64,000 bases of DNA from Candidatus Magnetominusculus dajiuhuensis. Lineage in GTDB: Bacteria > Nitrospirota > Thermodesulfovibrionia > Thermodesulfovibrionales > Magnetobacteriaceae. This document shows, in pieces, positions 1-64,000 of the stretch. Within the stretch, counting starts at the first letter, position 1; every line of letters starts with the position of its first letter. The DNA is taken from contig JADFXP010000005.1 of assembly GCA_015233465.1 (NCBI GenBank), positions 62,001-126,000 of the forward strand. The letters are read 5' to 3'. The notes beneath the pieces are model-generated. The model saw only the letters and a program-made list of their open reading frames with translations, made no database searches and was not told where the DNA came from. The translations under genes were made by a program, and so were the position numbers.

Positions 1-46
1 CAAGTTCTTTAAATTGATTGATTACATTAATATCTTGTTTATCCAT
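1..46 (-). CDS. Partial unknown CDS (N-terminal 15 residues)
   Basis: An ATG at 46-44 on the minus strand directly abuts the TAA of the RseC gene (47-49) and stays open to the window edge, reading MDKQDINVINQFKEL. The zero-gap arrangement suggests it is the next gene of the rseC operon. Too little is visible to assign a family. Confidence 0.5.
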   Translation of the reverse strand, partial: MDKQDINVINQFKEL

Positions 47-481
47 TTATTCTTCTATAATCTCATCAATAATAGGTTTATATTCAACCTTTTTGTCTAA
101 TCTGCTGGAAATAATCCTTGCAATAATCAAAGAAATAATCAATGCTGAAAATCCTCCTACTGCTGAAAGCACATCAAGATCAGGATTAACTATAAACATT
201 GATAAATATTTCTTACCAAGCAGTGCGCCAATGATTAAAGAAAGCGCAGGAAAGGCATATATAAGCAGTGTTCCTTGAAGATAAGTAAGAGGTTTTGCAG
301 TAACCCTTACCTTTTGCCCGACCTCTGCCTTAACAACATTTAAGGCATCAATAAGCATTTCATTACCCTTAGAAAGACAAGTTCCAGCGCCGTCAGAGCA
401 ATGATCGCATGACGATTTTTTTGTGACTGCAACAATGGCAGTTACCCCGTTAACCTCTTTTACAATTCCGATTTCATTCAT
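47..481 (-). CDS. rseC: SoxR-reducing system / RseC-MucC family membrane protein
   Basis: A 144-aa protein of the RseC/MucC family. The N-terminal domain (about residues 1-70) carries the family cysteine cluster (SSCDHCSDGAGTC) expected to bind a redox cofactor or Fe-S centre. Two hydrophobic segments follow at about 72-90 and 102-122. In proteobacteria RseC either tunes sigma-E signalling or helps the Rnf complex reduce SoxR. No rpoE, rseA or rnf gene is visible here, so the partner is unknown. The likely start is the ATG at 481, which coincides with the predicted transcription start (see promoter at 488-516). Confidence 0.85.
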   Translation of the reverse strand: MNEIGIVKEVNGVTAIVAVTKKSSCDHCSDGAGTCLSKGNEMLIDALNVVKAEVGQKVRVTAKPLTYLQGTLLIYAFPALSLIIGALLGKKYLSMFIVNPDLDVLSAVGGFSALIISLIIARIISSRLDKKVEYKPIIDEIIEE

Positions 482-487
482 GATGAA

Positions 488-516
488 AGTGTAACATATA
501 TAAAATTATCTGTCAA
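488..516 (-). promoter_or_regulatory. Sigma-70 promoter for rseC, probably leaderless
   Basis: On the minus strand a perfect TTGACA (516-511) is followed after 17 nt by TACACT (493-488). The -10 box ends six bases before the rseC ATG, so transcription should start at or next to the first base of the start codon. No Shine-Dalgarno sequence can fit. Confidence 0.65.
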
Positions 517-568
517 AGTCTGATTTTTATAATTTGACACAAATCCACAAAAACAACTACATTAAACA

Positions 569-1546
569 ATGATAATTTCTATATTAAAAAAATCGGCAGA
601 GTTGTTTGTCACATTGATTGGGATAACCCTATTGAGTTTCTTTATTATTCACCTTGTACCCGGCAAACCAACAGATGTATATACAGAACTAAACCCAAAG
701 ATTACCCCAGAGGCAATAGAACGCCTCGACAAATACTACGGGCTTGATAAACCGATCTATGTGCAATATGGGAAGTGGATAAAGAGAATCGTAAAATTAG
801 ACTTTGGAGATTCATTTTCAACAGACCATAGACCTGTATGGGATAAAATAAAAGAACGAATTCCAATCACATTATCAATAAATATTGCAGGAATGATAAT
901 AATCTTTTTAATAGCGATCCCTACAGGCGTTATCTCAGCCTCTCATCAGAACAGTCTAATGGATAAGGTAATAACAGTCTTTGTGTTTATAGGATTTGCG
1001 ATACCGTCGTTTTGGCTTGCCCTTCTATGTATGATGGTCTTTGGGGTATGGCTTGGGATACTGCCAGTATCAGGGATAAAATCAATGAATTATGAAATGC
1101 TGGGTACTTTTGGAAAGGCATTAGATACGTCTAAACATCTGTTACTGCCAGTAATACTCTCAGCATTTGGCGGTATTGCTGGAATATCAAGATATATGCG
1201 GGGAAGTATGCTTGAGGTAATCAGGCAGGACTACATAATAACAGCAAGGGCTAAGGGGTTAAGTGAATTTGCAGTAATATATAAACATGCCTTGAGAAAT
1301 GCCCTTCTACCGATTATAACGTTACTTGGTCTATCCGTGCCCGGACTTATTGGCGGGAGCGTGATATTTGAGCAGATATTTAGTATACCGGGGATGGGAC
1401 AGTTATTTTATATGTCTGTAATGACAAGGGATTATCCGCTTGTGATGGGGATTTTGACTATTGGAGCGGTGCTTACGCTGCTTGGGAATATCTTAGCAGA
1501 TATTGGTTATGCGATTGCCGATCCGAGGATTAGACATAGAGGGTGA
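569..1546 (+). CDS. ABC transporter inner-membrane permease, DppB/OppB type
   Basis: A 325-aa integral membrane permease of the peptide/nickel ABC uptake family. It shows the N-terminal TM segment with the LIPGKP-like family signature (HLVPGKPTD), about six membrane segments, and the EAA loop ([19 protein letters not shown]) that contacts the ATPase. It normally forms a heterodimer with a DppC-type permease and works with DppA, DppD and DppF. None of these is adjacent: upstream is divergent rseC and downstream is a toxin-antitoxin pair. It is either an orphan subunit serving a system encoded elsewhere or a leftover of a broken operon. Substrate cannot be told from sequence. Confidence 0.9.
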
Positions 1547-1586
1547 AAAATTGTTAAAATATATTTAATAAATAACGGAGAATATT

Positions 1587-1763
1587 ATGGAAATGACACT
1601 AAATGAGATAGAACAATTGATAGAACACAAACTTATAGATTTTTTAGGAGATCCTGATTCAGGGCTAGAGTTAAGGGAAGATTTTAAAGAAAAATTAGAA
1701 AAAAGACTTAATAATCCTACATCTTCAATTTCACATGACGAGGTTATAAAATTATTTGATTAA
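1587..1763 (+). CDS. Antitoxin of a RelE/ParE-type module
   Basis: A 58-aa acidic protein starting at ATG 1587, preceded by a GGAG-like site (AACGGAGAAT). Its C-terminal part (LREDFKEKLEKRLNN...ISHDEVIKLFD) resembles short antitoxins found directly upstream of RelE toxins. Its stop overlaps the toxin start by 8 nt, a usual arrangement for coupled translation. It is expected to neutralise the toxin and to repress the operon. Confidence 0.75.
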   Translation: MEMTLNEIEQLIEHKLIDFLGDPDSGLELREDFKEKLEKRLNNPTSSISHDEVIKLFD

Positions 1764-2010
1764 AATTGAGTGGAATAAAGACGCTTTATCTGATTTGAAA
1801 AATATAGATAAAACCATAGCTCAAAGAATTATAAAAAAGATTTCTTGGATAAGAGATCATTTTGAAAATATAGTGCCTGAGAGCTTATCAAGTACTCTTA
1901 GTGGAACATACAAATATAGAATAGGCGATTGGCGGATCATCTATACTATTGAAAATGATACGGTTAAAATTCAATCTATTGGACATAGACGTGAAGTTTA
2001 TAAATTTTAA
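1756..2010 (+). CDS. Type II toxin, RelE/ParE family
   Basis: An 84-aa protein of the RelE/ParE superfamily. The diagnostic end is present: YRIGDWRIIYTIENDTVKIQSIGHRREVYKF, where the arginines and terminal H-R-E-Y elements match ribosome-dependent RNases of this fold. It starts at TTG 1756 inside the antitoxin reading frame, implying translational coupling. The module appears intact, unlike the decayed pair at 10834-11266. Confidence 0.85.
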   Translation: MIKIEWNKDALSDLKNIDKTIAQRIIKKISWIRDHFENIVPESLSSTLSGTYKYRIGDWRIIYTIENDTVKIQSIGHRREVYKF

Positions 2011-2065
2011 ATAATATATTTAAAACTTTTCTGATGCTATGTAAACCGAGAAGTTATTGACCTAT

Positions 2066-2212
2066 ATGAAAACACATTATGAAGTATTTTATGATATTAT
2101 TATTGAAGCGTTAGATGAGGCTGAATTAGCAAACGCCATTATTGACGGCAGGAAAGATGATTTTGTAAGCGTTGAAGAAATATTTTCTATTTTGGACAGG
2201 AATAGTCTGTGA
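2066..2212 (+). CDS. Small antitoxin-like protein
   Basis: A 48-aa ORF from ATG 2066. The C-terminal sequence DGRKDDFVSVEEIFSIL resembles the tail of RelB/Phd-type antitoxins, which often end in a G-R/K-x-x-F-V-S/T-x-E-E motif. No toxin follows; the gene leads into the repeat-filled gap. It may be an orphan antitoxin or a remnant. No clear ribosome binding site is seen, so expression is uncertain. Confidence 0.4.
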   Translation: MKTHYEVFYDIIIEALDEAELANAIIDGRKDDFVSVEEIFSILDRNSL

Positions 2213-2787
2213 CTTGCTCCTAAATGTTTCAACATTTAAAGTTTAATGTTTCTTAATATTGATAAGATTAGGCTTAAAAAATGGTCAAACAGCAAATGAA
2301 ATGTAAAAATGAAAAAAGGATAACCTAATTTTGAAATTTGAATTTATCTGTATAAAAAGCTGATTATGTATAGTTGATTTTTGAAATGAAAATTTAACTT
2401 GGACAGCAGTGGTCACAGACTTGCTCCCGCGTCAGAGTCTGAGACCCTGTCCATTGTGACGCCTGCTCCCGCACGAATAACCAAAGAACTTGTAGGGGTA
2501 ACCCTTGTGGTTACCCTTTGGGCAGGCACAAGGCCTGCCCCTACGAAACCATCAAGATTAAGTATCCCTTTTTTACCTTGGACAGTTGTGGTTTTCTTAA
2601 AGCCCCAGAAGAATATAAAGATAAAATAGATAATCCTCATGGTTTAAAATCTACTCTTATGAAGACATTTGTGACGAAATTAAAGACGGCACAAGTCCAT
2701 AATTCATCACCCTTACGTTATTAAATTGCCTTTACAGCAATATTTTGATATAATAATCAGAGAGATTCAGCACTATAGGGAGGAAGT
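2213..2787 (+). other. 575-nt gap without an intact gene: repeats and degenerate coding fragments
   Basis: The stretch holds a structured segment at about 2396-2465 with nested pairs GGACAG/CTGTCC and GTCACA/TGTGAC and a TCAGAGTCTGA palindrome. A double family B repeat follows at 2492-2544. Then comes a possible coding remnant at 2640-2700 whose one frame reads FKIYSYEDICDEIKDGTSP before a stop. The apparent ORFs of 68-76 aa here translate the palindromes and are not credible genes. Confidence 0.6.
2492..2544 (+). repeat. Family B palindromic repeat, double (head to head)
   Basis: GTAGGGGTAACC-CTTGT-GGTTACCC is joined by TTT to an inverted second unit, GGGCAGGC-ACAAG-GCCTGCCCCTAC. Each unit is a perfect 7-8 bp stem with a 5-nt loop, and the outer GTAGGGG/CCCCTAC ends also pair. 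The same family occurs at 4198, 17439, 23191, 25331 and 29736. Confidence 0.9.
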
Positions 2788-3087
2788 ATGTTTGGGGAAT
2801 TTAGAAGAATAACATTTGACTCTAACATTATGGGAGGACAGGCTTGTATAAGAGGAATGAGAATTCCAGTTTCCTTAGTAATTAATCTTGTGGCAAATGC
2901 GATGACTACTGAAGAAATTATAAAAGAGTACCCTGACCTTGAACCAGAAGATATTAAAGAAGCGCTATATTACGCTTCTTGGCTTGCTATAGATTCACAC
3001 TTTGAAGAAACCATGCTTCAAACTATTACTAACTTACAAGATGGCAATATTAAATGGCATACTTACGATGAAACATTTTCTGATTGA
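2788..3087 (+). CDS. DUF433 domain protein (antitoxin-like)
   Basis: A 99-aa DUF433 protein with the family signature near the N-terminus (ITFDSNIMGGQACIRGMRIPV) followed by a helical region with the usual EEIIKEYPDLEPEDIKEALYYA segment. DUF433 proteins have a homeodomain-like/VapB-like fold and are normally paired with a DUF5615 PIN-like toxin. No partner follows here; the next gene is a small membrane protein on the other strand. The start is well supported by GGGAGGAAGT directly before ATG 2788. Confidence 0.85.
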   Translation: MFGEFRRITFDSNIMGGQACIRGMRIPVSLVINLVANAMTTEEIIKEYPDLEPEDIKEALYYASWLAIDSHFEETMLQTITNLQDGNIKWHTYDETFSD

Positions 3088-3106
3088 GTTAAAAACTTTA
3101 CTTTTC

Positions 3107-3262
3107 TCACTTAAACCTCATCTCTAACTGCACAGCCCTTGCCAACTCTATCTCATTTTTTGTATTATTAACTGTCTTTACTATCAATTTAATAAATGTG
3201 ATTGATGTTAAAATAAATGCAGCAATCATTTCAATAACCATAGTTAATATAAAAATTTCCAT
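3107..3262 (-). CDS. Small single-span membrane protein, unknown function
   Basis: A 51-aa ORF with a strong ribosome binding site (AAGGAG, 4 nt before ATG 3262-3260). Residues 3-28 (IFILTMVIEMIAAFILTSITFIK is the core region) form one hydrophobic span. A charged, helical tail follows (NNTKNEIELARAVQLEMRFK). It is divergent from mnmA, sharing a 59-nt promoter region. No family is recognised. Confidence 0.55.
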   Translation of the reverse strand: MEIFILTMVIEMIAAFILTSITFIKLIVKTVNNTKNEIELARAVQLEMRFK

Positions 3263-3321
3263 TAAACTCCTTATAAAGTAATTACATACTTATTATAACA
3301 TTTTTATATAATAAAAGGGAA

Positions 3322-4428
3322 ATGAATAAAGTTCTAATCGGAATGAGCGGCGGAGTGGATTCCTCTGTCACCGTTCATCTTCTAAAAAAAGATGGATATG
3401 AGGTTGAGGGTTTGAGCCTTATTATCTGGGATACTCGAAATAGGACAAATCTTACATCTTGCTGTTCACTTGACGCTCTTAATGCTGCAAAAAAAACCGC
3501 TGATACCCTTGGGATTAAACACCGCTCCCTTGATGTCAGGACTAAATTTATTGATAAGGTCATTGACCCATTTGTCAATTCATATATAAACGGTAAAACC
3601 CCTAACCCTTGTATTTTATGCAATAAATTTGTCAAATTCCCTGCTCTAATTGAAGAGGCTGCTAACCACGGGATAGACTATATCTCTACTGGTCATTATG
3701 CAAATATTACTCATGATAGTTCCCCAATCCTTAAAAAAGGCATTGACCCAATTAAAGACCAGTCTTATTTTCTATATGCCCAGACACTTGAGGATTTAAG
3801 CAAAACCATCTTCCCTCTTGGACAATATACAAAGGGGCAAGTCCGTCAGATTGCAGCGAACATCAAACTCTCTAACGCAAATAAACCAGAAAGTCAAGAG
3901 ATCTGCTTTATTGATAATAACGATTACAGAGGATTTCTTAAAGATTACATCCCAAACATTGAACTGCAAGGTCAGATCTTAGACATGCAAGGCAAAACTA
4001 TAGGCAGGCATAACGGAATATTCGGCTATACAATCGGGCAAAGAAGAGGGCTTGGAATCTCTTCAGATAGACCGCAATATGTAAAGAAGATTGATGTATC
4101 AACAAACACTATTATCATGGGTCACAAGGAAGACTTATATATTTCAGAGATTAATCTTACGCAGTTACATTTACTCTATAATTTAAACGAGAAGTCAGGG
4201 CAGGTACAAGACCTGCCCCTACGTAGGGGTAACCCTTGTGGTTACCCTAGATTAAAGATTCAAGCAAAACTTCGTTCTACCATGAAAGAAAGTCCTGCAC
4301 AATTATTTATTGATAATAACGACTCAGCAAGATTGATATTTGATCAGCCTCAATGGGGCGCCTCTTGCGGACAGAGTACTGTTTTTTATTTAGGAGATGT
4401 AGTTTTAGGCGGTGGAATTATTGCTTGA
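3322..4428 (+). CDS. mnmA: tRNA-specific 2-thiouridylase MnmA
   Basis: A 368-aa enzyme that thiolates U34 of tRNA Glu/Gln/Lys. The ATP pyrophosphatase loop GMSGGVDSS is at residues 7-15. The catalytic cysteine pair is expected at Cys100 (NPCILCNKFVKF) and Cys195 (SQEICFID). The GHYA motif and the C-terminal beta-barrel end (Y-L-G-D-V-V-L-G-G-G-I-I) are present. Oddity: residues 293-309 are encoded exactly by a family B palindromic double repeat in the linker of the C-terminal domain, kept in frame. The gene is monocistronic; a promoter for dapL lies over its stop codon. Confidence 0.97.
   Translation: MNKVLIGMSGGVDSSVTVHLLKKDGYEVEGLSLIIWDTRNRTNLTSCCSLDALNAAKKTADTLGIKHRSLDVRTKFIDKVIDPFVNSYINGKTPNPCILCNKFVKFPALIEEAANHGIDYISTGHYANITHDSSPILKKGIDPIKDQSYFLYAQTLEDLSKTIFPLGQYTKGQVRQIAANIKLSNANKPESQEICFIDNNDYRGFLKDYIPNIELQGQILDMQGKTIGRHNGIFGYTIGQRRGLGISSDRPQYVKKIDVSTNTIIMGHKEDLYISEINLTQLHLLYNLNEKSGQVQDLPLRRGNPCGYPRLKIQAKLRSTMKESPAQLFIDNNDSARLIFDQPQWGASCGQSTVFYLGDVVLGGGIIA
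4198..4247 (+). repeat. Family B palindromic repeat inside mnmA
   Basis: The unit GGGCAGGTACAAGACCTGCC and its neighbour GTAGGGGTAACCCTTGTGG are arranged tail to tail and sit in frame in mnmA. They translate as GQVQDLPLRRGNPCGYP (residues 293-309). The 50 nt match the intergenic copies at 2492-2544 and 25331-25383. Confidence 0.9.
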
Positions 4429-4449
4429 ACTTGATTTTTATGTTATAAT
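4421..4449 (+). promoter_or_regulatory. Sigma-70 promoter for dapL-folK operon
   Basis: TTGCTT (4421-4426), 17-nt spacer, perfect TATAAT (4444-4449). The -35 box covers the last codons and stop of mnmA, so the operon can be started independently. The dapL ATG follows 47 nt after the -10 box. Confidence 0.6.
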
Positions 4450-4496
4450 AATTCTTAACTAAAAAATTATAAATTTTATATAGATTTGGAGGATTA

Positions 4497-5684
4497 ATGA
4501 AAAGAGGCATCAATATTGAACTAGCTGACAGGGTGAGAAATCTTCCGCCTTATTTGTTTGCTGAGATAGATAGATTAAAACAAGAGGCACTAAAAAACGG
4601 CGCTGATATTATAGATTTAAGCATTGGCGATCCTGATATTCCTACGCCCCAGCATGTTATCAAGGAACTGCATACTGCTTCTTTGAAACCAGCTAACCAT
4701 AGGTATCCATCTTACATTGGTATGTTACCATTTAGACAGGCAGTTTCTGATTGGTATAAAAGACGCTTTAATGTTACCCTTGATCCAAACAATCAGGTCT
4801 TGACATTGATTGGTTCTAAAGAAGGGATAGGTCATATTCCGCTTGCATTTATAAACCCTGGTGATGTGGTCTTAGTTCCTTCTCCCGGGTATCCAGTTTA
4901 TGCGGTTGCCACATCGTTTGCAGGCGGGGAGGTATATGAAATGCCCTTGACTGCAAAAAATAATTATCTGCCAGATTTCAACATTATTCCGCAGTATATT
5001 TTAACTCGAGCAAAATTAATGTTTCTTAATTATCCTAACAATCCAACTTCTGCAATTGCAACACGAAAATTTTATGAAGATGCAATAGAATTTGCTGGAA
5101 GGCATAATATAATCATCTGTCACGATGCAGCTTACTCAGAAATTTATTTTGATAATAAAAAACCCCTAAGTTTTCTTGAAATAAAGGGCGCATTTGAGGT
5201 AGGCGTTGAATTTCATTCCCTTTCAAAGACAATAAATATGACAGGCTGGAGGATAGGATTTGCCGTTGGAAACAGCGATATTCTTGCAGGACTTGGCAAG
5301 ATTAAGACAAATTTAGACTCTGGCGTTTTTCAGGCAATTCAAGAGGCTGGGATTGCAGCATTAAACACCCCTGATGATAAATTAAATGAGATAAGAATGA
5401 AATATCAAAAAAGAAGGGATGTTTTATATGCTGGGCTTTCTCAAATAAGCGCTTTAAAACCGCTAAAACCTCATGCTACCTTTTATCTTTGGACTTCTAT
5501 CCCAAAGGGAATGACATCTATGGATGCTACAAAATTATTATTAAATGAGGCAGGTGTACTGACAACTCCTGGAAGCGGATTTGGGCAGAGCGGCGAAGGA
5601 TATATAAGATTCGCTCTCACTGTAAGTCAAGATCGTCTTAAAGAGGCTGTTACAAAAATTAAAAAGGTAAAATGGCTGGTATAA
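4497..5684 (+). CDS. dapL: LL-diaminopimelate aminotransferase
   Basis: A 395-aa class I/II PLP aminotransferase of the DapL type, converting tetrahydrodipicolinate directly to LL-diaminopimelate for lysine and peptidoglycan. Visible landmarks are PPYLFAEID and GDPDIPTP near the N-terminus, the NYPNNPT loop (178-184), and the Schiff-base lysine Lys244 in HSLSKTINMTGWRIG. This fits the meso-DAP-type MurE in the same window. The start is set by GGAGGA upstream of ATG 4497. Its last 13 nt overlap folK. A closely related aminotransferase with other amino-acid substrates cannot be excluded. Confidence 0.85.
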   Translation: MKRGINIELADRVRNLPPYLFAEIDRLKQEALKNGADIIDLSIGDPDIPTPQHVIKELHTASLKPANHRYPSYIGMLPFRQAVSDWYKRRFNVTLDPNNQVLTLIGSKEGIGHIPLAFINPGDVVLVPSPGYPVYAVATSFAGGEVYEMPLTAKNNYLPDFNIIPQYILTRAKLMFLNYPNNPTSAIATRKFYEDAIEFAGRHNIIICHDAAYSEIYFDNKKPLSFLEIKGAFEVGVEFHSLSKTINMTGWRIGFAVGNSDILAGLGKIKTNLDSGVFQAIQEAGIAALNTPDDKLNEIRMKYQKRRDVLYAGLSQISALKPLKPHATFYLWTSIPKGMTSMDATKLLLNEAGVLTTPGSGFGQSGEGYIRFALTVSQDRLKEAVTKIKKVKWLV

Positions 5685-6142
5685 AAACCGCATACATTGG
5701 TATAGGCTCTAATTTAGGCGACAGGATTGAAAATTGTAATAAAGCAGCTGCTTTAATGGGTGAATATGGGATAGCGGTTGAAGCCAGATCTTCAATGTTA
5801 GAAACAAAACCATGGGGAGCAGCAAATCAGCCTGATTTTATTAATATGTGCGTAAAGGTCAGCACAATATTAACTCCTCATAGATTATTAGAAACGCTTA
5901 TAGAGATTGAACAAAGGATTGGAAGGGTTAAGACTTATACTTGGGGTCCACGAACTATAGACCTTGATATTTTATTATATGAATATGATATAATAGATGA
6001 AGTTAATCTGCGTATTCCGCATGAACAGCTGCATAAACGAGAATTTGCGTTAAAAACATTAAATGAGATTGCTCCAGATGTCTTTCATCCTGTGCTGCAA
6101 CTTACAATTAAAACACTTTTGGAGAGGTTAAATCATGAATGA
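5672..6142 (+). CDS. folK: 2-amino-4-hydroxy-6-hydroxymethyldihydropteridine pyrophosphokinase
   Basis: A 156-aa HPPK of folate biosynthesis, transferring pyrophosphate from ATP to the pterin. It has the N-terminal IGIGSNLGDR, the PWGAANQPDFIN substrate loop and the signature WGPRTIDLDILLY with the two metal-binding aspartates, followed by IPHEQLHKREFAL. Length matches stand-alone bacterial FolK. The start ATG lies inside the end of dapL (13-nt overlap), and the stop overlaps the next gene by 8 nt, so the three are translationally coupled. folC, acting later in the same pathway, is 1.7 kb downstream on the other strand. Confidence 0.95.
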   Translation: MAGIKTAYIGIGSNLGDRIENCNKAAALMGEYGIAVEARSSMLETKPWGAANQPDFINMCVKVSTILTPHRLLETLIEIEQRIGRVKTYTWGPRTIDLDILLYEYDIIDEVNLRIPHEQLHKREFALKTLNEIAPDVFHPVLQLTIKTLLERLNHE

Positions 6143-7697
6143 ATCTAATTTAGATTTAAGCAAATCAGTCGAAATATCAGAAAAGATTTATTGGGTAGGG
6201 GTTGCAGTTGAAAACGACCCATTTAAGTGCCATCCATATTTATTGATTGATAATGACGAAGCAATATTATTCGATATTGGCACACTGGAAAATCATGATA
6301 AAATACTTGCTAAGGTTAAATCCCTTATTGACCTAGAAAATGTAACACACATAGTCTTACATCATCAAGACCCAGACCTTTGCGCAGGAGTCACAGAGTG
6401 GGAGAGACTTATTGGTAAAGAAATAAAGATTGTAACCCACACAAGAACAACCTTTTTGCTCAAACATTATGGCATAAAATCAGAATATTATTGTGTAGAT
6501 GATCATGATTTCACTCTAAAACTACGAAGCGGAAGGGTTCTGCAATTTGTATTTACGCCGTATCTCCATTTCCCAGGGGCAATAGCCACTTATGACAAAA
6601 AAACCAAAACACTATTTTCAAGCGATATATTTGGAGGGGTATCGGATAAATGGTCATTTTATGCAGATGAGGGATATTTTGAGCAGATTAAGGGCTTCCA
6701 TGAGGCATACATGCCGTCAAGAGAGATATTGGTTTATGGTATGCGTCAGTTTGAGAAATTAGATATTGAAATAATAGCCCCTCAGCATGGTTCAATAATA
6801 AAACGCAATTATATTAAAGGATTAATCGCCCAGATGAAAAATCTTAACTGCGGATTATTTATTGAGCAGGAGTATTATAATGAATTAAAAGAGGCAGAAG
6901 AAAAACTAAAAGAGGCATATAATATCATAAAAAAAGACCTCCAGTCAGCAGGCGACCTTCAAAAAAAGATGCTGCCTAATCCTTCTACAATTGTGGGGTA
7001 TAAATTTAATTGGATATTTGAACCTTCAAGTTTTATTGGGGGGGATGCCTTTAATTATTTTAGACTTAACGGTAGATACATTGGATTTTATCTCTTAGAT
7101 GTAACCGGACATGGGATACCTGCAGCGCTTTTATCTTTTACTGCAAGTAAGACCTTATCTCCTCATGGCGAGAGTAGTCCTTTAATCAAACTGATAAATA
7201 ATGAAATAGAAGTATTAATGCCTTCAAAGGCAGTTGAAGAAATCAACAAACGATTCCAAAGGGCAAAAGGCACAACTCAATATTTTACAATGGTATATGG
7301 AATAATAGATATTCAAACAAATGGAGTAAAACTTATAAGGGCTGGACATGCAGTGCCAATATATCAACCCAAAAACGGCAATCCTGTATTTCTAGAAAAA
7401 GGCGGACTTCCGATTGGGCTTATTCCTAATGTTGATTATAAAGACGAAGAAGAGATAACAATGTCAGAAGGGGATAGGCTTTTTATTTATTCAGACGGCA
7501 TATCAGAGTGTTTTAATAATAATAGTGAACAATTTTCTGGGGAGAGATTGATAGAATATCTCAAAGATAATAAGTCTAAACCTCTTGATGAATTATTGAA
7601 AAATTTAAAAGAGATTTTAATAAAATGGCGCGGCGGGGACAGCTTTGATGACGATGTGTCTATGGTTGCGATTGAAAAGATAGAAGCTAAAGAATGA
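6135..7697 (+). CDS. ODP-type metallo-beta-lactamase sensor fused to SpoIIE/RsbU-type PP2C phosphatase
   Basis: A 520-aa two-domain cytoplasmic protein. Residues 1-235 form a metallo-beta-lactamase fold of the flavodiiron/ODP oxygen-sensor type, with likely di-iron ligands H76/D79/D81 (LHHQDPDL), H145 (YLHFPGA), D164 (SSDIFGG) and H218 (PQHGSI). A coiled-coil linker (about 243-280) leads to a SpoIIE-like phosphatase (about 283-518) with metal aspartates in IGGDAFNYF, LLDVTGHGIPAA, YSDGISE and DDDVSMVAIE. Family knowledge suggests O2/NO- or redox-controlled dephosphorylation of an anti-sigma antagonist. No kinase or STAS partner is adjacent. It overlaps folK by 8 nt. Confidence 0.85.
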   Translation: MNESNLDLSKSVEISEKIYWVGVAVENDPFKCHPYLLIDNDEAILFDIGTLENHDKILAKVKSLIDLENVTHIVLHHQDPDLCAGVTEWERLIGKEIKIVTHTRTTFLLKHYGIKSEYYCVDDHDFTLKLRSGRVLQFVFTPYLHFPGAIATYDKKTKTLFSSDIFGGVSDKWSFYADEGYFEQIKGFHEAYMPSREILVYGMRQFEKLDIEIIAPQHGSIIKRNYIKGLIAQMKNLNCGLFIEQEYYNELKEAEEKLKEAYNIIKKDLQSAGDLQKKMLPNPSTIVGYKFNWIFEPSSFIGGDAFNYFRLNGRYIGFYLLDVTGHGIPAALLSFTASKTLSPHGESSPLIKLINNEIEVLMPSKAVEEINKRFQRAKGTTQYFTMVYGIIDIQTNGVKLIRAGHAVPIYQPKNGNPVFLEKGGLPIGLIPNVDYKDEEEITMSEGDRLFIYSDGISECFNNNSEQFSGERLIEYLKDNKSKPLDELLKNLKEILIKWRGGDSFDDDVSMVAIEKIEAKE

Positions 7698-7771
7698 GGG
7701 CTCTGCCCTTTATATCTACGGGCTCCCTTTAGGGATGGCTCCCGCAAAGGGACTTGTCCCTTTTGAACCCA
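7697..7771 (+). repeat. Family A palindromic repeat
   Basis: AGGGCTCTGCCCT, a spacer, then AAAGGGACTTGTCCCTTTTG and AACCCA. Two hairpins lie in the 116-nt gap between convergent genes, starting at the phosphatase stop codon; the copy has an extra GGCTCCCTTTAGGGATGGCT segment. It may end transcription from either side. Confidence 0.85.
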
Positions 7772-7813
7772 CTATTTTTAAAAACCTTCTATGTTTTATT
7801 GGTTGACTAAATG

Positions 7814-9145
7814 TTACCTTGTCTGTCTAAAGACCTCAGCAAGGTCTTTTAACAAAACCTTCTCCCCCATAATCTCCTTTATCTCACCTATGACATAAAA
7901 TGACCCTGTAATAACTATAAGACTTTTCTCTGAGCTTAGTTTTGAAGCCTGATTTAAGGCATCCAGTGTATCAGCAGACAAATAAAACTGTGGTTTATTT
8001 TTAAGAGAAATACTTTCAGCAATATCTGCAAGATTCTGAGGATTTTCAGCCCTTCCGTTTGCAGGCGCAGTAAAGATCACATGACTGCATATCGGCAGGA
8101 TATTTTCAAGCATCTTTGTCTTATCTTTATCAGACATTATACCTATGATTAATATAACCTCTTTGTAATTATTATTCGTAAGATATATATCCTTTATAGT
8201 TTGCGCAAGGGCTGCTATTGCCGCTGGATTATGCGCCCCATCAATTAAAATTGATCTCCCATTATATTCAACTAACTCATATCTTGCCTGCCATTTCAAA
8301 TCTCCTATTGCAGATTGAACCATTGACAGATCACCAAACAAAAGCTCAAAACCCTTAATTGCACATGCAATATTTTGTACCTGATGAATTCCGCTAATCG
8401 GCGTATGAAGCGATACACTCTGCCTTCCAATATATTTAAACACTGAACCCCTTATATCTGTAACAATATCCTCAGCTCTAAAATCCTTTCCATAAACATA
8501 TAATGGGGCGGAATTTGTCCTTGCACGCTCCTCTATCACTGCCATCGCCTTATCGCTTTGAAGCATTGAAATAACAGGGACATTTGGTTTGATAATACCT
8601 GCCTTTTCAAATGCAATCTCTTCTATTGTTTCACCAAGAAATTCCTTATGGTCAACATTAATATTTGTAATTATACAAAGGGCTGGCTTAATAATATTGG
8701 TTGAATCAAATCTCCCGCCTAAACCAGTCTCAAACACACCCCATTGAACTCCCATTTTCTTAAAGAATAAAAATGCAATCAATGTTGCACATTCAAAAAA
8801 TGTAGGCGTTATATCTGGGATAGTTTTTAGCCTCTCCCGAATCTGCATTGTAAGATTAATAACTTCTACTTCCTTAATCTCAACATCATCAATAACAATT
8901 CTTTCTGTAAATCTTGTAAGATGAGGAGAGGTGAATATTCCAGTTTTAAATCCTTGAGTTGTTAATAAGGCTTGAAAGGTCTTAGCAGTAGTTCCCTTGC
9001 CATTAGTGCCTGCAATATGGACGGTATTATATGCACTTTGAGGCAGCCCTAATAATTGTGAAATTTTATTTATATTTTCAAGCCCAAGCTTAATCCCATG
9101 TGACCTAAGATTGTAAAGATATGAAAGGGTATTATTATAATCCAT
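7814..9145 (-). CDS. folC: Bifunctional folylpolyglutamate synthase / dihydrofolate synthase
   Basis: A 443-aa ATP-dependent ligase of the Mur-ligase superfamily that adds glutamate to dihydropteroate and to folates. The P-loop GTNGKGTT is at residues 46-53. The typical FTSPHL, FFECATLIAF, ETGLGGRFDSTN and ILIDGAHNP motifs follow in order. It is transcribed alone on the minus strand, convergent with the phosphatase gene and divergent from the EEP nuclease gene. folC here fits with folK upstream and suggests folate genes are scattered rather than in one operon. Confidence 0.95.
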   Translation of the reverse strand: MDYNNTLSYLYNLRSHGIKLGLENINKISQLLGLPQSAYNTVHIAGTNGKGTTAKTFQALLTTQGFKTGIFTSPHLTRFTERIVIDDVEIKEVEVINLTMQIRERLKTIPDITPTFFECATLIAFLFFKKMGVQWGVFETGLGGRFDSTNIIKPALCIITNINVDHKEFLGETIEEIAFEKAGIIKPNVPVISMLQSDKAMAVIEERARTNSAPLYVYGKDFRAEDIVTDIRGSVFKYIGRQSVSLHTPISGIHQVQNIACAIKGFELLFGDLSMVQSAIGDLKWQARYELVEYNGRSILIDGAHNPAAIAALAQTIKDIYLTNNNYKEVILIIGIMSDKDKTKMLENILPICSHVIFTAPANGRAENPQNLADIAESISLKNKPQFYLSADTLDALNQASKLSSEKSLIVITGSFYVIGEIKEIMGEKVLLKDLAEVFRQTR

Positions 9146-9244
9146 GTTAATCAGACCTATTAAAATATTAATTTTTTAATGTATAATAACAAATTGAACG
9201 AAAAATGGAAACTTTTTCACTCTTCACTATTCATTATAAAGTTA

Positions 9245-9273
9245 TTGACTACAACTTTTTGGTTTTGTTAGAT
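9245..9273 (+). promoter_or_regulatory. Candidate sigma-70 promoter for the accessory island
   Basis: TTGACT (9245-9250), 17-nt spacer, TTAGAT (9268-9273) preceded by TG as in an extended -10 element. It lies 35 nt before the ATG of the EEP nuclease gene, which has a strong AGGAGG site. Confidence 0.45.
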
Positions 9274-9307
9274 TAACTGTAATGCTACTTAGGAGGACTT
9301 CAAACAA

Positions 9308-10822
9308 ATGGACACTACTCAAATAATATCAAGTTTAATAAATCTTTTTAGGACATTACTGCCTAATGTACTGTCAAAAAAAGATTCGCAGCGTAAAGAT
9401 TTACAGATTAATCCAGTGGCATTTAATGTAACAGAAGAACTTTGGGGGATACTAATGTCTAAGGCAAAGACCAATATTCCTCTTAAAGATGCCTTAAATG
9501 AAATGGCGGTGCTGCCTGATGATGACGATGTGGCTGCATCACTAAGGCTTCAATTTAAAAAATTACTAGCTAAAGATGAATCGCTGCAAGATATAATTGG
9601 AGACAAATTAAATGAAGTCATAAATTCTGGGTTTCAATTAAATTATAGCATTGGGTTATCTTCTTTTAAATGGCTTGAGGTGCTGGATAAAAATGATGCC
9701 ACATTAAAACGCCTTGAGATGATACGTCAATTTAGATGCGGAGTTCCACTTCATCAAATCACTGAGGCATTTCATACTGATACTGAATATGTTCATAGAG
9801 TTAATGCAGCATTTTCTCATAGCGGGACTCAAGGAGTTATTTCTGGATCAAATGTCAGACACTGGCTTGATACGCTTGACCCAAATGATAATATTTTAAG
9901 AAGACTTGACATGATTGGCCAGTTAAAATCAGGAACACCTCCAGAGATAATTGCAAGGCAATATAATACTCTGCCTGATTATGTTCACAGAATTGCAAGC
10001 GCGTTTGATAAATATGGAGCAGTGGGGATTTTAACTGAAGAGGATTTTAGAAAATACCGCACGATCTATCCAGATACCATTAGAATATGCTCATTTAATC
10101 TGCATGGAACTCATGATTCAAATGATTATTACAGATTCAAACGTATTGCGCATGAATTAAGCGCCTATGAACCAGAGATATGTTCGTTTCAAGAGGTAAT
10201 CAGCGGTTATGGAATAGAAGAGACAAGCGCTCAGATTGCCACATGGCTGACAAATATCACAGGGTATCATTATCGCACATTTTTTGGTCATTGTCATTTA
10301 TTTATGGACAAATATCCAGAAGGAATAGCGGTAAGCGCCAAGTATCAATTAAAAAATACTAATCTTATTGATCTTAATAAGGGATTAAGAGGAGAAGTAC
10401 ATCCGCTAATGGAGAGATTTGCAGCAGTATCAGAGGTAGAGATTCGCGGTAAAAAGATAGTATTTGCATCAGTACATCTTGATCATTCAGAAGATGAAAG
10501 GGTAAGACCAGCCCAAGTAGAGAAACTTCATCATGAGATAAATCGAATTTATGGGAAAAACGATATATACTGCACGATATTAGCAGGGGATTTTAATGAC
10601 ATAGAAGACTCTAAGACTATTAATTATTTGGTAGAAAAAGGTTATAAAGACGCATACAGGGCTTGCAGTCCAAGCGGAGGTAATACCTATCCTTCACATA
10701 ATCCATATACAAGGATTGATTATATAATGGTCAAAGGGGATGTAAAGTTTCTTCAGACTTCATTGATATTAAAAGATCCTTCTCTAAGTGATCATGTTGG
10801 GATACTTGCAGTGATTGAATAG
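9308..10822 (+). CDS. Endonuclease/exonuclease/phosphatase (EEP) protein with two N-terminal HTH-like repeats
   Basis: A 504-aa protein. Residues about 126-182 and 188-245 are two copies of a homeodomain-like helix-turn-helix unit (LKRLEMIRQFRCGVPLHQI... and LRRLDMIGQLKSGTPPEII..., each with a YVHRxxxAF third helix). Residues 258-504 are an EEP hydrolase (DNase I/Mg-dependent phosphodiesterase fold) with the whole catalytic set: FNLHG, SFQEV, SVHLDH, AGDFND, RIDYIM and SDHVG. It probably acts on nucleic acid or a phosphodiester; the repeats suggest DNA binding. It heads the + strand accessory island. No signal peptide is seen. Start from AGGAGG before ATG 9308. Confidence 0.8.
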   Translation: MDTTQIISSLINLFRTLLPNVLSKKDSQRKDLQINPVAFNVTEELWGILMSKAKTNIPLKDALNEMAVLPDDDDVAASLRLQFKKLLAKDESLQDIIGDKLNEVINSGFQLNYSIGLSSFKWLEVLDKNDATLKRLEMIRQFRCGVPLHQITEAFHTDTEYVHRVNAAFSHSGTQGVISGSNVRHWLDTLDPNDNILRRLDMIGQLKSGTPPEIIARQYNTLPDYVHRIASAFDKYGAVGILTEEDFRKYRTIYPDTIRICSFNLHGTHDSNDYYRFKRIAHELSAYEPEICSFQEVISGYGIEETSAQIATWLTNITGYHYRTFFGHCHLFMDKYPEGIAVSAKYQLKNTNLIDLNKGLRGEVHPLMERFAAVSEVEIRGKKIVFASVHLDHSEDERVRPAQVEKLHHEINRIYGKNDIYCTILAGDFNDIEDSKTINYLVEKGYKDAYRACSPSGGNTYPSHNPYTRIDYIMVKGDVKFLQTSLILKDPSLSDHVGILAVIE

Positions 10823-10833
10823 GGGTTAATTAT

Positions 10834-11094
10834 GTGGTAGGATTGTTGAAATATACGATAATGTTCAAACCACTATCAACAAGGCAATTAAAGACTTTTT
10901 CTTCAAATGAGAAAGTTCGTATAATGGTGAAAATTGAAGCACTAGCAGATAACCTCTCTGGCGATATAAAAAGGCTCACGAATTTTATGCCTGAATACCG
11001 TTTAAAAGTTGGCGATTATCGGGTGCTGTTTTAAGTTGAAGCAAAAAAGGTGCTAATCTATTTTATAAAACATAGAAATGAGGCGTACCGATGA
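10834..11094 (+). pseudogene. RelE/ParE-family toxin, disrupted by a nonsense codon
   Basis: The frame reads a RelE-type toxin (MFKPLSTRQLKTF...EYRLKVGDYRVLF), hits TAA at 11032-11034, then continues in the same frame with VEAKKVLIYFIKHRNEAYR to TGA at 11092-11094. The missing residue is normally Glu in this family, so one GAA-to-TAA change explains the stop. The lost piece holds the C-terminal H-R-x-E-x-Y active-site strand. The true start may be GTG 10834 or ATG 10861. The partner antitoxin downstream is also broken. Confidence 0.75.
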
Positions 11095-11105
11095 AAGAAG
11101 CTGGT

Positions 11106-11266
11106 ATGATTACTTTAACCCTGAATTTTTAACAAAAGAGGAGAAAAAAGAATTTGTAATTCTTCCATATGAGGATATTGTTGATCTTTGAACTGCAAAA
11201 CGAGAAGAAAAAGACAGACCTTCTATTCCAATAGCAGATGTCAAAAAAGAACTTGAAATGTTATAG
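11106..11266 (+). pseudogene. Antitoxin of the decayed module, frameshifted and with a nonsense codon
   Basis: From ATG 11106 the first residues read MITL, then a one-base loss near 11116 changes frame. The other frame gives NPEFLTKEEKKEFVILPYEDIVDL, TGA (11189-11191), then TAKREEKDRPSIPIADVKKELEML to TAG at 11264-11266. The EFVILPYED and KDRPSIP...VKKEL segments match antitoxins that follow RelE-type toxins. It overlaps nothing intact and can make no full-length product. Confidence 0.65.
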
Positions 11267-11294
11267 TTAATTATAAGGTAAGAAATAATTACTT

Positions 11295-11528
11295 ATGAGC
11301 AAAGATAAAAAATTATTACTCAAAATTTTACAAGGAGAGTCAAATTCAAATATTATTTTTTCCGAGTTATGCAGATTATTAATCAATCTTGGCTTTAAAG
11401 AAAGAATTAAAGGAAGTCATCATATTTATATTAAGGATGACGTGGAGGAAATATTAAACTTACAATCAGATAATTCAAAGGCAAAGACATATCAAGTTAA
11501 ACAAGTGCGCAATATTTATTATCTATAA
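11295..11528 (+). CDS. hicA: HicA-type mRNA interferase toxin
   Basis: A 77-aa protein related to HicA, a double-stranded-RNA-binding-like fold that cleaves mRNA. The core is FSELCRLLINLGFKERIKGSHHIYI, in which the GSHH histidine is the usual catalytic residue, followed by the strand and AKTYQVKQVR helix. It precedes hicB by 23 nt, the standard toxin-antitoxin order for this family. It looks intact, unlike the neighbouring RelE-type module. Confidence 0.85.
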   Translation: MSKDKKLLLKILQGESNSNIIFSELCRLLINLGFKERIKGSHHIYIKDDVEEILNLQSDNSKAKTYQVKQVRNIYYL

Positions 11529-11551
11529 ATATAACATGGGAGCAAATATTA

Positions 11552-11761
11552 ATGAATAGATATGAAATTATCATATACTGGAGTGAAGAAGATAAGGCAT
11601 TTATAGCAGAGGTTCCTGAGTTACCCGGATGTATTGCTGATGGCGTCAATTATCAAGAAGCTCTTAATAATATTGAAATAATCATTAAAGAATGGATAGA
11701 AACTGCAAGAGAATTAGGACGTGCAATTCCAAAACCTAAAGGTAGATTAATATTCGCATGA
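11552..11761 (+). CDS. hicB: HicB-type antitoxin
   Basis: A 69-aa protein with the partial RNase H-like fold of HicB: YEIIIYWSEEDKAFIAEVPELPGCIADGVNYQEALNNIEIIIKEWIETARELGRAIPKP. The PELPGC and EAL/W-I-E-T-A elements are characteristic. There is no C-terminal DNA-binding extension, so autoregulation may need the complex or may be absent. It follows hicA by 23 nt, and a family A repeat lies directly downstream. Confidence 0.9.
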   Translation: MNRYEIIIYWSEEDKAFIAEVPELPGCIADGVNYQEALNNIEIIIKEWIETARELGRAIPKPKGRLIFA

Positions 11762-11774
11762 TTTTTTTAATTAA

Positions 11775-11829
11775 CGGGTCAAGGGGTCTTAGACTCCTTG
11801 CGGGATTTTTAAGGGCAGAGCCCTTAAAG
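11775..11829 (+). repeat. Family A palindromic repeat (variant)
   Basis: GGGTCAAGGGGTCTTAGACT, then CCTTGCGGGATTTTT and AAGGGCAGAGCCCTT. It is in reverse orientation to the copy at 7697. The AAGGGCAGAGCCCTT hairpin ends just before the Fic gene's ribosome binding region. Confidence 0.8.
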
Positions 11830-11847
11830 AAATAGGGAGAATCACAT

Positions 11848-13476
11848 ATGCCGCAAAAGACTGAAAATTTTGTTATGGCGTATAATTGGGATCATCATTG
11901 TCATGACCTAATAGAGTCATTAAAGGCCAATTTTTATCATATGCACAGGGAGTTAAATGAGCTGCCTCATGAAAAGGTCATTAATAAGATTTCTCTGCTC
12001 AATTATTTCAAAAAATTACATTACAATAAAGAACTTTATTTTAAGACGATAAAAGATATAGATGACCGTCAGTTTTCCATAAAGTCTCTTGGTTATAGAG
12101 GTTATGGCGTAAATATGGATTTATTAAACGCCCTTGACGGCTTGAAAACTGAACATGCAGGGCATATTTATTGGTTAATAGAAGAGGGATTTAAAAGACC
12201 TCTTGAACTTGTAAAAAAGAAGATATATATGCCAGTTGAATTGATAGAGAAGATGGATACAGGATATGTTGTATTTGAGCTTTGCAAGAAGATGGATCTT
12301 CTGCCTGAGGAACATATTCCAGAGCCTCCAAGGCCTGTAGAGCTAAATAATCTTGAGGAATATTACAATGTCATGGCAAGAAGCACGCCATGGAATGTAA
12401 ATACAGCGATATTTCAAAGGCTTTTTTTAAATTTGGGATGCGCCTCTATGACCATAATGAAAGGCACGGTTGGTCATGTAGATACACAAACGCCTCAGGA
12501 ATTAAAGATAATAGGCAATAGAAATTTTCTTATAATGTTCAAAGAGACCTTTGCAAATCTTCATCTGTTTACAGATATAAATCTTGACTTGTTAAAGACG
12601 ATTCATAAGATATTATCTAATGGGCTTGTGCCTCATGCAGGGAATTTTCGTCCTCATGACTTTCCAGATAGAAACGGAGTGACATTTGAAAATAATAATT
12701 TTGAAAGGGAGATAAATGACCTTGGGCATGTGTTATGGGAGACAGCGCAGAGTTTTAATCACCTTGATAATTTCGTATATAATATAGCTAGGGCATATTT
12801 TATGTTTATAGGTATACATCCATTTTGGGATTCAAATGGAAGGGTTGGAAAGTGTTTTGTCAATTATATGTTTCTCAAAAAAGGACTTCCGCCGATAAGT
12901 TTTCATAATACAACAGAGGTCTTGAGCCTTCCGCGATATGGCGGGACTATGGATGAGATGTATATCTATATAAAGACAAGGCTTTTAATGGCAGTTGAGG
13001 ATTATTATTATGAGAGAAGAAAACTTGAACTCTTTGATTTTATTGATAAACAGGTCTATAATGTTTCATTTGACTCAGGATTTTATTTCAGACAGATAGA
13101 CGATAATCCGCAGAAGATTGAGTTGAATTTTCAGATTTTCTTACTTAGTTGGGACAATCCATTGTTTAACCAACTGCTTGATCAATGCAGGGTAGTAGTA
13201 GGAGAAGAGCATTACGCAAAGAGCCTGATATTATACTGTGGATTCAGCCATTCAAGACATGGAGAATGGCAGCATGTATTTACTATAAAGGGTGATTATC
13301 ATATTGAAGAGAGAACTTGTGAGATAGGCGCAAGGTTATTTGATGTAGATCTAATTATTGAATTAAAGGATTATCATTATAATTACAATTATTTTTCATG
13401 TTCAGTGGTTACTAATGACGGGTCAATGATTTATAATAATAAGGGGTTGAATTATTCGTATCAGATTGAGAGGTAG
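11848..13476 (+). CDS. Fic domain protein with a variant active-site motif
   Basis: A 542-aa protein with a central Fic fold (about 245-375). The catalytic loop is HPFWDSNGRVGK at residues 324-335; the canonical form is HxFx(D/E)GNGRxxR, so here G becomes S and the last Arg becomes Lys. The target-docking flap (GNFRPHDF, about 265-275) is present. The N-terminal 240 residues are helical with two similar YWLIEEGFKRPLELV-type segments, and a 150-residue C-terminal domain is unassigned. Fic proteins usually transfer AMP to protein hydroxyls. No inhibitory S/TxxxE(G/N) helix was recognised. Starts after AGGGAG at ATG 11848. Confidence 0.8.
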   Translation: MPQKTENFVMAYNWDHHCHDLIESLKANFYHMHRELNELPHEKVINKISLLNYFKKLHYNKELYFKTIKDIDDRQFSIKSLGYRGYGVNMDLLNALDGLKTEHAGHIYWLIEEGFKRPLELVKKKIYMPVELIEKMDTGYVVFELCKKMDLLPEEHIPEPPRPVELNNLEEYYNVMARSTPWNVNTAIFQRLFLNLGCASMTIMKGTVGHVDTQTPQELKIIGNRNFLIMFKETFANLHLFTDINLDLLKTIHKILSNGLVPHAGNFRPHDFPDRNGVTFENNNFEREINDLGHVLWETAQSFNHLDNFVYNIARAYFMFIGIHPFWDSNGRVGKCFVNYMFLKKGLPPISFHNTTEVLSLPRYGGTMDEMYIYIKTRLLMAVEDYYYERRKLELFDFIDKQVYNVSFDSGFYFRQIDDNPQKIELNFQIFLLSWDNPLFNQLLDQCRVVVGEEHYAKSLILYCGFSHSRHGEWQHVFTIKGDYHIEERTCEIGARLFDVDLIIELKDYHYNYNYFSCSVVTNDGSMIYNNKGLNYSYQIER

Positions 13477-13497
13477 GGGGATTAAGGAGAATTTGTG

Positions 13498-14001
13498 ATG
13501 ATTTCTATAACTAAACCTATGGATACAGCATTATCAAATGAAATTGATAAATTCAAAAAATCAATAGATAAATTATTTGGAAATATCAAACTCTGGTTAT
13601 CTGATACTGATCTTTTAATTTCAGAAGGTACTACACTTATATCTGAAGAAGATATTGGTACGTATGAAGTACCAATTCTAATAATAGATGATAAAAATGG
13701 GAAAAAGATAGCAACTATAAAACCTATTGCCTCAAAGGTAATTCTAACAAAGTGGAGGATTGATGTTATTGGGAAATTCGATAAGGAGATAATTGTTTTT
13801 ATGGATAAGGGGGGTCCTTCATATGAATCAAAGACAGTATTGAGTAATGGAAAAGTTGAATTTAAAACTCGATATTATTATAAAGGAGTTAAAAAAGGCG
13901 GATGGTATTGGATAGAAGATAGCAGGAGGGGAAGGGCTCTTATATTAAATAGGAAGCTTTTCTTAGACATTTTAGAGTTGGTTAGCGATTATGAGCAGTG
14001 A
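13498..14001 (+). CDS. Unknown protein, upstream partner of a HEPN-type gene
   Basis: A 167-aa acidic/mixed protein with no recognised family. The middle has alternating strands (YEVPILIIDDKNGKKIATIKPIASKVILTKWRIDVIG, read in pieces), suggesting a beta-rich core, and the end carries a GGWYWIEDSRRGRALILN segment before a helical tail. A GTG at 13495 is also in frame, but the AAGGAG at 13484-13489 is better spaced for ATG 13498. Its last 11 nt overlap the next gene, so both are made together. The pairing recalls toxin-antitoxin or effector-immunity layouts, which is inference. Confidence 0.75.
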   Translation: MISITKPMDTALSNEIDKFKKSIDKLFGNIKLWLSDTDLLISEGTTLISEEDIGTYEVPILIIDDKNGKKIATIKPIASKVILTKWRIDVIGKFDKEIIVFMDKGGPSYESKTVLSNGKVEFKTRYYYKGVKKGGWYWIEDSRRGRALILNRKLFLDILELVSDYEQ

Positions 14002-14557
14002 CATTATTATTGACTTTGATAATATTTTAGAGTTATATGAATATAATAAAGATTGTTATAAAATTATAAGAAACATACAAGAAATAAATGAGCATAAGTT
14101 ATTTGATAATACTAAATTTATTGATTCCGATAAAGTAGAGATTGAGATACTATTAGAAAAAACTCAAAAAGAAGCTGATGATTATTATATGCTTTACTTA
14201 TGGGTAACATTTGAGCGATTTATAATTAATTTTCTCTCAATAAAAGGTGAAAAACTTATTGATGATAAGCCTGAATTATTTGCTGATAATTTTTATTGTA
14301 AATTTAAGGAGAATATTGAGAGATGGCGGTTTGATGATGTTTTAGATTTATTTGATGAAGTTCTTGATAAAAGTTTAATAGATAATGTTAAAAAAATCAA
14401 AAGATATAGAGATTGGATAGGTCATAGAAATAAAAAGAAAAAGAAACCAATAGCTTTTAACCCTTATGAGGTTTATAATATTTTAATCGCTATGGTTAAA
14501 GAAATCCAACAAGAGGCGATGTTGGGGGTTGCACCCCCAAACCCCGCAAGGCATTGA
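13991..14557 (+). CDS. HEPN-like protein (candidate RNase)
   Basis: A 188-aa helical protein. A helix with YMLYLWVTFERFIINFLS (about 66-83) is followed by helix pairs and a HEPN-type Rx4H motif, R140-D-W-I-G-H145, in the context KKIKRYRDWIGHRNK. This matches metal-independent RNases of the HEPN superfamily (RiboL-PSP/MAE_28990-like layouts). Residues 178-188 (LGVAPPNPARH) are encoded by a family A repeat, so the natural C-terminus has been replaced or extended. It overlaps the upstream unknown gene by 11 nt. The family call is based on the motif and helical pattern only. Confidence 0.6.
   Translation: MSSDIIIDFDNILELYEYNKDCYKIIRNIQEINEHKLFDNTKFIDSDKVEIEILLEKTQKEADDYYMLYLWVTFERFIINFLSIKGEKLIDDKPELFADNFYCKFKENIERWRFDDVLDLFDEVLDKSLIDNVKKIKRYRDWIGHRNKKKKKPIAFNPYEVYNILIAMVKEIQQEAMLGVAPPNPARH
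14522..14555 (+). repeat. Family A-related repeat forming a gene end
   Basis: TTGGGGGTTGCACCCCCAAA followed by CCCCGCAAGGCATT. The first part is a perfect hairpin. It encodes the last 11 residues and leads into the stop of the HEPN-like gene. The same sequence, with one change, occurs on the other strand at 63880-63914 inside the end of rsmH. Confidence 0.85.
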
Positions 14558-14571
14558 GGTGAACATAAACT

Positions 14572-16188
14572 ATGAAAAAAGAATTTGCTGAGAGTTTTGC
14601 TAGTCCTTCATATAAATGGATAGGAAATCACAGGACAGTAAAAAATATGCAAAACTGGCAGATATCTAATTATCCGGGCTGCATTGGATTTGCCTTCCAA
14701 GAACATTCATCTGGTATGTCTTTAAAGGTTGTATTAAAGGCTTATAGAGATGACGGAACAAGAGAAAACTTTATAATAAATACCTATCACTGCGGTGATT
14801 TTGGCAATGGGTATCAAAAATGGCAGACCCATCAACTCCCTCTTTTTCCATATGAAAGCTGTCACGGCAAGATTACAAATGTCAAATTTTCATATATAGT
14901 TCATAAAGACGGCAGATCAATACCTTCACAATATAATTATAAATTCGCATCTCTGCCAGAGTTTGAAAGAGGTAACATAGGAAACGATGATTTTCATGAT
15001 TCGTATTTCAAAAATGAAAACAACTATGTAACAAACGAAACAAACGGAATTGAAGTGCAGGATGCCCTTAATAGGATAAATAAAACATCAGGCGACCTGC
15101 CGATTCAACCGTTTTTCACAAGAGGCAACAGATGGGATCCATCTCACCCTGTAAATGAAATCCATCGTCAGATTGACTGGGTAATTGAAAAAAAGAAACA
15201 GAGCCCGCAAAAGAGACGCTATATACATATGGCAATATTTGATATTGATAACTATTATATTGCTAAACACCTGATCTATGCAAAAGAATGCGGAGTTGAG
15301 GTAGAGTGCTTTGCTGATTGGGCTGCAGTAAGCTCTATGAACTGCACAGAACATGTGGCAATGATGAGACGCGCAGGCATTGCCATATATGGAGTGGTTA
15401 GAAATACCCCTGGAGACCCAACCGGCGGAATATCCAGCATGCACACAAAGATTATTATCTTTGACGGCGAGATAGTTCACTCAAGTTCTTATAATCTGCA
15501 TTTTCATCTATGGGGCGGAAACTGGGAAAACGGTATATCTTATTATTCACAAGATTATGTTCCTATTTATGAAAATATCTATAATGCAATCAGGGGAGGC
15601 GTTATTGCGCCTGTTAATATAAAGCCTTATGACAGATATAATCTATACTACAGCTTTGGAAGTAATAATACACAAACAAGAAACTTTTATAGACCTCAGG
15701 ATGCTATAATTACAGAAATAAATAATGCTAAGTATACAATAATAATTTGTATGTTTGAACTTGGACATTTAAGCGGATGTTCAGAGCAGGATAATCATGA
15801 AACAGACGTTGTAAGCGCTATAATAAATGCAAGAAACCGCGGTATTAATGTCAAAGTCATACTAAATGGAATGATAAATCATACAGGAGACCTGCCTGAT
15901 GCAAAGGATATATGGAAATGGCGGCCGCTTAAAGATCCAGTCAGGAGATTGAAAGAGGAATGGATAGACCTTAATTTTGTGTATTATTGGGAGAGTATTT
16001 ATTCTCCGATACATCATAAATTTGCAGTAATTGATAATGATACTGTAATAACAGAGTCTTATAATTGGTATATTACAAGTTTATATTCAGATGAGACGCT
16101 TGCAGTTATCAGAGATAAAAAAACAGCTCAAGAATTCACTAATGAGGCATATAAGATTTTAGAGAGTTTCAGAATTGGCCATGATTAA
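14572..16188 (+). CDS. Phospholipase D-like protein with two HKD motifs
   Basis: A 538-aa protein. Residues 1-160 form an unassigned beta-rich domain (GMSLKVVLKAYRDDG..., INTYHCGDFGNG). Residues 175-535 carry two PLD modules with H291-x-K293-x4-D298 (MHTKIIIFDGE) and H481-x-K483-x4-D488 (HHKFAVIDND), each followed by the usual S/E-S-Y-N. PLD-fold enzymes cleave phosphodiesters in lipids or DNA; the neighbouring nuclease genes favour nucleic acid, but this is not shown. There is no signal peptide. It starts 14 nt after the HEPN-like gene, so it may be in the same transcript. Confidence 0.85.
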   Translation: MKKEFAESFASPSYKWIGNHRTVKNMQNWQISNYPGCIGFAFQEHSSGMSLKVVLKAYRDDGTRENFIINTYHCGDFGNGYQKWQTHQLPLFPYESCHGKITNVKFSYIVHKDGRSIPSQYNYKFASLPEFERGNIGNDDFHDSYFKNENNYVTNETNGIEVQDALNRINKTSGDLPIQPFFTRGNRWDPSHPVNEIHRQIDWVIEKKKQSPQKRRYIHMAIFDIDNYYIAKHLIYAKECGVEVECFADWAAVSSMNCTEHVAMMRRAGIAIYGVVRNTPGDPTGGISSMHTKIIIFDGEIVHSSSYNLHFHLWGGNWENGISYYSQDYVPIYENIYNAIRGGVIAPVNIKPYDRYNLYYSFGSNNTQTRNFYRPQDAIITEINNAKYTIIICMFELGHLSGCSEQDNHETDVVSAIINARNRGINVKVILNGMINHTGDLPDAKDIWKWRPLKDPVRRLKEEWIDLNFVYYWESIYSPIHHKFAVIDNDTVITESYNWYITSLYSDETLAVIRDKKTAQEFTNEAYKILESFRIGHD

Positions 16189-16209
16189 AATTAAATGGAG
16201 GCTTGAAAG

Positions 16210-17304
16210 ATGACTAAAAATAATTCTATAAAATTAATCTCAATATTCTCTATTTTGATAATATTACTTACATCAGCAGGCTGTACTAATTATAAAGGCA
16301 TGCTTGAAAAAAAAGGAATTCAATATTCAGAGATTAGTTTTCTTGACCAAGTTAAACAAGGAAATATTGAAAATGTAACAATATTTATAAAAGCTGGCGT
16401 TGATGTTAATTATAGAAATATAAATAATGATACAGCATTAATGATAGCATCATTTAATGGCCGCACTGAGATTGTAAAGATACTTATTAAAAAAGATGCA
16501 GATTTAAACGCTATAAATAACGAAGGCCGCACCGCTCTAATGTATGCCTCACTAAATGGACAAACTGATATAGTAAAGATACTTCTTGATAAAGGCGCTT
16601 ATGTCAATTCCTTAGATAATGGAGGACGAACGTCTTTGATGTCAGCTTCTTCAAAAGGTTATTCAGAAATAGTGAAAATGCTTCTTGATAAAAGGGCTTA
16701 TTATAACACTCAAGATAAGGCAGGAAACACATCCTTACTATATGCAGTATTAAATGGTTATACAGATATAATATTTTTACTTTGTAATAAAGGCGTTGAT
16801 CTAAACGCCAAATACCCAAATGGAGATACAGCATTAATCGTTGCTTCATCAAAGGGTTATACTGAGGCAGCAAAGATTCTTATTGAAAAAGGCGAGGACA
16901 TTAATACAAAAGATAATGAGGGTCGCACAGCTTTAATGGCTGCATCATCAAAGGGTTATACTGAGATTGTAAAATTACTGCTTGATAAAGACGCAAATAT
17001 AACAGAAAGATACTCTGATGGAGATACGATTTTAATTACTGCATCATCAAAAGGTTATACAGAGATTGTAAAATTGCTGATAGACAAAGGCGCAGACGTT
17101 AATGCTAAGGGATTAAATAATAATACCGCATTAATATATGCAGCATTAAATGGTTATATAGATATAGTGAAACTACTATTAGAAAAAGGCGCAGATATAA
17201 ATGCCAAAAACAATGTTGGAAATAATACAGCATTAACATATGCTGCATTAAATGGTCAAAAAGAAATTGTAAATCTTTTAAAGGCCGCTGAAACGAAAAA
17301 GTAA
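16210..17304 (+). CDS. Ankyrin-repeat lipoprotein
   Basis: A 364-aa protein starting with a signal peptide ending in SAGC (Cys25), a likely but non-ideal lipobox (Ser rather than Leu at -3). From about residue 40 to the end it is built of 9-10 ankyrin repeats with the pattern G-x-T-A-L-M-x-A-S-x-x-G-x-T-E-I-V-K-x-L-L-D-K-G-A-D-x-N. It is probably anchored in the outer or inner membrane facing the periplasm, and serves protein binding. Several repeats are nearly identical at DNA level (ATCATCAAAGGGTTATACTG), suggesting recent internal duplication. It closes the accessory island. Confidence 0.9.
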   Translation: MTKNNSIKLISIFSILIILLTSAGCTNYKGMLEKKGIQYSEISFLDQVKQGNIENVTIFIKAGVDVNYRNINNDTALMIASFNGRTEIVKILIKKDADLNAINNEGRTALMYASLNGQTDIVKILLDKGAYVNSLDNGGRTSLMSASSKGYSEIVKMLLDKRAYYNTQDKAGNTSLLYAVLNGYTDIIFLLCNKGVDLNAKYPNGDTALIVASSKGYTEAAKILIEKGEDINTKDNEGRTALMAASSKGYTEIVKLLLDKDANITERYSDGDTILITASSKGYTEIVKLLIDKGADVNAKGLNNNTALIYAALNGYIDIVKLLLEKGADINAKNNVGNNTALTYAALNGQKEIVNLLKAAETKK

Positions 17305-17316
17305 CTTTAAAACATG

Positions 17317-17374
17317 AGGGCGCTGCCCTTGTTATCTACGGTCACCCGCAAAGGGACTCGTCCATTAGAACCCA
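17317..17374 (+). repeat. Family A palindromic repeat (diverged)
   Basis: GAGGGCGCTGCCCTTGTTAT, CTACGGTCACCCGC, AAAGGGACTCGTCC, TTAGAACCCA. The second hairpin has lost its 3' arm, so this copy is decaying. It lies between the ankyrin gene and its terminator. Confidence 0.75.
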
Positions 17375-17441
17375 TAATTTTTATAAACATTTGCTCTATG
17401 TTTTATTAGTAAGTATCTATATAAATATTCTCAATACTGTA

Positions 17442-17470
17442 GGGGCTGCCCTTGTGGCTGCCCTTTTTTT
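17442..17470 (+). terminator. Intrinsic terminator built from a family B repeat
   Basis: GGGCTGCC-CTTGT-GGCTGCCC forms an 8-bp stem with one T-T mismatch and is followed at once by seven T. It is the family B unit GTAGGGG... starting at 17439. It should stop transcription coming from the ankyrin gene. Confidence 0.65.
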
Positions 17471-17533
17471 AATAAACAATATATACTTTATTTTCAATTA
17501 GTTATTTATTTTTTCAAGGTCAACTAATTAAAG

Positions 17534-17608
17534 TGGAGCGGGCGACGAGATTCGAACTCGCGACCTATAGCTTGGGAAGCTATCACTCTACCACTGAGTT
17601 ACGCCCGC
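17534..17608 (-). tRNA. tRNA-Gly (anticodon CCC)
   Basis: 75 nt including an encoded CCA end. Acceptor stem GCGGGCG/CGCCCGC, D stem ACTC/GAGT, anticodon stem ATAGC/GCTAT with loop TTCCCAA, T stem GCGAG/CTCGT with loop TTCGAAT. All stems pair. The anticodon CCC reads GGG codons. It stands alone between the ankyrin gene and the HEAT protein gene. Confidence 0.95.
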
Positions 17609-17676
17609 ATTACTGAAATTTTATTATACAAAACCTTACAATATAATATCAAACAAAAGGTGTTATCATAGTTAAT

Positions 17677-17759
17677 GGGTTCAAAGTGAGTGTCGAAGCC
17701 CACGTTTAAAAATCCCTTTGCGGAACCATCCCTAAAGGGAACCCTTGGGCAAAGCCCTC
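17677..17759 (-). repeat. Family A palindromic repeat (expanded)
   Basis: In reverse orientation: GAGGGCTTTGCCC, AAGGGTTCCCTTTAGGGATG, GTTCCGCAAAGGGATTTTT, then TTTGAACCC with altered middle bases. It shares the extra CCTTTAGGGATGG segment with the copy at 7697. It lies just downstream of the HEAT protein stop. Confidence 0.75.
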
Positions 17760-17775
17760 ATTCTTTAAAATACCC

Positions 17776-18885
17776 TCACATATGATTCGCTTCATTTTCA
17801 AGTTCCTCAAATGATTTTTCTGAATTAGATTTCTTAGTATCTGATTTCTTAGATTTTTCTGGAACAATCTTTTCAGGAACATTTTTAGACAGAACAGGTT
17901 TAACAGTAACAGGTTTATTCAGCAAAGGTTTTTCTGAAGCAGATTTTTCAATAGAAGACTTATCAGGAATAGATTTTGCTATTTTTGTTTTTTCAGCAGG
18001 TGATTTTTTAGCCTTTGCTATGACAGGATTTGTTGGCACCGAACCATTATTAACCTGTTTTGAAGGAATCTTTTTATTAGAAACAATCATTGGACGCTTA
18101 GTAGTTTTTTCAACAGGCAGGTCTTCATTTATATCCTCTGTCACCAACTCATCACCTTCAGGTTTTACAGGTTTTTGAATAGTTGGCTTAGCCGTAATTG
18201 ATTCAGTCTCTTTTTCCTCTGGATGGGCATTTAACCACTGTGTCCATTGCGCTGCTTTATCATATTTTAATCCTGTAATGGTTTGAAGCGCATCAACAAT
18301 TACACCCTTATCTTTATATCTTCGCCTGTCAATTTCAATAATCAAAGGCTTTACAGACGGCATACCTATCTTTACTAAAGATTTTATAGCCTCATAACGA
18401 ACGCCTGATTTATCATCTTCTAACAAAGGAATCAGATAATCAACTGCACGCTTATCTCCAATCTTACCAAGAGACTCCACAGCCTCTATCCTGACCTTTA
18501 GGTCTTTATCATGTAAGACCAATATCAAATCATCTACCATAACTGGATCAGCATTTCTTCCAGATTCATAAGCACACTTCCAACGTTCAAAAACCTTATC
18601 ACTTTTTAATCCCTTTTTTAAACGATTTATATCAGCGTCTTTATCAAAAGGAATAGCAGCCTTGTCTTTTGAAGACTGAGCAATTACAGCTGGTTTCTTT
18701 ACAGAATCTAATTTATATTTTTCATTACCACTCTTCAAAGGCGTGTTTTGCGGAGTTGGATTTTTTTGAGGTTCTTTGGTATCAACTGCCTTATTAGGCG
18801 CAGCATCTTCAGCAAAGGTATAGAAAACGTCTATATATGAGATAAAAATCAAAAGCAATGAGATTATAATAAAACGTTTTGACAT
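17776..18885 (-). CDS. Secreted HEAT-repeat protein with Lys/Pro/Ser-rich tail
   Basis: A 369-aa protein. A signal peptide (MSKRFIIISLLLIFISYIDVFYTFA) suggests export. Residues about 80-205 hold HEAT/PBS-lyase-type repeats (KVRIEAVESLGKIGDKRAVDYLIPLLEDDKSGVRYEAI, read in parts). From about 225 to the end the sequence is low complexity, rich in K, P, S, T and E, with recurring KPV, SEK and PEK units. It is probably a periplasmic scaffold protein; no enzyme motif is seen. It is followed by a family A repeat and the tRNA gene. Confidence 0.8.
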   Translation of the reverse strand: MSKRFIIISLLLIFISYIDVFYTFAEDAAPNKAVDTKEPQKNPTPQNTPLKSGNEKYKLDSVKKPAVIAQSSKDKAAIPFDKDADINRLKKGLKSDKVFERWKCAYESGRNADPVMVDDLILVLHDKDLKVRIEAVESLGKIGDKRAVDYLIPLLEDDKSGVRYEAIKSLVKIGMPSVKPLIIEIDRRRYKDKGVIVDALQTITGLKYDKAAQWTQWLNAHPEEKETESITAKPTIQKPVKPEGDELVTEDINEDLPVEKTTKRPMIVSNKKIPSKQVNNGSVPTNPVIAKAKKSPAEKTKIAKSIPDKSSIEKSASEKPLLNKPVTVKPVLSKNVPEKIVPEKSKKSDTKKSNSEKSFEELENEANHM

Positions 18886-18895
18886 TTGTTATTCC

Positions 18896-19480
18896 TCATA
18901 TTACGTATTTTAATAATATAAATCCGCAGATAACAAGCAAGAGAAAAATAATACAGAGTAGATTAAAATACTTATCAATAAAAACCTTTATTGGCGCGCC
19001 AAAGATATAAATAAGTGTGCTTACAATAAAAAATCTTCCCCCTCTTGAGAGAGTTGATGCAATAACAAAAGTGGTAAAATTTATATGGAAAAATCCAGCG
19101 GAGATTGTGAATACCTTATATGGGATTGGTCCAAAACCAGCTATAAATATGGCAAGGCCCGCATGTAGTTCAAATTGATGTTTTACATAATTAAATGTAT
19201 CCATTCCTACGTAATATAATATAATCTTACTGCCAATATCCCAAAATTTTAGACCTATATAATACCCAAACATCCCTCCAAGCACTGCTGCAACTGTACA
19301 TACCGCTGCATAAAAAAATGACTTTTTAGGTTTAGAAAGATTAAGCGCTATAAGCAGTACATCAGGCGGTATTGGAAAAAACGAAGATTCTGCAAACGAG
19401 ATTATAAAAAGCGCTATTGCCCCATAAGGTGTATGAGCCCAATGCAATACCCAATCATATAATTTTCTGATTAATTTCAT
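18896..19480 (-). CDS. YqaA/DedA-family (VTT domain) membrane protein
   Basis: A 194-aa integral membrane protein of the SNARE-associated/VTT family, YqaA branch. The family re-entrant segment is seen in FAESSFFPIPPDVLLIAL (about 26-43), the GG-x-x-G-Y-x-I-G-x-K motif at 68-77, and the FGPIPYKVFTISAGFFHI motif near 115-132. Relatives are implicated in undecaprenyl-phosphate or phospholipid flipping and membrane homeostasis. It lies 10 nt from the flavin reductase gene and 10 nt before the HEAT gene, so the minus-strand genes 17776-21933 are likely co-transcribed. Confidence 0.9.
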   Translation of the reverse strand: MKLIRKLYDWVLHWAHTPYGAIALFIISFAESSFFPIPPDVLLIALNLSKPKKSFFYAAVCTVAAVLGGMFGYYIGLKFWDIGSKIILYYVGMDTFNYVKHQFELHAGLAIFIAGFGPIPYKVFTISAGFFHINFTTFVIASTLSRGGRFFIVSTLIYIFGAPIKVFIDKYFNLLCIIFLLLVICGFILLKYVI

Positions 19481-19490
19481 TATAACTATA

Positions 19491-19991
19491 CTACTTTATC
19501 AGACATCGAACTATCTCACCTATGTACATTCTATGATAATCTTTAGTTTCATAATTGTCAGCAATGGTTAAATCTATAAAATTGGATGGATCAACATCTT
19601 GATAATAAATCTTCTTACATTCAATGACCAATCTTGCCTGAGCAAAATATGGCGCTCCACCAAAAACTGGCGTAAGACCTGCATTTATTATCTTATCAAT
19701 ATCCCTTCCAGAATGGCTTCCGCAATATAGCAGCGCATCTCTATACTTTTCTTCAAAAAAACATAAGGTAAATCTCTGATTATTTTCTATATACGTAAAT
19801 GTATGCCTTTGCGGTCTAATTACGCAAAAACATATCTTCTTATGCCAAAGCACTCCAAACCCGCCCCAGCTTGCAGTCATTGTATTATAATCAAAACTGT
19901 TGCCAGCAGTAATCAACATCCAGCCATTACCGATAAGTTCAAAGACATTATCAGTAATCAGTTCAGGATTAATTTCTTTAAATCTTTCCAT
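19491..19991 (-). CDS. Flavin reductase-like FMN-binding protein
   Basis: A 166-aa protein of the flavin reductase/split-barrel FMN family. The typical pieces are MLITAGNSFDYNTMTASWGGFGVLW (FMN binding, about 25-50), the RPQRHTFTYIENN segment and FTLCFFEEKYRDALLYCGSHSGRD. Members bind FMN and transfer electrons from NAD(P)H or rubredoxin to acceptors. It lies 2 nt after prfA on the same strand. Its true electron partner is not in view. Confidence 0.85.
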   Translation of the reverse strand: MERFKEINPELITDNVFELIGNGWMLITAGNSFDYNTMTASWGGFGVLWHKKICFCVIRPQRHTFTYIENNQRFTLCFFEEKYRDALLYCGSHSGRDIDKIINAGLTPVFGGAPYFAQARLVIECKKIYYQDVDPSNFIDLTIADNYETKDYHRMYIGEIVRCLIK

Positions 19992-19993
19992 TA

Positions 19994-21064
19994 TTAAAAG
20001 GATAACTCCTTAAGACGCTGTGTCTGAAAATGCGTTGATAATCCGTCTAGTAGGTCTACAATATCGCCTTCAAGCACCCTGTCAAGTTTATGCAGTGTAA
20101 GATTAATCCTATGATCTGTAACCCTGTTTTGCGGGAAATTATATGTGCGTATGCGTTCGCTTCTATCGCCAGAGCCTACTTGTGATTTTCTTGAGTCAGA
20201 GCGTTCCTTATCAATCTTTTCCATCTCAAGGTCATAGAGTCTGCTTCTAAGTACCTTTAATGCCTTAGCCCTGTTTTTAATCTGAGACCGCTCATCTTGA
20301 CATTGTACTATTAATCCAGTTGGTATATGTACGATTCTTACTGCTGAATATGTGGTATTAACCCCCTGTCCGCCAGGCCCTGAGGCGCAAAATGTATCAA
20401 ATCTAAGATCAGCCTCTTCTATCTTTAAATCAATCTCCTCTGCCTCTGGAAGTACCGCTACAGTTGAAGCAGATGTATGAATCCTGCCTGACCCTTCAGT
20501 TACTGGTATCCGCTGAACCCTGTGAACTCCGCTTTCATATTTTAATTTACTATAAGCGCCCTTACCTGAGATTGATGCAATTATCTCTTTATATCCGCCA
20601 AGCCCTGTTGGGTTTGATTCCATTATCTCAACCTTCCATCTCTGAGCCTCTGCGTATCTTGAGTACATCTTTAATAGATCTGAAACAAATAAAGCAGCCT
20701 CTTCTCCTCCTGTGCCTGCCCTTATTTCAATAATAACGTTTTTATCATCACGCTTATCTTTTGGTAAAAGCATAAATTGAATATTGGTTTCAATCTTAGG
20801 GATAGAGGTTTCTAATTCAACTAACTCCGATTTTGCTAAATCCATCAACTCATCATCCCCGCTTTTAATAATCTCTTCAGCCTCAGCCTTTTGATTTAAG
20901 AGTATCTTTAACCCTTGAATCTCATTAACAATCGGCTCAAGTTCAGAACGTTCCTTTGAATATTTTTGAATTTTTTTATGGTCAGCAATTACATTTGGAT
21001 CAGAGAGTTTTTCTATGATTTCATTGTATTTATTTTCAATCTCATTTAAACGTTCAAGCAGCAT
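19994..21064 (-). CDS. prfA: Peptide chain release factor 1
   Basis: A 356-aa class I release factor, type 1. It has the codon-recognition tripeptide P187-V-T189 (RF1-type PxT, so UAA and UAG) and the peptidyl hydrolysis motif GGQ at 231-233 (SGPGGQGVN). The coiled N-terminal domain has normal length. It starts one base from the DUF1385 gene end (sharing position 21064), a conserved neighbour in many bacteria (rpmE-DUF1385-prfA-prmC). prmC, the usual methyltransferase partner, is replaced here by a flavin reductase gene. Confidence 0.98.
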
Positions 21065-21933
21065 CAGGCGACTATTTGCTCCTCAACCATTACTTGCTTT
21101 AATGCAGTTAGGGCAACTTCCATTTGCGCGGCACTTGGCTGTTTTGTTGTCAACATCTGAAGCATTAATCCGGGCTTTATAAGAAATCTTATAATTGGGT
21201 TAGATTTAAATTTCGCAGATAATCTCAATATCTCGTAAGACATTCCTGCTATCAATGGAATAAGCACAACCCTTGAGCCAAATTTCAAATAAAATGCCCA
21301 GTATTTTGGAATAAATGAAAAAATAAGTATACTTAATATCATCACTATAAAGATAAAACTTGTACCGCATCTAGGATGAAGTGTGCTGAATTTCTTGGCA
21401 TTTTCAACCGTTAGATCATTACCAGCCTCATAGGCGTAAATAACCTTATGTTCTGCCCCATGATATTCAAATACCCTGCTCATTTCCTTCCATAATCCAA
21501 TCAAAACAATATATATCAGAAATACCGCAACCCTGATTATCCCATCAACTAAATTAAACACAAGTGAACTGTTTGTGATAGAAGACATAAAAATGCCCGC
21601 AACCTTTGTCAAATAAAGCGGCATCAATATAAATAACAATACAGCTAGTAAAAATGACGACCCAATAGTTGCTGCCATTGCCAGCGGACTCAGCGTTTCC
21701 TCTTCATCATATGCAGTAGAAGCAGAAAAATTCAAAGCCTTTACCCCAATCGTAACCGCTTGAAATAACGCTACCACCCCGCGAATAATCGGAAGCTTTA
21801 ATAATTTAGGAAGCGGTGTCAACAATTCATCCTTAACAACTATCTCGCCTTTGGCATTCCTAACAGCCACCGACCACTTCTTATCAGACTTCATCATCAC
21901 GCCTTCAATGACTGCTTGTCCGCCTATTTTCAT
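21064..21933 (-). CDS. DUF1385 membrane protein (YqhQ family)
   Basis: A 289-aa protein of the DUF1385/YqhQ family, usually placed between rpmE and prfA. It starts with the family signature [15 protein letters not shown] and contains [14 protein letters not shown] and [10 protein letters not shown], with about four membrane spans between 75 and 230. Function is not established; some relatives act as metal or envelope factors. The end overlaps the prfA start, so they are translated together. Confidence 0.9.
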
Positions 21934-21944
21934 TTAATCTCCTT

Positions 21945-21994
21945 GAGGGCTCTTCCCTCAAACTCCCGCAAAGGGACTTGTCCCTTTGAACCCA
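21945..21994 (+). repeat. Family A palindromic repeat
   Basis: GAGGGCTCTTCCCTC, AAACTCCCGC, AAAGGGACTTGTCCCTTTGA, ACCCA. It fills the gap between rpmE and the DUF1385 gene; its last base touches the rpmE stop codon. Confidence 0.9.
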
Positions 21995-22204
21995 TTAAGC
22001 AGGCTTTGTTCCAGCGTACTTTTTGTTGAATTTAGAGATTCTGCCCTCTGTGTCCATTATCTTCTGTTTGCCTGTATAAAATGGGTGACAGACTGAACAT
22101 ATCTCTACATGCAATACCTTTCTGGTTGATCTTGTAGTAAATTTCTCACCGCATGCGCAAGCTACTACGGTTTCCTTATATTCTGGATGTATTCCTTCTT
22201 TCAA
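21995..22204 (-). CDS. rpmE: 50S ribosomal protein L31 (zinc-binding type)
   Basis: A 69-aa L31 with the zinc ligands CxC (ACACGEKF) and CxxC ([15 protein letters not shown]). A longer ATG-start frame exists (22234), but the sequence AGGAGG directly precedes a TTG at 22204. Starting there gives MKEGIHPEY, the standard L31 N-terminus, so TTG is the better start. It is the first gene of the rpmE-DUF1385-prfA block. Confidence 0.95.
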
Positions 22205-22297
22205 CTTAATCCTCCTAATTAATATATTAGACATCTTTTTATATTAGCATAATTTAATGAAAAACAAAAGTTAAAAACTAAACATTCACTTTTCACT

Positions 22298-22326
22298 TTG
22301 ATTTTTTATAGGCGATAGAGTATTAT
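22298..22326 (+). promoter_or_regulatory. Sigma-70 promoter for the proC operon
   Basis: TTGATT (22298-22303), 17-nt spacer, TATTAT (22321-22326). It lies 34 nt before the proC ATG, in the divergent gap with rpmE. Confidence 0.55.
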
Positions 22327-22359
22327 TAAATAAAGAAATTATTAAAAACGGAGAAAATA

Positions 22360-23175
22360 ATGATTGGATTTATTGGCGGCGGAAATATGGCTGGGGCATT
22401 AATTAAGGGTTTAATATCTACTGGAGTTAAAGATATTATCGTCTCTGAACCAGATACAAGTCGCTGTAATTATTTGATCAAAGAATTTGGAGTAATTGCT
22501 GTATCTGACAACAAAAAGGCTGCTTCAACATCTGACATATTAATACTTGCAGTGAAACCGCAGATTATAAAAGGTATACTTGATGAAATAAAAGGGTCTT
22601 TAAATGATAATACAATTATAGTATCTATAGCAGCAGGTATTACTCTATCTTTACTCAAAAAAAAATTAATGAAACAAAAAATAGTTAGAATAATGCCAAA
22701 TACCCCTGCCCTTGTGCTTGAAGCAATGTCAGTTATATCTTTTTCAGAAGGTATGTCAATAATAGATCAGAATGAAGTTATAAAACTCTTTAAATCTGCA
22801 GGAAAGGTATTAGTCCTGCCAGAAAATCAGATGAATGCAGTTACCGCACTTTCAGGGAGCGGGCCTGCGTTTATTGCTTATTTTACTCAGGCTATGATTC
22901 AAGGCGGAATTACACAGGGATTAGATGAACAATCCGCAAAAACCCTTGCCATTCAGACACTTATTGGCACTGCAAAATTACTTGAAGAAACATCTCCATG
23001 GGCATTGATTAAACAAGTAACTTCCCCTGGAGGAACAACCGAAGCAGGGCTAAAGGTTTTAAATGCCAGACATGCTGACGATATTATAAGAGAGACAATC
23101 TTAGCTGCAAAATCAAGAGGGGATGAGCTTGGGGAAGACAGCGGTTACCAAGTTATTGCAAAACCAATAAAATAA
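22360..23175 (+). CDS. proC: Pyrroline-5-carboxylate reductase
   Basis: A 271-aa NAD(P)H-dependent enzyme making the last step of proline synthesis. The Rossmann loop GFIGGGNMAGAL is at the N-terminus, RIMPNTPA in the middle, and the family signature NAVTALSGSGPAFIAYF with the SPGGTTEAGL motif near the C-terminus. Length is usual. It opens the cluster proC-yggT-divIVA-hisS-yicC, resembling the yggS-proC-yggT-divIVA order often found near cell-division genes. The start is supported by GGAG at 7 nt. Confidence 0.96.
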   Translation: MIGFIGGGNMAGALIKGLISTGVKDIIVSEPDTSRCNYLIKEFGVIAVSDNKKAASTSDILILAVKPQIIKGILDEIKGSLNDNTIIVSIAAGITLSLLKKKLMKQKIVRIMPNTPALVLEAMSVISFSEGMSIIDQNEVIKLFKSAGKVLVLPENQMNAVTALSGSGPAFIAYFTQAMIQGGITQGLDEQSAKTLAIQTLIGTAKLLEETSPWALIKQVTSPGGTTEAGLKVLNARHADDIIRETILAAKSRGDELGEDSGYQVIAKPIK

Positions 23176-23190
23176 ATGTAAAAGAATATC

Positions 23191-23215
23191 GTAGGGGTAA
23201 CCCTTGTGGTTACCC
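23191..23215 (+). repeat. Family B palindromic repeat, single unit
   Basis: GTAGGGGTAACCCTTGTGG followed by TTACCC: an 8-bp perfect stem with a CTTGT-type loop, between proC and yggT. Confidence 0.9.
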
Positions 23216-23259
23216 AGAGTTGAAGTTATAACTTGTCAATTTAAAAGGAGTATCAAAAG

Positions 23260-23556
23260 ATGTTTATAGTCGGAAATCTATTTGGGGCAATTGCTGAGAT
23301 AATTGATGCAATACTTGGAATCTATACATGGATGATTATTATCTCTGCCCTTTTAAGCTGGGTAAATCCTGATCCTTATAATCCTATAGTAAGATTTTTA
23401 TATAAAGTTACTGAGCCTGTGCTTGCGCCTATACGCAGCAGGATTGGCATACTTGGAGGATTTGATGTATCCCCTGTAATAGCTCTTTTGGCAATTACAT
23501 TTTTAAAACGTTTTTTAGTTGGCACACTTATTGGATTAGGACAGAGAATGAATTAA
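23260..23556 (+). CDS. yggT: YggT family membrane protein
   Basis: A 98-aa protein with two membrane spans and the YggT signature: ILGIYTWMIIISALLSWVNPDPYNPIVRFLYKVTEPVLAPIR in the first half (pieces W-x-N-P-D-P-x-N-P and T-E-P-x-L-x-P-I-R). Members help osmotic tolerance and, in Gram-positives and cyanobacteria, cell division or nucleoid placement. It sits between proC and divIVA, its usual neighbours. The start has AAAGGAG at 23246. Confidence 0.93.
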   Translation: MFIVGNLFGAIAEIIDAILGIYTWMIIISALLSWVNPDPYNPIVRFLYKVTEPVLAPIRSRIGILGGFDVSPVIALLAITFLKRFLVGTLIGLGQRMN

Positions 23557-23622
23557 GTGAAAAAGTCGTGGGACGACTCCCAAATAAAAACTGAAAAATA
23601 ATATAAAGGAGGTTTTTCTAAT

Positions 23623-24096
23623 ATGCGTATAACGCCGCTTGATATACAACAAAAACAATTTCCAGTGAAATTCAGAGGTTTTGACGTTGAAGAGGTCTAT
23701 GCCTTTTTAGAGGTTGTTCGAGAAGAGATGGAAGACCTGCTTAGAGAAAATGCCTCCCTTAAAGAACAGCAATATTCCCTTGAATCTCATATGAAGGAAT
23801 ACAAAGACATTGAATCAACCCTGAGAGACACCCTGCTTACAGCGCAGAAAATGGTAGAGCTGCACAAGGCAAATGCCCAAAAAGAGGCAGAATTAATGGT
23901 CAAAGAAGCTGCACTTAAATGTGATGATATGATGAAAGACGCTCAAGAACGCGTAGTAAAAATCCATGAAGATATAGTAGATCTTAAAGGCATTAGACGA
24001 CATTTTAAAGAAGAAATCAGACGGCTTATTGAAGGTCATATGACCATGCTTGAATACGATAAGGATAGAGAAGAAGAAGGTAACGATTTAAAATAA
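23623..24096 (+). CDS. divIVA: DivIVA domain protein
   Basis: A 157-aa coiled-coil protein. Residues 1-40 hold the DivIVA membrane-binding head (RITPLDIQQKQFPVKFRGFDVEEVYAFLE, read in parts). A long coiled coil follows from about 35 to 150. DivIVA-type proteins sense curved membrane and recruit division or polar factors. An excellent AAGGAGG site precedes ATG 23623. It is 2 nt upstream of hisS. Its neighbours proC and yggT are the usual ones. Confidence 0.93.
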   Translation: MRITPLDIQQKQFPVKFRGFDVEEVYAFLEVVREEMEDLLRENASLKEQQYSLESHMKEYKDIESTLRDTLLTAQKMVELHKANAQKEAELMVKEAALKCDDMMKDAQERVVKIHEDIVDLKGIRRHFKEEIRRLIEGHMTMLEYDKDREEEGNDLK

Positions 24097-24098
24097 AA

Positions 24099-25325
24099 GT
24101 GAATAAATACTCTACATTAAAAGGTGTCTGCGATATTGTCCCTCCTGATGACAAGTTATGGGATTTTATTGAAGAAATTTCCAAAGAGGTATTTTCAATC
24201 TATGGATTTAAAAATATACGAATACCTGTCATAGAATACACCGAATTATTTAAACGCGGAATTGGCGAAGGCACAGATATTGTTGAAAAAGAGATGTATA
24301 CCTTTTCAGACCGTTCAGGCAGAAGCATTACCCTGCGGCCAGAAGGCACTGCCTCTGTTGTAAGAAGTTATATAGAAAATAATCTCTCTGACCTTCCATC
24401 TCCTCAAAAATTCTTTTATCTTGGCCCAATGTTTAGATATGAAAGGCCTCAAAAAGGCCGTTACCGCCAATTTTATCAGATTGGAGCAGAGGTCTTTGGC
24501 TCTTCTAACCCATCAACTGATGCAGAGATTTTTTCTATGCTTAACATGTTTTTGGATAAAGTTGGGCTTACAAATACTCAATTACAGATTAATTCAATAG
24601 GATGTCCAATTTGTCGTCCAAATTATATCTCGTCTCTTATAGAGTTTTTCTCTAAGCATAGTGATAATCTATGTACAGACTGTCAAAATAGACTGCAAAA
24701 AAATCCACTGAGGCTGCTTGACTGTAAAAATGAAGGATGCGGGATTATAAAAAAGGATGCGCCATTAATAACACAAAGCCTATGCGGTGAATGTGTAAAT
24801 CATCATAATCAATTAAAACATTTATTAGACCTGCAAGGGATTTCATTTATAGAAAATCCGCTTATAGTCCGCGGACTTGATTATTATACAAAGACTGCAT
24901 TTGAGATAACTGCCGATCATATTGGCGCGCAAAACACCGTTATTGCTGGCGGACGTTATGATAATCTTGTACATGAATTTGGCGGAGCAAAGACCCCTGC
25001 AATTGGATTTGCAATTGGGTTGGAAAGGCTTGCATTACTACTTAAAGATAAAGAAATGATTGATAAAAAAGTCCCGCTGATATATTTTGCTATTCTTGGG
25101 GATAAGGCATTAGATAAGGCTTTGCTTATGGCTAAAAAATATCGGAAAGAAGGGCTTTGGGTAGAGATCGGCAATCCATCTGATTCTCTTAAAAGCCAGA
25201 TGAAAAAAGCAGATAAATTTAATGCTGAAAGTGTTATTATAATCGGTGAGAATGAAATAAACTCAGGAATTGCTATAAAGAAAAGGATGAATGATGGAGT
25301 TCAAGAAGAAGTTAATATTAATTAA
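24099..25325 (+). CDS. hisS: Histidyl-tRNA synthetase
   Basis: A 408-aa class II synthetase. Motif 2 is FYLGPMFRYERPQKGRYRQF, with the His-specific R-G-L-D-Y-Y (VRGLDYYTKTAFE) and motif 3 AIGFAIGLERLALLL. A cysteine-rich insertion (CTDCQNRLQKNPLRLLDCKNEGC, about 192-214) is typical of many bacterial HisRS. It starts with GTG 24099, only 2 nt after divIVA, so translation is probably coupled. The anticodon-binding domain at the end is slightly short but complete. Confidence 0.97.
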   Translation: MNKYSTLKGVCDIVPPDDKLWDFIEEISKEVFSIYGFKNIRIPVIEYTELFKRGIGEGTDIVEKEMYTFSDRSGRSITLRPEGTASVVRSYIENNLSDLPSPQKFFYLGPMFRYERPQKGRYRQFYQIGAEVFGSSNPSTDAEIFSMLNMFLDKVGLTNTQLQINSIGCPICRPNYISSLIEFFSKHSDNLCTDCQNRLQKNPLRLLDCKNEGCGIIKKDAPLITQSLCGECVNHHNQLKHLLDLQGISFIENPLIVRGLDYYTKTAFEITADHIGAQNTVIAGGRYDNLVHEFGGAKTPAIGFAIGLERLALLLKDKEMIDKKVPLIYFAILGDKALDKALLMAKKYRKEGLWVEIGNPSDSLKSQMKKADKFNAESVIIIGENEINSGIAIKKRMNDGVQEEVNIN

Positions 25326-25330
25326 TACAC

Positions 25331-25383
25331 GTAGGGGCAGGTCTTGTACCTGCCCTCAGGGTAACCACAAGGGTTACCCCTAC
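25331..25383 (+). repeat. Family B palindromic repeat, double
   Basis: GTAGGGGCAGGTCTTGTACC then TGCCC, TCA, and an inverted GGGTAACCACAAGGGTTACC plus CCTAC. It lies between hisS and yicC, mirroring the copy at 2492-2544 with the two stems swapped. Confidence 0.9.
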
Positions 25384-25400
25384 ATAAAAAAGAACAATAT

Positions 25401-26249
25401 ATGATACAAAGCATGACAGGATACGGTTCGCACGAAGATCAAGGTCTAAAGGTAGAGATTCGTTCAGTAAATAATAAATTCCTTGAAATCAATATGCGAG
25501 GCGCTAAATTCTTCTTAAAATACGAGCCATTTTTCCGCAACAAAATAAAAGAAAAATTCTCACGCGGATTTTTTGAAATTACCCTTAATCTTATCTCAGG
25601 ACAATTTAATGAACTCCATATTGATAACAATTCTGTTGCAAATATTGTAGCAACCCTTAAACAAATAAAAAACGACCATAATCTCTCAGGCGATATAGAT
25701 ATAAATACCGTGCTTTCCTTCAAAGATGCCTTAATGACTCAGGATATTAAAATAGATGAATCATTACTAATGGAGGTCTTTCACCATGCAATGAATGATC
25801 TCCTCTCAATGAGACTAAAAGAAGGCCAACATCTAAAGGAAGAAATGCTTAAATACATTGAGATATGCAGGAAAATCGTTAAGGATATTATTGCTACTAA
25901 TCAAGGCATATCTAATGGGCTGAAAGATAAAATAAGTCTGAGAATGAAGGAATTAATAGGTGATATAAATATAGATCAGACACGACTGCTTCAAGAAGCT
26001 GCATTATTATCAGATAAAGCAGATATATCTGAAGAACTAACAAGAACTAACAGCCACTTGGAACAATTCACACTAACCCTACAAAACGGCGGTAAAATCG
26101 GAAGAAAACTGGATTTTATCCTACAAGAATTAAATAGAGAAGCAAATACCATAACCTCAAAAACTTGTGAATACAAAATCAGCGCACTCGCAGTTGAATT
26201 AAAAAACGAGATTGAAAAACTTAGAGAACAATCTCAGAATATTCAATGA
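25401..26249 (+). CDS. yicC: YicC/YloC family endoribonuclease
   Basis: A 282-aa protein of the YicC family, shown in Escherichia coli to be an RNase acting in sRNA turnover. N-terminal signature MIQSMTGYG and EIRSVNNKFLEINMR; the C-terminal DUF1732 part has GRKLDFILQELNREANTITSKT with its conserved acidic residues. Length is normal. It is often followed by gmk and rpoZ, but here by a family A repeat and creA. Terminal hairpin AACCCTTTAAGGGTTTTT lies just after the stop. Confidence 0.93.
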   Translation: MIQSMTGYGSHEDQGLKVEIRSVNNKFLEINMRGAKFFLKYEPFFRNKIKEKFSRGFFEITLNLISGQFNELHIDNNSVANIVATLKQIKNDHNLSGDIDINTVLSFKDALMTQDIKIDESLLMEVFHHAMNDLLSMRLKEGQHLKEEMLKYIEICRKIVKDIIATNQGISNGLKDKISLRMKELIGDINIDQTRLLQEAALLSDKADISEELTRTNSHLEQFTLTLQNGGKIGRKLDFILQELNREANTITSKTCEYKISALAVELKNEIEKLREQSQNIQ

Positions 26250-26273
26250 AATAACCCTTTAAGGGTTTTTATA

Positions 26274-26368
26274 ACGGGGTCTTAGACCCCTGCCCTTTAA
26301 AAATCCCCGCAAAGGGTCTTTTTGTAAACTTTTTTATAAAAAGTTTAAATTATTTCCCTTTGAACCCA
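26274..26368 (+). repeat. Family A repeat with a replaced loop
   Basis: GGGGTCTTAGACCCCTGCCC, TTTAAAAATCCCCGC, AAAGGG, then 40 nt of AT-rich sequence with its own hairpin AAACTTTTTTATAAAAAGTTT-like core (26326-26346), then CCCTTTGAACCCA. In other copies the middle is only ACTCGT. It separates yicC from creA. Confidence 0.8.
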
Positions 26369-26390
26369 TTTATCTTGAGCGAGGTCATAC

Positions 26391-26849
26391 ATGAAACTAA
26401 AGTACTCAATACTTATCATTCTATTGCTGATACCTTTTACACTTAAGGCTGAAGAAATCGGAAGCGTTGATACAAAATTTAATCTATTAACCCCTAATCA
26501 TAAAATCATAATTGAAGCATTTGATGACCCTAAGATAGAAGGAGTAGCATGTCATATCAGCCGAGCAAAAACCGGCGGATTAAAAGGCGCAGTTGGAATA
26601 GCAGAAGATACCTCTGATGCCTCAATTGCATGCAGACAGATTGGAAAAATAAATATTAAAGAAAAATTTGAAGACGGAGAACGTGTATTTAAAGAAAGTA
26701 CATCCATTTTATTTAAGAAAATTCAAGTAGTTAGATTTCTTGACAAAAAAAGAAATACCCTAATCTATCTTGTATACAGCGATAAACTTGTTGATGGATC
26801 ACCTAAAAATTCAATCTCTACTGTGCCAATTTTACCTTGGAAAGATTAA
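26391..26849 (+). CDS. creA: CreA family periplasmic protein
   Basis: A 152-aa protein with a cleavable signal peptide ([22 protein letters not shown], cut after KA). The family core [23 protein letters not shown] and SIACRQIG, with its two cysteines, is clear. CreA has no settled function. It is probably exported. It may share the transcript of yicC, or start inside the repeat region. The convergent 59-aa gene ends 6 nt beyond its stop. Confidence 0.9.
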
Positions 26850-26855
26850 TATCTA

Positions 26856-27035
26856 TTACTTCTTTTTATAGACATTTAGCCCGACCTTTACATCAGAGGT
26901 ATCATTAATAGACTGGTTGCCCTCTGTAGAAGCAATAATAATAGTTTTACCTGAAGAAGATAGACCAAATTCCTTAGATAAATCTACCTTTATTGTCAAT
27001 ATCTTTCCATCAACTGTCATCTCAACATTTTTCAT
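26856..27035 (-). CDS. Small conserved-looking protein, 59 aa
   Basis: An ATG at 27035 preceded by GGTGGAGTT gives MKNVEMTVDGKILTIKVDLS, then a stretch with GLSSSGKTIIIASTEGNQSI and a basic end (VYKKK). The alternating pattern suggests a beta-sheet protein. The SSSGKTIIIASTEGN segment resembles a family of uncharacterised small proteins in several proteobacteria and Nitrospirota as far as I recall. It is convergent with creA (6-nt gap) and divergent from the AlkD-like gene. Function unknown. Confidence 0.7.
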   Translation of the reverse strand: MKNVEMTVDGKILTIKVDLSKEFGLSSSGKTIIIASTEGNQSINDTSDVKVGLNVYKKK

Positions 27036-27089
27036 AACTCCACCTCTTATTGATAAATTTTATACTCACTGATAATGATATAATACCAT

Positions 27090-27791
27090 ATGGAAGATAC
27101 CTTTAAAATAAATAATTCTATAAAAAACCTTCAAGCCATCTTTAATGATAATGCAGATGAGACTAAAGCAGGTTTTGTAAAATCATATCTAAAAAGCCCT
27201 TATAAATTTTATGGCGTCAACATTCCATTAATTGATAAAACAGCAAGGGAATTCACTAAGGCTAATATTGGATTACAAGGTCATCAAGTGATTGAATTAT
27301 CAAAACAACTATGGGACTCCCAGTATCACGAAGAAAAAACCCTTGCCCTAAGATTATTACGTTACTTTAATATTAAAGATATAGAATTATACGAAAGACT
27401 GCTCATTGAATCAAAGGGCTGGGATCATGTTGATGATATTTCAATTTATCTAGTAGGGGCTCTTATTATAGAGAGTAATGAATATTTAGATTATCTAAGA
27501 AAATGGAGTATATCAGAGAATTTTTGGATACGCAGGGCTTCATTAATCTCTCAAATTCTGCCTTTTAGAAAAGGCTTAGGCGATAGAGCACTTTTTTATT
27601 CATTTGCAGATAAGATGATAGAAGAGAAAGAATTTTTTATCAGAAAGGCTATTGGCTGGACTTTAAGGGAATTATCTAAAATCTATCCAGAAGAGGTCTA
27701 TAATTATCTTATTAAGGTAAAAGATAAGGCATCCGGGCTGACTTTAAGGGAGGGTTCAAAGAGACTGCCTGAAAAGTACAAGTTTTTATAA
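27090..27791 (+). CDS. DNA alkylation repair protein, AlkD-like HEAT fold
   Basis: A 233-aa protein of the AlkC/AlkD HEAT-like family, which excises or handles alkylated purines. Seen are the helix pattern, KSYLKSPYKFYGVNIPLID, ELSKQLWDSQYHEEKTLALRLL and W-D-x-V-D-D-I-S (WDHVDDIS), and FWIRRASLI plus IGWTLRELSK near the end, the positions of the DNA-facing residues in the family. It has no close upstream gene on this strand. Activity is predicted from family membership only. Confidence 0.88.
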   Translation: MEDTFKINNSIKNLQAIFNDNADETKAGFVKSYLKSPYKFYGVNIPLIDKTAREFTKANIGLQGHQVIELSKQLWDSQYHEEKTLALRLLRYFNIKDIELYERLLIESKGWDHVDDISIYLVGALIIESNEYLDYLRKWSISENFWIRRASLISQILPFRKGLGDRALFYSFADKMIEEKEFFIRKAIGWTLRELSKIYPEEVYNYLIKVKDKASGLTLREGSKRLPEKYKFL

Positions 27792-27792
27792 T

Positions 27793-27846
27793 GGGTTCAA
27801 AGGGACGAGTCCCTTTGCGGGATTTTTAAGGGCAGAGCCCTTAAAG
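27793..27846 (-). repeat. Family A palindromic repeat
   Basis: In reverse orientation: TGGGTTCAAAGGGACGAGTC, CCTTTGCGGG, ATTTTT, AAGGGCAGAGCCCTTAAAG. It follows the alkylation-repair stop codon by two bases. Confidence 0.9.
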
Positions 27847-27870
27847 AGGTTATTACATAAAGGGGAAGGA

Positions 27871-27902
27871 GTCATAGCCAGTGCAACGGTGCTGGCTATG
27901 AC
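27871..27902 (+). other. Perfect 11-bp hairpin between convergent genes
   Basis: GTCATAGCCAG, a 10-nt loop, CTGGCTATGAC. It lies downstream of the third Hsp20 gene and the AlkD-like gene. No T tract follows on either strand, so it is not a classical terminator; it may be an RNA stabiliser or another repeat type. Confidence 0.6.
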
Positions 27903-27913
27903 GTGGGGGTAAT

Positions 27914-28411
27914 TCATTCAGTCTTTACTGCAATCTTCTTTATTTCTCTTTTAGCCTCCTGAAGTTTAGGTACTTTAACTGTTAAGACACCGTTTTTTAA
28001 CCCTGCCTCAACTTTTTCAAGGTCTAAACCTTCTCCAAGATTTATAGAGCGTTCAAACCTTCCATAAGAGCATTCTTTACTATAATATCCATCTGAATTC
28101 TTTTCATTTTCAGATTTCTTTTCCCCTTTTATGGTCAATCTGCCATTTGAAATTGAGACATCAACGTCTTTTTCTGTAAGGCCTGGAAGTTCGGCAATTA
28201 CCTTTACCTCGTTTTCGCCGTCAATCAAATCAATATCAGGTGATAACGCTTCTGACCTTCCGCCCCAAAAATCAATATCCAAATCTTCCATAAACCTATT
28301 AAATACTTTTTCAAGATCACTCGTTATGGAGTTAAATGGGGTAACGGTATCAATGAAACCCCTATCCCTGCCTAAACGCGGGATTAAATTTCTGAATTTT
28401 ACTGGTAACAT
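27914..28411 (-). CDS. Small heat shock protein Hsp20 (third of three)
   Basis: A 165-aa alpha-crystallin family chaperone. The alpha-crystallin domain spans about 50-150 (AELPGLTEKDVDVSISNGRLTIKGEK..., GRFERSINL, AGLKNGVLTVKVPK). A longer frame begins at ATG 28456, coupled to the middle gene by overlapping TAATG. However GGAGGTGGGAAA lies before ATG 28411, and the extra 15 residues (MRGPCPQQNEFGGGK) look non-coding, so 28411 is preferred. It is last in the Hsp20 operon. Confidence 0.92.
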   Translation of the reverse strand: MLPVKFRNLIPRLGRDRGFIDTVTPFNSITSDLEKVFNRFMEDLDIDFWGGRSEALSPDIDLIDGENEVKVIAELPGLTEKDVDVSISNGRLTIKGEKKSENEKNSDGYYSKECSYGRFERSINLGEGLDLEKVEAGLKNGVLTVKVPKLQEAKREIKKIAVKTE

Positions 28412-28455
28412 TTTCCCACCTCCGAATTCATTTTGTTGGGGACAAGGTCCCCTCA

Positions 28456-28824
28456 TTATGCCGCAATTTTAACTTCTATCTTTTGCGGTTTTGCCTTTGC
28501 AGCCTTGTGCAATATTATCGTTAATATTCCATTCTTTAAAGTTGCCCCAATCTGGTCTCTATCAACGATATCTGTCAACTTAAATGCTCGTTTATAATCT
28601 CCAACGCCGTACTCACAATATGTCTTTGTATATCCTTCAATTGTATCCTCTTGAGCCTTAGCATACAATGTTAGGACATCGCCTTCTACGGTTATATCCA
28701 CATCTCCTTCACTAACACCTGGAATCTCAGCAGTAAGGATAATCTCTTCATCCTTTTCATAAATATCTACCTTTGGACTATAGATATATTTACTCTCTGT
28801 AACATCCTTAGTTGTCTCTGACAT
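28456..28824 (-). CDS. Small heat shock protein Hsp20 (second of three)
   Basis: A 122-aa alpha-crystallin family protein with a short N-terminal arm. AEIPGVSEGDVDITVEGDVLTLYAKAQ, the GDYKRAFKLTD strand and TLKNGILTIILHK with the I-x-I/L end motif are present. It follows the first Hsp20 gene by 15 nt and has its own AGGAGGTG site. Holdase function on unfolding proteins is expected; the different arms of the three proteins suggest hetero-oligomers (inference). Confidence 0.92.
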   Translation of the reverse strand: MSETTKDVTESKYIYSPKVDIYEKDEEIILTAEIPGVSEGDVDITVEGDVLTLYAKAQEDTIEGYTKTYCEYGVGDYKRAFKLTDIVDRDQIGATLKNGILTIILHKAAKAKPQKIEVKIAA

Positions 28825-28839
28825 AATTCACCTCCTATA

Positions 28840-29232
28840 TTAATTAACTGAAATCTTTCTTGGTTTTTGAGCCTCTGCTATAGGCAGTGTCAATGTGAGA
28901 ATGCCATTTGCATATGCTGCCTCAACGTGACTTGCCTCAATTCCAAACGGAAGATCTATTGTCCTTTCAAACTTATCCTTTAGACAATCTTCTACCTTAT
29001 GACCTCCTTTTACAGTAACGCTTGCGTTGTGCACAGATACATCAATCTCTTCACTGCTGTAACCCGGCAGCTTTACTGCTACCTTTGCACCAAGCTCATT
29101 CGTCCAAATATTTACAAGCGGCGCTTCTTCAACATCTGATGAACTTAGCGTAGACAAATACCTCTTAAAAAAATCGTCCCATCTTGAATAATCTGTGTCT
29201 AATCCCTGATTCCATAATTGTGTAGTAAACAT
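28840..29232 (-). CDS. Small heat shock protein Hsp20 (first of three)
   Basis: A 130-aa protein. Core elements are VKLPGYSSEEIDVSVHNASVTVKGGHK, KFERTIDLPFGIEASHVEAAYANGILTLTLP. ATG 29238 is also possible, but its AGGAGG is only 2 nt away, whereas ATG 29232 has 8 nt spacing and is preferred. It is the promoter-proximal gene of the three-gene operon. Between it and nfu lies a 255-nt control region. Confidence 0.92.
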   Translation of the reverse strand: MFTTQLWNQGLDTDYSRWDDFFKRYLSTLSSSDVEEAPLVNIWTNELGAKVAVKLPGYSSEEIDVSVHNASVTVKGGHKVEDCLKDKFERTIDLPFGIEASHVEAAYANGILTLTLPIAEAQKPRKISVN

Positions 29233-29284
29233 TTTCATTACCTCCTTTTATTTGGTGTTAATATTATTTGCTGAATTATATTAT

Positions 29285-29300
29285 TACAACTTCCATGCCA
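29285..29300 (-). promoter_or_regulatory. Sigma-54-like promoter for the Hsp20 operon
   Basis: On the minus strand TGGCATGGAAGTTGTA matches the -24/-12 consensus TGGCAC-N5-TTGCA with correct 10-nt spacing between GG and GT; two positions differ (C to T in both boxes). It lies about 53 nt upstream of the first Hsp20 start. Confidence 0.4.
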
Positions 29301-29350
29301 GACGATAAAATCCTTTGGTTACAATAGCTTAGACAATTATTACTCAATCT

Positions 29351-29393
29351 GATAGGACAGTCTGTCCAATTTTGATAGGACAACGCGGACAGG
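29351..29393. promoter_or_regulatory. GGACA repeat cluster, candidate operator
   Basis: The palindrome GGACAG-T-CTGTCC (29355-29367) is followed by a direct repeat GATAGGACA (29351 and 29374) and a further GGACAGG (29387-29393). It sits between the divergent Hsp20 operon and nfu, upstream of the sigma-54-like promoter at a distance typical for activator sites. Confidence 0.5.
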
Positions 29394-29487
29394 ATTTGTA
29401 TTTAGAAAAATATGATTTTAGTCATAGCATATATAAGTAAAAATATATTATAATAATAATGTAGATTAATTAATAAAGGAGGTAATA

Positions 29488-29715
29488 ATGTTAGAAAGAT
29501 CAACAGTTGAAAATACGCTTAATACAATTAGACCGATGCTTTTACAGGACGGTGGAAATGTAGAACTTGTAGATGTTACAGCCGACGGCATTGTTAAGGT
29601 AAAATTAGTTGGCGCTTGCGGTGCATGTCCTATGTCAACTATGACACTTAAAAATGGTATTGAAGCAAGGCTAAAACAAGCAATTCCAGAAATCAAATCA
29701 GTTGTTGCAGTTTAA
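29488..29715 (+). CDS. NifU C-terminal-type Fe-S scaffold (Nfu)
   Basis: A 75-aa stand-alone NifU C-terminal domain. The Fe-S ligands are Cys44 and Cys47 (VGACGACPMSTMTL), and the head IRPMLLQDGGNVELVDV is typical. It passes 4Fe-4S clusters to target proteins. Start from AAAGGAGGTAATA before ATG. It is monocistronic and ends at a palindromic repeat before convergent cutA. Whether an Isc or Suf system is near is not visible. Confidence 0.95.
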   Translation: MLERSTVENTLNTIRPMLLQDGGNVELVDVTADGIVKVKLVGACGACPMSTMTLKNGIEARLKQAIPEIKSVVAV

Positions 29716-29735
29716 TTATTTGAATTGAAAAATCT

Positions 29736-29760
29736 GTAGGGGCACGGTGTTCCGTGCCCT
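29736..29760 (+). terminator. Family B repeat acting as a bidirectional terminator
   Basis: GTAGGGGCACGGTGTTCCGT followed by GCCCT: a perfect 8-bp GC-rich stem (GGGCACGG/CCGTGCCC) with a TGTT loop, between the convergent genes nfu and cutA. It is AT-rich on both sides but has no long T run. Confidence 0.55.
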
Positions 29761-29784
29761 AAATGCCCTAAATTTAATATATAT

Positions 29785-30093
29785 TTATAAAGACCCAAGC
29801 CAATTTAGATAATCAGGAAGGCCATCCACAATTGGAATCGCCACTACCTCTGGAACCTCATAACTATGTAATGTCTTTACGCGTCTGCAAAGTTCAGCAA
29901 ATTTTTCCTTTTTAGTCTTAGCAATTATTAAGACCTCGGATTGGTCTTCAATATTGCCTTTCCACTGATAAATAGATCGGATATTACTGATAATATTTAC
30001 ACATTTAACCAGACCTTCTGTAACAATTGCAGTTCCAATTTTGGAAGCCTCTTGATCATTTGGCGCTGTGATAAATACTGTTATATATTCCAT
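29785..30093 (-). CDS. cutA: Divalent-cation tolerance protein CutA
   Basis: A 102-aa protein of the CutA1 family, trimeric, PII-like fold. Seen: YITVFITAPNDQEASKIGTAIVTEGLVKCVNI, the SIYQWKGNIEDQSEVLIIAKTK signature, and HSYEVPEVVAIPIVDG. The role is linked to metal tolerance in bacteria but is not well settled. It is on the minus strand, 27 nt downstream of the GGDEF/EAL gene, and may share its transcript. Confidence 0.97.
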   Translation of the reverse strand: MEYITVFITAPNDQEASKIGTAIVTEGLVKCVNIISNIRSIYQWKGNIEDQSEVLIIAKTKKEKFAELCRRVKTLHSYEVPEVVAIPIVDGLPDYLNWLGSL

Positions 30094-30120
30094 TAATTAT
30101 AATAACAAATAATATAAAAG

Positions 30121-32019
30121 CTATGCAATCAATCTATCGTTTTCTTGCATCAAAAGCAGTTCACATATAACATCAGAACTAACGGGTCTATAAAGAAAAT
30201 ATCCTTGCAGCTTATTGCAGCCTTTATTTAATAAATAATCAACCTGAGCTTGACTTTCAACACCTTCTGCTACTACACATAATCTAAGGGCATGACTCAT
30301 TGCAATTATTCCGCTTACTAACTTACGATTTTCAGATAATTCTGGTAGATTTTCAATGAAAATCTTATCTATTTTCACCTCATCTACTGAGAGTTTAAGC
30401 AGATATGATAAAGAAGAGTATCCAGTTCCAAAATCATCAATAGAAAAACTAAAACCTTCTTTTTTTAAAATCTGCATATTTTCAATAATCTTTTTATAGT
30501 TTTTTATTAATTGAGTCTCTGTTAGTTCTAATGTAAATCTATCAGCAGGAATATCGAGCTGTCTTAGGATTTCTATTAAACCCTTTACAGCAGTTGTAGA
30601 GCTAATCTGTTTCATAGAAAGATTTACAGATATATTAATATCGCAAACTCCTAAGTCATACAATCGTTTATACTGTAAACAGGCATTTTTGAATACCCAT
30701 TTCCCAATATCAATTATCATTCCAATCTCTTCAGCAATTGGAATAAAATAATCAGGCGCAATATTCCCCTTTTCAGGATGATACCATCTCAGCAAAGTTT
30801 CTATAGACACAATCTTTCTAGTCTTAGAATCCAAAATTGGCTGATAAACAAGATATAACTGATTATTTAACAAAACCTTCCTCAGTTGTATTTCAATAAA
30901 TGAGCGTTCCATGATCTTTTCGTTAAATTCATTCGAGAAATATTTAAAGGCATTTTTACCATTTTCTTTTACATAATACATGGCAATATCTGCCTTTTTG
31001 ATTAAATCATCTATTAATACACTATCATCAGGAAATAACGAAATCCCTATACTTGCCCCAACATGCAGATCATGCTGATGATACTTAATAGGTTCTCTAA
31101 TACTTAAAAGGATATTATTTAATATTCGCAGGACATTTTTATTATCACTAGAAAGTGTAAGTATTATAGCAAATTCATCTCCCCCTAAACGGGAAACCGT
31201 ATCTGCTTGACGTACGCAGGCTCTTAATCTGTGGGCAGTCTCAATTAATACCATATCTCCTACATTGTGACCATAAGTATCATTAATAAATTTAAAGCCG
31301 TCAAGGTCAATATATAAAAGCGCAACCTTGTCATTACTCCTCTCTGCGCTGCTTATTGCCTGCTGTAATCTATCATGAAACAACAAGCGGTTAGCAAGAC
31401 CTGTCAATTGGTCATAATGAGCTAAAATAAATAATTGAGCCTGCTTTGCTAACGTCAACTGCTCAAGTAAATCTACAAACCTGCCAACTGCATAGTATTG
31501 ATTATTTGAAGTAATGATAAAATACTCTTTCTTTAAGTAATCTGGAGATTGAATAATTATTTGACTTAGATCATGCAGATTTATCCCTTTTTCTACAATA
31601 AATGTGTTTCTTTGTACAAAATCTACAATTGAGTGCTTATGATGCAGTTCTCTGGAATAAGGAGTGCTAAAAATCTCAAGCATCTGTCTTCTATTTACCA
31701 GACCAAGCGGGATATTATTTTCAGTAACTGCTATTACATTAATCTCAGATTGATCATGAAATATTGAAAGTACGTTAAGACATGGCATCTGAGGCTGAAT
31801 CGTAGGAACATGTATAGCGATTATTTCAACGGTAGATTGTTTGGGGTCCATAACTAAATCAATTATAGTTGTTTCTGATTTTTGAGGCATGAAAAAATCT
31901 TTAGGTTTTAACAATTCTTTAAAATTAATAAAATATGGATCAAGATTAATAGTTTCTATATTTTCTGTTTTAGCAGGTGCAGCGTTCATTTTAAATGCCT
32001 CCATTTTTAAGGCTGTCAC
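30121..32019 (-). CDS. CBS-GGDEF-EAL cyclic-di-GMP signalling protein
   Basis: A 632-aa cytoplasmic protein. Residues about 30-175 form a CBS-domain pair (two NVIAVTENN/FIITSNNQYYAVGRF strands). Residues about 200-365 form a GGDEF domain with an intact SRLGGDEFAII active loop. Residues about 375-625 form an EAL domain where the signature is ETL (SIETLLRW); ELTETQL, DDFGTGYSSL, KIDKIFIENL and AEGVES are kept. Both cyclase and phosphodiesterase may be active, with the CBS pair as the ligand sensor. No output receptor is adjacent. Confidence 0.93.
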   Translation of the reverse strand: MTALKMEAFKMNAAPAKTENIETINLDPYFINFKELLKPKDFFMPQKSETTIIDLVMDPKQSTVEIIAIHVPTIQPQMPCLNVLSIFHDQSEINVIAVTENNIPLGLVNRRQMLEIFSTPYSRELHHKHSIVDFVQRNTFIVEKGINLHDLSQIIIQSPDYLKKEYFIITSNNQYYAVGRFVDLLEQLTLAKQAQLFILAHYDQLTGLANRLLFHDRLQQAISSAERSNDKVALLYIDLDGFKFINDTYGHNVGDMVLIETAHRLRACVRQADTVSRLGGDEFAIILTLSSDNKNVLRILNNILLSIREPIKYHQHDLHVGASIGISLFPDDSVLIDDLIKKADIAMYYVKENGKNAFKYFSNEFNEKIMERSFIEIQLRKVLLNNQLYLVYQPILDSKTRKIVSIETLLRWYHPEKGNIAPDYFIPIAEEIGMIIDIGKWVFKNACLQYKRLYDLGVCDINISVNLSMKQISSTTAVKGLIEILRQLDIPADRFTLELTETQLIKNYKKIIENMQILKKEGFSFSIDDFGTGYSSLSYLLKLSVDEVKIDKIFIENLPELSENRKLVSGIIAMSHALRLCVVAEGVESQAQVDYLLNKGCNKLQGYFLYRPVSSDVICELLLMQENDRLIA

Positions 32020-32167
32020 GTTAATAATTAATAAATACCCCTTTAGATCATAACAGGGATTTAATTTAAAAAATTATCAAATATAGACTACAGCAAGATT
32101 ATTAGGATATGATTAGGATAATGTTAAAAGTTGATTAGGGTTAGATTTCAATAAAACAAAAAGATTT

Positions 32168-32204
32168 GCCGGGCTGCTGATTATTGAGATTGAGCAGCCA
32201 CGGC
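32168..32204 (-). terminator. Intrinsic terminator of the ferredoxin gene
   Basis: On the minus strand GCCGTGGCTGCT and AGCAGCCCGGC pair into a 11-bp stem with a 14-nt loop, followed by AAATCTTTTTGTTTT. It is 15 nt past the ferredoxin stop. Confidence 0.75.
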
Positions 32205-32219
32205 GTATCATTTTATCTC

Positions 32220-32495
<276 letters not shown>

Positions 32496-32581
32496 TCATA
32501 AACCATTTTATATTAATTTGGCAAGGATTATTGACCTAAAGGAAATAAATAATTTAAAATCATATATGAATATCTTAAAAG

Positions 32582-32601
32582 CCTTGCGGGGTTTGCCCGT
32601 A
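32582..32601 (+). repeat. Partial family A repeat
   Basis: CCTTGCGGGGTTTGCCCGT resembles the start of the copy at 63880 (CCTTGCGGGGTTTGGGGGTG). It is a truncated unit upstream of the GT9 gene start. Confidence 0.4.
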
Positions 32602-32621
32602 AAACAAAAGCTGCCCACAAC

Positions 32622-33671
32622 GTGAAATTTAATTACCTTAATATTGATGTTGGAAATGCGTTAAAAGACTGCAAAAATATTGCGATTATTAAATTTGCAT
32701 ATATAGGGGATTCTGTATGGATGCTGCCATTTATCAAAAATCTAAAAAAAAACCTCCCGCATACAAAACTGACCGTTATTGTAAATGCCGGCACTGAGGC
32801 TTTTTTTACACTTTCCCCATATATTGATAATATTATCACATTTGACCGCAAAACTATTAAAGGACTTCGCTCTAATCTTAAATTCATCAAATCTATTAGA
32901 GATATTAAGGCAGATGCAGTATTTGAACTAACAGATACAGACAGGCCTACTATTTTGAGTTATCTCTCAGGGGCTAAATACATTATTGGATATAACAATG
33001 AAAACCGATGGAGAAATCGTCTCTATACCCATATTTCCTCTTCTTTGAAATTTCAGAGTCATTTTGTACAATATCATCTTAATCTATTACAAGAACTTGG
33101 ATTTGAGATATTTGATACATCCCTTGATGTAAAACTTAACCCTGATTGCTATATTACTTTAAAGGAAAAAATACCGCAATTATTTGATATTAACAATAAA
33201 AAACCAATCATAATTCACCCGGGCTCAAGAAATATATTAAGACAATGGGGTACAGAGAGATTTGCAAAACTATGCGATCTGCTCTACGGGAGCAGCACTG
33301 TTATACTAACAGCAGGCCCTAATGAAACTCATCTTCTAACAGAGATTGCAAGTTCAATCACTACGCCTCAGCCAATAATTGCAGGGTCATTAACACTTCA
33401 TGAATTTGCAGCTTTATGTAAGAGTTCTGATTTATTTATTGGTAATGACAGCGGGCCAATACATATTGCTGCCGCACAAAATATCAATGTTGCAGGAATT
33501 TATGGCCCAACTATGCCTCAGCATGTAGGCCCTTGGACAAATAAAAAGATCATAATTGAAAATAATGAAATGACCTGCAGACCATGCTATTATGAACGCT
33601 GTAAGATTGATGATTATAAAAAATGCCTCTACTCTATTACCCCTCAAGAGGTATATGATAAAATCCTTTAA
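32622..33671 (+). CDS. Glycosyltransferase family 9 (heptosyltransferase-like)
   Basis: A 349-aa GT-B enzyme of the ADP-heptose:LPS heptosyltransferase family. Family marks are KFAYIGDSVWMLPFIKNLKK (acceptor-site N-terminus), PGSRNILRQW, LTAGPNE and the donor-binding end DLFIGNDSGPIHIAAA plus GIYGPTMPQHVGPW. Start GTG 32622 has no clear ribosome site. It implies a heptose- or LPS-type envelope. The neighbouring FkbM methyltransferase gene is on the other strand. Confidence 0.92.
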   Translation: MKFNYLNIDVGNALKDCKNIAIIKFAYIGDSVWMLPFIKNLKKNLPHTKLTVIVNAGTEAFFTLSPYIDNIITFDRKTIKGLRSNLKFIKSIRDIKADAVFELTDTDRPTILSYLSGAKYIIGYNNENRWRNRLYTHISSSLKFQSHFVQYHLNLLQELGFEIFDTSLDVKLNPDCYITLKEKIPQLFDINNKKPIIIHPGSRNILRQWGTERFAKLCDLLYGSSTVILTAGPNETHLLTEIASSITTPQPIIAGSLTLHEFAALCKSSDLFIGNDSGPIHIAAAQNINVAGIYGPTMPQHVGPWTNKKIIIENNEMTCRPCYYERCKIDDYKKCLYSITPQEVYDKIL

Positions 33672-33720
33672 GGGCTCTGCCCTTAAAAATCCCGCAAAGG
33701 GACTCGTCCCTTTGAACCCA
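33670..33720 (+). repeat. Family A palindromic repeat (canonical copy)
   Basis: AAGGGCTCTGCCCTTAAAAA, TCCCGC, AAAGGGACTCGTCCCTTTGA, ACCCA. The first hairpin overlaps the stop codon of the GT9 gene. It is the clearest copy and is used here as the family reference. Confidence 0.95.
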
Positions 33721-33736
33721 TTTTAAAAGACCTGCC

Positions 33737-34702
33737 TTAAGGAAAACTGGGACAGACCCCGAAATTTGCTATTACGCCTATATTTACATCTCTTCCCATA
33801 GCATAACAAAAGAGATTTTCTATAAAATAATGATTCTCATTAGGACGGCTCATATCTGGATAACTGTCATAAAAATAAAAATCTTTATAAGTGCGGTCTG
33901 TAACAGGAGATAAGGTTTGATTTTCTCCATCAATAACCAATACATCCAGATCAAGGCTTCTTAATTTATCTATTAATTTTGCAGGCGTTGTGCCGCTATA
34001 ATACAGTGTTCTTGGATTACATTCAATAATAATGATTATTTTATCATAGGATCTTTTAATTACTTCTTTCATACCATCTAAGGCATCTAACTCTGAACCC
34101 TCTACATCTATCTTTATTACATCTACAATTATCTCTTTATCCAAAAACTCATCAAGGCTGACTGCATTTACCTCTAGAATACCGTCATTCCCGCTTCTAT
34201 ATTTAGCATAACGGCTGCTTCCTGTACGCATACCAGTTCCAAGATTAAATGAAATAGTTTCCTTCTTATCAGATACCGCAGATTCAACCGGAGTAATTAT
34301 GTCACTGAAATTATTTTGATTAATATTCTTAAACAAATACTGATAATTCCTAAAATCTGGTTCAAAGGAATATACCCTTCCCCTACCCTCTAACTTACGA
34401 GCAGCCAAAATACTATAAACCCCAATACACGCCCCAACATCTAACACCACCATCCCAGGTTTTATTAAATCTACAAAAACCTTCCTTGTAAAATGCTCTA
34501 CATTGCTGTCTCGTAATTGGAATAAATATGACCTTTGATCTATTGAACCAGTTAATAATATACCACTCGTTTCAATAGTTAAACTATCCCTAAATATAGT
34601 TTTAAAGACCTTTCTTGATGTATCAACAACTCTACCAAGCCCTAATTTCTTTAAAACCTTTGAAAGTTTACCGAAAATTTCCCAGATAGCTATTTTTTTC
34701 AT
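33737..34702 (-). CDS. FkbM-family SAM-dependent methyltransferase
   Basis: A 321-aa methyltransferase. SAM motif VLDVGACIGVYSILAARKL at about 110-128, then RVYSFEPDFRNYQYLFKNI and DVIKIDVEGSELDALDGMKEV, both FkbM family landmarks. Targets in other bacteria are O-methyl sites on sugars or polyketides. The last residues (IANFGVCPSFP) come from GGGACAGACCCCGAAATTT, a repeat-like sequence, so the natural C-terminus may be altered. A family A repeat lies just upstream of the start, leaving little room for a ribosome site. Confidence 0.88.
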   Translation of the reverse strand: MKKIAIWEIFGKLSKVLKKLGLGRVVDTSRKVFKTIFRDSLTIETSGILLTGSIDQRSYLFQLRDSNVEHFTRKVFVDLIKPGMVVLDVGACIGVYSILAARKLEGRGRVYSFEPDFRNYQYLFKNINQNNFSDIITPVESAVSDKKETISFNLGTGMRTGSSRYAKYRSGNDGILEVNAVSLDEFLDKEIIVDVIKIDVEGSELDALDGMKEVIKRSYDKIIIIIECNPRTLYYSGTTPAKLIDKLRSLDLDVLVIDGENQTLSPVTDRTYKDFYFYDSYPDMSRPNENHYFIENLFCYAMGRDVNIGVIANFGVCPSFP

Positions 34703-34708
34703 CTATTT

Positions 34709-34766
34709 GAGGGCTCTGCCCTTTTCATCTACGGGCTCCCGCAAGGGGACTCGTTCCCTTGACCCA
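34709..34766 (+). repeat. Family A palindromic repeat
   Basis: GAGGGCTCTGCCCTTTTCAT, CTACGGGCTCCCGC, AAGGGGACTCGTTCCCTTGA, CCCA. It lies between leuD and the FkbM gene. Confidence 0.9.
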
Positions 34767-34773
34767 TTATATA

Positions 34774-35268
34774 TTAAGCGCTGAGTTTCATACGCGTCCA
34801 CTCTATTAGACCACCAGCATTTATAAGTTCCTGCATAAAAGGAGGGATAGCTCCAGCCTTATATATCACGCCTTTTGTTATATTTGTGATAGTTCCAGCG
34901 TCTGCGTCAATTGTTATTACATTGCCTTCTTCTATACCTTCAATTGCATCTGCGCATTCAAATATTGGAAGACCGATATTAAAGGCATTTCTATAAAATA
35001 TCCGCGCAAAGCTCTTTGCAACTACCGCTTGAATACCTGCTGCCTTTATTGCAATAGGGGCATGTTCTCTTGAAGAACCGCAGCCAAAATTCTCCATTGC
35101 TACTATTATATCTCCAGTCTTAACCTTCTTAGGAAAATCCTTATCTGCATCTTCCATAACATGTTTAGCGAGTTCTGCTGGATCAGAGGTATTCAAATAC
35201 CTTGCAGGAATAATCGCATCGGTATCCACATCCCTTCCAAACTTCCAAATCCTTCCATTCAATTTCAT
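34774..35268 (-). CDS. leuD: 3-isopropylmalate dehydratase small subunit
   Basis: A 164-aa swivelling domain of isopropylmalate isomerase (leucine synthesis). Marks: [22 protein letters not shown] at the start, [15 protein letters not shown] (substrate contact) and [13 protein letters not shown]. The large Fe-S subunit LeuC is not adjacent, unusual because leuC and leuD are commonly next to each other. A homoaconitase small subunit is a less likely alternative. It lies between a family A repeat and a kinase gene. Confidence 0.93.
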
Positions 35269-35292
35269 ATATAACTCCTTACTTTTTTTATT

Positions 35293-35361
35293 AAGGGGTC
35301 AAATTGGGGCAATAGCCCCAAACCTGATTAAATTCCTTGCGGGTCAAGGGCAGAGCCCTTG
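35293..35361 (-). repeat. Family A palindromic repeat (variant)
   Basis: AAGGGCTCTGCCCTT, GACCCGCAAGG, AATTTAATCAGG, TTTGGGGCTATTGCCCCAAT, TTGACCCCTT on the minus strand. The first hairpin lies inside the C-terminal coding region of the REC-kinase gene. A second hairpin TTGGGGC/GCCCCAA follows. Confidence 0.8.
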
Positions 35362-36611
35362 AAAATCAATTCTTCTGGTAATTTAAAATAAAAAGAACTG
35401 CCTATTCCAACTGTTGATTCGACCCAAGCCTTACCGCCGTACATCTCTACTATCTTTTTAACTAAAGAAAGCCCAACCCCTGTGCTTTCAAATTTATCTC
35501 TCGCATTAAGGGTTTGAAATATCTGGAATATCCGCTCAAAATCCTTTTCTGGAATACCGGGCCCATTATCTATTATACCAAATTTACAATATCCATTTTC
35601 AATAGAATAAGTAAGGACGACCTTACCTTCTGGTTTATCCATATATTTAATTGCATTACCTATGAGATTTTGAAATACTTGGGCAATCCTTGTAGGTTCA
35701 AATTTAATCACTGGGAAATTTGCTGATATTTCTATTTTTATATGGTCTGGAGGTGAGAGCATATCTATAGTTTCTTTTATCACCTTATTTATATCCATAT
35801 CAGACTTTTCTTCTCTCATTCGTCCAACCCTTGAATATTGCAGCACGCCGTCAATGAGATCGCGCATACGTTTGACCCTGCTCATAAGCATATTCATCTG
35901 CTCTTTTCCGTCATCGTCAAACTTATCTCCATAGTCTGCGAGTATCCAATTTGCAAGCGAATCAATAGCCCTAAGCGGGGCTTTAAGGTCATGCGATATT
36001 ATATATGCAAAGTCCTGCAGTTCTTTATTTATGCTTTCCAACTCCGCAGTACGTGACTTTATCATGCCCTCAAGATTGGAGTTAAGTGAGTCAAGTCTGA
36101 TAATATCTCGATAAGATCTTAAAGAACTAACTATTGATGTAAATAATTTTTGAGTAGTCAATTCATTTTTTTCTTTATATTCATTTATATCATAATTTAG
36201 TATTACATCCTTTTCAGGACTATGTCCAGGCTGACCAGTTCTTAATACAATTCTTACAAATTTATTTTTAAGCGTTTCTCTAATATATTTGACTATCTGC
36301 AGCCCCTCATCATCCTGTTCCATAACTATATCCAAAAGTATCACTGCTATATCTGGGTTAGCATTTATTATTTCCCTAGCCTCTAACCCAGAATAAGCAC
36401 TCAGAAATGCTAAGCCCTTTCCTTCAAATTGAAAATCATTAAGGGCTATTTCTGTTACATGGTGAATATCTTTTTCATCATCAACTATCAAGACCTTCCA
36501 GTTATTAATAATCTGTTGGTTATTGGTTTCAGATTCATTTGAAAATACAATCAAATCATTATCAATTGATGCGGGCTGTAAAGTGTCTGGCATCGTTAAA
36601 ATTTCCTCCAA
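35328..36611 (-). CDS. Hybrid sensor kinase: N-terminal REC + histidine kinase
   Basis: A 427-aa protein. Residues about 42-165 form a receiver domain ([16 protein letters not shown], phospho-acceptor Asp in ILLDIVM). A coiled coil then leads to a HisKA domain with [14 protein letters not shown] and a HATPase domain ([47 protein letters not shown]). The order REC-kinase suggests it relays phosphate from another kinase, likely the adjacent PAS kinase 7 nt upstream. Residues 418-427 ([10 protein letters not shown]) are encoded by a family A repeat. Confidence 0.92.
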
Positions 36612-36618
36612 GCAAAAA

Positions 36619-38190
36619 TCATATCTTTACAGGTATACGTAAGATAAAGGTTGTGCCTTTTCCAACTTCACTTTCACAAGTTATACTTCCTTTAAGGGTT
36701 TGATTGACAACATTATAGACGATATTTAATCCAAGTCCAGTGCCGCCGCTTCCGCGGCTTGTTGTAAAAAATGGATCATAAATCTTTTTAATATTCTGCT
36801 GCGGAATTCCTTTGCCATAATCAATAAATTTAATAATAATCGTTGTATTTTGAAGGGTTATATTTATATTAATACTTCCTTGTTGTCCTGGATCATAGGC
36901 ATGATGCAGGGAATTCATTATCAGATTTGTAATGACCTGCGCAAATGCGCCCGGAAAACTGTCAATCTCTATGCTTTCAGGACAATTTATTTCTATTTTA
37001 ATCGGATAGTGTTTGAGTTTTGGTTTTAGACTTAATATAATGTCTTCCAAATAAGACTTCATATTAAATACCCTTTGAACATGACTGGTCTGATCTGAAG
37101 AAACCATTTTAAAACTTATAATCAGATCACCTGTGCGCCTTAGATTACTTAAAATCAGAGAACTGGTCTCTTTTGCGTCAGCAAAATATTTCTCAAGTTC
37201 TGATTTCTTCATTGTTTTATTTTCAAATGCAGATAATATATTATCTGTAATATCTTGAAAATGAGAAGCTGCCGTAACGCCTATTCCAATCGGAGTATTT
37301 ATCTCATGAGCAACTCCAGCGACTAATTGACCAAGAGAAGCCATCTTTTCGGACTGCACAAGCTGTTCTTGGCTCTTTTTTAATTCTTCATTTGTCTTTT
37401 TCAATTCACTTATTAACTGTTCCTTCATCTGTTCAGCCTGTTTAAGCTCAGTTATATCACGAGAAACCTGCATAAACCCGCTTGGTTTTCCGTTTGAATC
37501 CTGCAGCGCTGAGGCGGAAACTATAACTGGAAATGTATCTCCATCCTTTCCAATACCAGTTACCTCTCCTGAGAACTGTCCAGATTTATTTATATCATCC
37601 CGTATCATTTTTATTTCATTAAAATTCTCATAAAGGGTTGCAATATCAATCCCAAGCACCTCTTCCATACTATAGCCAAAAGTCTTTTGCGCAGCCTTAT
37701 TGAATTCAGTAATCTTACCATCAATATTAACGGCAATGATCATGTCCATAGAACTCTCAATCAGCCCTTGCGCATATTTTTGAGCGCGTTCGAGTTCATT
37801 TTCAACACGTTTTCGCTCACTCATATCCTGCGCCATACATATAATTCCTTCAACTCCTCCATCGTCAGAACGAATTATTGAACTTGAAAATAAAGAAGGT
37901 ATCCTTGTGCCGTCTTTTGCAATATATGTGCGTTCAACGTTTTTTACCTCACGTTTTTTGATCAAAAACTTTATCCACATATCTTCAAATATTAAATCTT
38001 TTATGTCAATTACTGAATTAATAGGTTTACCAATAAGCTCTTGCTCTTCAAAGCCAAGCATCTTGCATGTATAAGGATTAACTGAAAGGATAACTCCTTC
38101 TGTAGAGATAACTATAAGGCTTGCGGTGATTGATTTAATAAGATTTTCAGCATAATTTTTAGAATCAGCAAGTATTTTTTGTTCATCCAT
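36619..38190 (-). CDS. PAS-PAS sensor histidine kinase
   Basis: A 523-aa cytoplasmic kinase with no membrane segment. Two PAS domains with PAC ends lie at about 10-130 and 137-255. A coiled coil (255-290) is followed by HisKA with GVAHEINTPIGIGV and a HATPase domain (NLIMNSLHHAYD, GKGIPQQNIKKIYDPFFTT, GGTGLGLNIVYNVV). It lies 2 nt after the HDOD gene and 7 nt before the REC-kinase gene, so the three are one signalling operon. The PAS ligand is unknown. Confidence 0.92.
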   Translation of the reverse strand: MDEQKILADSKNYAENLIKSITASLIVISTEGVILSVNPYTCKMLGFEEQELIGKPINSVIDIKDLIFEDMWIKFLIKKREVKNVERTYIAKDGTRIPSLFSSSIIRSDDGGVEGIICMAQDMSERKRVENELERAQKYAQGLIESSMDMIIAVNIDGKITEFNKAAQKTFGYSMEEVLGIDIATLYENFNEIKMIRDDINKSGQFSGEVTGIGKDGDTFPVIVSASALQDSNGKPSGFMQVSRDITELKQAEQMKEQLISELKKTNEELKKSQEQLVQSEKMASLGQLVAGVAHEINTPIGIGVTAASHFQDITDNILSAFENKTMKKSELEKYFADAKETSSLILSNLRRTGDLIISFKMVSSDQTSHVQRVFNMKSYLEDIILSLKPKLKHYPIKIEINCPESIEIDSFPGAFAQVITNLIMNSLHHAYDPGQQGSININITLQNTTIIIKFIDYGKGIPQQNIKKIYDPFFTTSRGSGGTGLGLNIVYNVVNQTLKGSITCESEVGKGTTFILRIPVKI

Positions 38191-38192
38191 GA

Positions 38193-39041
38193 TTAACCCA
38201 TAAATGAAAGTTTTTCTTCAATGAATTTCTGTTGAAATTCTTCAAGTATAGCGCCCATATCTGCTGGTTTGAGATCAAGTATCTTCATCATCTCCATCTT
38301 CTGAGTACAGAGTTCTGGAAGCTGCTTTAGATAACCAACCCCCATGACCTGACAAATACAATCTGCAAAACTGATAATGTAACAAAGACCTGCATTTTTA
38401 TCATTATTTTTGATCAAATTACAGTTATGATGATTTCTTACCATCTCAGTTAGTTCAGGAGAAAATTTCCATTCCTTAAATAATAATGCTCCAACTTCTT
38501 GATGAGTAAAGCCAAAAATCTCCTTTTCCATTTTAGAAAAAGGTATTTTATTTTTTGTAACAGAATCAACTACTTCTATATATTTATTTGGCTGATTTTG
38601 ATTCATAACAGCCTTGCCAATATCATGAAGCAGACCGCCGACTATACATTTTTCAGTATTTATCTTAAATGCACGTTGATTTTTTCCAATAAGCCCTGCT
38701 GCAATGGAAACACCAATTGCATGTTCCCAGAGTTTTTCTCCAATGGTGCCGCTTCCTTTATATATCTCTTTTGTGGCAATAGCAATTGCGATATTTTTTA
38801 GTGCCTCAAAACCAAGCACAACTACAGCGTCAGATATTGTTTCAACCTTTCTGCCGCCAGTATGAAATACAGAGCCAGAGACCTTTATTACCCTTGAAGT
38901 AAGGGCTTGATCAGCGGAAATAACTGCCTGCACATCTTCAACCTTTGCAGTTGGATCATTAACAAGACTCATGATCTTAGCGGCAACATGAGGCATTGCT
39001 GGCAGCGTGCATTCTTTTAATATAGATTCAGGATTCATCAA
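38193..39041 (-). CDS. HDOD domain signalling protein
   Basis: A 282-aa HDOD protein. It has the HD-related GGLLHDIGKAVMNQ (about 130-143), the LPAMPHVAAKIMSLVNDP N-terminal element and the VRNHHN motif. HDOD proteins are metal-site-degenerate HD domains found with two-component or cyclic-di-GMP circuits. It heads the operon with the two kinases. The start has an AAACC-rich leader with GGAGG at 39046-39050 before ATG 39041. Confidence 0.93.
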   Translation of the reverse strand: MMNPESILKECTLPAMPHVAAKIMSLVNDPTAKVEDVQAVISADQALTSRVIKVSGSVFHTGGRKVETISDAVVVLGFEALKNIAIAIATKEIYKGSGTIGEKLWEHAIGVSIAAGLIGKNQRAFKINTEKCIVGGLLHDIGKAVMNQNQPNKYIEVVDSVTKNKIPFSKMEKEIFGFTHQEVGALLFKEWKFSPELTEMVRNHHNCNLIKNNDKNAGLCYIISFADCICQVMGVGYLKQLPELCTQKMEMMKILDLKPADMGAILEEFQQKFIEEKLSFMG

Positions 39042-39158
39042 AAACCTCCAAAAATTTACTTCCTTAACTTATTCAGCTTTGTTAGCAAATAATATGACAT
39101 TATATAACAATTAAGTTAAATGTGAATAGTGAATATTTATTGATTTTTAGTTCTTTCT

Positions 39159-41090
39159 TTAATATTTAAACATTTTTTTAATACTTTCAGCTATCCCATC
39201 AGGATCAAGCCCTTGATTTATAATCTGTTCATGCTGCCCGCCAATGCCTTCTTTCGTTATCCCAAGCGATAGAAATTTTGGACTAAACCCGCGCTCAAGT
39301 AATATTGTCCCCATCTTACTTCCAAGCCCAGTTGCCCTTCCTTGATCCTCCACTACGATGACGGATGGAGATGTCCCGATGATTTTAAGCATTTCCTCAT
39401 CTACTATATTTAAATGCGGTTTATTCACTACTCCCAATCTTATACCACCCGCCTTCAATATCTCTACTGCCTGAATCACTCTATACACCATTGAACCATA
39501 GGTGACAATATATCCATCCGTACCATCCATCAACATTTCATCCTTACCTAAAACAAATTTATATCCATTTTCCTTTGAGAAATACGGCGTATTATCCTGC
39601 TTTAGTATCCTATAAGACTCTGCCCTTGTTGAAAATACAAATCTTAACCCGCACTCATTGATTACACGCTCTAGTACCGCCTCCATCTGTAGGTCATCTG
39701 CTGGAAAATATAGATTAAGATTTCTTTCAACCTGCTGTAGTTTAATATCCGCATAAAAGATATTCGGCGCAAAGTGCGTATTATTATCACTGATTCCATC
39801 TACGCCTGCATGTGAAAAAAACGCCAGCACATTTGAATCAATCAGATTGCCCATGACAATTTCAGAGATAATCATCTCTAAAAACGCTGAAAATGTCGTA
39901 TAAAACGCCTGATGTCCTGAAACTGTTCCAAAACCGCTTGCCAAAAGCCAGTTCCCGCGCTCCTGAGGTCCGCCTCTTACGGTATTTTGTGGATATTTAT
40001 CGGCAAAAATCTCTGAAGACGATGAATAAATCAGATCATTATCAACTAAAAGATAATTCTTCCTTTGTTCTTCAGCTAGATTATCCAAAAACTTTGTAAT
40101 ATATTTACCAAATTCCTTTCTTGGGTAACTTGGTTTCTCAGATAATAATAAACTTGTAGTTTTCATATTCTTAAATGAAGATGTATTTTTCTCCACAGTC
40201 TCTAAATATTCCGCAGCCTTATTAAACTCTCGAGAACGCAGATAGGTTATAGCCTCACCTTTACCAATTGAATCGTGAATACTTAAAGTTCCCTCAAGGT
40301 TATCAAGCCCCGGTGCCATTGGTCTTCTAATAACAAGTGCATATGGGCCGTCAGAATTTATCGCATCCCTCACTGCGCAATATAGTCCCTGATAATCCTC
40401 GCCGTCACAGATATTTGCATTAATGCCATGACCTTTTAGAGTTTGATATATATCATAACCCTTCATGTAATCGCTGGGTTTTGCGCATATAGTAGTATTA
40501 TTGTCATCAATGAATATCTTAGTTGCAAGATTTTGAGCACGAGCAACCCTTGCTGCCTCAGCATTAGAGCCTTCAAGCATTGCGCCATCTGTGCTGAATA
40601 CCATAAATTTTTTATCGCAATTGGCAATAGCCTTCCCATTGACAATCCCCCATGCTGCACCAAGCCTTCCTGTGGTCTGATTTATACATGGAAGAAATCC
40701 CTTCTCTAGATGCCCATGAAGTCTGCTTTTATACTGACGATATGTTAATAGCGCTTCATAATCAATACAACCATCAAGGGCTGCCATGACATAATGAACG
40801 ATTGCCCTATGGCCAGAGTCTTCAAATACCTCTTTATGTATAACTTCGTTTTGACGCTGAAATGCCCTAATGATTTCATACTCTGGAACAACATCAAAAG
40901 CCCCGCCAGTATGTCCGCCAGTCCCCTTTGCAGTTGAAATCCCTGTAGCAAGGACAATTGCTGCCCTTATTAATTTGATATTACTCTTCAGGGCAGAGAG
41001 TTCATCTTTTGTTAGATTATTTTTATCAAGTGAAAACGATAACTTTGTATATTTTGTTAAGTCTATTGGAAAGATTTCATTTGTAGTCAT
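39159..41090 (-). CDS. Transketolase (single-polypeptide)
   Basis: A 643-aa thiamine-diphosphate enzyme. The N-terminal half carries the pyrophosphate site (GTGGHTGGAFDVVPEYEI..., DGAMLEGSNAEAARVARAQNLATKIFIDDNNTT). The pyrimidine half carries RGGPQERGNWLLASGFGTVSG and ADIKLQQVERNL, and the C-terminal domain ends with VVVEDQGRATGLGSKMG. It differs from Escherichia coli-type transketolases and resembles the divergent bacterial/archaeal-like form often labelled transketolase. It could also act as an alpha-keto acid or 1-deoxyxylulose-type enzyme; pentose-phosphate work is the simplest guess. It is 15 nt after the cyclase gene. Confidence 0.8.
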   Translation of the reverse strand: MTTNEIFPIDLTKYTKLSFSLDKNNLTKDELSALKSNIKLIRAAIVLATGISTAKGTGGHTGGAFDVVPEYEIIRAFQRQNEVIHKEVFEDSGHRAIVHYVMAALDGCIDYEALLTYRQYKSRLHGHLEKGFLPCINQTTGRLGAAWGIVNGKAIANCDKKFMVFSTDGAMLEGSNAEAARVARAQNLATKIFIDDNNTTICAKPSDYMKGYDIYQTLKGHGINANICDGEDYQGLYCAVRDAINSDGPYALVIRRPMAPGLDNLEGTLSIHDSIGKGEAITYLRSREFNKAAEYLETVEKNTSSFKNMKTTSLLLSEKPSYPRKEFGKYITKFLDNLAEEQRKNYLLVDNDLIYSSSSEIFADKYPQNTVRGGPQERGNWLLASGFGTVSGHQAFYTTFSAFLEMIISEIVMGNLIDSNVLAFFSHAGVDGISDNNTHFAPNIFYADIKLQQVERNLNLYFPADDLQMEAVLERVINECGLRFVFSTRAESYRILKQDNTPYFSKENGYKFVLGKDEMLMDGTDGYIVTYGSMVYRVIQAVEILKAGGIRLGVVNKPHLNIVDEEMLKIIGTSPSVIVVEDQGRATGLGSKMGTILLERGFSPKFLSLGITKEGIGGQHEQIINQGLDPDGIAESIKKMFKY

Positions 41091-41105
41091 ATCAAAATTC
41101 CTTAA

Positions 41106-42746
41106 TTATATTTTTTTACCTATTACCTCATAGATATTTATCATATTTGTCTTCCCCTTTATCTTTTGCGTCCCAAGTGATTTAATCTCAAACTGATCTC
41201 TTACCATTTTGTAACAATGCTCACCAATAAGTATACCATTTTTGGGGGCAAGAGATTCAAGTCTTGAAGCTATGTTTACTGTATCGCCGATAACAGAATA
41301 CTCAAGACGATGTTTTGAACCCATTGTCCCAGCAACTACCTGTCCTGTATTTATGCCGATTCTTATATCAAAACGCGTATGTTCATCCCTTGTGCTATTT
41401 ATCTCTTGCAGTCTTTCCAGCATCTCTATTGCAGCAGATACTGCGTTAAATGCGCTGTTTGGAAGCACCTTTGGCACACCATAAATTGCCATTATCGCAT
41501 CCCCTATAAATTTATCTAAGGTACCGCCATATTTAAATATCACTTCCGTCATCACTGTAAAATACTCTGTTAATAGATGCGCAACCTCTTGAGGTTCAAG
41601 CCTTTCTGAAAGAGTTGTAAATCCCTTTATATCTGAAAAAAATATTGTTGCCTCAGTCTTTATTATTCCAAGCGTTGAGTCTTCATCTTTTATTGATGAT
41701 GAGGCATTTTTCATTATCTCTTCTACTACATTTGGTGAAAAAAATCTGGTTAGGCTGTTTCGTTTGATCTGTTCTTCTCTAATATTTTTTATCAAATTGG
41801 TATGTTCAATCCCTATTGCAGCAAGATTGGCAAATGCTGTCATTAGTTCAAGGTCATCCTGTGTAAACTGCTCAAGGGTGTGCATATAATCTACATAAAG
41901 TATGCCTATAACGCCCTTTTTACTCCACAGTGGAACACACATTGCTGAATGAACGCTATTTAAAATAATACTCTCTTGAGAGGAAAACCGATCGTCTGAT
42001 AACGCATCATTTGTAAGTATTGAAACCTTTTTTTCTATAACTTCTCTTGCCATAGTCATGCTTATGGTTATTGTTATATCTCCATCTAATCTTCTATGAC
42101 GCGCAATAAGAGGAATAAGTTCATTTGTACCTTCATCAATAAGCATCAAAAAACCTCTGTCAGCCTTTGTAATCTTAAAGACATAATTCATCAGCTTATC
42201 CATAAGGTCATTTAATTCTACAACTGAGATCAGGTCTTTGCTTATCTGATACATGATTAGGAGCATCTGCTGATCTTTATCTGTTGGGCTCTTTTGTTTT
42301 TGCTGAATATTTTTCTTAATATCTACAGATTTCAAATCAGAAAAATCTGCTTCCTGAAACATCAGAGTTTTATTTGAAATATCCTCAATAGAACGCTTTA
42401 TCACATTTTCCTTTGGATTTAAAAAAACATCTCCAGAAGTGAAATTAACATTATCAATAGTTTCTTTGACAAAGACAATAGAAAAACCACCTATAACGAT
42501 CTTATCATTAAAATTAAGAGGCTTTGATTTTACCAGCACACCATTTACTTTTATACCATTTTTACTGCCTTTATCAAAGATAATAAATTTCCCATCCTGA
42601 TTTTTTATCTCTGCATGGTATCTTGAGGCTTTATGATCTTCAAGGATAATATCGTTGTCTTTTGCCCTGCCTATTGTGACAAGCCTGTCAGTTATATTAA
42701 AATCATAACCTATAGCGCTTCCGTGACTTATAATTAATTTTGGCAT
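41106..42746 (-). CDS. FHA-GAF class III adenylate cyclase
   Basis: A 546-aa protein. Residues 1-100 form an FHA phosphopeptide-binding domain (TIGRAKDNDIILEDHKASRYHAEI, KGSKNGIKVNG). Residues about 165-325 form a GAF domain. Residues about 345-540 form a class III cyclase with both metal aspartates (FFSDIKGFTTL, DKFIGDAIMAIYG), the substrate-specificity Lys in DKF, and the transition-state region EYSVIGDTVNIASRLE. This set fits ATP as substrate. FHA suggests control by Ser/Thr phosphorylation. Confidence 0.93.
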   Translation of the reverse strand: MPKLIISHGSAIGYDFNITDRLVTIGRAKDNDIILEDHKASRYHAEIKNQDGKFIIFDKGSKNGIKVNGVLVKSKPLNFNDKIVIGGFSIVFVKETIDNVNFTSGDVFLNPKENVIKRSIEDISNKTLMFQEADFSDLKSVDIKKNIQQKQKSPTDKDQQMLLIMYQISKDLISVVELNDLMDKLMNYVFKITKADRGFLMLIDEGTNELIPLIARHRRLDGDITITISMTMAREVIEKKVSILTNDALSDDRFSSQESIILNSVHSAMCVPLWSKKGVIGILYVDYMHTLEQFTQDDLELMTAFANLAAIGIEHTNLIKNIREEQIKRNSLTRFFSPNVVEEIMKNASSSIKDEDSTLGIIKTEATIFFSDIKGFTTLSERLEPQEVAHLLTEYFTVMTEVIFKYGGTLDKFIGDAIMAIYGVPKVLPNSAFNAVSAAIEMLERLQEINSTRDEHTRFDIRIGINTGQVVAGTMGSKHRLEYSVIGDTVNIASRLESLAPKNGILIGEHCYKMVRDQFEIKSLGTQKIKGKTNMINIYEVIGKKI

Positions 42747-42767
42747 AATTTTATTATTCTAACCCTA

Positions 42768-43433
42768 TTATTTTTCACCAAGATGCTTTATTATTCTTAA
42801 TGGATTTCCAGCAGCAACTACATTAGATGGTATATCTGTTGTTACCACAGTCCTTGCTCCAATTATTGAATTATCACCAATTGTAACACCCTTCATTATA
42901 ATACTCTGCATCCCAAGCCAAACATTATTCCCAATTGTAACCTCTTTATCAGTATCTATTGGAGGACTATATGCTCGATTTTCTGGAGGCCATAAGGCGT
43001 GAAAATCTGAATCCATTATTACTACATTAGGAGCAATTATAGTCCCTGAACCAATTGTTACCTTCTTACTCCTGCTTACTATTGAAGTGCCATTCATTGA
43101 AACATTATCGCCAATTTCAATTTCTGCAGTAGTGGTAAAAGTTTGGAGCTTTGTTGGCGCAAATATCGTTGAGGCAGTAGCCCTATAAGATGACGATATT
43201 ATGGAGACATTTTTTCCAATAATAATCTTGGTAAATGGATATTTTCGGATAAGTATCTTTCCATAACAAGTTACCTTCCCAGCGCACTCCACCCCATAAA
43301 ATTTTGCCTTTATATAAAAAACAATGCTTCCCCAAAACCCTGATATCTTTGTTCTAAAACCTATCCAAATATGACAAATTATATCATGAATAGTTGGACG
43401 ATACTTTAAATATTTCTTTATTATGCCAATCAT
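42768..43433 (-). CDS. Hexapeptide-repeat acyltransferase
   Basis: A 221-aa left-handed beta-helix protein of the O-acetyltransferase (WbbJ/LpxA-like) type. The repeats run from about residue 110 to 210 with the isoleucine-rich pattern (VTIGSGTIIAPNVVIMDSDFHAL, VTIGNNVWLGMQSIIMKGVTIGDNSIIGA). The His in SDFHALW fits the catalytic position. It probably acetylates a sugar in LPS or capsule and matches the envelope role of the GT9 and FkbM genes 9 kb away. It begins the minus-strand block 42768-33737. Confidence 0.9.
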   Translation of the reverse strand: MIGIIKKYLKYRPTIHDIICHIWIGFRTKISGFWGSIVFYIKAKFYGVECAGKVTCYGKILIRKYPFTKIIIGKNVSIISSSYRATASTIFAPTKLQTFTTTAEIEIGDNVSMNGTSIVSRSKKVTIGSGTIIAPNVVIMDSDFHALWPPENRAYSPPIDTDKEVTIGNNVWLGMQSIIMKGVTIGDNSIIGARTVVTTDIPSNVVAAGNPLRIIKHLGEK

Positions 43434-43539
43434 TTCATTTTATCTTTGATTAAGAATATCCTAAACCACAATATTATTTCAACTATCAGTTTAATTTTGA
43501 TATAATAGTCAATATTTAAATAAATTTAAAGAGAGTTTT

Positions 43540-44178
43540 ATGCCGCAAATAATAAACAACTATAAAATTATAAATCTCCTTTTCATTTCATTAATATGTT
43601 TTATCGTATTAATAGATAAAGATGTCAATGCTATAGATAATTCAGATAATTATTACCTGTCAAAGTTTATCTTTCTCCCATTAACTAATGATAAAGCCAA
43701 AGAGACCGATACAGACCAGCTTTTAAAGACTAATTCATGCCCAGCCTGCAATCTAAAAAATGCCTCACTTTCCGGTAAAAATCTCTCCAATGCCAATCTT
43801 GAAGGCGCTAATCTCTTTGAAGCCGATCTTAGTAAATCTAACCTAAATAATGCAAATTTGATTAATGCAGAACTTGTTAACTCATATATGAAAAATGCCA
43901 ATCTCTCAAACGCAGTCCTCAAAGACGCAGTCCTCTCTCAAGCAGATATGGAAGGGGCGGATTTAAGTTACGCGGATTTAACAAATGCCAGTCTTAAATG
44001 GGCACATCTTATGAACACTAATCTCTCTCATGCTAAACTTGATGGAGCAGATTTATCTCATGCAAACTTATTTAATGCTAATATTACAGACGCAGCTCTC
44101 ACAAATACAAATCTTAGCGGTGCTACATGGATTGACGGCAAAAAATGCGCTGATGAGTCTATCGGTTACTGTAAATAA
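43540..44178 (+). CDS. Exported pentapeptide-repeat protein
   Basis: A 212-aa protein. A signal-like hydrophobic head (KIINLLFISLICFIVLIDKDVNA) suggests export. A C-A-C pair (SCPACNLKNASL) starts the right-handed beta-helix of pentapeptide repeats A(N/D)Lxx, from about residue 68 to 200 (roughly 25 repeats). The final CADESIGYCK could make a disulfide. Function unknown; the DNA-mimic roles of some members are less likely for an exported form. It stands alone, divergent from the acyltransferase. Confidence 0.9.
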   Translation: MPQIINNYKIINLLFISLICFIVLIDKDVNAIDNSDNYYLSKFIFLPLTNDKAKETDTDQLLKTNSCPACNLKNASLSGKNLSNANLEGANLFEADLSKSNLNNANLINAELVNSYMKNANLSNAVLKDAVLSQADMEGADLSYADLTNASLKWAHLMNTNLSHAKLDGADLSHANLFNANITDAALTNTNLSGATWIDGKKCADESIGYCK

Positions 44179-44190
44179 CCTTAAAGAATA

Positions 44191-44380
44191 AGGGCTCTGC
44201 CCTTTTTATCTTCGGGCTCCGCAAAGGGATTTAAAACGTAAGACCTCTGCATAACTACAATTTTTTTAAATTCCCCTTTTTTAAAAGGGGAATTTTAGAA
44301 ACTTTATTTATTTTTAATATAACTTTCTGCTTAAGTTATGCAGAGGTCTTAACGTGTCTAAGACCCTCCCTTTGAACCCA
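44191..44380 (+). repeat. Family A repeat interrupted by a MITE-like element
   Basis: The left part AGGGCTCTGCCCTTTTTATC, TTCGGGCTCCGC, AAAGGGATTTAAAACG is separated by 112 nt from AACGTGTCTAAGACCCTCCC, TTTGAACCCA. Removing the insert restores one family A unit. Confidence 0.8.
44239..44350. mobile_element. MITE-like element, 112 bp
   Basis: Ends are an 18-bp inverted repeat, TAAGACCTCTGCATAACT at 44239-44256 and AGTTATGCAGAGGTCTTA at 44334-44351. The flanks AACG (44235-44238 and 44351-44354) look like a 3-4 bp target duplication. An inner hairpin AATTCCCCTTTT/AAAAGGGGAATT occupies 44268-44296. There is no ORF, so it would need a transposase elsewhere. The CTCTGCATAACT end resembles IS5-type ends, which is from memory. 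Confidence 0.65.
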
Positions 44381-44397
44381 TAATTTAAAAAAAGTGA

Positions 44398-45945
44398 CTA
44401 AGACAGGGCTTTTTGATCAACCTTCTTGTTTACAAATAATTGCTGGAAGATACTTAAAAGATTGCTGCAAAGCCAATATAATACCAATCCTGAAGAAAAG
44501 TTAAGAAACATAAAGGTAAATACTATCGGCATAGCAAGCATTATCTTTGCCTGTTTTGGATCCATTCCAGTCGGAGTCAATTTCTGCTGTATAAACATCG
44601 TTGCTCCCATAATTATCGGAAGGACATAATAAGGATCTTTAGCTGAAAGATCTACTATCCAAAATATAAATGGCGCGCCTCTTAGTTCAATAGCAACCAG
44701 CAGCACCTTATAGAGCGCAAAAAATACAGGTATTTGAATTAATATAGGAAGGCATCCGCCCATTGGATTTACCTTATTTTTCTTATATAGTTCCATCATC
44801 TCTTTTTGCATACGCTGCGGATCTTTTTTATATTTTTCCTTAATATCATTCATTATCGGCTGAAGCTTTTGAAGCTTTTTCATTGAACTCTGGCCTTTAT
44901 TTATTAACGGTATAAATGGAACCCTTAGTATTAATGTCAATGCTATTATTGACCAGCCATAATTTCCTATATAATGATTTATTGATTGAAGCAGCCAAAA
45001 AATTGGTTTTGCTATAATTGAAAAGAATCCAAAATCTATGATATTTTCTAAAGACAGGTTTAAGACCTTTAACAGTTCTTGTTTTTTAGGACCTGCATAA
45101 ATTACGTATTCATTTATCTTGCTGTCAGATCTTAATGCTACAAGTCCATCATCATTTTCCTTATAAGCAATAGCCTCTTTTATACCAGTAATTGGAACAA
45201 TGGCTGCAAAAAAATACATATCTTCCTGCGCTGCCCATTTTATATTATCTTTATAGAATTTTGGAGAGTCAAGGTCTTTTTGCGGGTTAATGTCCCTTTT
45301 ATTAAATTCTTCCAGTATAACTGGCCCAATATGCGCCCTGCTGCTTCCCTCATTGCCCGAATAACCAAAACCGCTTCCAAGGGCAATGAAATATTCATCT
45401 ATACCCTTGAGTTCATCTTTTAGATCAATCTTATAACTATTTCCATAAAACTTATAAGTTCGCTTTATGATCACTCCATTTGATTCAAATGTAAATTCAA
45501 GAGTCTTAATATTGTCTTTATCAATTGTTATATTTTCAGAATCAGTATTAAATAGCGCTGATGAAAATTCAAATTTCTTGGTTTGACCAATTGACATTGG
45601 CGGAATATTTACTGGGGTCTTTAATAATGATGTGAGTTCACCATTAGCATCTTTATATTCTTTAATAACAAATGATCGAATGTTTGCGCCTTTTGTACTG
45701 AATTCCGCTCTGTATAAAGGCGTTTCAACCTTTAAAATTTTTTCATTAGCAGATATTTTCGGAGTTACGTCTATTTTAGTTGTTGTTGGCTCTTTTTTTT
45801 CTACTACAGATTTATTCTCAATAGCTTCATTTTGAGTAGGTTCTATCAATTTCTGCTGTTCTAATTTTGGCTTTACAAATACAATTTGATATAAAATTAA
45901 CACAATCACAGATAATGCAACCGCTAAAAACGCCCTTTTTTCCAT
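44398..45945 (-). CDS. yidC: Membrane protein insertase YidC
   Basis: A 515-aa YidC of Gram-negative type. TM1 is at about 4-20 (ALSVIVLILYQIVFV), the large periplasmic P1 domain at about 60-300, and five membrane segments follow from about 320 to 500, with the conserved hydrophilic-groove arginine in LTLILRVPFIPL and the MGGCLPILIQIPVFFALY region. It inserts and folds inner-membrane proteins with or without Sec. Usually it follows rpmH-rnpA-yidD; none is seen, and upstream are only repeats and the ftsZ end. Confidence 0.97.
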   Translation of the reverse strand: MEKRAFLAVALSVIVLILYQIVFVKPKLEQQKLIEPTQNEAIENKSVVEKKEPTTTKIDVTPKISANEKILKVETPLYRAEFSTKGANIRSFVIKEYKDANGELTSLLKTPVNIPPMSIGQTKKFEFSSALFNTDSENITIDKDNIKTLEFTFESNGVIIKRTYKFYGNSYKIDLKDELKGIDEYFIALGSGFGYSGNEGSSRAHIGPVILEEFNKRDINPQKDLDSPKFYKDNIKWAAQEDMYFFAAIVPITGIKEAIAYKENDDGLVALRSDSKINEYVIYAGPKKQELLKVLNLSLENIIDFGFFSIIAKPIFWLLQSINHYIGNYGWSIIALTLILRVPFIPLINKGQSSMKKLQKLQPIMNDIKEKYKKDPQRMQKEMMELYKKNKVNPMGGCLPILIQIPVFFALYKVLLVAIELRGAPFIFWIVDLSAKDPYYVLPIIMGATMFIQQKLTPTGMDPKQAKIMLAMPIVFTFMFLNFSSGLVLYWLCSNLLSIFQQLFVNKKVDQKALS

Positions 45946-46064
45946 TATATAATCACCTTATTAAACCTATTTTTCATTTGCAGTATCTCAGCAAGATTAT
46001 TTTTTACTACAGTATACTTTATATTAATACCACAGATTGTGTCAAATAACTAATTATTTGTTTT

Positions 46065-46123
46065 GAGGGCTCTGCCCTTTTCATCTACTGGCTCCCGCAA
46101 AGGGACTCGTCCCTTTGAACCCA
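46065..46123 (+). repeat. Family A palindromic repeat
   Basis: GAGGGCTCTGCCCTTTTCAT, CTACTGGCTCCCGC, AAAGGGACTCGTCCCTTTGA, ACCCA. Nearly identical to the copy at 34709. Confidence 0.9.
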
Positions 46124-46196
46124 TTATAAAAACAGCATCTTGATTTATATTTTATTTTGATGATAGAATAAATATTATTTGTTTCATTTGGAAGGA

Positions 46197-46237
46197 GCAG
46201 AGGACCTATTTTAGAGGGATTTACTTAGGTCCTCTGC
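46197..46237 (-). terminator. Hairpin downstream of ftsZ
   Basis: GCAGAGGACCTA and TAGGTCCTCTGC form a perfect 12-bp stem with a 17-nt loop, 16 nt beyond the ftsZ stop. It lacks a T tract, so it may protect the 3' end of the dcw transcript more than stop it. Confidence 0.5.
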
Positions 46238-46253
46238 GAATGAAAGGCTTTAG

Positions 46254-47468
46254 TTATATCTTACTGCCTACAGGTTTACGTGAAAATGTCGGAATATCTA
46301 CCTCATCTTCACATCCTAAAATATTACGTTCTGCTGCACGAGAGTCTTTTTCATATAAATTTGCAAATGACTCCTTTGTTAAAAACCGTTCAGACCTGCT
46401 CCTATATGACGGTACCTTATCTTCAACTGGTGCCCTTTTTACAGGTTCATTTACTGTTTCAGGTCTCCACTTATTCATCTCAGCGGCTGGGATTTTTTCC
46501 TTTTTCTCTTCAAAACTTGTTGCAATAACGGTTATTCTTACCTCATCTTTCATCTCAGCATCCATTGATACGCCAAATATTATATTTGCATCATTATGCG
46601 CTGAATCATATATCAAACCAGTAGCGTTCTGAATTGAATCTAGAGATAAAGTCTCTCCGCCAGTTATATTTACTAATATACCTCTTGCGCCTTCTATTGT
46701 ATTATCCTCTAGAAGCGGGATAGAGATCGCCTTCTTTGCTGCCTCGAGTACGCCTTCTTCTCCAACTCCTGTTCCAAGTCCCATCACTGCCTTGCCTGAA
46801 CCCTTCATTATGCTCTTTACATCAGCAAAATCCAGATTGATTAATCCAGGTACTAATATCAGATCAGTTATTCCCTGTACTGCATTTTTTAATACATCAT
46901 TTGCTAGTTCAAATGATTTTAAAAGCGATGTTCCCTTTTCAACTACTAATTGAATCCTATCATTAGGAATTATAATTATTGTATCTACATGTTTATTTAA
47001 TTCCTTGATTCCTGCCATTGCATTAGCTAAGCGCTTTTTACCTTCATAGAAAAATGGCTTGGTAACAACACCAACAGTCAATATGCCAGCCTCATGCGCC
47101 AATTCTGCTATTACAGGGGCTGCTCCAGTGCCTGTGCCTCCGCCCATTCCTGCAGTTATAAATACCATATCTGATCCTTCAATACAGTCTCTAATACGGT
47201 CAATGTCCTCATGAGCTGACTCTCTGCCTACCATAGGTTCTGAACCTGCGCCAAGTCCACGTGTGATATTTTGCCCGATTTGCAGCTTTACTGGCGCTAA
47301 GGATGTCTCAAGCACCTGCATATCCGTATTTACTGCTATAAACTCTACTTCCTTTAGATTTCCTCTAATCATTGTGTTTAAAGCATTACCGCCTGCCCCG
47401 CCAACGCCTATTACCTTGATCTTTGCCTGATGATTCTTTGTCTCATCCAACTGAAAATTCATTGCCAT
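46254..47468 (-). CDS. ftsZ: Cell division protein FtsZ
   Basis: A 404-aa tubulin-like GTPase that forms the Z ring. GTP-binding G box [11 protein letters not shown] at about 107-117, N-terminal [18 protein letters not shown], and T7 loop [11 protein letters not shown] are intact. The disordered linker at about 320-385 is followed by the C-terminal FtsA/ZipA-binding peptide ([11 protein letters not shown]). It is the last gene of the dcw cluster, 21 nt after ftsA. Confidence 0.99.
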
Positions 47469-47489
47469 AAAAAACCCTCCTTAAATAAA

Positions 47490-48743
47490 TTATTTATTGT
47501 TTTTGACTTGATTCTTTTCTTTAGAAAAAATACCCTTAAACCAACCCCTAATATTACCCGTTATTCCATAAAAATCCCATGTCTTAACTACCGCTGCATT
47601 TCCTTCGCCTTTGTTATCTTTCATAGCATATCTTAATAACCCAAATGCAGTTGTATAAATTGGACTCTTCACCGCATCTGTGACTCCTGACCCAACAGGA
47701 CCTCCTATCCTTACTGGCAGCTTTAAAATACCTTCGCACATTATATCTATTCCATTAAGTAAAGATGCCCCCCCAGTTAAAACTACTCCATAAGGAGCTA
47801 GCTCATACCCGCCCATCTTTTCTATTTCCCTTCTAACAAGTTCGCAGACCTCCTGCGTTCGAGGGGCTATTATATCCGTTAAAATTTTACGCGGGATAAC
47901 CTTTACCACTCTGTTTGCTACCATTATGGAAAGCTCATTCATATCATCATCCTGCTGAGACATAGCGCTTCCATACGCCTTTTTTATTCTCTCTGCCTCA
48001 AGATACGGCAGTCTCAACCCAACTGCAATATCATTTGTAAAATGATTTCCGCCTACGCTTAATATTGATACATCAAAAAATGTCTGATTTTTATATAAAA
48101 TAATGTCTGAGGTTCCGCCTCCAATATCTACAACGATTGCCCCTTCTTTTTTCTCATCCTCTTCAAGGGCTGCCATTGCTGATGCAAAAGGCTCAAGAAC
48201 TATCTCTACCACATGAACATTTGATAACTCACAGCATTTTAATAAATTTTGGATTGACGTAACAGACCCTGTTATAATCTGAATACTCGCCTCAAGACGT
48301 ACGCCCTTCATTCCAATAGGATTTAGAATCCCGCCGTCTCCATCAACAATATATTCAATCGGCACAATGTGCAGCACCTCTCTATCAAGAGGCACATAGA
48401 CTGCCTGCGCTGAATCCATAACACGATCTATATCTTTCTGCCCTACAACTCCATCTGTAATCCCAACAACCCCGCTGCTTTTAAAACTCTTTATATGACC
48501 GCCTGCTATACCTACATAAACCTCTTCAATCGTAAATCCTGCCTGTGTGGACGCATCATTTATGGATGCCTTTATTGAATCCACAGTCAAGTCCATATCA
48601 ACTACTATCCCTTTACGCAGGCCATTTGAGGGCGATTTCCCTATTGCAATTATCTCAAAAGAGTCGCCGACTACCTCAGCCACTATTGTAAATATCTTAG
48701 TTGTTCCAACATCTAAGCCAGCTATTATCTTTCTGCCACTCAT
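47490..48743 (-). CDS. ftsA: Cell division protein FtsA
   Basis: A 417-aa actin-like protein that ties FtsZ to the membrane. The ATPase core has GLDVGTTKI, the VVDIGGGTSDII motif, and GVVLTGGASLL, and the 1C domain occupies about 85-165. The C-terminal amphipathic helix is formed by about 395-415 (NIRGWFKGIFSK). It sits between ftsQ and ftsZ as usual, with 24 nt to ftsQ. Confidence 0.98.
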   Translation of the reverse strand: MSGRKIIAGLDVGTTKIFTIVAEVVGDSFEIIAIGKSPSNGLRKGIVVDMDLTVDSIKASINDASTQAGFTIEEVYVGIAGGHIKSFKSSGVVGITDGVVGQKDIDRVMDSAQAVYVPLDREVLHIVPIEYIVDGDGGILNPIGMKGVRLEASIQIITGSVTSIQNLLKCCELSNVHVVEIVLEPFASAMAALEEDEKKEGAIVVDIGGGTSDIILYKNQTFFDVSILSVGGNHFTNDIAVGLRLPYLEAERIKKAYGSAMSQQDDDMNELSIMVANRVVKVIPRKILTDIIAPRTQEVCELVRREIEKMGGYELAPYGVVLTGGASLLNGIDIMCEGILKLPVRIGGPVGSGVTDAVKSPIYTTAFGLLRYAMKDNKGEGNAAVVKTWDFYGITGNIRGWFKGIFSKEKNQVKNNK

Positions 48744-48767
48744 AATTTCAATGCCTTTTTATCTTCC

Positions 48768-49538
48768 TTATACATTTTTTAGTGTTTTCACGATTAATCG
48801 TTTCTGAAATCTTACATCTATATATTCAATCATGTACTTCCTGCTCTCTATATCTTCCTTTAAAAGCATATATTTTTGTAATTTTGTCTCATAATCGCCG
48901 CTGCCAACTACTACCTTTACTCCATTAAGCGTAATAGATAGATCTTCCACACACTTTCCATTAATCTCAACAGGAGTCCAAGCTAATATGCCATCTTTAA
49001 TTATTATCTTACTAAGTTGTACAGCCTCTAAAAATGCCTCATTATTACTTGTGGCAAGTTTTATCATTGGAAGATCCTTTCTACTCTCTGGAACAATATC
49101 TAACCTCTCGCCATTTTCATCTATTATATAAATTGTACCTTTTACGTCATATAATGCAATTGGAGTTACCTCATCAATCTTTAACATCAGTGTATCAGGA
49201 TATATCTTTCTTACGTATGCCTTGCTTATCCAAGCTGAATCTTTTAGTTTTCCTGCTATAATCCTTTTATTTAAAGTAAACAAATTTCTATTAGTTATCC
49301 CCGTCATTGATACGACTTCTTCTTTTGTCAGATTTTTATTTCCCTCAATAATAAATCTTTTGATTATAAATAAATCGCTTCCAGCTAGAAGCCAAGCGCT
49401 CACTGCTGTCATTATACTTAGTGCAATGATTGTCAACATCAACTTTTTAGCCATTAGACGCGCCTTAAACGGCTCTTTCTTTTTGACTAATTGTTTCTTT
49501 TTTAACTTACCTATTTTTTTCTTATTTTCAATAATCAT
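48768..49538 (-). CDS. ftsQ: Cell division protein FtsQ/DivIB
   Basis: A 256-aa single-pass protein. A basic cytoplasmic head is followed by a membrane span at about 32-52 and a POTRA domain at about 55-125 (FIIKRFIIEGNKNLTKEEVVSMTGI) plus the beta domain. It links FtsB/FtsL and FtsW/FtsI in the divisome. The gene lies 3 nt after ddl and 24 nt before ftsA, the canonical place. Confidence 0.93.
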   Translation of the reverse strand: MIIENKKKIGKLKKKQLVKKKEPFKARLMAKKLMLTIIALSIMTAVSAWLLAGSDLFIIKRFIIEGNKNLTKEEVVSMTGITNRNLFTLNKRIIAGKLKDSAWISKAYVRKIYPDTLMLKIDEVTPIALYDVKGTIYIIDENGERLDIVPESRKDLPMIKLATSNNEAFLEAVQLSKIIIKDGILAWTPVEINGKCVEDLSITLNGVKVVVGSGDYETKLQKYMLLKEDIESRKYMIEYIDVRFQKRLIVKTLKNV

Positions 49539-49541
49539 TAA

Positions 49542-50453
49542 TTAAACCAAACTGTCAATTATTATATCTTCTATAAGCTGTGTAAATGTCAGCCCTGCAA
49601 CCATTGCTATCTTTGGTAATAATGATGTTGCAGTCATTCCAGGAAGTGTATTTACCTCTAGGATATAAGACTTTCCTTCTCTGATTACAATCATATCTAC
49701 CCGTGCAGCGCCTTTACAGTTTAATACCTGATAAGCCTTTAACGCTGTATCTTTTACGCTTTCAAATAATATCTCATCTATTTGCGGCGGTATAATATAC
49801 TGAGTTGCACCATCAAGATATTTTGCCTCATAATCATAAAATTCCCTCTTTGTCCTTATCTCAACTCCTCCTAAGACCTTCCCGCCTACTATTCCTACAT
49901 GTATCTCTTTACCCTTTATAAATCTCTCGACAATTGCAGTATTACAATATCTATATGCCTTCTCAAGCGCCTCTTTGATCTCACTCTTTTCCTTTACAAT
50001 GGTTATTCCAACGCTTGAGCCTTCATTATTTGGTTTAATTACACATGGAAGTGGAATTGAAATATCCTCAACTTCCGTATTATTTCTTAATACCTCATAC
50101 TCTGGTATTAATAATCCATTACATGTAAAGACATATTTTGACATTAATTTGTCCATTGCAACTGCTGATGTAACTATATTTGAACCTGTATATGGTATTC
50201 CAATTATCTCTAGCATTCCTTGAATAGAGCCGTTTTCACCCCATCCGCCGTGCAAGGCTATAAAACATACATCAAGTTCCATATCCGTAAGCCTTCTGCT
50301 TATATTGCTGTCAGCGTCCATCAGCCAAACACTATACCCAGCATCCTTAAGGCATTGATACACTGCATTACCTGTCCTCAGCGATACCTCTCGTTCAGAA
50401 GACAATCCTCCGCATAAAACGCCTATTTTTTTACCTTCTAATTCCTGTCTCAT
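49542..50453 (-). CDS. ddl: D-alanine--D-alanine ligase
   Basis: A 303-aa ATP-grasp enzyme joining two D-alanines. Seen: VLCGGLSSEREVSLRTG at the start, ALHGGWGENGSIQGMLE, PYTGSNIVTSAVAMDK and LEVNTLPGMTATSLLPK at the end. The start ATG at 50453 overlaps the murB TGA (ATGA); a longer ATG at 50471 is in frame but lies within murB. It is the last enzyme of the UDP-MurNAc-pentapeptide branch here before the division genes. Confidence 0.97.
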   Translation of the reverse strand: MRQELEGKKIGVLCGGLSSEREVSLRTGNAVYQCLKDAGYSVWLMDADSNISRRLTDMELDVCFIALHGGWGENGSIQGMLEIIGIPYTGSNIVTSAVAMDKLMSKYVFTCNGLLIPEYEVLRNNTEVEDISIPLPCVIKPNNEGSSVGITIVKEKSEIKEALEKAYRYCNTAIVERFIKGKEIHVGIVGGKVLGGVEIRTKREFYDYEAKYLDGATQYIIPPQIDEILFESVKDTALKAYQVLNCKGAARVDMIVIREGKSYILEVNTLPGMTATSLLPKIAMVAGLTFTQLIEDIIIDSLV

Positions 50454-51418
50454 AAATTTATTCTCCCGCATCTGACATTTCCACTGGTAACTATCTTTAT
50501 CTCTGGTTCTAATTCAACTCCAAAATTCTTAAAAACTATTTCCTTTACCTTATCCATTAATATCAAAAAATCATTGCAGCTTCCGCCGCCTTTATTTATA
50601 AAAAAATTAGCATGTGTATTACTTACAAATATGCCGCCATTATTCAGACCCTTACACCCAGACTGTTCTATCAGCCTGCCTGCATAATCGCCTTGAGGAT
50701 TTTTAAATACACACCCTGCTGAACGCTGATCTATTGGCTGTGATGCCTTTTTCTTTTCAAATATCTCCTTAATCTTATCTGTTACTCTTTCTGATGAATC
50801 TCTCTTTAACGCAATCTTTGTACTTATTATTAACGCATCCTCTGAGATATTTGAACCTCTATATCTAAATGTCAATCCACTTTCAGTATCTGCGTTTTTT
50901 GATATATCTCGTATTACCCCATCTTTGTTTATTACAGTTACTTCCCTTACAAGGCCTCCAATCTCACACCCATATGACCCTGCATTACCATAGACTGCCC
51001 CGCCAACTGTTCCTGGTATCCCTGAAAGACCTTCAATCCCTGTATAGCCTCTATCTTTTACATATTTTAATAATCCTTGCAGCATTACTCCTGCCTCTGC
51101 CTCAATCATAATCTCATCTGACGCCAGGTCTCCAATCTCTCTTATCTGCCCAAGTCCCTTTGTACAGATTATATATCCATCATATCCTTGATCACTAAAC
51201 AAAATATTACTTCCGCCACCAAGGGCAAACATCTGAGCATCATCTGAGCGGTACTTTAAAAATTTGCTCATAAAATCTAAACTACCCGCCTCAATAAAAT
51301 ATTGTGCCCTTCCGCCAATCTTTAGGCTTGTATGATTAGCCATTGGTTCATTATATTTAATGACTGTCCCTGTTTCTACACAGAGTCTATCAAGTTCAGA
51401 CTGTATATTCACTAACAA
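50450..51418 (-). CDS. murB: UDP-N-acetylenolpyruvoylglucosamine reductase
   Basis: A 322-aa type II-like MurB of the FAD-linked family. Visible: the FAD loops GGRAQYFIEA, LGGGSNILFSDQGYDG, GLSGIPGTVGGAVYGNAGSYG, and the catalytic Ser region QRSAGCVFKNPQGDYAG. It makes UDP-MurNAc. The start is probably TTG 51418 (or GTG 51412), preceded by GGAGAGAG. It overlaps murC by 23 nt and ddl by 4 nt. Confidence 0.96.
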   Translation of the reverse strand: MLVNIQSELDRLCVETGTVIKYNEPMANHTSLKIGGRAQYFIEAGSLDFMSKFLKYRSDDAQMFALGGGSNILFSDQGYDGYIICTKGLGQIREIGDLASDEIMIEAEAGVMLQGLLKYVKDRGYTGIEGLSGIPGTVGGAVYGNAGSYGCEIGGLVREVTVINKDGVIRDISKNADTESGLTFRYRGSNISEDALIISTKIALKRDSSERVTDKIKEIFEKKKASQPIDQRSAGCVFKNPQGDYAGRLIEQSGCKGLNNGGIFVSNTHANFFINKGGGSCNDFLILMDKVKEIVFKNFGVELEPEIKIVTSGNVRCGRINL

Positions 51419-52754
51419 ATCTCTCTCCTATCTTCCAAATATCCCCTGCCCCAAATGTTATGACAATATCGCCTGACTTACATTCATCTTTGAGCAGTCT
51501 TGGAATTTCATTGCTATTTTGTACATATGTTACATTTACGCCTTTTTTTAACATCATCTCTGATAAAATCTTTGAATTTACTCCTTTTATCTCTTTTTCG
51601 CCTGCTGAATATATATCCATTAGAAATATCTTATCTTCGCCTATGAATACAGATGCAAAATCATCCATCAGGTCTGCTGTTCTTGAATATCTATGGGGCT
51701 GAAAGACTACCACTCTGCGTCTGTCCTTAATCCCTGATAATGTCATCTTTATCTCAGTTGGATGATGACCATAATCATCAAATACCTTGATACCGCCAAC
51801 TTCACCCTTAAACTCACACCTGCGTTTAATACCTCTAAATTGCCCTATGCTCTCTTTTATCTCCTCAAACCCTATATCTACAGAGAGCGATGCTGCAATA
51901 GCTGCTATTGAATTTAGCACATTATGTATTCCTGAAAGAGGCAAATGAATACTAACCATATATTTATCCTTATAATATAGATCATATTCAGAATACATAA
52001 AACCAGTCTTTATATTTTTTGCATAATAATCTGCTTCATTACTCAATCCATAGGTTATATATCTTCTGCTTAGTAGTGGTATTATCTCCCTTATATATGG
52101 ATCCTCCAAACATATTATAGATGTACCAAAAAAAGGAGTCTTATTCATAAATGCGATAAAAGCGCAGCACAACTCATCCATATTACTGTAATGATCCATG
52201 TGCTCTTTATCAATATTTGTTACAACTGCAATCGTTGGATTGAGTTTAAGAAACGACCCGTCACTCTCATCTGCCTCTGCTACAAAAAACTCCCCGCTTC
52301 CAAGCATTGCATTAGTGCCTGTTGCATTGAGTTTTCCTCCTACTACTACTGTAGGATCAAGGCCTGCATGAGACAATATTGTTGATATTAATGATGTTGT
52401 AGTCGTCTTGCCGTGAGAGCCTGCTATTAAAATACTGTATTTCAATCTGCCAATCTCAGCAAGCATCTCTGCGCGAGGTATCACTGGAATTAATCGCCTT
52501 TTGGCCTCTATTACCTCTACATTGTCTTCCTTTACAGCACTTGATATAACCACCACATGGGCATCCATGACATTTTCAGCCCTATGACCAATATTTATCG
52601 TTACACCAAGCCCTCGCAGCCTTTCAACACTAGAACCATCTGAAATATCTGATCCTGTCACACTGTAACCAAGATTACATAATACCTCAGCTATACCGCT
52701 CATCCCGATACCGCCGATACCAACAAAATGTACTGTTTTATAGAGTTTTATCAA
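51396..52754 (-). CDS. murC: UDP-N-acetylmuramate--L-alanine ligase
   Basis: A 452-aa Mur ligase. The N-terminal Rossmann loop VHFVGIGGIGMSGIAE, P-loop GSHGKTTTTSL, VVTNIDKEHMDHY and the catalytic FDDYGHHPTEI are all present. It adds the first amino acid to UDP-MurNAc. It overlaps murB and lies 28 nt after murG. Confidence 0.98.
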   Translation of the reverse strand: MIKLYKTVHFVGIGGIGMSGIAEVLCNLGYSVTGSDISDGSSVERLRGLGVTINIGHRAENVMDAHVVVISSAVKEDNVEVIEAKRRLIPVIPRAEMLAEIGRLKYSILIAGSHGKTTTTSLISTILSHAGLDPTVVVGGKLNATGTNAMLGSGEFFVAEADESDGSFLKLNPTIAVVTNIDKEHMDHYSNMDELCCAFIAFMNKTPFFGTSIICLEDPYIREIIPLLSRRYITYGLSNEADYYAKNIKTGFMYSEYDLYYKDKYMVSIHLPLSGIHNVLNSIAAIAASLSVDIGFEEIKESIGQFRGIKRRCEFKGEVGGIKVFDDYGHHPTEIKMTLSGIKDRRRVVVFQPHRYSRTADLMDDFASVFIGEDKIFLMDIYSAGEKEIKGVNSKILSEMMLKKGVNVTYVQNSNEIPRLLKDECKSGDIVITFGAGDIWKIGERFVSEYTV

Positions 52755-52782
52755 ACCACACCTGCCATTTCTTTATATTTTT

Positions 52783-53916
52783 TTATTCACTATATTTATA
52801 TAGATTTAAAATAATCTCAAGCACTCGTTTTGCTGCGTCTGGCTTACCTAATACTCTGCTTTTCCCACGAATCTTTTCCCTGTATGCTGTATCTAAATAT
52901 AATTTCTTGATCTCTTCTGCCAATTCCTTTCCAGTCAATACGTCTTCCTTAATCATTATTGCAGCGCCCTCTGATGATAATCTGCGCGCGTTTGACTCCT
53001 GATGTCCAAGTGCTGCATATGGATAAGGGATAAGTATTGATGGAATCCCTAAGGATGTTATCTCTGCTAAGGTTGTTGCCCCAGCCCTTGAGATTACTAT
53101 ATCAGCTACTGCATATGCCTGAGGCATTTGATATATAAATGGAGCAACGGTTCCCTTACAGTCATAACTCATATAAGCCTGTCTGACTGGTTCATAATCA
53201 GCCTTTCCGCTTTGATGCAAAAATTGTATATTTTCTTTAATATCCATTAGATATACTATCGCTTCCATGATAGCATTATTTATCGCTACAGCCCCTGCGC
53301 TTCCTCCAAAAATCAATATTGTAAATTTGGTCTCATCAAGTCCAAATAATTTATATGAGGCCTTTTTATCAATCCCGTCAGTCAAATCCCTTACAGGATT
53401 CCCTGTTATAAAGATCTTCTCCTTTGGAAACGCCGATGAACTGCCTTCATCAGTAATGCAAATTCTGTCAACGAATCTTCCAAGCAGCTTATTGCTTAGT
53501 CCAGGCACAGAATTTTGTTCAAGTATTACTGTTGGTATTGACATAAGTGCGGCTATTAGTACAGGCACAAATGAGGCATATCCACCAGTCCCTATAACTA
53601 AATCAGGCTCCCAATCAGAATAGAATGAATACATCTCAAATAGAGATATAAACATCTTATAGATTGCCGCTATCTTTTTCATCAAAGATACCCTGACAAA
53701 CCCGCCAGCCTTGATGAATTTTATGTTATATCCCTCAAGCGGAAGTATCGTTGCCTCAATTCCGTTTTCAGTGCCTATAAATAATATATCCATATTTGAA
53801 TTTCTCTTTTTCAGTTCTCCTGCTACTGCTAGGCCTGGATATAGATGGCCTCCAGTGCCGCCGCCAGCAATTATCACCTTATCTAAGGACTGAGCCTCAT
53901 CTAAATAATTTGTCAT
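52783..53916 (-). CDS. murG: UDP-GlcNAc:lipid II synthase MurG
   Basis: A 377-aa GT-B glycosyltransferase on the inner membrane face. GGGTGGHLYPGLAVA (about 18-32) is the lipid I binding loop; GGSAGAVAINNA and ISRAGATTLAEITSLGIPSILIPYPYAALGHQ are the donor-binding part. It makes lipid II. It follows ftsW by 3 nt; murC follows it by 28 nt. Confidence 0.98.
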   Translation of the reverse strand: MTNYLDEAQSLDKVIIAGGGTGGHLYPGLAVAGELKKRNSNMDILFIGTENGIEATILPLEGYNIKFIKAGGFVRVSLMKKIAAIYKMFISLFEMYSFYSDWEPDLVIGTGGYASFVPVLIAALMSIPTVILEQNSVPGLSNKLLGRFVDRICITDEGSSSAFPKEKIFITGNPVRDLTDGIDKKASYKLFGLDETKFTILIFGGSAGAVAINNAIMEAIVYLMDIKENIQFLHQSGKADYEPVRQAYMSYDCKGTVAPFIYQMPQAYAVADIVISRAGATTLAEITSLGIPSILIPYPYAALGHQESNARRLSSEGAAIMIKEDVLTGKELAEEIKKLYLDTAYREKIRGKSRVLGKPDAAKRVLEIILNLYKYSE

Positions 53917-53919
53917 TGT

Positions 53920-55254
53920 TTATCTATATGTCCTTCTACTATTAAAATTCTTTTTTAATGAACGAAATCTCTCTAATGGATCATTTTTTATTCCAATATC
54001 TGTCATCTCTATAGTTGATAATGTCTTACTGCTGATAAACGTTAATCTTTCTAATCCATAAGCCCAAATGCCGTTTTTACCTTTTTTCGCTGAATTATCT
54101 GTTGTTTGTGTTTCCTCAAAACTAGTATGCGACCCATTACCTGAGATATTTAATAAAATTCCAACAGCAATCATATTTACTATCAATGATGACCCGCCAT
54201 AACTTATAAATGGCAGCGCCAGACCCTTTGTCGGCAGTAACCCAGAAACTACTGAGATATTTATAATCGCCTGCGCAACAATCATATATGTAATCCCAAT
54301 TGCAAGAAAAAATGAAAACTTATCCGTACTCCTTTTAATGATCATCAACCCTCGTATAAAAAAGAAGATAAATAACCCAAGTACCATTAATGACCCAATC
54401 AATCCAGTCTCTTCAGCTATTATTGAAAATATAAAATCTGTCCTTGATTCTGGAAGATATGCTAATTTCTGAGTGCTTTTTCCAATACCTACCCCATCAA
54501 ATCCCCCAATCCCTATTGCATATAGAGATTGTATCAACTGAAAACCACTCTTTGAAGGATCAGCCCATGGATTTAAATATGCTATTATTCTGCCTAATCT
54601 ATACGGCTCCATAATCAATTTGATTGCAACAGGCACTATTACCACAAGCAGCGATAAAATATACCTTAACCTTGCACCTGAGGCATATAATAATGTTATT
54701 GTCAAAACCCCAATTATTGCTGATGTGCCAAAATCAGGCTGCATCATCAAAAGCCCTTGCGTCATAAGCATTACAAATATAGGAAGCATAAATGAACCAG
54801 CCTTATCAGTCCTAAAATATGCGCTTGATAGGTATCTTGCCAAAAAAATCACCATTGCCAGTTTTGAAAATTCCGATGGTTGAAGCGATATAAACCCATG
54901 CCTTATCCATCTCTGAGCGCCCTTTGTGCTTGAGCCAACATGCGGAATCAACACAAGTATTAACAATACAAACACTGCAAATAATATAAATACTGCATTA
55001 TTTTTTAGAGTCCTTAGATCTATTTTTATTGCCGTCATCATACAGATAAATCCAATTATTAGAGAAAGCCCTTGTTTTTCTAAATCATGTAGTTGTATCA
55101 AATTTTCACTGTTACCGCTTTGTTTAAGCGGCATAATTATGGCAGTTGAACTATAAACCATACAAAATCCTGTCAATATCAGACAGCATACAGCAATCAT
55201 CAGCCATCTATCCATTGGTACACGCTCTGGTTGATTTAAGTTATTCATTTCCAC
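53920..55254 (-). CDS. ftsW: Lipid II polymerase FtsW
   Basis: A 444-aa SEDS-family integral membrane protein with about 10 spans. Signature elements GSSTKGAQRWI, QPSEFSKLAMVIFLARYL, QPDFGTSAIIG, YQLIQSLYAIG-like (FQLIQSLYAIGIGG), and PFISYGGSSLIVNM are clear. It polymerises septal glycan with FtsI. A charged 70-residue C-terminal tail is longer than usual. Its first bases overlap murD by 14 nt; murG follows 3 nt later. Confidence 0.97.
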   Translation of the reverse strand: MEMNNLNQPERVPMDRWLMIAVCCLILTGFCMVYSSTAIIMPLKQSGNSENLIQLHDLEKQGLSLIIGFICMMTAIKIDLRTLKNNAVFILFAVFVLLILVLIPHVGSSTKGAQRWIRHGFISLQPSEFSKLAMVIFLARYLSSAYFRTDKAGSFMLPIFVMLMTQGLLMMQPDFGTSAIIGVLTITLLYASGARLRYILSLLVVIVPVAIKLIMEPYRLGRIIAYLNPWADPSKSGFQLIQSLYAIGIGGFDGVGIGKSTQKLAYLPESRTDFIFSIIAEETGLIGSLMVLGLFIFFFIRGLMIIKRSTDKFSFFLAIGITYMIVAQAIINISVVSGLLPTKGLALPFISYGGSSLIVNMIAVGILLNISGNGSHTSFEETQTTDNSAKKGKNGIWAYGLERLTFISSKTLSTIEMTDIGIKNDPLERFRSLKKNFNSRRTYR

Positions 55255-56695
55255 AAACTTTGTCCCCCATAAATCTCTTTACCTCATCACTAAAATGCCT
55301 TCCTCTGTCTGCATAATCCTTAAACATATCAAAACTAGCGCACGCTGGCGATAATAGTACAACATCGCCTTTTTGCGCAACCTCTTTTGCCCTTATTACA
55401 GCATCCGTCATAGTATCTTCCATATAAGTAATAGACGGTCTATTGATTGCAGCATTAATCTTATTTGCAGCCTCTCCAATTAATACCACAGCCCTTGTAT
55501 TATTTTTAAGCGTTTCTGCTAACACATTAAAATCACCGTCTTTATCTCTTCCGCCAGCTATCAGGATTACAGGCTCGCTAAAACTCTCAAGCGCCCTTAC
55601 AACTGCATCCACATTTGTTCCCTTTGAGTCATCATAATACCTTACTCCATCAACCTCTCCAACAAATTCAATCCTATGATGAAGCCCTTTAAATTCTGTC
55701 AGCGTCTCTTTTATACTCTCAAAAGAACATCCAGATAAAAGCGCCATTAATGCTACTGCCATTACATTTTCAATATTATGAGTGCCTTTCAATAGTAAAT
55801 CTTTAGCATTAATCGTAAGCCCTAAATCATTAAACTCACGTCCATCTTCATTTATTTTAACCCTGCCCGGAGGAAGATTAAAATGTATCACTCCATTTAT
55901 ACAATATGCTCCTGTCACTTCCTTTATTGAACTGAAATAATATACTTGCGGCCCTATATGCTTAAACCTTTGACCAATCTCATAGGTCTTTGGACAATCT
56001 GCATTTAATACTATAAAATCCTCTTCGTTTTGATTAAGAAATATTCTATATTTTGCCTCTGCATAATCCGTCAGATCCCTATACCTGTCTAAATGATCAG
56101 GGGCTATATTAAGTATTGCGCTTCCATAAGGTCTGAACCTTTCAATTGTCTCAAGCTGAAAACTTGACACCTCTAAAAGTATCAAATCTATATCTATGTT
56201 TGACTCAATCCCATGTTCACCAATCTTAAATTTTAATAATTCCGTTGTAATTGCGTTTCCAATATTACCTGCCACAAGGGTATTTTTCCTGTCTCTTTTT
56301 AAAATCTCGCCAAGCAGTGTTGTAGCTGTAGTTTTTCCATTTGTTCCTGTTATTGATAGGATTAAAGGAGGACATTCAAGCATATTTAATACCCTATACG
56401 CAAGCTCTAACTCGCCTATTATCTCAACATTTGAACTAACCATCTTTTCTATTTCAACTAAAGGCACACCTGGGCTGAGTACTATCATATCAGCAGAATT
56501 TAACTCTGTTTCATCATAACCTCCAAGCAATGTCTTTACCCCATGATCTAGCTCTGCGATAAATGTGCTCAGTTGTCCATGACTTTTTTTATCCGTAACA
56601 GTAACCTTTGCGCCCAGTCGCTTCAGCAAATTAGCAGCTCCCACTCCGCTTCTGGCTAGTCCTATTACAGTTATATTTTTCCCTTTAAATTCCAT
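55241..56695 (-). CDS. murD: UDP-N-acetylmuramoyl-L-alanine--D-glutamate ligase
   Basis: A 484-aa Mur ligase. Seen: VIGLARSGVGAANLLKRLG (UDP-binding Rossmann), TGTNGKTTATTLLG P-loop, NIAPDHLDRY, GLHHRIEFVGEVDGVRYYDDSKGTN, and LLSPACASFDMFKDYADRG at the end. It is about 30 residues longer than Escherichia coli MurD. It lies 10 nt downstream of the inserted carboxypeptidase gene. Confidence 0.97.
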   Translation of the reverse strand: MEFKGKNITVIGLARSGVGAANLLKRLGAKVTVTDKKSHGQLSTFIAELDHGVKTLLGGYDETELNSADMIVLSPGVPLVEIEKMVSSNVEIIGELELAYRVLNMLECPPLILSITGTNGKTTATTLLGEILKRDRKNTLVAGNIGNAITTELLKFKIGEHGIESNIDIDLILLEVSSFQLETIERFRPYGSAILNIAPDHLDRYRDLTDYAEAKYRIFLNQNEEDFIVLNADCPKTYEIGQRFKHIGPQVYYFSSIKEVTGAYCINGVIHFNLPPGRVKINEDGREFNDLGLTINAKDLLLKGTHNIENVMAVALMALLSGCSFESIKETLTEFKGLHHRIEFVGEVDGVRYYDDSKGTNVDAVVRALESFSEPVILIAGGRDKDGDFNVLAETLKNNTRAVVLIGEAANKINAAINRPSITYMEDTMTDAVIRAKEVAQKGDVVLLSPACASFDMFKDYADRGRHFSDEVKRFMGDKVCGNE

Positions 56696-56705
56696 TTTTA
56701 CTGTA

Positions 56706-57788
56706 TTATTCCTTACTTAAGGCAATCTCATTTTGTGAGATTACCTTTAAATGAGCCTTTTTTGTTGTTGACTTTAGCTCCTTTTTTGCTAATCTTGACC
56801 TTGCTCCCCTTCTATGTCTAGCACTGGCAACTGTTCTGCTCTTTTTATGTTTTTTATGTATTGATTTTTTTACCATTAATTTAGAGGTATCTGCTGGTAT
56901 CACAGCGTCATCAGATATATCTTCAGTTGTATTTTCCACAATAGTATCTGAATTTCCACTCCTATCTGCCTTTACAACTAACTGCTTTGCTGACCTCCAT
57001 AAACAGCTTCTCTTTGAATCGCCCAACACTGCTGCTACCAAAGTTGCATCATCTTTCTTTACTGCAAATGCAAGACAATTAAGCGCGCTATTGGTGTATC
57101 CAGTCTTTCCGCCCAATATTTGTTCATTGCTCCACAATAATTTATTTGTGTTTACTGCTGACATGGTTAATCCCTTTACTGCCCTTACTTCCCTTACCTT
57201 TGTATGTATTATCTCTCTTATCTCTGGATATTTTAGAGCAGCTTCCATTATCAACGCTAAATCCTTTGCAGTGATATATTGTCCGCTTCCTGGAAGCCCT
57301 GTTGCATTAATATATCTAGTATCTGTTGCTCCAATGCTTTCTACTTTTTTATTCATCAATAGTACAAATACAGGTTCTGACCCTCCTGCTGCCTCTGCAA
57401 GTGCGACTGCTGCACTGTTGACTGAACTCATCAGGGCCAAATTTAAAAGACTCTTGACTGTATATTTATCCCCTTTTCTTAATCTCTTATGTGATGGATA
57501 TATATTTGCAGCATGATAACTAATCTCTACTACTTGATCTAAATCGAGCCTGTCAAGGGCAGTCATTGCTGTTACGAGTTTTGTTGTGCTAGCCGGACAT
57601 TGTCTTAGATCTGGATTTTTAGCGTATAAAACCTTTCCGCTTCCGCTGTCCATGATGTATGCAGAACGCGCTGAAATCTTATCAGTACTTGCATAAGCCA
57701 TTGATATACTTATTAACATTATACATACTGCGAATAATGATTTTTGCAGCAATCTTAATTTTTTATTGTTTTTCATATATCTCTCCAT
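56706..57788 (-). CDS. D-alanyl-D-alanine carboxypeptidase (S11 family)
   Basis: A 360-aa penicillin-binding DD-carboxypeptidase. Signal peptide to about residue 33. Active-site motifs are S67-T-T-K70 (CPASTTKLVT), SVN (MSSVNSAAVALAEA) and KTG (GGKTGYTNSALN). The last 80 residues are very basic (IHKKHKKSRTVASARHRRG...), unlike the amphipathic anchor of DacA. It lies inside the dcw cluster between mraY and murD. ATG 57788 or the internal ATG 57776 (better placed after GGAGAG) may be used. A product trimming pentapeptides at the septum is likely. Confidence 0.9.
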   Translation of the reverse strand: MERYMKNNKKLRLLQKSLFAVCIMLISISMAYASTDKISARSAYIMDSGSGKVLYAKNPDLRQCPASTTKLVTAMTALDRLDLDQVVEISYHAANIYPSHKRLRKGDKYTVKSLLNLALMSSVNSAAVALAEAAGGSEPVFVLLMNKKVESIGATDTRYINATGLPGSGQYITAKDLALIMEAALKYPEIREIIHTKVREVRAVKGLTMSAVNTNKLLWSNEQILGGKTGYTNSALNCLAFAVKKDDATLVAAVLGDSKRSCLWRSAKQLVVKADRSGNSDTIVENTTEDISDDAVIPADTSKLMVKKSIHKKHKKSRTVASARHRRGARSRLAKKELKSTTKKAHLKVISQNEIALSKE

Positions 57789-57846
57789 TTTCTTTTTTTA
57801 CACTATTAAATCCTGAGAACAAGCCGTCATAATTTAATAGCCAGCA

Positions 57847-58932
57847 CTACCTGACCTTCAGGGTTGCTAAACTTAATAATGCAAGGATTATGCCGACTAT
57901 CCAAAACCTGACTACTGTCTTAGGTTCAGTCCAACCCTTTAACTCAAAATGATGATGGATTGGCGCCATTCGGAATATCCTTTTACCTCCAGACATCTTA
58001 AAATATCCAACCTGAATGATCACTGATAATGCCTCAAATACAAATATCCATCCAACCACTAAAAGAACTATCTCTTGTTTTGTTATCACTACCAATGTAC
58101 CAAGACTTCCGCCAAGACTAAGTGATCCAACATCGCCCATAAATACCTCTGCTGGATAACAGTTATACCATAAAAATCCTATAGCAGCCCCAAACACTGC
58201 CCCACAAAATACCGTCAATTCTCCAATATTTGGTATCTTGATTACTTGTAGATAATCAGCTAACACCTTATTACCTGATATGTACATAAGCGCTCCAGTT
58301 GCTAGTATTACAATTGCTACCAACCCAATTGCTAACCCATCAACCCCATCTGTCAAATTCACTGCATTTGATGTTCCAATAATCACAAATACTCCAAATG
58401 GTATATAAAATATTCCTAGGTCAAACAATATATTCTTGATAAATGGAACTACCAGCTTTGTGCTATAGGGATCATGCGGATTTGCATACAGATACATTAA
58501 TATTCCAGTAGCAATAATTGTCTGAAATACTAATTTATATCTCGCACTCATTCCCTTTGAATTCTTTTTTGTAACCTTTAAATAATCATCTACAAATCCT
58601 ATAGCGCCATATCCTACGAGCGATATTAACATCAGCCAAATATAAATATTTTTTAAATCGCCCCAAAAAAGCATTGAGATTAAAATTGATAATACTATCA
58701 ATATACCGCCCATTGTCGGAGTCCCTGACTTTGATAAATGATTTTTAGGGCCGTCATCTCTTTCAGTTTGAGTGAAACTAAATCTCTTTAATCTCCCTAT
58801 TATCCATGGAGCAAGAAAAAAAGTTATACCAGCCGAAGTAATTGCCGCAAGTGCACTTCTAAATGTTATATAACGGAAAACATTAAACGGTGAAAATCTC
58901 TCATGTAAACTATATAAATAATAATATAACAA
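57847..58932 (-). CDS. mraY: Phospho-MurNAc-pentapeptide transferase
   Basis: A 361-aa polytopic membrane enzyme making lipid I. It has the KSGTPTMGGI cytoplasmic loop, GFVDDYLKV with the catalytic aspartates, NLTDGVDGLAIG and the MAPIHHHFELKGWTEPKTVVRFWI end. About ten spans. Usual place after murF (18 nt). Downstream is the DD-carboxypeptidase gene rather than murD. Confidence 0.98.
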   Translation of the reverse strand: MLYYYLYSLHERFSPFNVFRYITFRSALAAITSAGITFFLAPWIIGRLKRFSFTQTERDDGPKNHLSKSGTPTMGGILIVLSILISMLFWGDLKNIYIWLMLISLVGYGAIGFVDDYLKVTKKNSKGMSARYKLVFQTIIATGILMYLYANPHDPYSTKLVVPFIKNILFDLGIFYIPFGVFVIIGTSNAVNLTDGVDGLAIGLVAIVILATGALMYISGNKVLADYLQVIKIPNIGELTVFCGAVFGAAIGFLWYNCYPAEVFMGDVGSLSLGGSLGTLVVITKQEIVLLVVGWIFVFEALSVIIQVGYFKMSGGKRIFRMAPIHHHFELKGWTEPKTVVRFWIVGIILALLSLATLKVR

Positions 58933-58950
58933 TTTTTCTTACCATTCCTT

Positions 58951-60360
58951 TTATTTTACAATATTTTCAGTAACTCTTAATATATTTTCCATTCCCATTG
59001 CCCTTGAGCCTTTAATTAACACTGTATCTTTTTCTTTGATAATTTCAAATATAATCCGCCTTGCCCTGTCTGTATCCTCCATATGAAATGCAGATTTTGA
59101 CCTTCCATTGCTCAATCTTGATACATATTCCTCATGCGCAAATTTCATCATTGGCCCAAGGGCTATAAATACATCTATATCCATAGATGCTAACCATTGA
59201 CCTAATTTTCTATGCTCCTCTTCACTATACATTCCTAGCTCAAGCATGTCTCCAAGCACAACTATTGCCCTAGTATGCTTTAACCTTACTGTCTCTGTAA
59301 CAGATGCCCTTATTGAAGCTGGATTAGCATTATAAGCGTCATTAATTACCACTGCCCCCATCAAAGACTTCATCTCAAATCTCATTGAAACACCGCTGTA
59401 ATCCTCAAGTGCCTCAGCCATGTTTTCCTTATCTATACCAGTCAAATATCCAGCCCCACACGCTGCTAAGGCATTATAAACATTAAATATTCCACCTGTT
59501 TTGAGATTTATCTTCTGGTACTCATTATTTGGAAATTTGATTGTAAATGAGATTCCCATGCCTTTTGGATTTTGAAATATTTCCTGCGCCTTAAAATCCG
59601 CGTCATTATTAATTCCATATGTATATAGCTCACAATGATGACTGGGATTCTCTGTTAATTTATCAATCGCTCCAGTTGATAAGAATCTATCATCAACATT
59701 TATTAACAATCTTTCAACATAATCCATTAATTCAAGTTTTGCCTTACGCACACCCTCCAAACTTCCAAACCCCTCAAGATGCGCTGGCCCTATATTAGTT
59801 ATTATCCCAATATCTGGAGCTGCTATCTCACAGAGTTCCCTTATATCACCCCCTGCCCTTGCCCCCATTTCTACTACTACCACATCATGATTGTTAATCT
59901 TACATAGAGTTAAAGGAAGCCCTATCTGATTATTAAAATTTCCTTGACTCTTTAATGTAGCCTTTTCTTTTGACTGAACGATTGCTGTCATTTCTTTAGC
60001 AGTAGTTTTTCCATTTGAACCAGTTACAGAAATAACTAACGGCGACTCTTTTTTACGATGGAATTTTGCAATATTTTGAAGCGCCTTTAGTGTATCCGCA
60101 ACAAAAATGATACTCTTATTCGCTTTTAATAATGACTCCTCAGGTAACCTTTGAACCACAGCTCCTGCTAACTTAGTCTGGACATTAGCTAAAAAATCAT
60201 GCCCATCAAAACGTTCGCCCTTTATCGCAATAAATAGATCATTGGGCTCTATCATCCTTGTATCTATGGATACGCCATTAAACTGCTCCTGACCGCGGCT
60301 TATTACTACGCCGCTTGTTGCCTTTACAATGTCTTCAAGTTTAAACACGTTGTTTTTCAA
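58951..60360 (-). CDS. murF: UDP-MurNAc-tripeptide--D-Ala-D-Ala ligase
   Basis: A 469-aa Mur ligase adding the D-Ala-D-Ala dipeptide. Marks: SIDTRMIEPNDLFIAIKGERFDGHDF near the N-terminus, P-loop VTGSNGKTTAKEM, NIGPAHLEGFGS, and INDAYNANPASIRAS. Overlaps murE by 20 nt. Confidence 0.97.
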   Translation of the reverse strand: MKNNVFKLEDIVKATSGVVISRGQEQFNGVSIDTRMIEPNDLFIAIKGERFDGHDFLANVQTKLAGAVVQRLPEESLLKANKSIIFVADTLKALQNIAKFHRKKESPLVISVTGSNGKTTAKEMTAIVQSKEKATLKSQGNFNNQIGLPLTLCKINNHDVVVVEMGARAGGDIRELCEIAAPDIGIITNIGPAHLEGFGSLEGVRKAKLELMDYVERLLINVDDRFLSTGAIDKLTENPSHHCELYTYGINNDADFKAQEIFQNPKGMGISFTIKFPNNEYQKINLKTGGIFNVYNALAACGAGYLTGIDKENMAEALEDYSGVSMRFEMKSLMGAVVINDAYNANPASIRASVTETVRLKHTRAIVVLGDMLELGMYSEEEHRKLGQWLASMDIDVFIALGPMMKFAHEEYVSRLSNGRSKSAFHMEDTDRARRIIFEIIKEKDTVLIKGSRAMGMENILRVTENIVK

Positions 60361-61825
60361 GCCTCTTTATTAACCAGAATTTTGCCTCAACACTATCATC
60401 AAAGGAATGTTTAACGCCTTTTATCTCCTGATAATCTTCATGACCCTTTCCAGCTATCAATACTACATCATTTTTTTCTGCCATATTTATAGCCAGTGAT
60501 ATTGCCTGAGACCTATCAGATTCGACATAATAATTCCCGCTTATACCTTTTTTTACATCATTGATTATTTCCAGCGGGTCTTCATTCCTCGGATTATCTG
60601 AGGTAATAATTGAAATATCGCTTAGAGATGAAACAACCTCTGCCATCAGCTTTCTCTTACCCTTATCACGATTTCCGCCGCATCCAAATACAGTTATAAC
60701 CCGCCCTTTTGTATCTTTAGTCAAACTCCTTCCGCCCTGAATCAATCTTTTGAGGGCATCATCAGTATGTGCATAATCAACAAGCACTATAAAATCCTGA
60801 CCGCAGTCAACTGGTTCAAATCTGCCCCTCACAGAAGTTACTTTACTTAATCCCTTTAATATATTCTCCACATCTAATCCAATTGCAACCCCTGCTGAAA
60901 ATGCTGATAATATATTATAAACATTAAATAAACTCCGCAGCCCTGAACGAATCTCAATTATTCTCCCTAAACAATTAATATCAAATCGCAGCCCATTAAT
61001 CCCTGCATCAATATTTATTGCCCTTACATCTGCACCCTCTTTTAGACCATATGTCAATTTCTTTGTAGTAAGCATTTTATTTAATCTCAAACCATATTCA
61101 TCGTCAATATTTAAGACAGATACGCCGTTTTGTTTAATTAATTCCTTAAATAATATCAACTTTGCCTTAAAATAACTCTCCATATCACCATGAAAATCCA
61201 AATGATCTCTGGTCAGGTTCGTAAATATCGCTGCATCAAATTGTGTTGAGGAAACCCTCTTTAATAATAATGAATGTGATGAGATCTCTGTAACCATTGC
61301 CTTACATCCAAAATTTATCATCTCACTAAGGTAGTACTGAAACTGCGGCGCTTCTGGTGTTGTATGAGGGGCGCTTATAATCATATCTCCTATCTCATAC
61401 TGTATAGTTCCTATCAAACCAGTTTTTTGTCCTGATGCCTCAAGGATAGATTTCATTAAATAACTAGTTGTAGTCTTTCCATTTGTACCTGTTATACCTA
61501 TAGTCAATAGGCGCTTAGAAGGCTCTTCATAAAATATACTAGATGCTGAGGCAAGTGCCTCACGCGCATCTTCAACCTTTATAAATGCAGCCTCTCGTCT
61601 ATATTTTGAAATGTCTATCTCTCTATCATAAACTATACCGCAAGCGCCTCTGGCAATTGCGTCATTGATATATAAATGACCATCAGACATTTGCCCCCTT
61701 GCGGCAAAAAACAGTCCATTACTCTGAACTGCCCTTGAATCAAGCGCAATTGAGGTTACTATCCTTTCTGTATCTCCACTAATCTCTGTCATCTTAGTCT
61801 TTTTTAATAAATCTGATATTGTCAT
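60341..61825 (-). CDS. murE: UDP-MurNAc-L-Ala-D-Glu--2,6-diaminopimelate ligase
   Basis: A 494-aa Mur ligase. P-loop GITGTNGKTTTSYL; NLTRDHLDFHG; DYAHTDDALKRLIQ; and the diamino-acid specificity motif DNPRNEDP, in which DNPR marks meso-diaminopimelate as substrate. This agrees with dapL in the same window. It shares one base with ftsI (61825) and overlaps murF by 20 nt. Confidence 0.98.
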   Translation of the reverse strand: MTISDLLKKTKMTEISGDTERIVTSIALDSRAVQSNGLFFAARGQMSDGHLYINDAIARGACGIVYDREIDISKYRREAAFIKVEDAREALASASSIFYEEPSKRLLTIGITGTNGKTTTSYLMKSILEASGQKTGLIGTIQYEIGDMIISAPHTTPEAPQFQYYLSEMINFGCKAMVTEISSHSLLLKRVSSTQFDAAIFTNLTRDHLDFHGDMESYFKAKLILFKELIKQNGVSVLNIDDEYGLRLNKMLTTKKLTYGLKEGADVRAINIDAGINGLRFDINCLGRIIEIRSGLRSLFNVYNILSAFSAGVAIGLDVENILKGLSKVTSVRGRFEPVDCGQDFIVLVDYAHTDDALKRLIQGGRSLTKDTKGRVITVFGCGGNRDKGKRKLMAEVVSSLSDISIITSDNPRNEDPLEIINDVKKGISGNYYVESDRSQAISLAINMAEKNDVVLIAGKGHEDYQEIKGVKHSFDDSVEAKFWLIKRLEKQRV

Positions 61826-63528
61826 TAATCAACTTTACTTACCATAGTTATATTTTTTCGTTCCACGTTCTCTCTTGGAATATTTAAATATGTCAAAGAC
61901 TTCTCTGCTATTTCCCTAAATGCAGGAGCTGCAACTACACCGCCATAATGAGTGCCTCTTGGTTTCCAAATCACTACTATTAATACAAATGCTGGGTTTT
62001 TTGCTGGCACAAATCCTACAAATGAACTGACATAATCATTAGCTGAATACTTGCCAAGCTGTTTATCAAATATTTCAGCAGTACCAGTCTTTCCAGCTAC
62101 CTCATTTCCTTGTACTGCTGCATCCTTTGCAGTTCCATCAACTGAGGTAACCATTATCAATGCGTCTGTCAGAGTATTAACCGTATTTGTTGAAACTATT
62201 TGTTCACCTAAGGTATTCCTATTAATTTCATATGATTTCCCTTCTGGAGATATTACAGTTTTAACAATATGCGGAATTATTTTATATCCGCCATTTGCTA
62301 TTATTGAATATGCAACTGCCATCTGTAACGGTGTTACTCCTACCTCTTGTCCAATAGGCATTGAACCAATTGAGACCCCTGACCAATGTTCTAAAGCAGT
62401 AAGTAAACCCTTTGATTCGCCTGATAAATCTATCCCAGTCTTCTGTCCAAATCCAAACTTCTTAATATAATTATAAACCCTCTGCTTTCCAAGACGCTCG
62501 GCAAGCATAATTGTTCCAACATTACTTGACTTTTCAATTATCTCAGGGAAGGTTAATTTATCATGTTTATGATCATCTTTAATCTTTTTTCCGCCTACCA
62601 TTATATATCCAGCAGATACATCAAATAACTCATTTTTTCTCAGTAAATTTTCTTCCAATACCCCTGTTGCAGTAACAATCTTAAACGTTGATCCAGGCTC
62701 GTAAATATTAGTTATAGAGCGATTATTTCTTGACTCAGGATTATAATCTCCAGCAAAATTCGGATTAAACGAAGGCCTGTTTGCAAGGGCTAATATCTCC
62801 CCAGTATGAGGCTCTATCATTATTACAGTTGCTGCCTTTGCCTTCCACTTATCCATTGTCTTATCCATCTCAGTCTCAACAATATATTGCAAGGTCTGAT
62901 CTATTGTAAGCACTAAATCATTTCCAATTCGCTCCTGACGGGACTCGTCATAAAATCTATTACCTCGTGCATCTCTATTTACATTAATTGTACCGCCAGT
63001 ATTCATCAAAAACTTATTATATACAGCCTCCAAACCCTCTCTGCCATTATTATCAATATCCACAAACCCTATTATATGTGAGGCAAAATCCCCTCCTGCA
63101 TAATATCTCTTTGCATCTGGATGGGCTTCAAATGCAGTGGTATTTAGATTACGCAGCCTTTCTAATACTTGATCTGGGACATTTCTCTTTATTAATATAT
63201 AATTTGACTTATGCTCAAGCATTGATGCGAGTTTTACGTACTTTAGATCAATTATCTTTGAGACTACCCTTATATAATTACTGTCTCTATTGAGCATTTT
63301 TTTGTTGCAATATATTGAATTATATTCCATATTTCCAGCCAGACGATTACCATTTCTGTCAAATATTATACCGCGTCTTACCTGAATCTCCTCTTTAGCA
63401 GTAGTCTGCATCCTGACGCGGGCAGAATATAATTCATGTTTAAATATCATTATATCTACAAGCCTGAAAAATACAATTCCAAAGCCCAAAAATATGACAA
63501 TATTCAACATCACAACCCTGTTTCTCAT
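61825..63528 (-). CDS. ftsI: Penicillin-binding protein FtsI (PBP3)
   Basis: A 567-aa class B transpeptidase of the septum. One membrane span (about 5-25), a pedestal domain starting with RRGIIFDRNGNRLA, and a transpeptidase domain with the active serine in EPGSTFKIVTA, SxN in EKSSNVGT, and KTGTAEI. There are no PASTA domains. The short C-terminal end is MVSKVD. It follows ftsL with a 4-nt overlap and is the partner of FtsW. Confidence 0.97.
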   Translation of the reverse strand: MRNRVVMLNIVIFLGFGIVFFRLVDIMIFKHELYSARVRMQTTAKEEIQVRRGIIFDRNGNRLAGNMEYNSIYCNKKMLNRDSNYIRVVSKIIDLKYVKLASMLEHKSNYILIKRNVPDQVLERLRNLNTTAFEAHPDAKRYYAGGDFASHIIGFVDIDNNGREGLEAVYNKFLMNTGGTINVNRDARGNRFYDESRQERIGNDLVLTIDQTLQYIVETEMDKTMDKWKAKAATVIMIEPHTGEILALANRPSFNPNFAGDYNPESRNNRSITNIYEPGSTFKIVTATGVLEENLLRKNELFDVSAGYIMVGGKKIKDDHKHDKLTFPEIIEKSSNVGTIMLAERLGKQRVYNYIKKFGFGQKTGIDLSGESKGLLTALEHWSGVSIGSMPIGQEVGVTPLQMAVAYSIIANGGYKIIPHIVKTVISPEGKSYEINRNTLGEQIVSTNTVNTLTDALIMVTSVDGTAKDAAVQGNEVAGKTGTAEIFDKQLGKYSANDYVSSFVGFVPAKNPAFVLIVVIWKPRGTHYGGVVAAPAFREIAEKSLTYLNIPRENVERKNITMVSKVD

Positions 63529-63866
63529 TGTTTCTCCACACCCTTGTCTTTAATCGAGAGAGGGTCTATTGAGCCTAACCCTGATACCTTTTGAGACTTA
63601 ACATAATAAACCTTACTTCTATCTGGTATATCAAACCCAAGTTCTTTTACAACCTTATTTACATTCTGTATAGATAACTCATTATCCCTGATAGCATAAA
63701 GATTACGCTGTTTCTTAATAAGCTCAGTCTGAATTGCCTGATATTTTGCAAGCCTATATTCAAGAGATTTGATACTTGAGCGCATCCATACTATAAAAAA
63801 TATTCCAATGATAACAATCAAAAAACCTATTAGTTTTACGATACTTCCACTTTCAGTCTTTATCAT
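63525..63866 (-). CDS. ftsL: FtsL-like cell division protein
   Basis: A 113-aa bitopic protein. Membrane span at about 10-29 (IVKLIGFLIVIIGIFFIVWM), then a coiled coil (IKSLEYRLAKYQAIQTELIKKQRNLYAIRDN). The call is by position between rsmH and ftsI and by architecture; sequence conservation in FtsL is always low. Its start overlaps the rsmH stop by 14 nt. Confidence 0.8.
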   Translation of the reverse strand: MIKTESGSIVKLIGFLIVIIGIFFIVWMRSSIKSLEYRLAKYQAIQTELIKKQRNLYAIRDNELSIQNVNKVVKELGFDIPDRSKVYYVKSQKVSGLGSIDPLSIKDKGVEKQ

Positions 63867-64000
63867 ATTCGTTCACCTTGATGCCTTGCGGGGTTTGGGG
63901 GTGCAACTCCCATCGTTCACCTGCCCTAAGCATTGCGCTTCGCGCTGATTTATTTCTTCTTATCTCTTCTAAGGTTGGACGCAGGGGCTTATCTGTTAAT
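63853..64000 (-). CDS. rsmH: 16S rRNA m4C1402 methyltransferase RsmH, C-terminal part
   Basis: The last 48 codons of RsmH (MraW) are in the window. The end LTDKPLRPTLEEIRRNKSAR, then SAMLRAGER, is the conserved C-terminal motif of the family. The following residues WELHPQTPQGI come from a family A-related repeat, and the frame ends KVNEYDKD with TGA at 63855-63853, inside ftsL. Relatives generally end soon after the LRVAE-like helix, so this tail is extra. The N-terminal SAM domain is outside. Confidence 0.9.
   Translation of the reverse strand, partial: LTDKPLRPTLEEIRRNKSARSAMLRAGERWELHPQTPQGIKVNEYDKD
63880..63914 (-). repeat. Family A-related repeat inside the rsmH end
   Basis: On the minus strand: ATGGGAGTTGCACCCCCAAA, then CCCCGCAAGGCATC. 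It matches 14522-14555 with one change in the hairpin arm. Here it is read in a different frame (ELHPQTPQGI) from the HEPN-like gene (GVAPPNPARH). Confidence 0.85.

Follow-up and report, generated by a model that had tools for sequence, protein, structure and literature searches.

How a palindromic repeat came to be read as protein inside a conserved tRNA-modifying enzyme is the question raised by the mnmA gene (tRNA 2-thiouridine(34) synthase, 368 amino acids), located at 3322..4428 on the plus strand of the 64,000-nucleotide stretch of DNA that was analysed here (the window). The ORF belongs to the MnmA family, with an NF001138 profile score of 392 bits against a cut-off of 284. The SGGVDS motif, C100 and C195 were invariant across the aligned MnmA sequences, and all of the motifs that are kept down to 36-46% identity were present. 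We take C100 and C195 to be the cysteines with catalytic roles in MnmA. The host genome harboured one full-length MnmA, a second match being weak, partial and at a different locus. The first-pass annotation had described a repeat at 4198-4247 that encodes residues 293-309 of an otherwise intact MnmA; the coordinates and the residues were right, and the gene is indeed full length, without a stop and the sole full-length copy in the genome.

The repeat consists of two back-to-back 25-nt REP units, each an exact match to the REP pattern. Unit 1 (CAGGT type, 4198..4222, minus strand) is read as GQVQDLPL(R) and unit 2 (TAACC type, 4223..4247, plus strand) as (R)RGNPCGYP. Both have an 8-bp stem, a 5-nt loop and GTAG at the 5' end, and the dimer that they form encodes the 17 residues GQVQDLPLRRGNPCGYP. 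As 17 codons amount to 51 nt and a clean insertion of 50 nt would break the frame, at least one further base must have arrived with the insert or have been altered. Both units were identical, letter for letter, to common variants in the host genome. This identity suggests, at the level of sequence, that the insert is a recent arrival.

The units were assigned to the GTAG-type REPs on several grounds. GTAG was unpaired in the folds of both mnmA units, and the 8-bp stem and 5-nt loop are within the range given for GTAG REPs (stem 5-13 bp, loop 2-20 nt; PMC3733652, Table 1). Eight REP units were detected in the window when up to two mismatches to the pattern were allowed, all eight having none, compared with a mean of 0.01 in dinucleotide shuffles, which rules out chance matches as the origin of the units. 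In the host genome (3,130,381 bases in 75 contigs, 92.5% complete) there were 78 exact matches and 96 with at most one mismatch; the reversed control gave 0. The 96 sites formed 74 clusters, among which were 22 inverted dimers, another feature of GTAG REPs. The copies are also dispersed and mostly outside genes, as expected for such REPs, with 62 clusters lying clear of ORFs of 100 or more amino acids, 5 across the end of such an ORF and 7 inside. Given that ORFs of this size fill 0.88 of the window, this distribution indicates that genes are strongly avoided and that insertions into them are mostly purged. Apart from mnmA, the window contained an intergenic dimer at 2492..2544 and a dimer outside long ORFs at 25331..25383 (both with GTAG ends outside and a 3-nt spacer), single units matching the pattern at 17439..17463 and 23191..23215 (plus strand), and a palindrome at 29736..29759 (plus strand, 8-bp stem, 4-nt loop) that is headed by GTAG, has another loop and does not belong to the main pattern.

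Other repeats were observed in the same sequences. A second dispersed family, of the TCCCGCAAAGGGACTCGTCCCTTTGAACCC type and about 40-60 nt long, had copies at 7731-7772, 17335-17376, 21955-21996, 27789-27847, 33681-33722, 34728-34769 and 46084-46125 of the window. Nine 99-nt coding repeats stood in tandem at 16426-17276, and are presumably ankyrin-like, judging by their period. Elsewhere in the host genome, a hybrid REP unit (C10:12438-12462, L109) had a TAACC-type left arm and a CAGG-type right arm and adjoined an inverted TAACC-like arm; it seems to have arisen from a dimer by deletion or recombination.

MnmA was compared with its counterparts in 59 relatives from the family or order of the host, of which 18 share its family and none its genus. 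A match was present in 57 of them and absent from G013 and G027. The alignment across relatives, which had been suggested as a check on the repeat, found the 17 residues in none of the 57, so that an old shared insert can be ruled out. Twelve MnmA loci from named genomes also lacked the insert (one of these, L071, being G017 again); no same-genus relative turned up among the named genomes, where very near records may be missing. The loop between the LNWL-like and VKIRS-like strands comprised 30 residues in the MnmA studied here, compared with a median of 12 in 58 sequences (this one included) and with 11-20 residues in 17 same-family relatives; it was longer only in G048 (32), G049 (34) and G021 (48). 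The exact REP pattern occurred in only 4 of the 59 relatives, with one or two copies each, and in none of the 18 same-family relatives. This near-absence indicates that the REP family expanded in the lineage of the host. It is very likely that the repeat moved into mnmA.

An AlphaFold2 model of MnmA, built on a 13-sequence alignment, had a mean pLDDT of 84.3. Only one segment, residues 290-307, fell below a pLDDT of 50; the strands on either side of it, 273-284 and 311-317, belong to the C-terminal barrel. The fold model thus agrees with the first-pass annotation in placing the insert in the barrel, and predicts it to be a disordered surface loop between two strands. In the order-wide MnmA alignment this loop (loop 289) had the greatest maximum length, 37 residues between conserved columns, followed by loop 133 (31) and loop 40 (27); the spread in length was larger for loop 133 than for loop 289 (s.d. 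8.29 vs 6.78).

Three further families of the order carried different inserts, palindromic or repeat-like, in this loop, at loci L217 (G031), L032 (G042), L209 (G021), L042 (G049) and L049 (G040). G031 and G042, which belong to one genus, share a C-rich palindrome in this loop. A strict pattern of this palindrome was found at 5 places in G031 (one of which is mnmA), 11 in G049, 8 in G050 and 4 in G042, the last count leaving out the degenerate mnmA copy of that genome, and every place being listed on both strands. The same pattern occurred once in G021, in its mnmA copy only, and in none of four other genomes searched, that of the host included. The loop insert of G049 is an imperfect palindrome with one other near copy. 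The inserts of G021 and G049 are therefore palindromes for which these searches gave, in their own genomes, no more than a single copy and one other near copy, respectively. The loop of G040 carried a ATAACGCAT-type repeat, of which G049 has a near copy. The loop near residue 133 also contained an in-frame palindrome or short tandem repeats in several relatives: a palindrome in G029 (L219), a tandem repeat in G044 (L221), and one or the other in G028 (L218) and G031 (L217). The barrel loop of MnmA is a tolerant landing site, occupied by different repeats in several relatives of the order. Most simply, repeats would land at many places and, inside genes, persist only at loops of this sort.

The seven clusters inside ORFs of the host genome were in mnmA, polA, an M29-type peptidase gene, the gene for a kinase/AAA protein, a decayed Y1 gene and two ORFs near TTG starts. 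The last two (C66:9002 and C74:100318) were rejected as intragenic REPs; they are at most 28 residues from a TTG start, and the true start probably lies downstream of them. An in-frame REP in polA (L117:604-3264, contig C22; 886 residues) encodes residues 307-315. These follow the 5'-3' exonuclease domain, which ends at 273, and precede the polymerase domain, which starts at 510. An alignment with 29 relatives showed this region to be a variable linker. Part of the stem pairing of the polA unit has been lost, while the mnmA units are common variants, which suggests that the polA insert is the older and the mnmA insert the more recent of the two. In the M29-type peptidase gene (L117:3631-4776, contig C22; PF02073) a REP dimer in frame encodes residues 33-52 of 381, and replaces approximately 16 native residues, for a net gain of about 4 amino acids (alignment with 20 relatives). 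The two genes are neighbours, some 370 nt apart. In the kinase/AAA protein (L021, minus strand; C44:93023-93075; an open frame of 1775 amino acids) 18 residues encoded by a REP dimer replace a shorter native loop, with a net gain of about 11 amino acids over the 7 closest homologues. The replacement of native residues in the peptidase and kinase genes indicates that the insertions did not simply add residues there. The REPs of polA, the peptidase and the kinase are, like that of mnmA, each in a linker or loop. At least three genes besides mnmA have thus absorbed REPs in frame. In the decayed Y1 transposase gene (L100:1400-2164, minus strand, contig C1) the REP is in a linker and the second half of the gene is in another frame. 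Further GTAG palindromes were present just downstream, and the locus looks like the remnant of a REPtron.

The arrangement of the mnmA dimer differs from that of most dimers in the genome. A REPIN consists of two inverted REPs that are separated by a short spacer and have outward GTAG ends. REPINs were reportedly described by Bertels and Rainey in 2011 as REP doublets that are moved as one unit. The 53-59-nt GTAG-outside dimers of the host genome look like REPINs. GTAG ends were outside in 20 of the 22 dimers, 11 of which had spacers of 3-9 nt and 9 of 28-31 nt. The mnmA dimer is not a REPIN, as its GTAG ends are inside and its spacer is 0; the only other GTAG-inside dimer is that at C66:9002, which has a spacer of 24 nt. 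The first-pass annotation had regarded the mnmA repeat as a copy of an intergenic repeat (its family B). This holds for the identity of the repeat and fails for a colinear copy, the order of the units being opposite to that in the intergenic dimers. The mnmA insert is instead an exact circular permutation of the dimers at C15:40348 and at 25331-25383 of the window, with the 3-nt spacer omitted: when the outward GTAG ends are joined and the spacer is opened, the mnmA insert is obtained letter for letter.

This permutation might reflect an intermediate like that of IS200/IS605 transposition, a single-stranded circle in which the ends abut, reinserted after cleavage in the spacer, although we consider such a route unlikely. 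It is also possible, with the odds somewhat against it, that the dimer was not inserted as a unit, and that a second REP was added beside the first or a tandem array of dimers was trimmed. All 11 short-spacer dimers are GTAG-outside and the only other GTAG-inside pair is widely spaced, as this route would have it, and some published families are rich in GTAG-inside dimers, the spacers being of 1-2 bp in one family of Opitutus terrae (PMC3733652). Against it, at no place among the clusters of the host genome did three or more REP-pattern units occur within 120 nt, and CAGG-type units are mostly dimeric (11 of 16), 8 of these 11 having a TAACC-type partner as in mnmA. The choice between these possibilities bears on the route only. 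By whichever route the dimer formed, we favour the reading that a GTAG-type REP dimer recently entered a length-tolerant loop of the MnmA barrel (probability roughly 0.87). The dimer would have entered mnmA in a stop-free reading frame and with a net length divisible by three, its landing place would have been a disordered loop of freely varying length, and it would have been kept because it was harmless. The survival of the insert would then be explained by this combination of net length, open frames and a disordered, length-variable loop.

Two other explanations would remove or change this reading. A repeat mis-joined into mnmA during assembly might be suspected in an assembly of 75 contigs with 25-nt repeats in tens of copies, but is hardly credible here. 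None of the other clusters in the set of 74 is both abutted and GTAG-inside, which shows that the 50-mer was not copied from an intergenic dimer; the two flanks are those of one MnmA, and the frame runs on through the insert to the conserved GGGII end; and three other genes present the same in-frame pattern. The insert might instead disrupt or alter MnmA, or the REP might act at the RNA level in the message. The predicted RNA does form two 8-bp hairpins (-29 kcal/mol), and Di Nocera and colleagues speculated that REPs in repair genes alter the activity of the protein (PMC3733652). Such an effect is nevertheless highly unlikely, as this mnmA is the sole full-length copy, is free of stops and frameshifts and retains the motifs shared with distant MnmA sequences, and as the insert is in the MnmA loop with the greatest length range across the order. 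Under the favoured reading of a tolerated loop insertion, MnmA with the insert is presumably made and active, and the insert is probably neutral.

The repeat in mnmA was probably moved by a Y1/HUH transposase of the RAYT type. TnpAREP/RAYT enzymes are described as cleaving close to the hairpin of REP substrates, in a GTAG-dependent manner, at CT or, for one of them, at either CT or CA (PMC8266576); in mnmA a T directly follows unit 2, giving CCC|T. Five PF01797 matches were found in the host genome. The best RAYT candidate, L138 (287 amino acids), scored 74 bits with NF047646, for which the cut-off is 80, and no GTAGGGG repeat was found in its 2.6-kb locus. The remaining Y1 genes were an IS200 transposase and fragments. 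An intact REP-flanked RAYT was not found in the host genome and, at 92.5% completeness, may be absent from the assembly; it is plausible that the mover enzyme is encoded in this genome.

Several elements of this picture are concordant with the literature. REPs tagged with GTAG or CGTC were described from more than 80 species by Di Nocera, De Gregorio and Rocco (2013, PMC3733652). Some of their copies lie inside genes, and the intragenic targets that they name include DNA polymerase I and tRNA pseudouridine synthases. The family studied here has in common with those GTAG REPs an unpaired GTAG end, a short stem-loop, dimers in both orientations and a mostly intergenic location, as well as the reading of some copies inside genes, DNA polymerase I and tRNA-modifying enzymes included. 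It differs in that MnmA is not named in the abstract, the parts on GTAG families, dimers and genome distribution or the first part of the discussion of that paper, whose supplementary list of intragenic copies may include it, and in that the string 'Nitrospir' does not occur in the paper's text, where 24 GTAG families are published. A RepRanger survey includes three Nitrospirota genomes, with counts of candidate REPs (PMC12306157). The Rickettsia palindromic elements (RPE; Ogata et al. 2000, 2002) are described as mobile palindromes lying in frame in unrelated genes and apparently tolerated there (PMC10969869). They resemble the mnmA insert in being palindromic repeats in frame within a gene; however, according to the same source they measure about 150 bp and are found in Rickettsia, whereas the repeats of the host genome are REP units of 25-58 nt in another phylum and are read in several frames. 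The mnmA insert works like an RPE, yet, being a 50-nt dimer of 25-nt units and not an element of about 150 bp with a conserved peptide in Rickettsia, it is not one.

Intragenic GTAG REPs, RPEs and the turning of palindromes into protein sequence are thus already known. No literature linking MnmA with palindromic inserts was found, judged by titles and the openings of abstracts. As far as the literature was searched, the novel features are MnmA as a target, four REP-tagged genes in a Nitrospirota-like host, the reuse of one MnmA loop by unrelated repeats and the permuted dimer. The permuted mnmA dimer is a concrete and testable trace of the mechanism of REP mobility; if the circle were the true route, mnmA would keep the footprint of how a REP dimer travels, which is a poorly understood step. 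Across one order, two MnmA loops have absorbed unrelated palindromes and tandem repeats in frame, and the MnmA loop offers a natural assay in which the tolerance of a site for new sequence can be read across many genomes. These observations extend the known cases of selfish palindromes that have turned into protein to a tRNA-modifying enzyme that is conserved, and to a Nitrospirota-like genome in which at least four genes are REP-tagged.

Follow-up and report, generated by a model that had tools for sequence, protein, structure and literature searches.

A mobile gene pair, probably of toxin-antitoxin type, joins a predicted HEPN RNase to a partner from a new protein family

We describe a two-gene module from Candidatus Magnetominusculus dajiuhuensis and diverse other bacteria that is probably a mobile module of the toxin-antitoxin type, consisting of a candidate HEPN endoRNase (gene 2) and a putative protein antitoxin (gene 1). 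Both the toxin-antitoxin role of the pair and the toxicity of gene 2 are predicted. Toxin-antitoxin and defence systems built on HEPN RNases are very common. To our knowledge, only a handful of antitoxins have been described for HEPN toxins that stand alone: MNT, RnlB, a proposed ParA-like ATPase and the RNA in AbiF. A broader reading, which we put forward tentatively, is that gene 1 may found a new antitoxin superfamily of frataxin/Nqo15-like fold. In five or more bacterial phyla, this superfamily would partner several diverged subfamilies of HEPN RNases, neutralise them by a route unlike the AMPylation performed by MNT, and spread as a self-contained coupled cassette between the genes of working operons. 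If true, this would add a second protein antitoxin family of wide occurrence, one that has a fold of its own and does without the AMPylation site, and HEPN toxins would have been tamed more than once. While two-gene HEPN toxins are already known, the gene 1 family and these HEPN subfamilies are new in the sense that neither the four libraries searched nor the papers found contain them.

Organisation of the gene pair

The window, meaning the whole stretch of 64,000 nucleotides that was analysed, carries the pair on the + strand. Gene 1 (13498..14001, +; 167 aa) starts with ATG at 13498, with an alternative in-frame GTG at 13495, and is preceded by a Shine-Dalgarno-like AAGGAG read directly at 13484..13489 (+). 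Gene 2 (13991..14557, +; 188 aa) starts with an ATG that lies within the last codons of gene 1, giving an overlap of 11 nt (13991..14001, +). No Shine-Dalgarno of its own was seen for gene 2 in the window, and translational coupling fits this arrangement. The coordinates, translations and 11-nt overlap given in the first-pass annotation of this DNA were all correct on re-reading, as was the location of the pair between a Fic gene and a PLD gene. The Fic gene (11848..13476, +) ends about 20 nt upstream and the PLD-family gene (14572..16188, +) begins 14 nt downstream, all on the + strand; these two genes are the left and right halves of an older operon and lie outside the module.

Conservation and distribution

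Single-sequence scans of the genome and viral collections found no relatives of the two proteins, and an alignment query was needed to recover them. We found 46 non-redundant gene 1 ORFs, 38 of them in intact pairs. In 38/38 intact non-redundant loci gene 1 immediately precedes gene 2, and the genes overlap in 33 of these, usually by 4-14 nt (most often 4, 8, 11 or 14 nt). The first-pass annotation had suspected an undescribed pair, and homologues of the two genes are indeed neighbours in every intact locus. This recurrence in 38 loci, with invariant R and H residues at a fixed spacing, indicates that the pairing is more than chance. The pairwise distances of gene 1 and gene 2 are correlated (r = 0.88, and 0.70 in a thinned set), with 0/10,000 permutations giving a value as high.

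The pair is present in Nitrospirota, Pseudomonadota, Desulfobacterota and two other MAG lineages, as well as on viral contigs and plasmids. The alignment query recovered 22 loci from the genome collection (Burkholderiaceae, Desulfobacterota, Nitrospirota, a Hydrogenedentota MAG and a Desulfurobacterium MAG) and one additional locus from a viral contig; plasmids of Cupriavidus and Burkholderia glumae also carry it. Its occurrence is patchy, about 2-4% of genomes in two groups. Among 299 Burkholderiaceae genomes, the gene 2 profile matched 13 and the gene 1 profile 14; apart from a single gene 1 fragment, the two sets of matches coincide in position. The pair is present in 7 of 396 Nitrospirota genomes. 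The tree of the 38 pairs comprises several deep clades, most of which contain Nitrospirota members.

The gene 1 profile also detected divergent relatives in other Nitrospirota, where the next gene was mostly missed by the gene 2 profile. These next genes encode small proteins with an R-x4-H motif (e.g., TFRHWYAHGR, GTRCDIAHGK and YWRCELAHGR). Additional divergent pairs were identified on a Klebsiella ColRNAI plasmid, in already-sampled genomes (L100, L101 and L102) and on three viral contigs, and hhalign links the outlying to the core sets for both proteins (99.4% and 99.6%). As judged from these sequences, the gene 1 family pairs with several divergent, predicted HEPN subfamilies. The Klebsiella quasipneumoniae ColRNAI plasmid is 4.65 kb long and the pair (L094:1800-2910) is its largest cargo; the same pair is found in a 3.7-kb record and within a 135-kb IncFIB plasmid. 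It had no DNA match in E. coli genomes, and we found no description of it in open-licence papers.

No third gene recurs around the pair at any locus examined, and many chromosomal copies stand alone amid housekeeping genes. Two diverged copies were observed in tandem on a single contig (L024:539-1614 and 2023-3028), and Desulfonema magnum has three copies. This distribution bears on whether the pair belongs to a conflict system at all. Regulators and rRNA-processing enzymes are known among HEPN proteins (PMC3710099), and in some genomes the pair lies within operons of ordinary genes, as might be expected of a housekeeping RNA-processing or regulatory pair that uses its HEPN domain in an MtlR-like or Las1-like manner. 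Patchy occurrence with neighbours that are unrelated each time, plasmid and viral copies, tandem copies on one contig, three copies in one genome and several decayed loci all argue against such a role, which we judge improbable.

Predicted HEPN fold and active site of gene 2

The AlphaFold model of gene 2, based on 24 sequences, is all-helical (pLDDT 88), with pLDDT dropping to about 50 at the C-terminus, where the last ~12 residues are poorly modelled. Using structural re-alignment against PDB, ranks 1-16 were all HEPN entries. The best match is HepT SO_3166 (Z 9.9, 3.6 A over 124 residues), a Z value that helical bundles can reach by chance; the other top HEPN matches include YutE, HI0074, YggD and Csm6, and Las1, Csx1 and Cas13b appear at lower ranks. 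Gene 2 members also match Pfam HEPN-clan models weakly (RiboL-PSP in 7/24, best 1e-4; MAE_28990, ApeA and Swt1). Because Foldseek alone gave no significant match for the gene 2 model, nor for the gene 1 model, the prediction that gene 2 is a HEPN protein draws on the consistency of the modelled fold with this list of structures, on the weak Pfam clan matches and, above all, on residue conservation.

Across the non-redundant gene 2 homologues, only three columns never vary, those of E75, R140 and H145 (38/38 each). This invariance describes intact proteins, as loci with a truncated or frameshifted gene 2 were excluded from the 38-sequence alignment. In the window, the codon of E75, the acidic residue that never varies in the predicted active site, is at 14213..14215 (+), and the predicted catalytic motif R140-x4-H145 (RDWIGH) is at 14408..14425 (+), with R140 encoded by AGA (14408-14410) and H145 by CAT (14423-14425). 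The spacing between R and H is four residues in 38/38. The elements described for predicted HEPN RNase sites include a polar residue (N, D or H) after the R (PMC3710099), and in the 38 homologues this position is occupied by D (27), H (6), N (3) or C (2), thus by D, H or N in 36/38. The upstream acidic residue, typically within Ex3[KR], is represented by E75 in 38/38, but the exact Ex3[KR] spacing is lost and the local sequence is mostly FER. From the alignment, E75, R140 and H145 correspond to the three elements of the predicted HEPN RNase site.

The first-pass annotation had read R140-x4-H145 in a helical context typical of HEPN ribonucleases. Consistent with this, R140 and H145 end a long helix (127-145) in the model, the structure prediction contains the all-helical, two-hairpin HEPN core, and both residues are conserved throughout the intact homologues. 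Two other candidate relationships were rejected: the phmmer matches of gene 2 to designed PPR proteins cover a short repeat-like stretch (112-135), and DUF2989 (E 0.0055) was under the cut-off.

Gene 1 and its relation to known HEPN partners

In the confident model of gene 1 (pLDDT 92), nine strands stand between an initial and a final helix. Among solved structures it comes nearest to Nqo15 of Thermus complex I (Z 8.2, 4.8 A over 115) and frataxin (Z 5.4), both marginal. Since gene 1 has no sequence similarity to Nqo15 or frataxin and the Z values are marginal, a function in iron metabolism or complex I is unsupported. No significant match to the model was found in a viral structure library. 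Gene 1 may be a stand-alone form of the beta-rich "MAE_18760-NTD1" domain listed in PMC3710099. The first-pass annotation could not place gene 1 in any family; it indeed has no family match, but rather than an isolated unknown it is a member of a large family that is also found beside divergent HEPN proteins. Its conserved polar positions are E50, R87 and D89, and W136 is invariant. We dropped the idea that the conserved SDYE tail of gene 1 plugs the active site and do not count this tail as evidence, because the overlapping ATG of gene 2 fixes much of it.

The closest solved folds to gene 2 are those of the type VII HEPN/MNT (HepT/MntA) systems, which likewise consist of two genes with a small Rx4H HEPN RNase following the antitoxin gene. 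In these, MntA AMPylates the tyrosine of RX4HXY (PMC7641770). Gene 1 differs in lacking both the MNT fold and the GSX10DXD partner motif, and 0/24 gene 1 members match nucleotidyltransferase models in a profile search; the HXY tyrosine is found in 0/38 gene 2 homologues. The usual HEPN partner, reported missing in the first-pass annotation, is thus absent by sequence and by fold, as is the target tyrosine. It is conceivable that gene 1 nevertheless acts as an enzyme and switches off the HEPN protein through a covalent modification, given its conserved polar residues and invariant W136 and given that the closest known HEPN pair works in this way (PMC7641770). The missing tyrosine, the different fold, the lack of a nucleotidyltransferase match, and the replacement of the near-invariant G of the GR-D motif by W in the window protein, which would be odd for an active-site motif, make this unlikely.

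Comparison with other HEPN systems and databases

By sequence, the closest HEPN families are RiboL-PSP-HEPN (PF18735) and the MAE_28990/MAE_18760-like HEPN (PF18737), which members of the gene 2 family match weakly and below threshold. The window gene 2 itself has no match, the best members reach E 1e-4 and 1.6e-3, and members scanned singly stay below the curated cut-offs. HEPN proteins of the MAE_28990 type are partnered by ParB or ParA (PMC3710099), whereas a ParB/DUF262 partner is not recurrent beside our pair. Two genuine PF18737 loci in Nitrospirota showed a DUF262/ParB-like gene (labelled by eye) beside the HEPN gene and no homologue of gene 1, and from these two the idea that canonical MAE_28990 loci carry gene 1 was rejected. 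The ApeA-like HEPN family (PF18739) is matched weakly over the Rx4H helix (E 0.08), but ApeA is a single protein with an N-terminal beta domain of about 300 aa (PMC3710099), unlike the two genes and differently sized partner found here. RnlAB and LsoAB resemble the pair in that overlapping genes encode a HEPN RNase toxin and a small protein antitoxin; they differ in that the toxin gene comes first and the toxin has 357 aa. Similarity of RnlA and RnlB to the pair was not detected (hhalign probability about 0.1% each, against single sequences), a result compatible with a distant fold relation. The "double-ribonuclease" system of Acidovorax is BrnT/BrnA-like and has no relation to the pair.

Neither gene 1 nor gene 2 reached a cut-off in Pfam, NCBIfam (2026), PHROGs or PADLOC 2.0, and ten homologues had no meaningful match in PADLOC 2.0 (2023) or NCBIfam. 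Searches of PDB sequences with both profiles found no relative, and phage records contained no match to the pair. The homologues of both genes are annotated as "hypothetical protein" in public records. A HEPN protein with a frataxin-like partner was not found in open-licence papers, and an earlier description may exist.

These searches also touch on the possibility that the pair serves in abortive infection or defence, with gene 1 acting mainly as a sensor or targeting subunit that holds the HEPN RNase inactive until a phage product is bound, and not as a labile antitoxin. Such an arrangement was proposed for the N-terminal domains of HEPN Abi proteins (Anantharaman et al., PMC3710099), and it would suit the presence of the pair on viral contigs and near other toxin-antitoxin genes, here HicAB, as well as the well-folded globular model of gene 1, which differs from many labile type II antitoxins. 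As neither protein matches a PADLOC 2.0 model, no defence gene recurs beside the pair and many chromosomal copies are alone among housekeeping genes, we consider this role possible but somewhat doubtful.

Decayed loci and polarity of the pair

In five loci (L068, L078, L083, L097 and L098) gene 1 has its full length and gene 2 is broken, interrupted or missing, and in two (L069 and L099) both genes are damaged. The reverse was observed once, in L067, where gene 1 is split by an IS110-like element and gene 2 is intact. The direction of decay, 5:1, fits gene 2 as the toxic partner, albeit with small numbers (one-sided sign test about 0.11). The intact gene 2 of L067 may be silent, but a strict addiction pair would not predict this locus. 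Gene order alone is no proof of polarity, as the toxin gene comes first in RnlAB, and the roles could in principle be swapped, with gene 1 the toxin and the HEPN protein its antidote. The invariant RNase active site predicted in gene 2, the lack of a recognisable one in gene 1, and decay that mostly affects gene 2 render this very unlikely.

Empty sites in related genomes

Of 18 other genomes of the family, 14 have Fic and PLD side by side, 13 with 5-55 nt between them and one with 313 nt. In the window genome, the two genes are separated by 1,098 nt filled by the pair. The adjacency in these 14 relatives shows the pair to be an insertion of about 1.1 kb, which entered between Fic and PLD without harming either gene. 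In two sister-genus genomes, the pair instead lies between nuoE and nuoF, in gaps of 1,455 and 1,572 nt; in 11 relatives, the distance between these two genes is 9-186 nt. Such empty-site comparisons provide a clear example of a toxin-antitoxin-like cassette entering operons that stay unbroken. As the older operon received the pair as an insertion, the Fic and PLD neighbours are uninformative on its function. Both were rejected as functional partners: they are adjacent without the pair in relatives and do not recur beside it.

Proposed mode of action

The features of the pair resemble those of type II toxin-antitoxin systems: a compact unit with the predicted antitoxin gene first, genes in this order in 38/38 and overlapping in 33/38, and a patchy, mobile, plasmid-borne distribution. 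Antitoxin-first order is usual in type II pairs and in MNT-HEPN (PMC3710099). In the toxin-antitoxin reading that we favour, gene 2 would be a metal-independent HEPN endoribonuclease with E75, R140 and H145 as its active site, an activity suggested by the computed fold and invariance. In this genome, the pair is probably carried on the Fic/PLD operon transcript. Gene 1, the predicted protein antitoxin, would be made first from the shared message and coupled to gene 2 through the overlapping stop and start codons, and most likely binds the HEPN protein directly, covering its active site or dimer cleft. Loss, degradation or diversion of gene 1, upon plasmid loss, stress or phage infection, would free the HEPN RNase. 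By analogy with known HEPN toxins, the freed enzyme would then cut cellular RNA and stop growth. The module may serve to maintain plasmids or islands, or act in abortive infection. The window's own pair, those of the Burkholderiaceae and that of the 4.65-kb plasmid can be tested at once.

Neighbouring features of the window

The right end of the insertion coincides with a copy of a dispersed palindromic repeat (14522..14545, +), from which gene 2 takes its final ~12 residues, the poorly modelled ones. This repeat (RTTGGGGGYTGCACCCCCAAACCCCGCAAGGCATTAAGGTGAA, ~45 bp) has 12 copies in the genome at up to 3 mismatches, compared with 0 for a reversed control. It is often located just before start codons and has another copy in the window at 63897-63911 (-).

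The PLD protein is DrmC-like, with two HxKxxxxD motifs, and its gene and Fic make up a conserved unit of two adjacent genes. An intact HicA-HicB toxin-antitoxin pair (window 11295-11758) lies a short way upstream of Fic and is itself preceded by a short ORF of 66 aa (10834-11034) that by eye looks like a RelE/ParE fragment and has no Pfam match. Further upstream, at 9308-10822, the window encodes an endonuclease/exonuclease/phosphatase protein with an N-terminal helix-turn-helix-like region.
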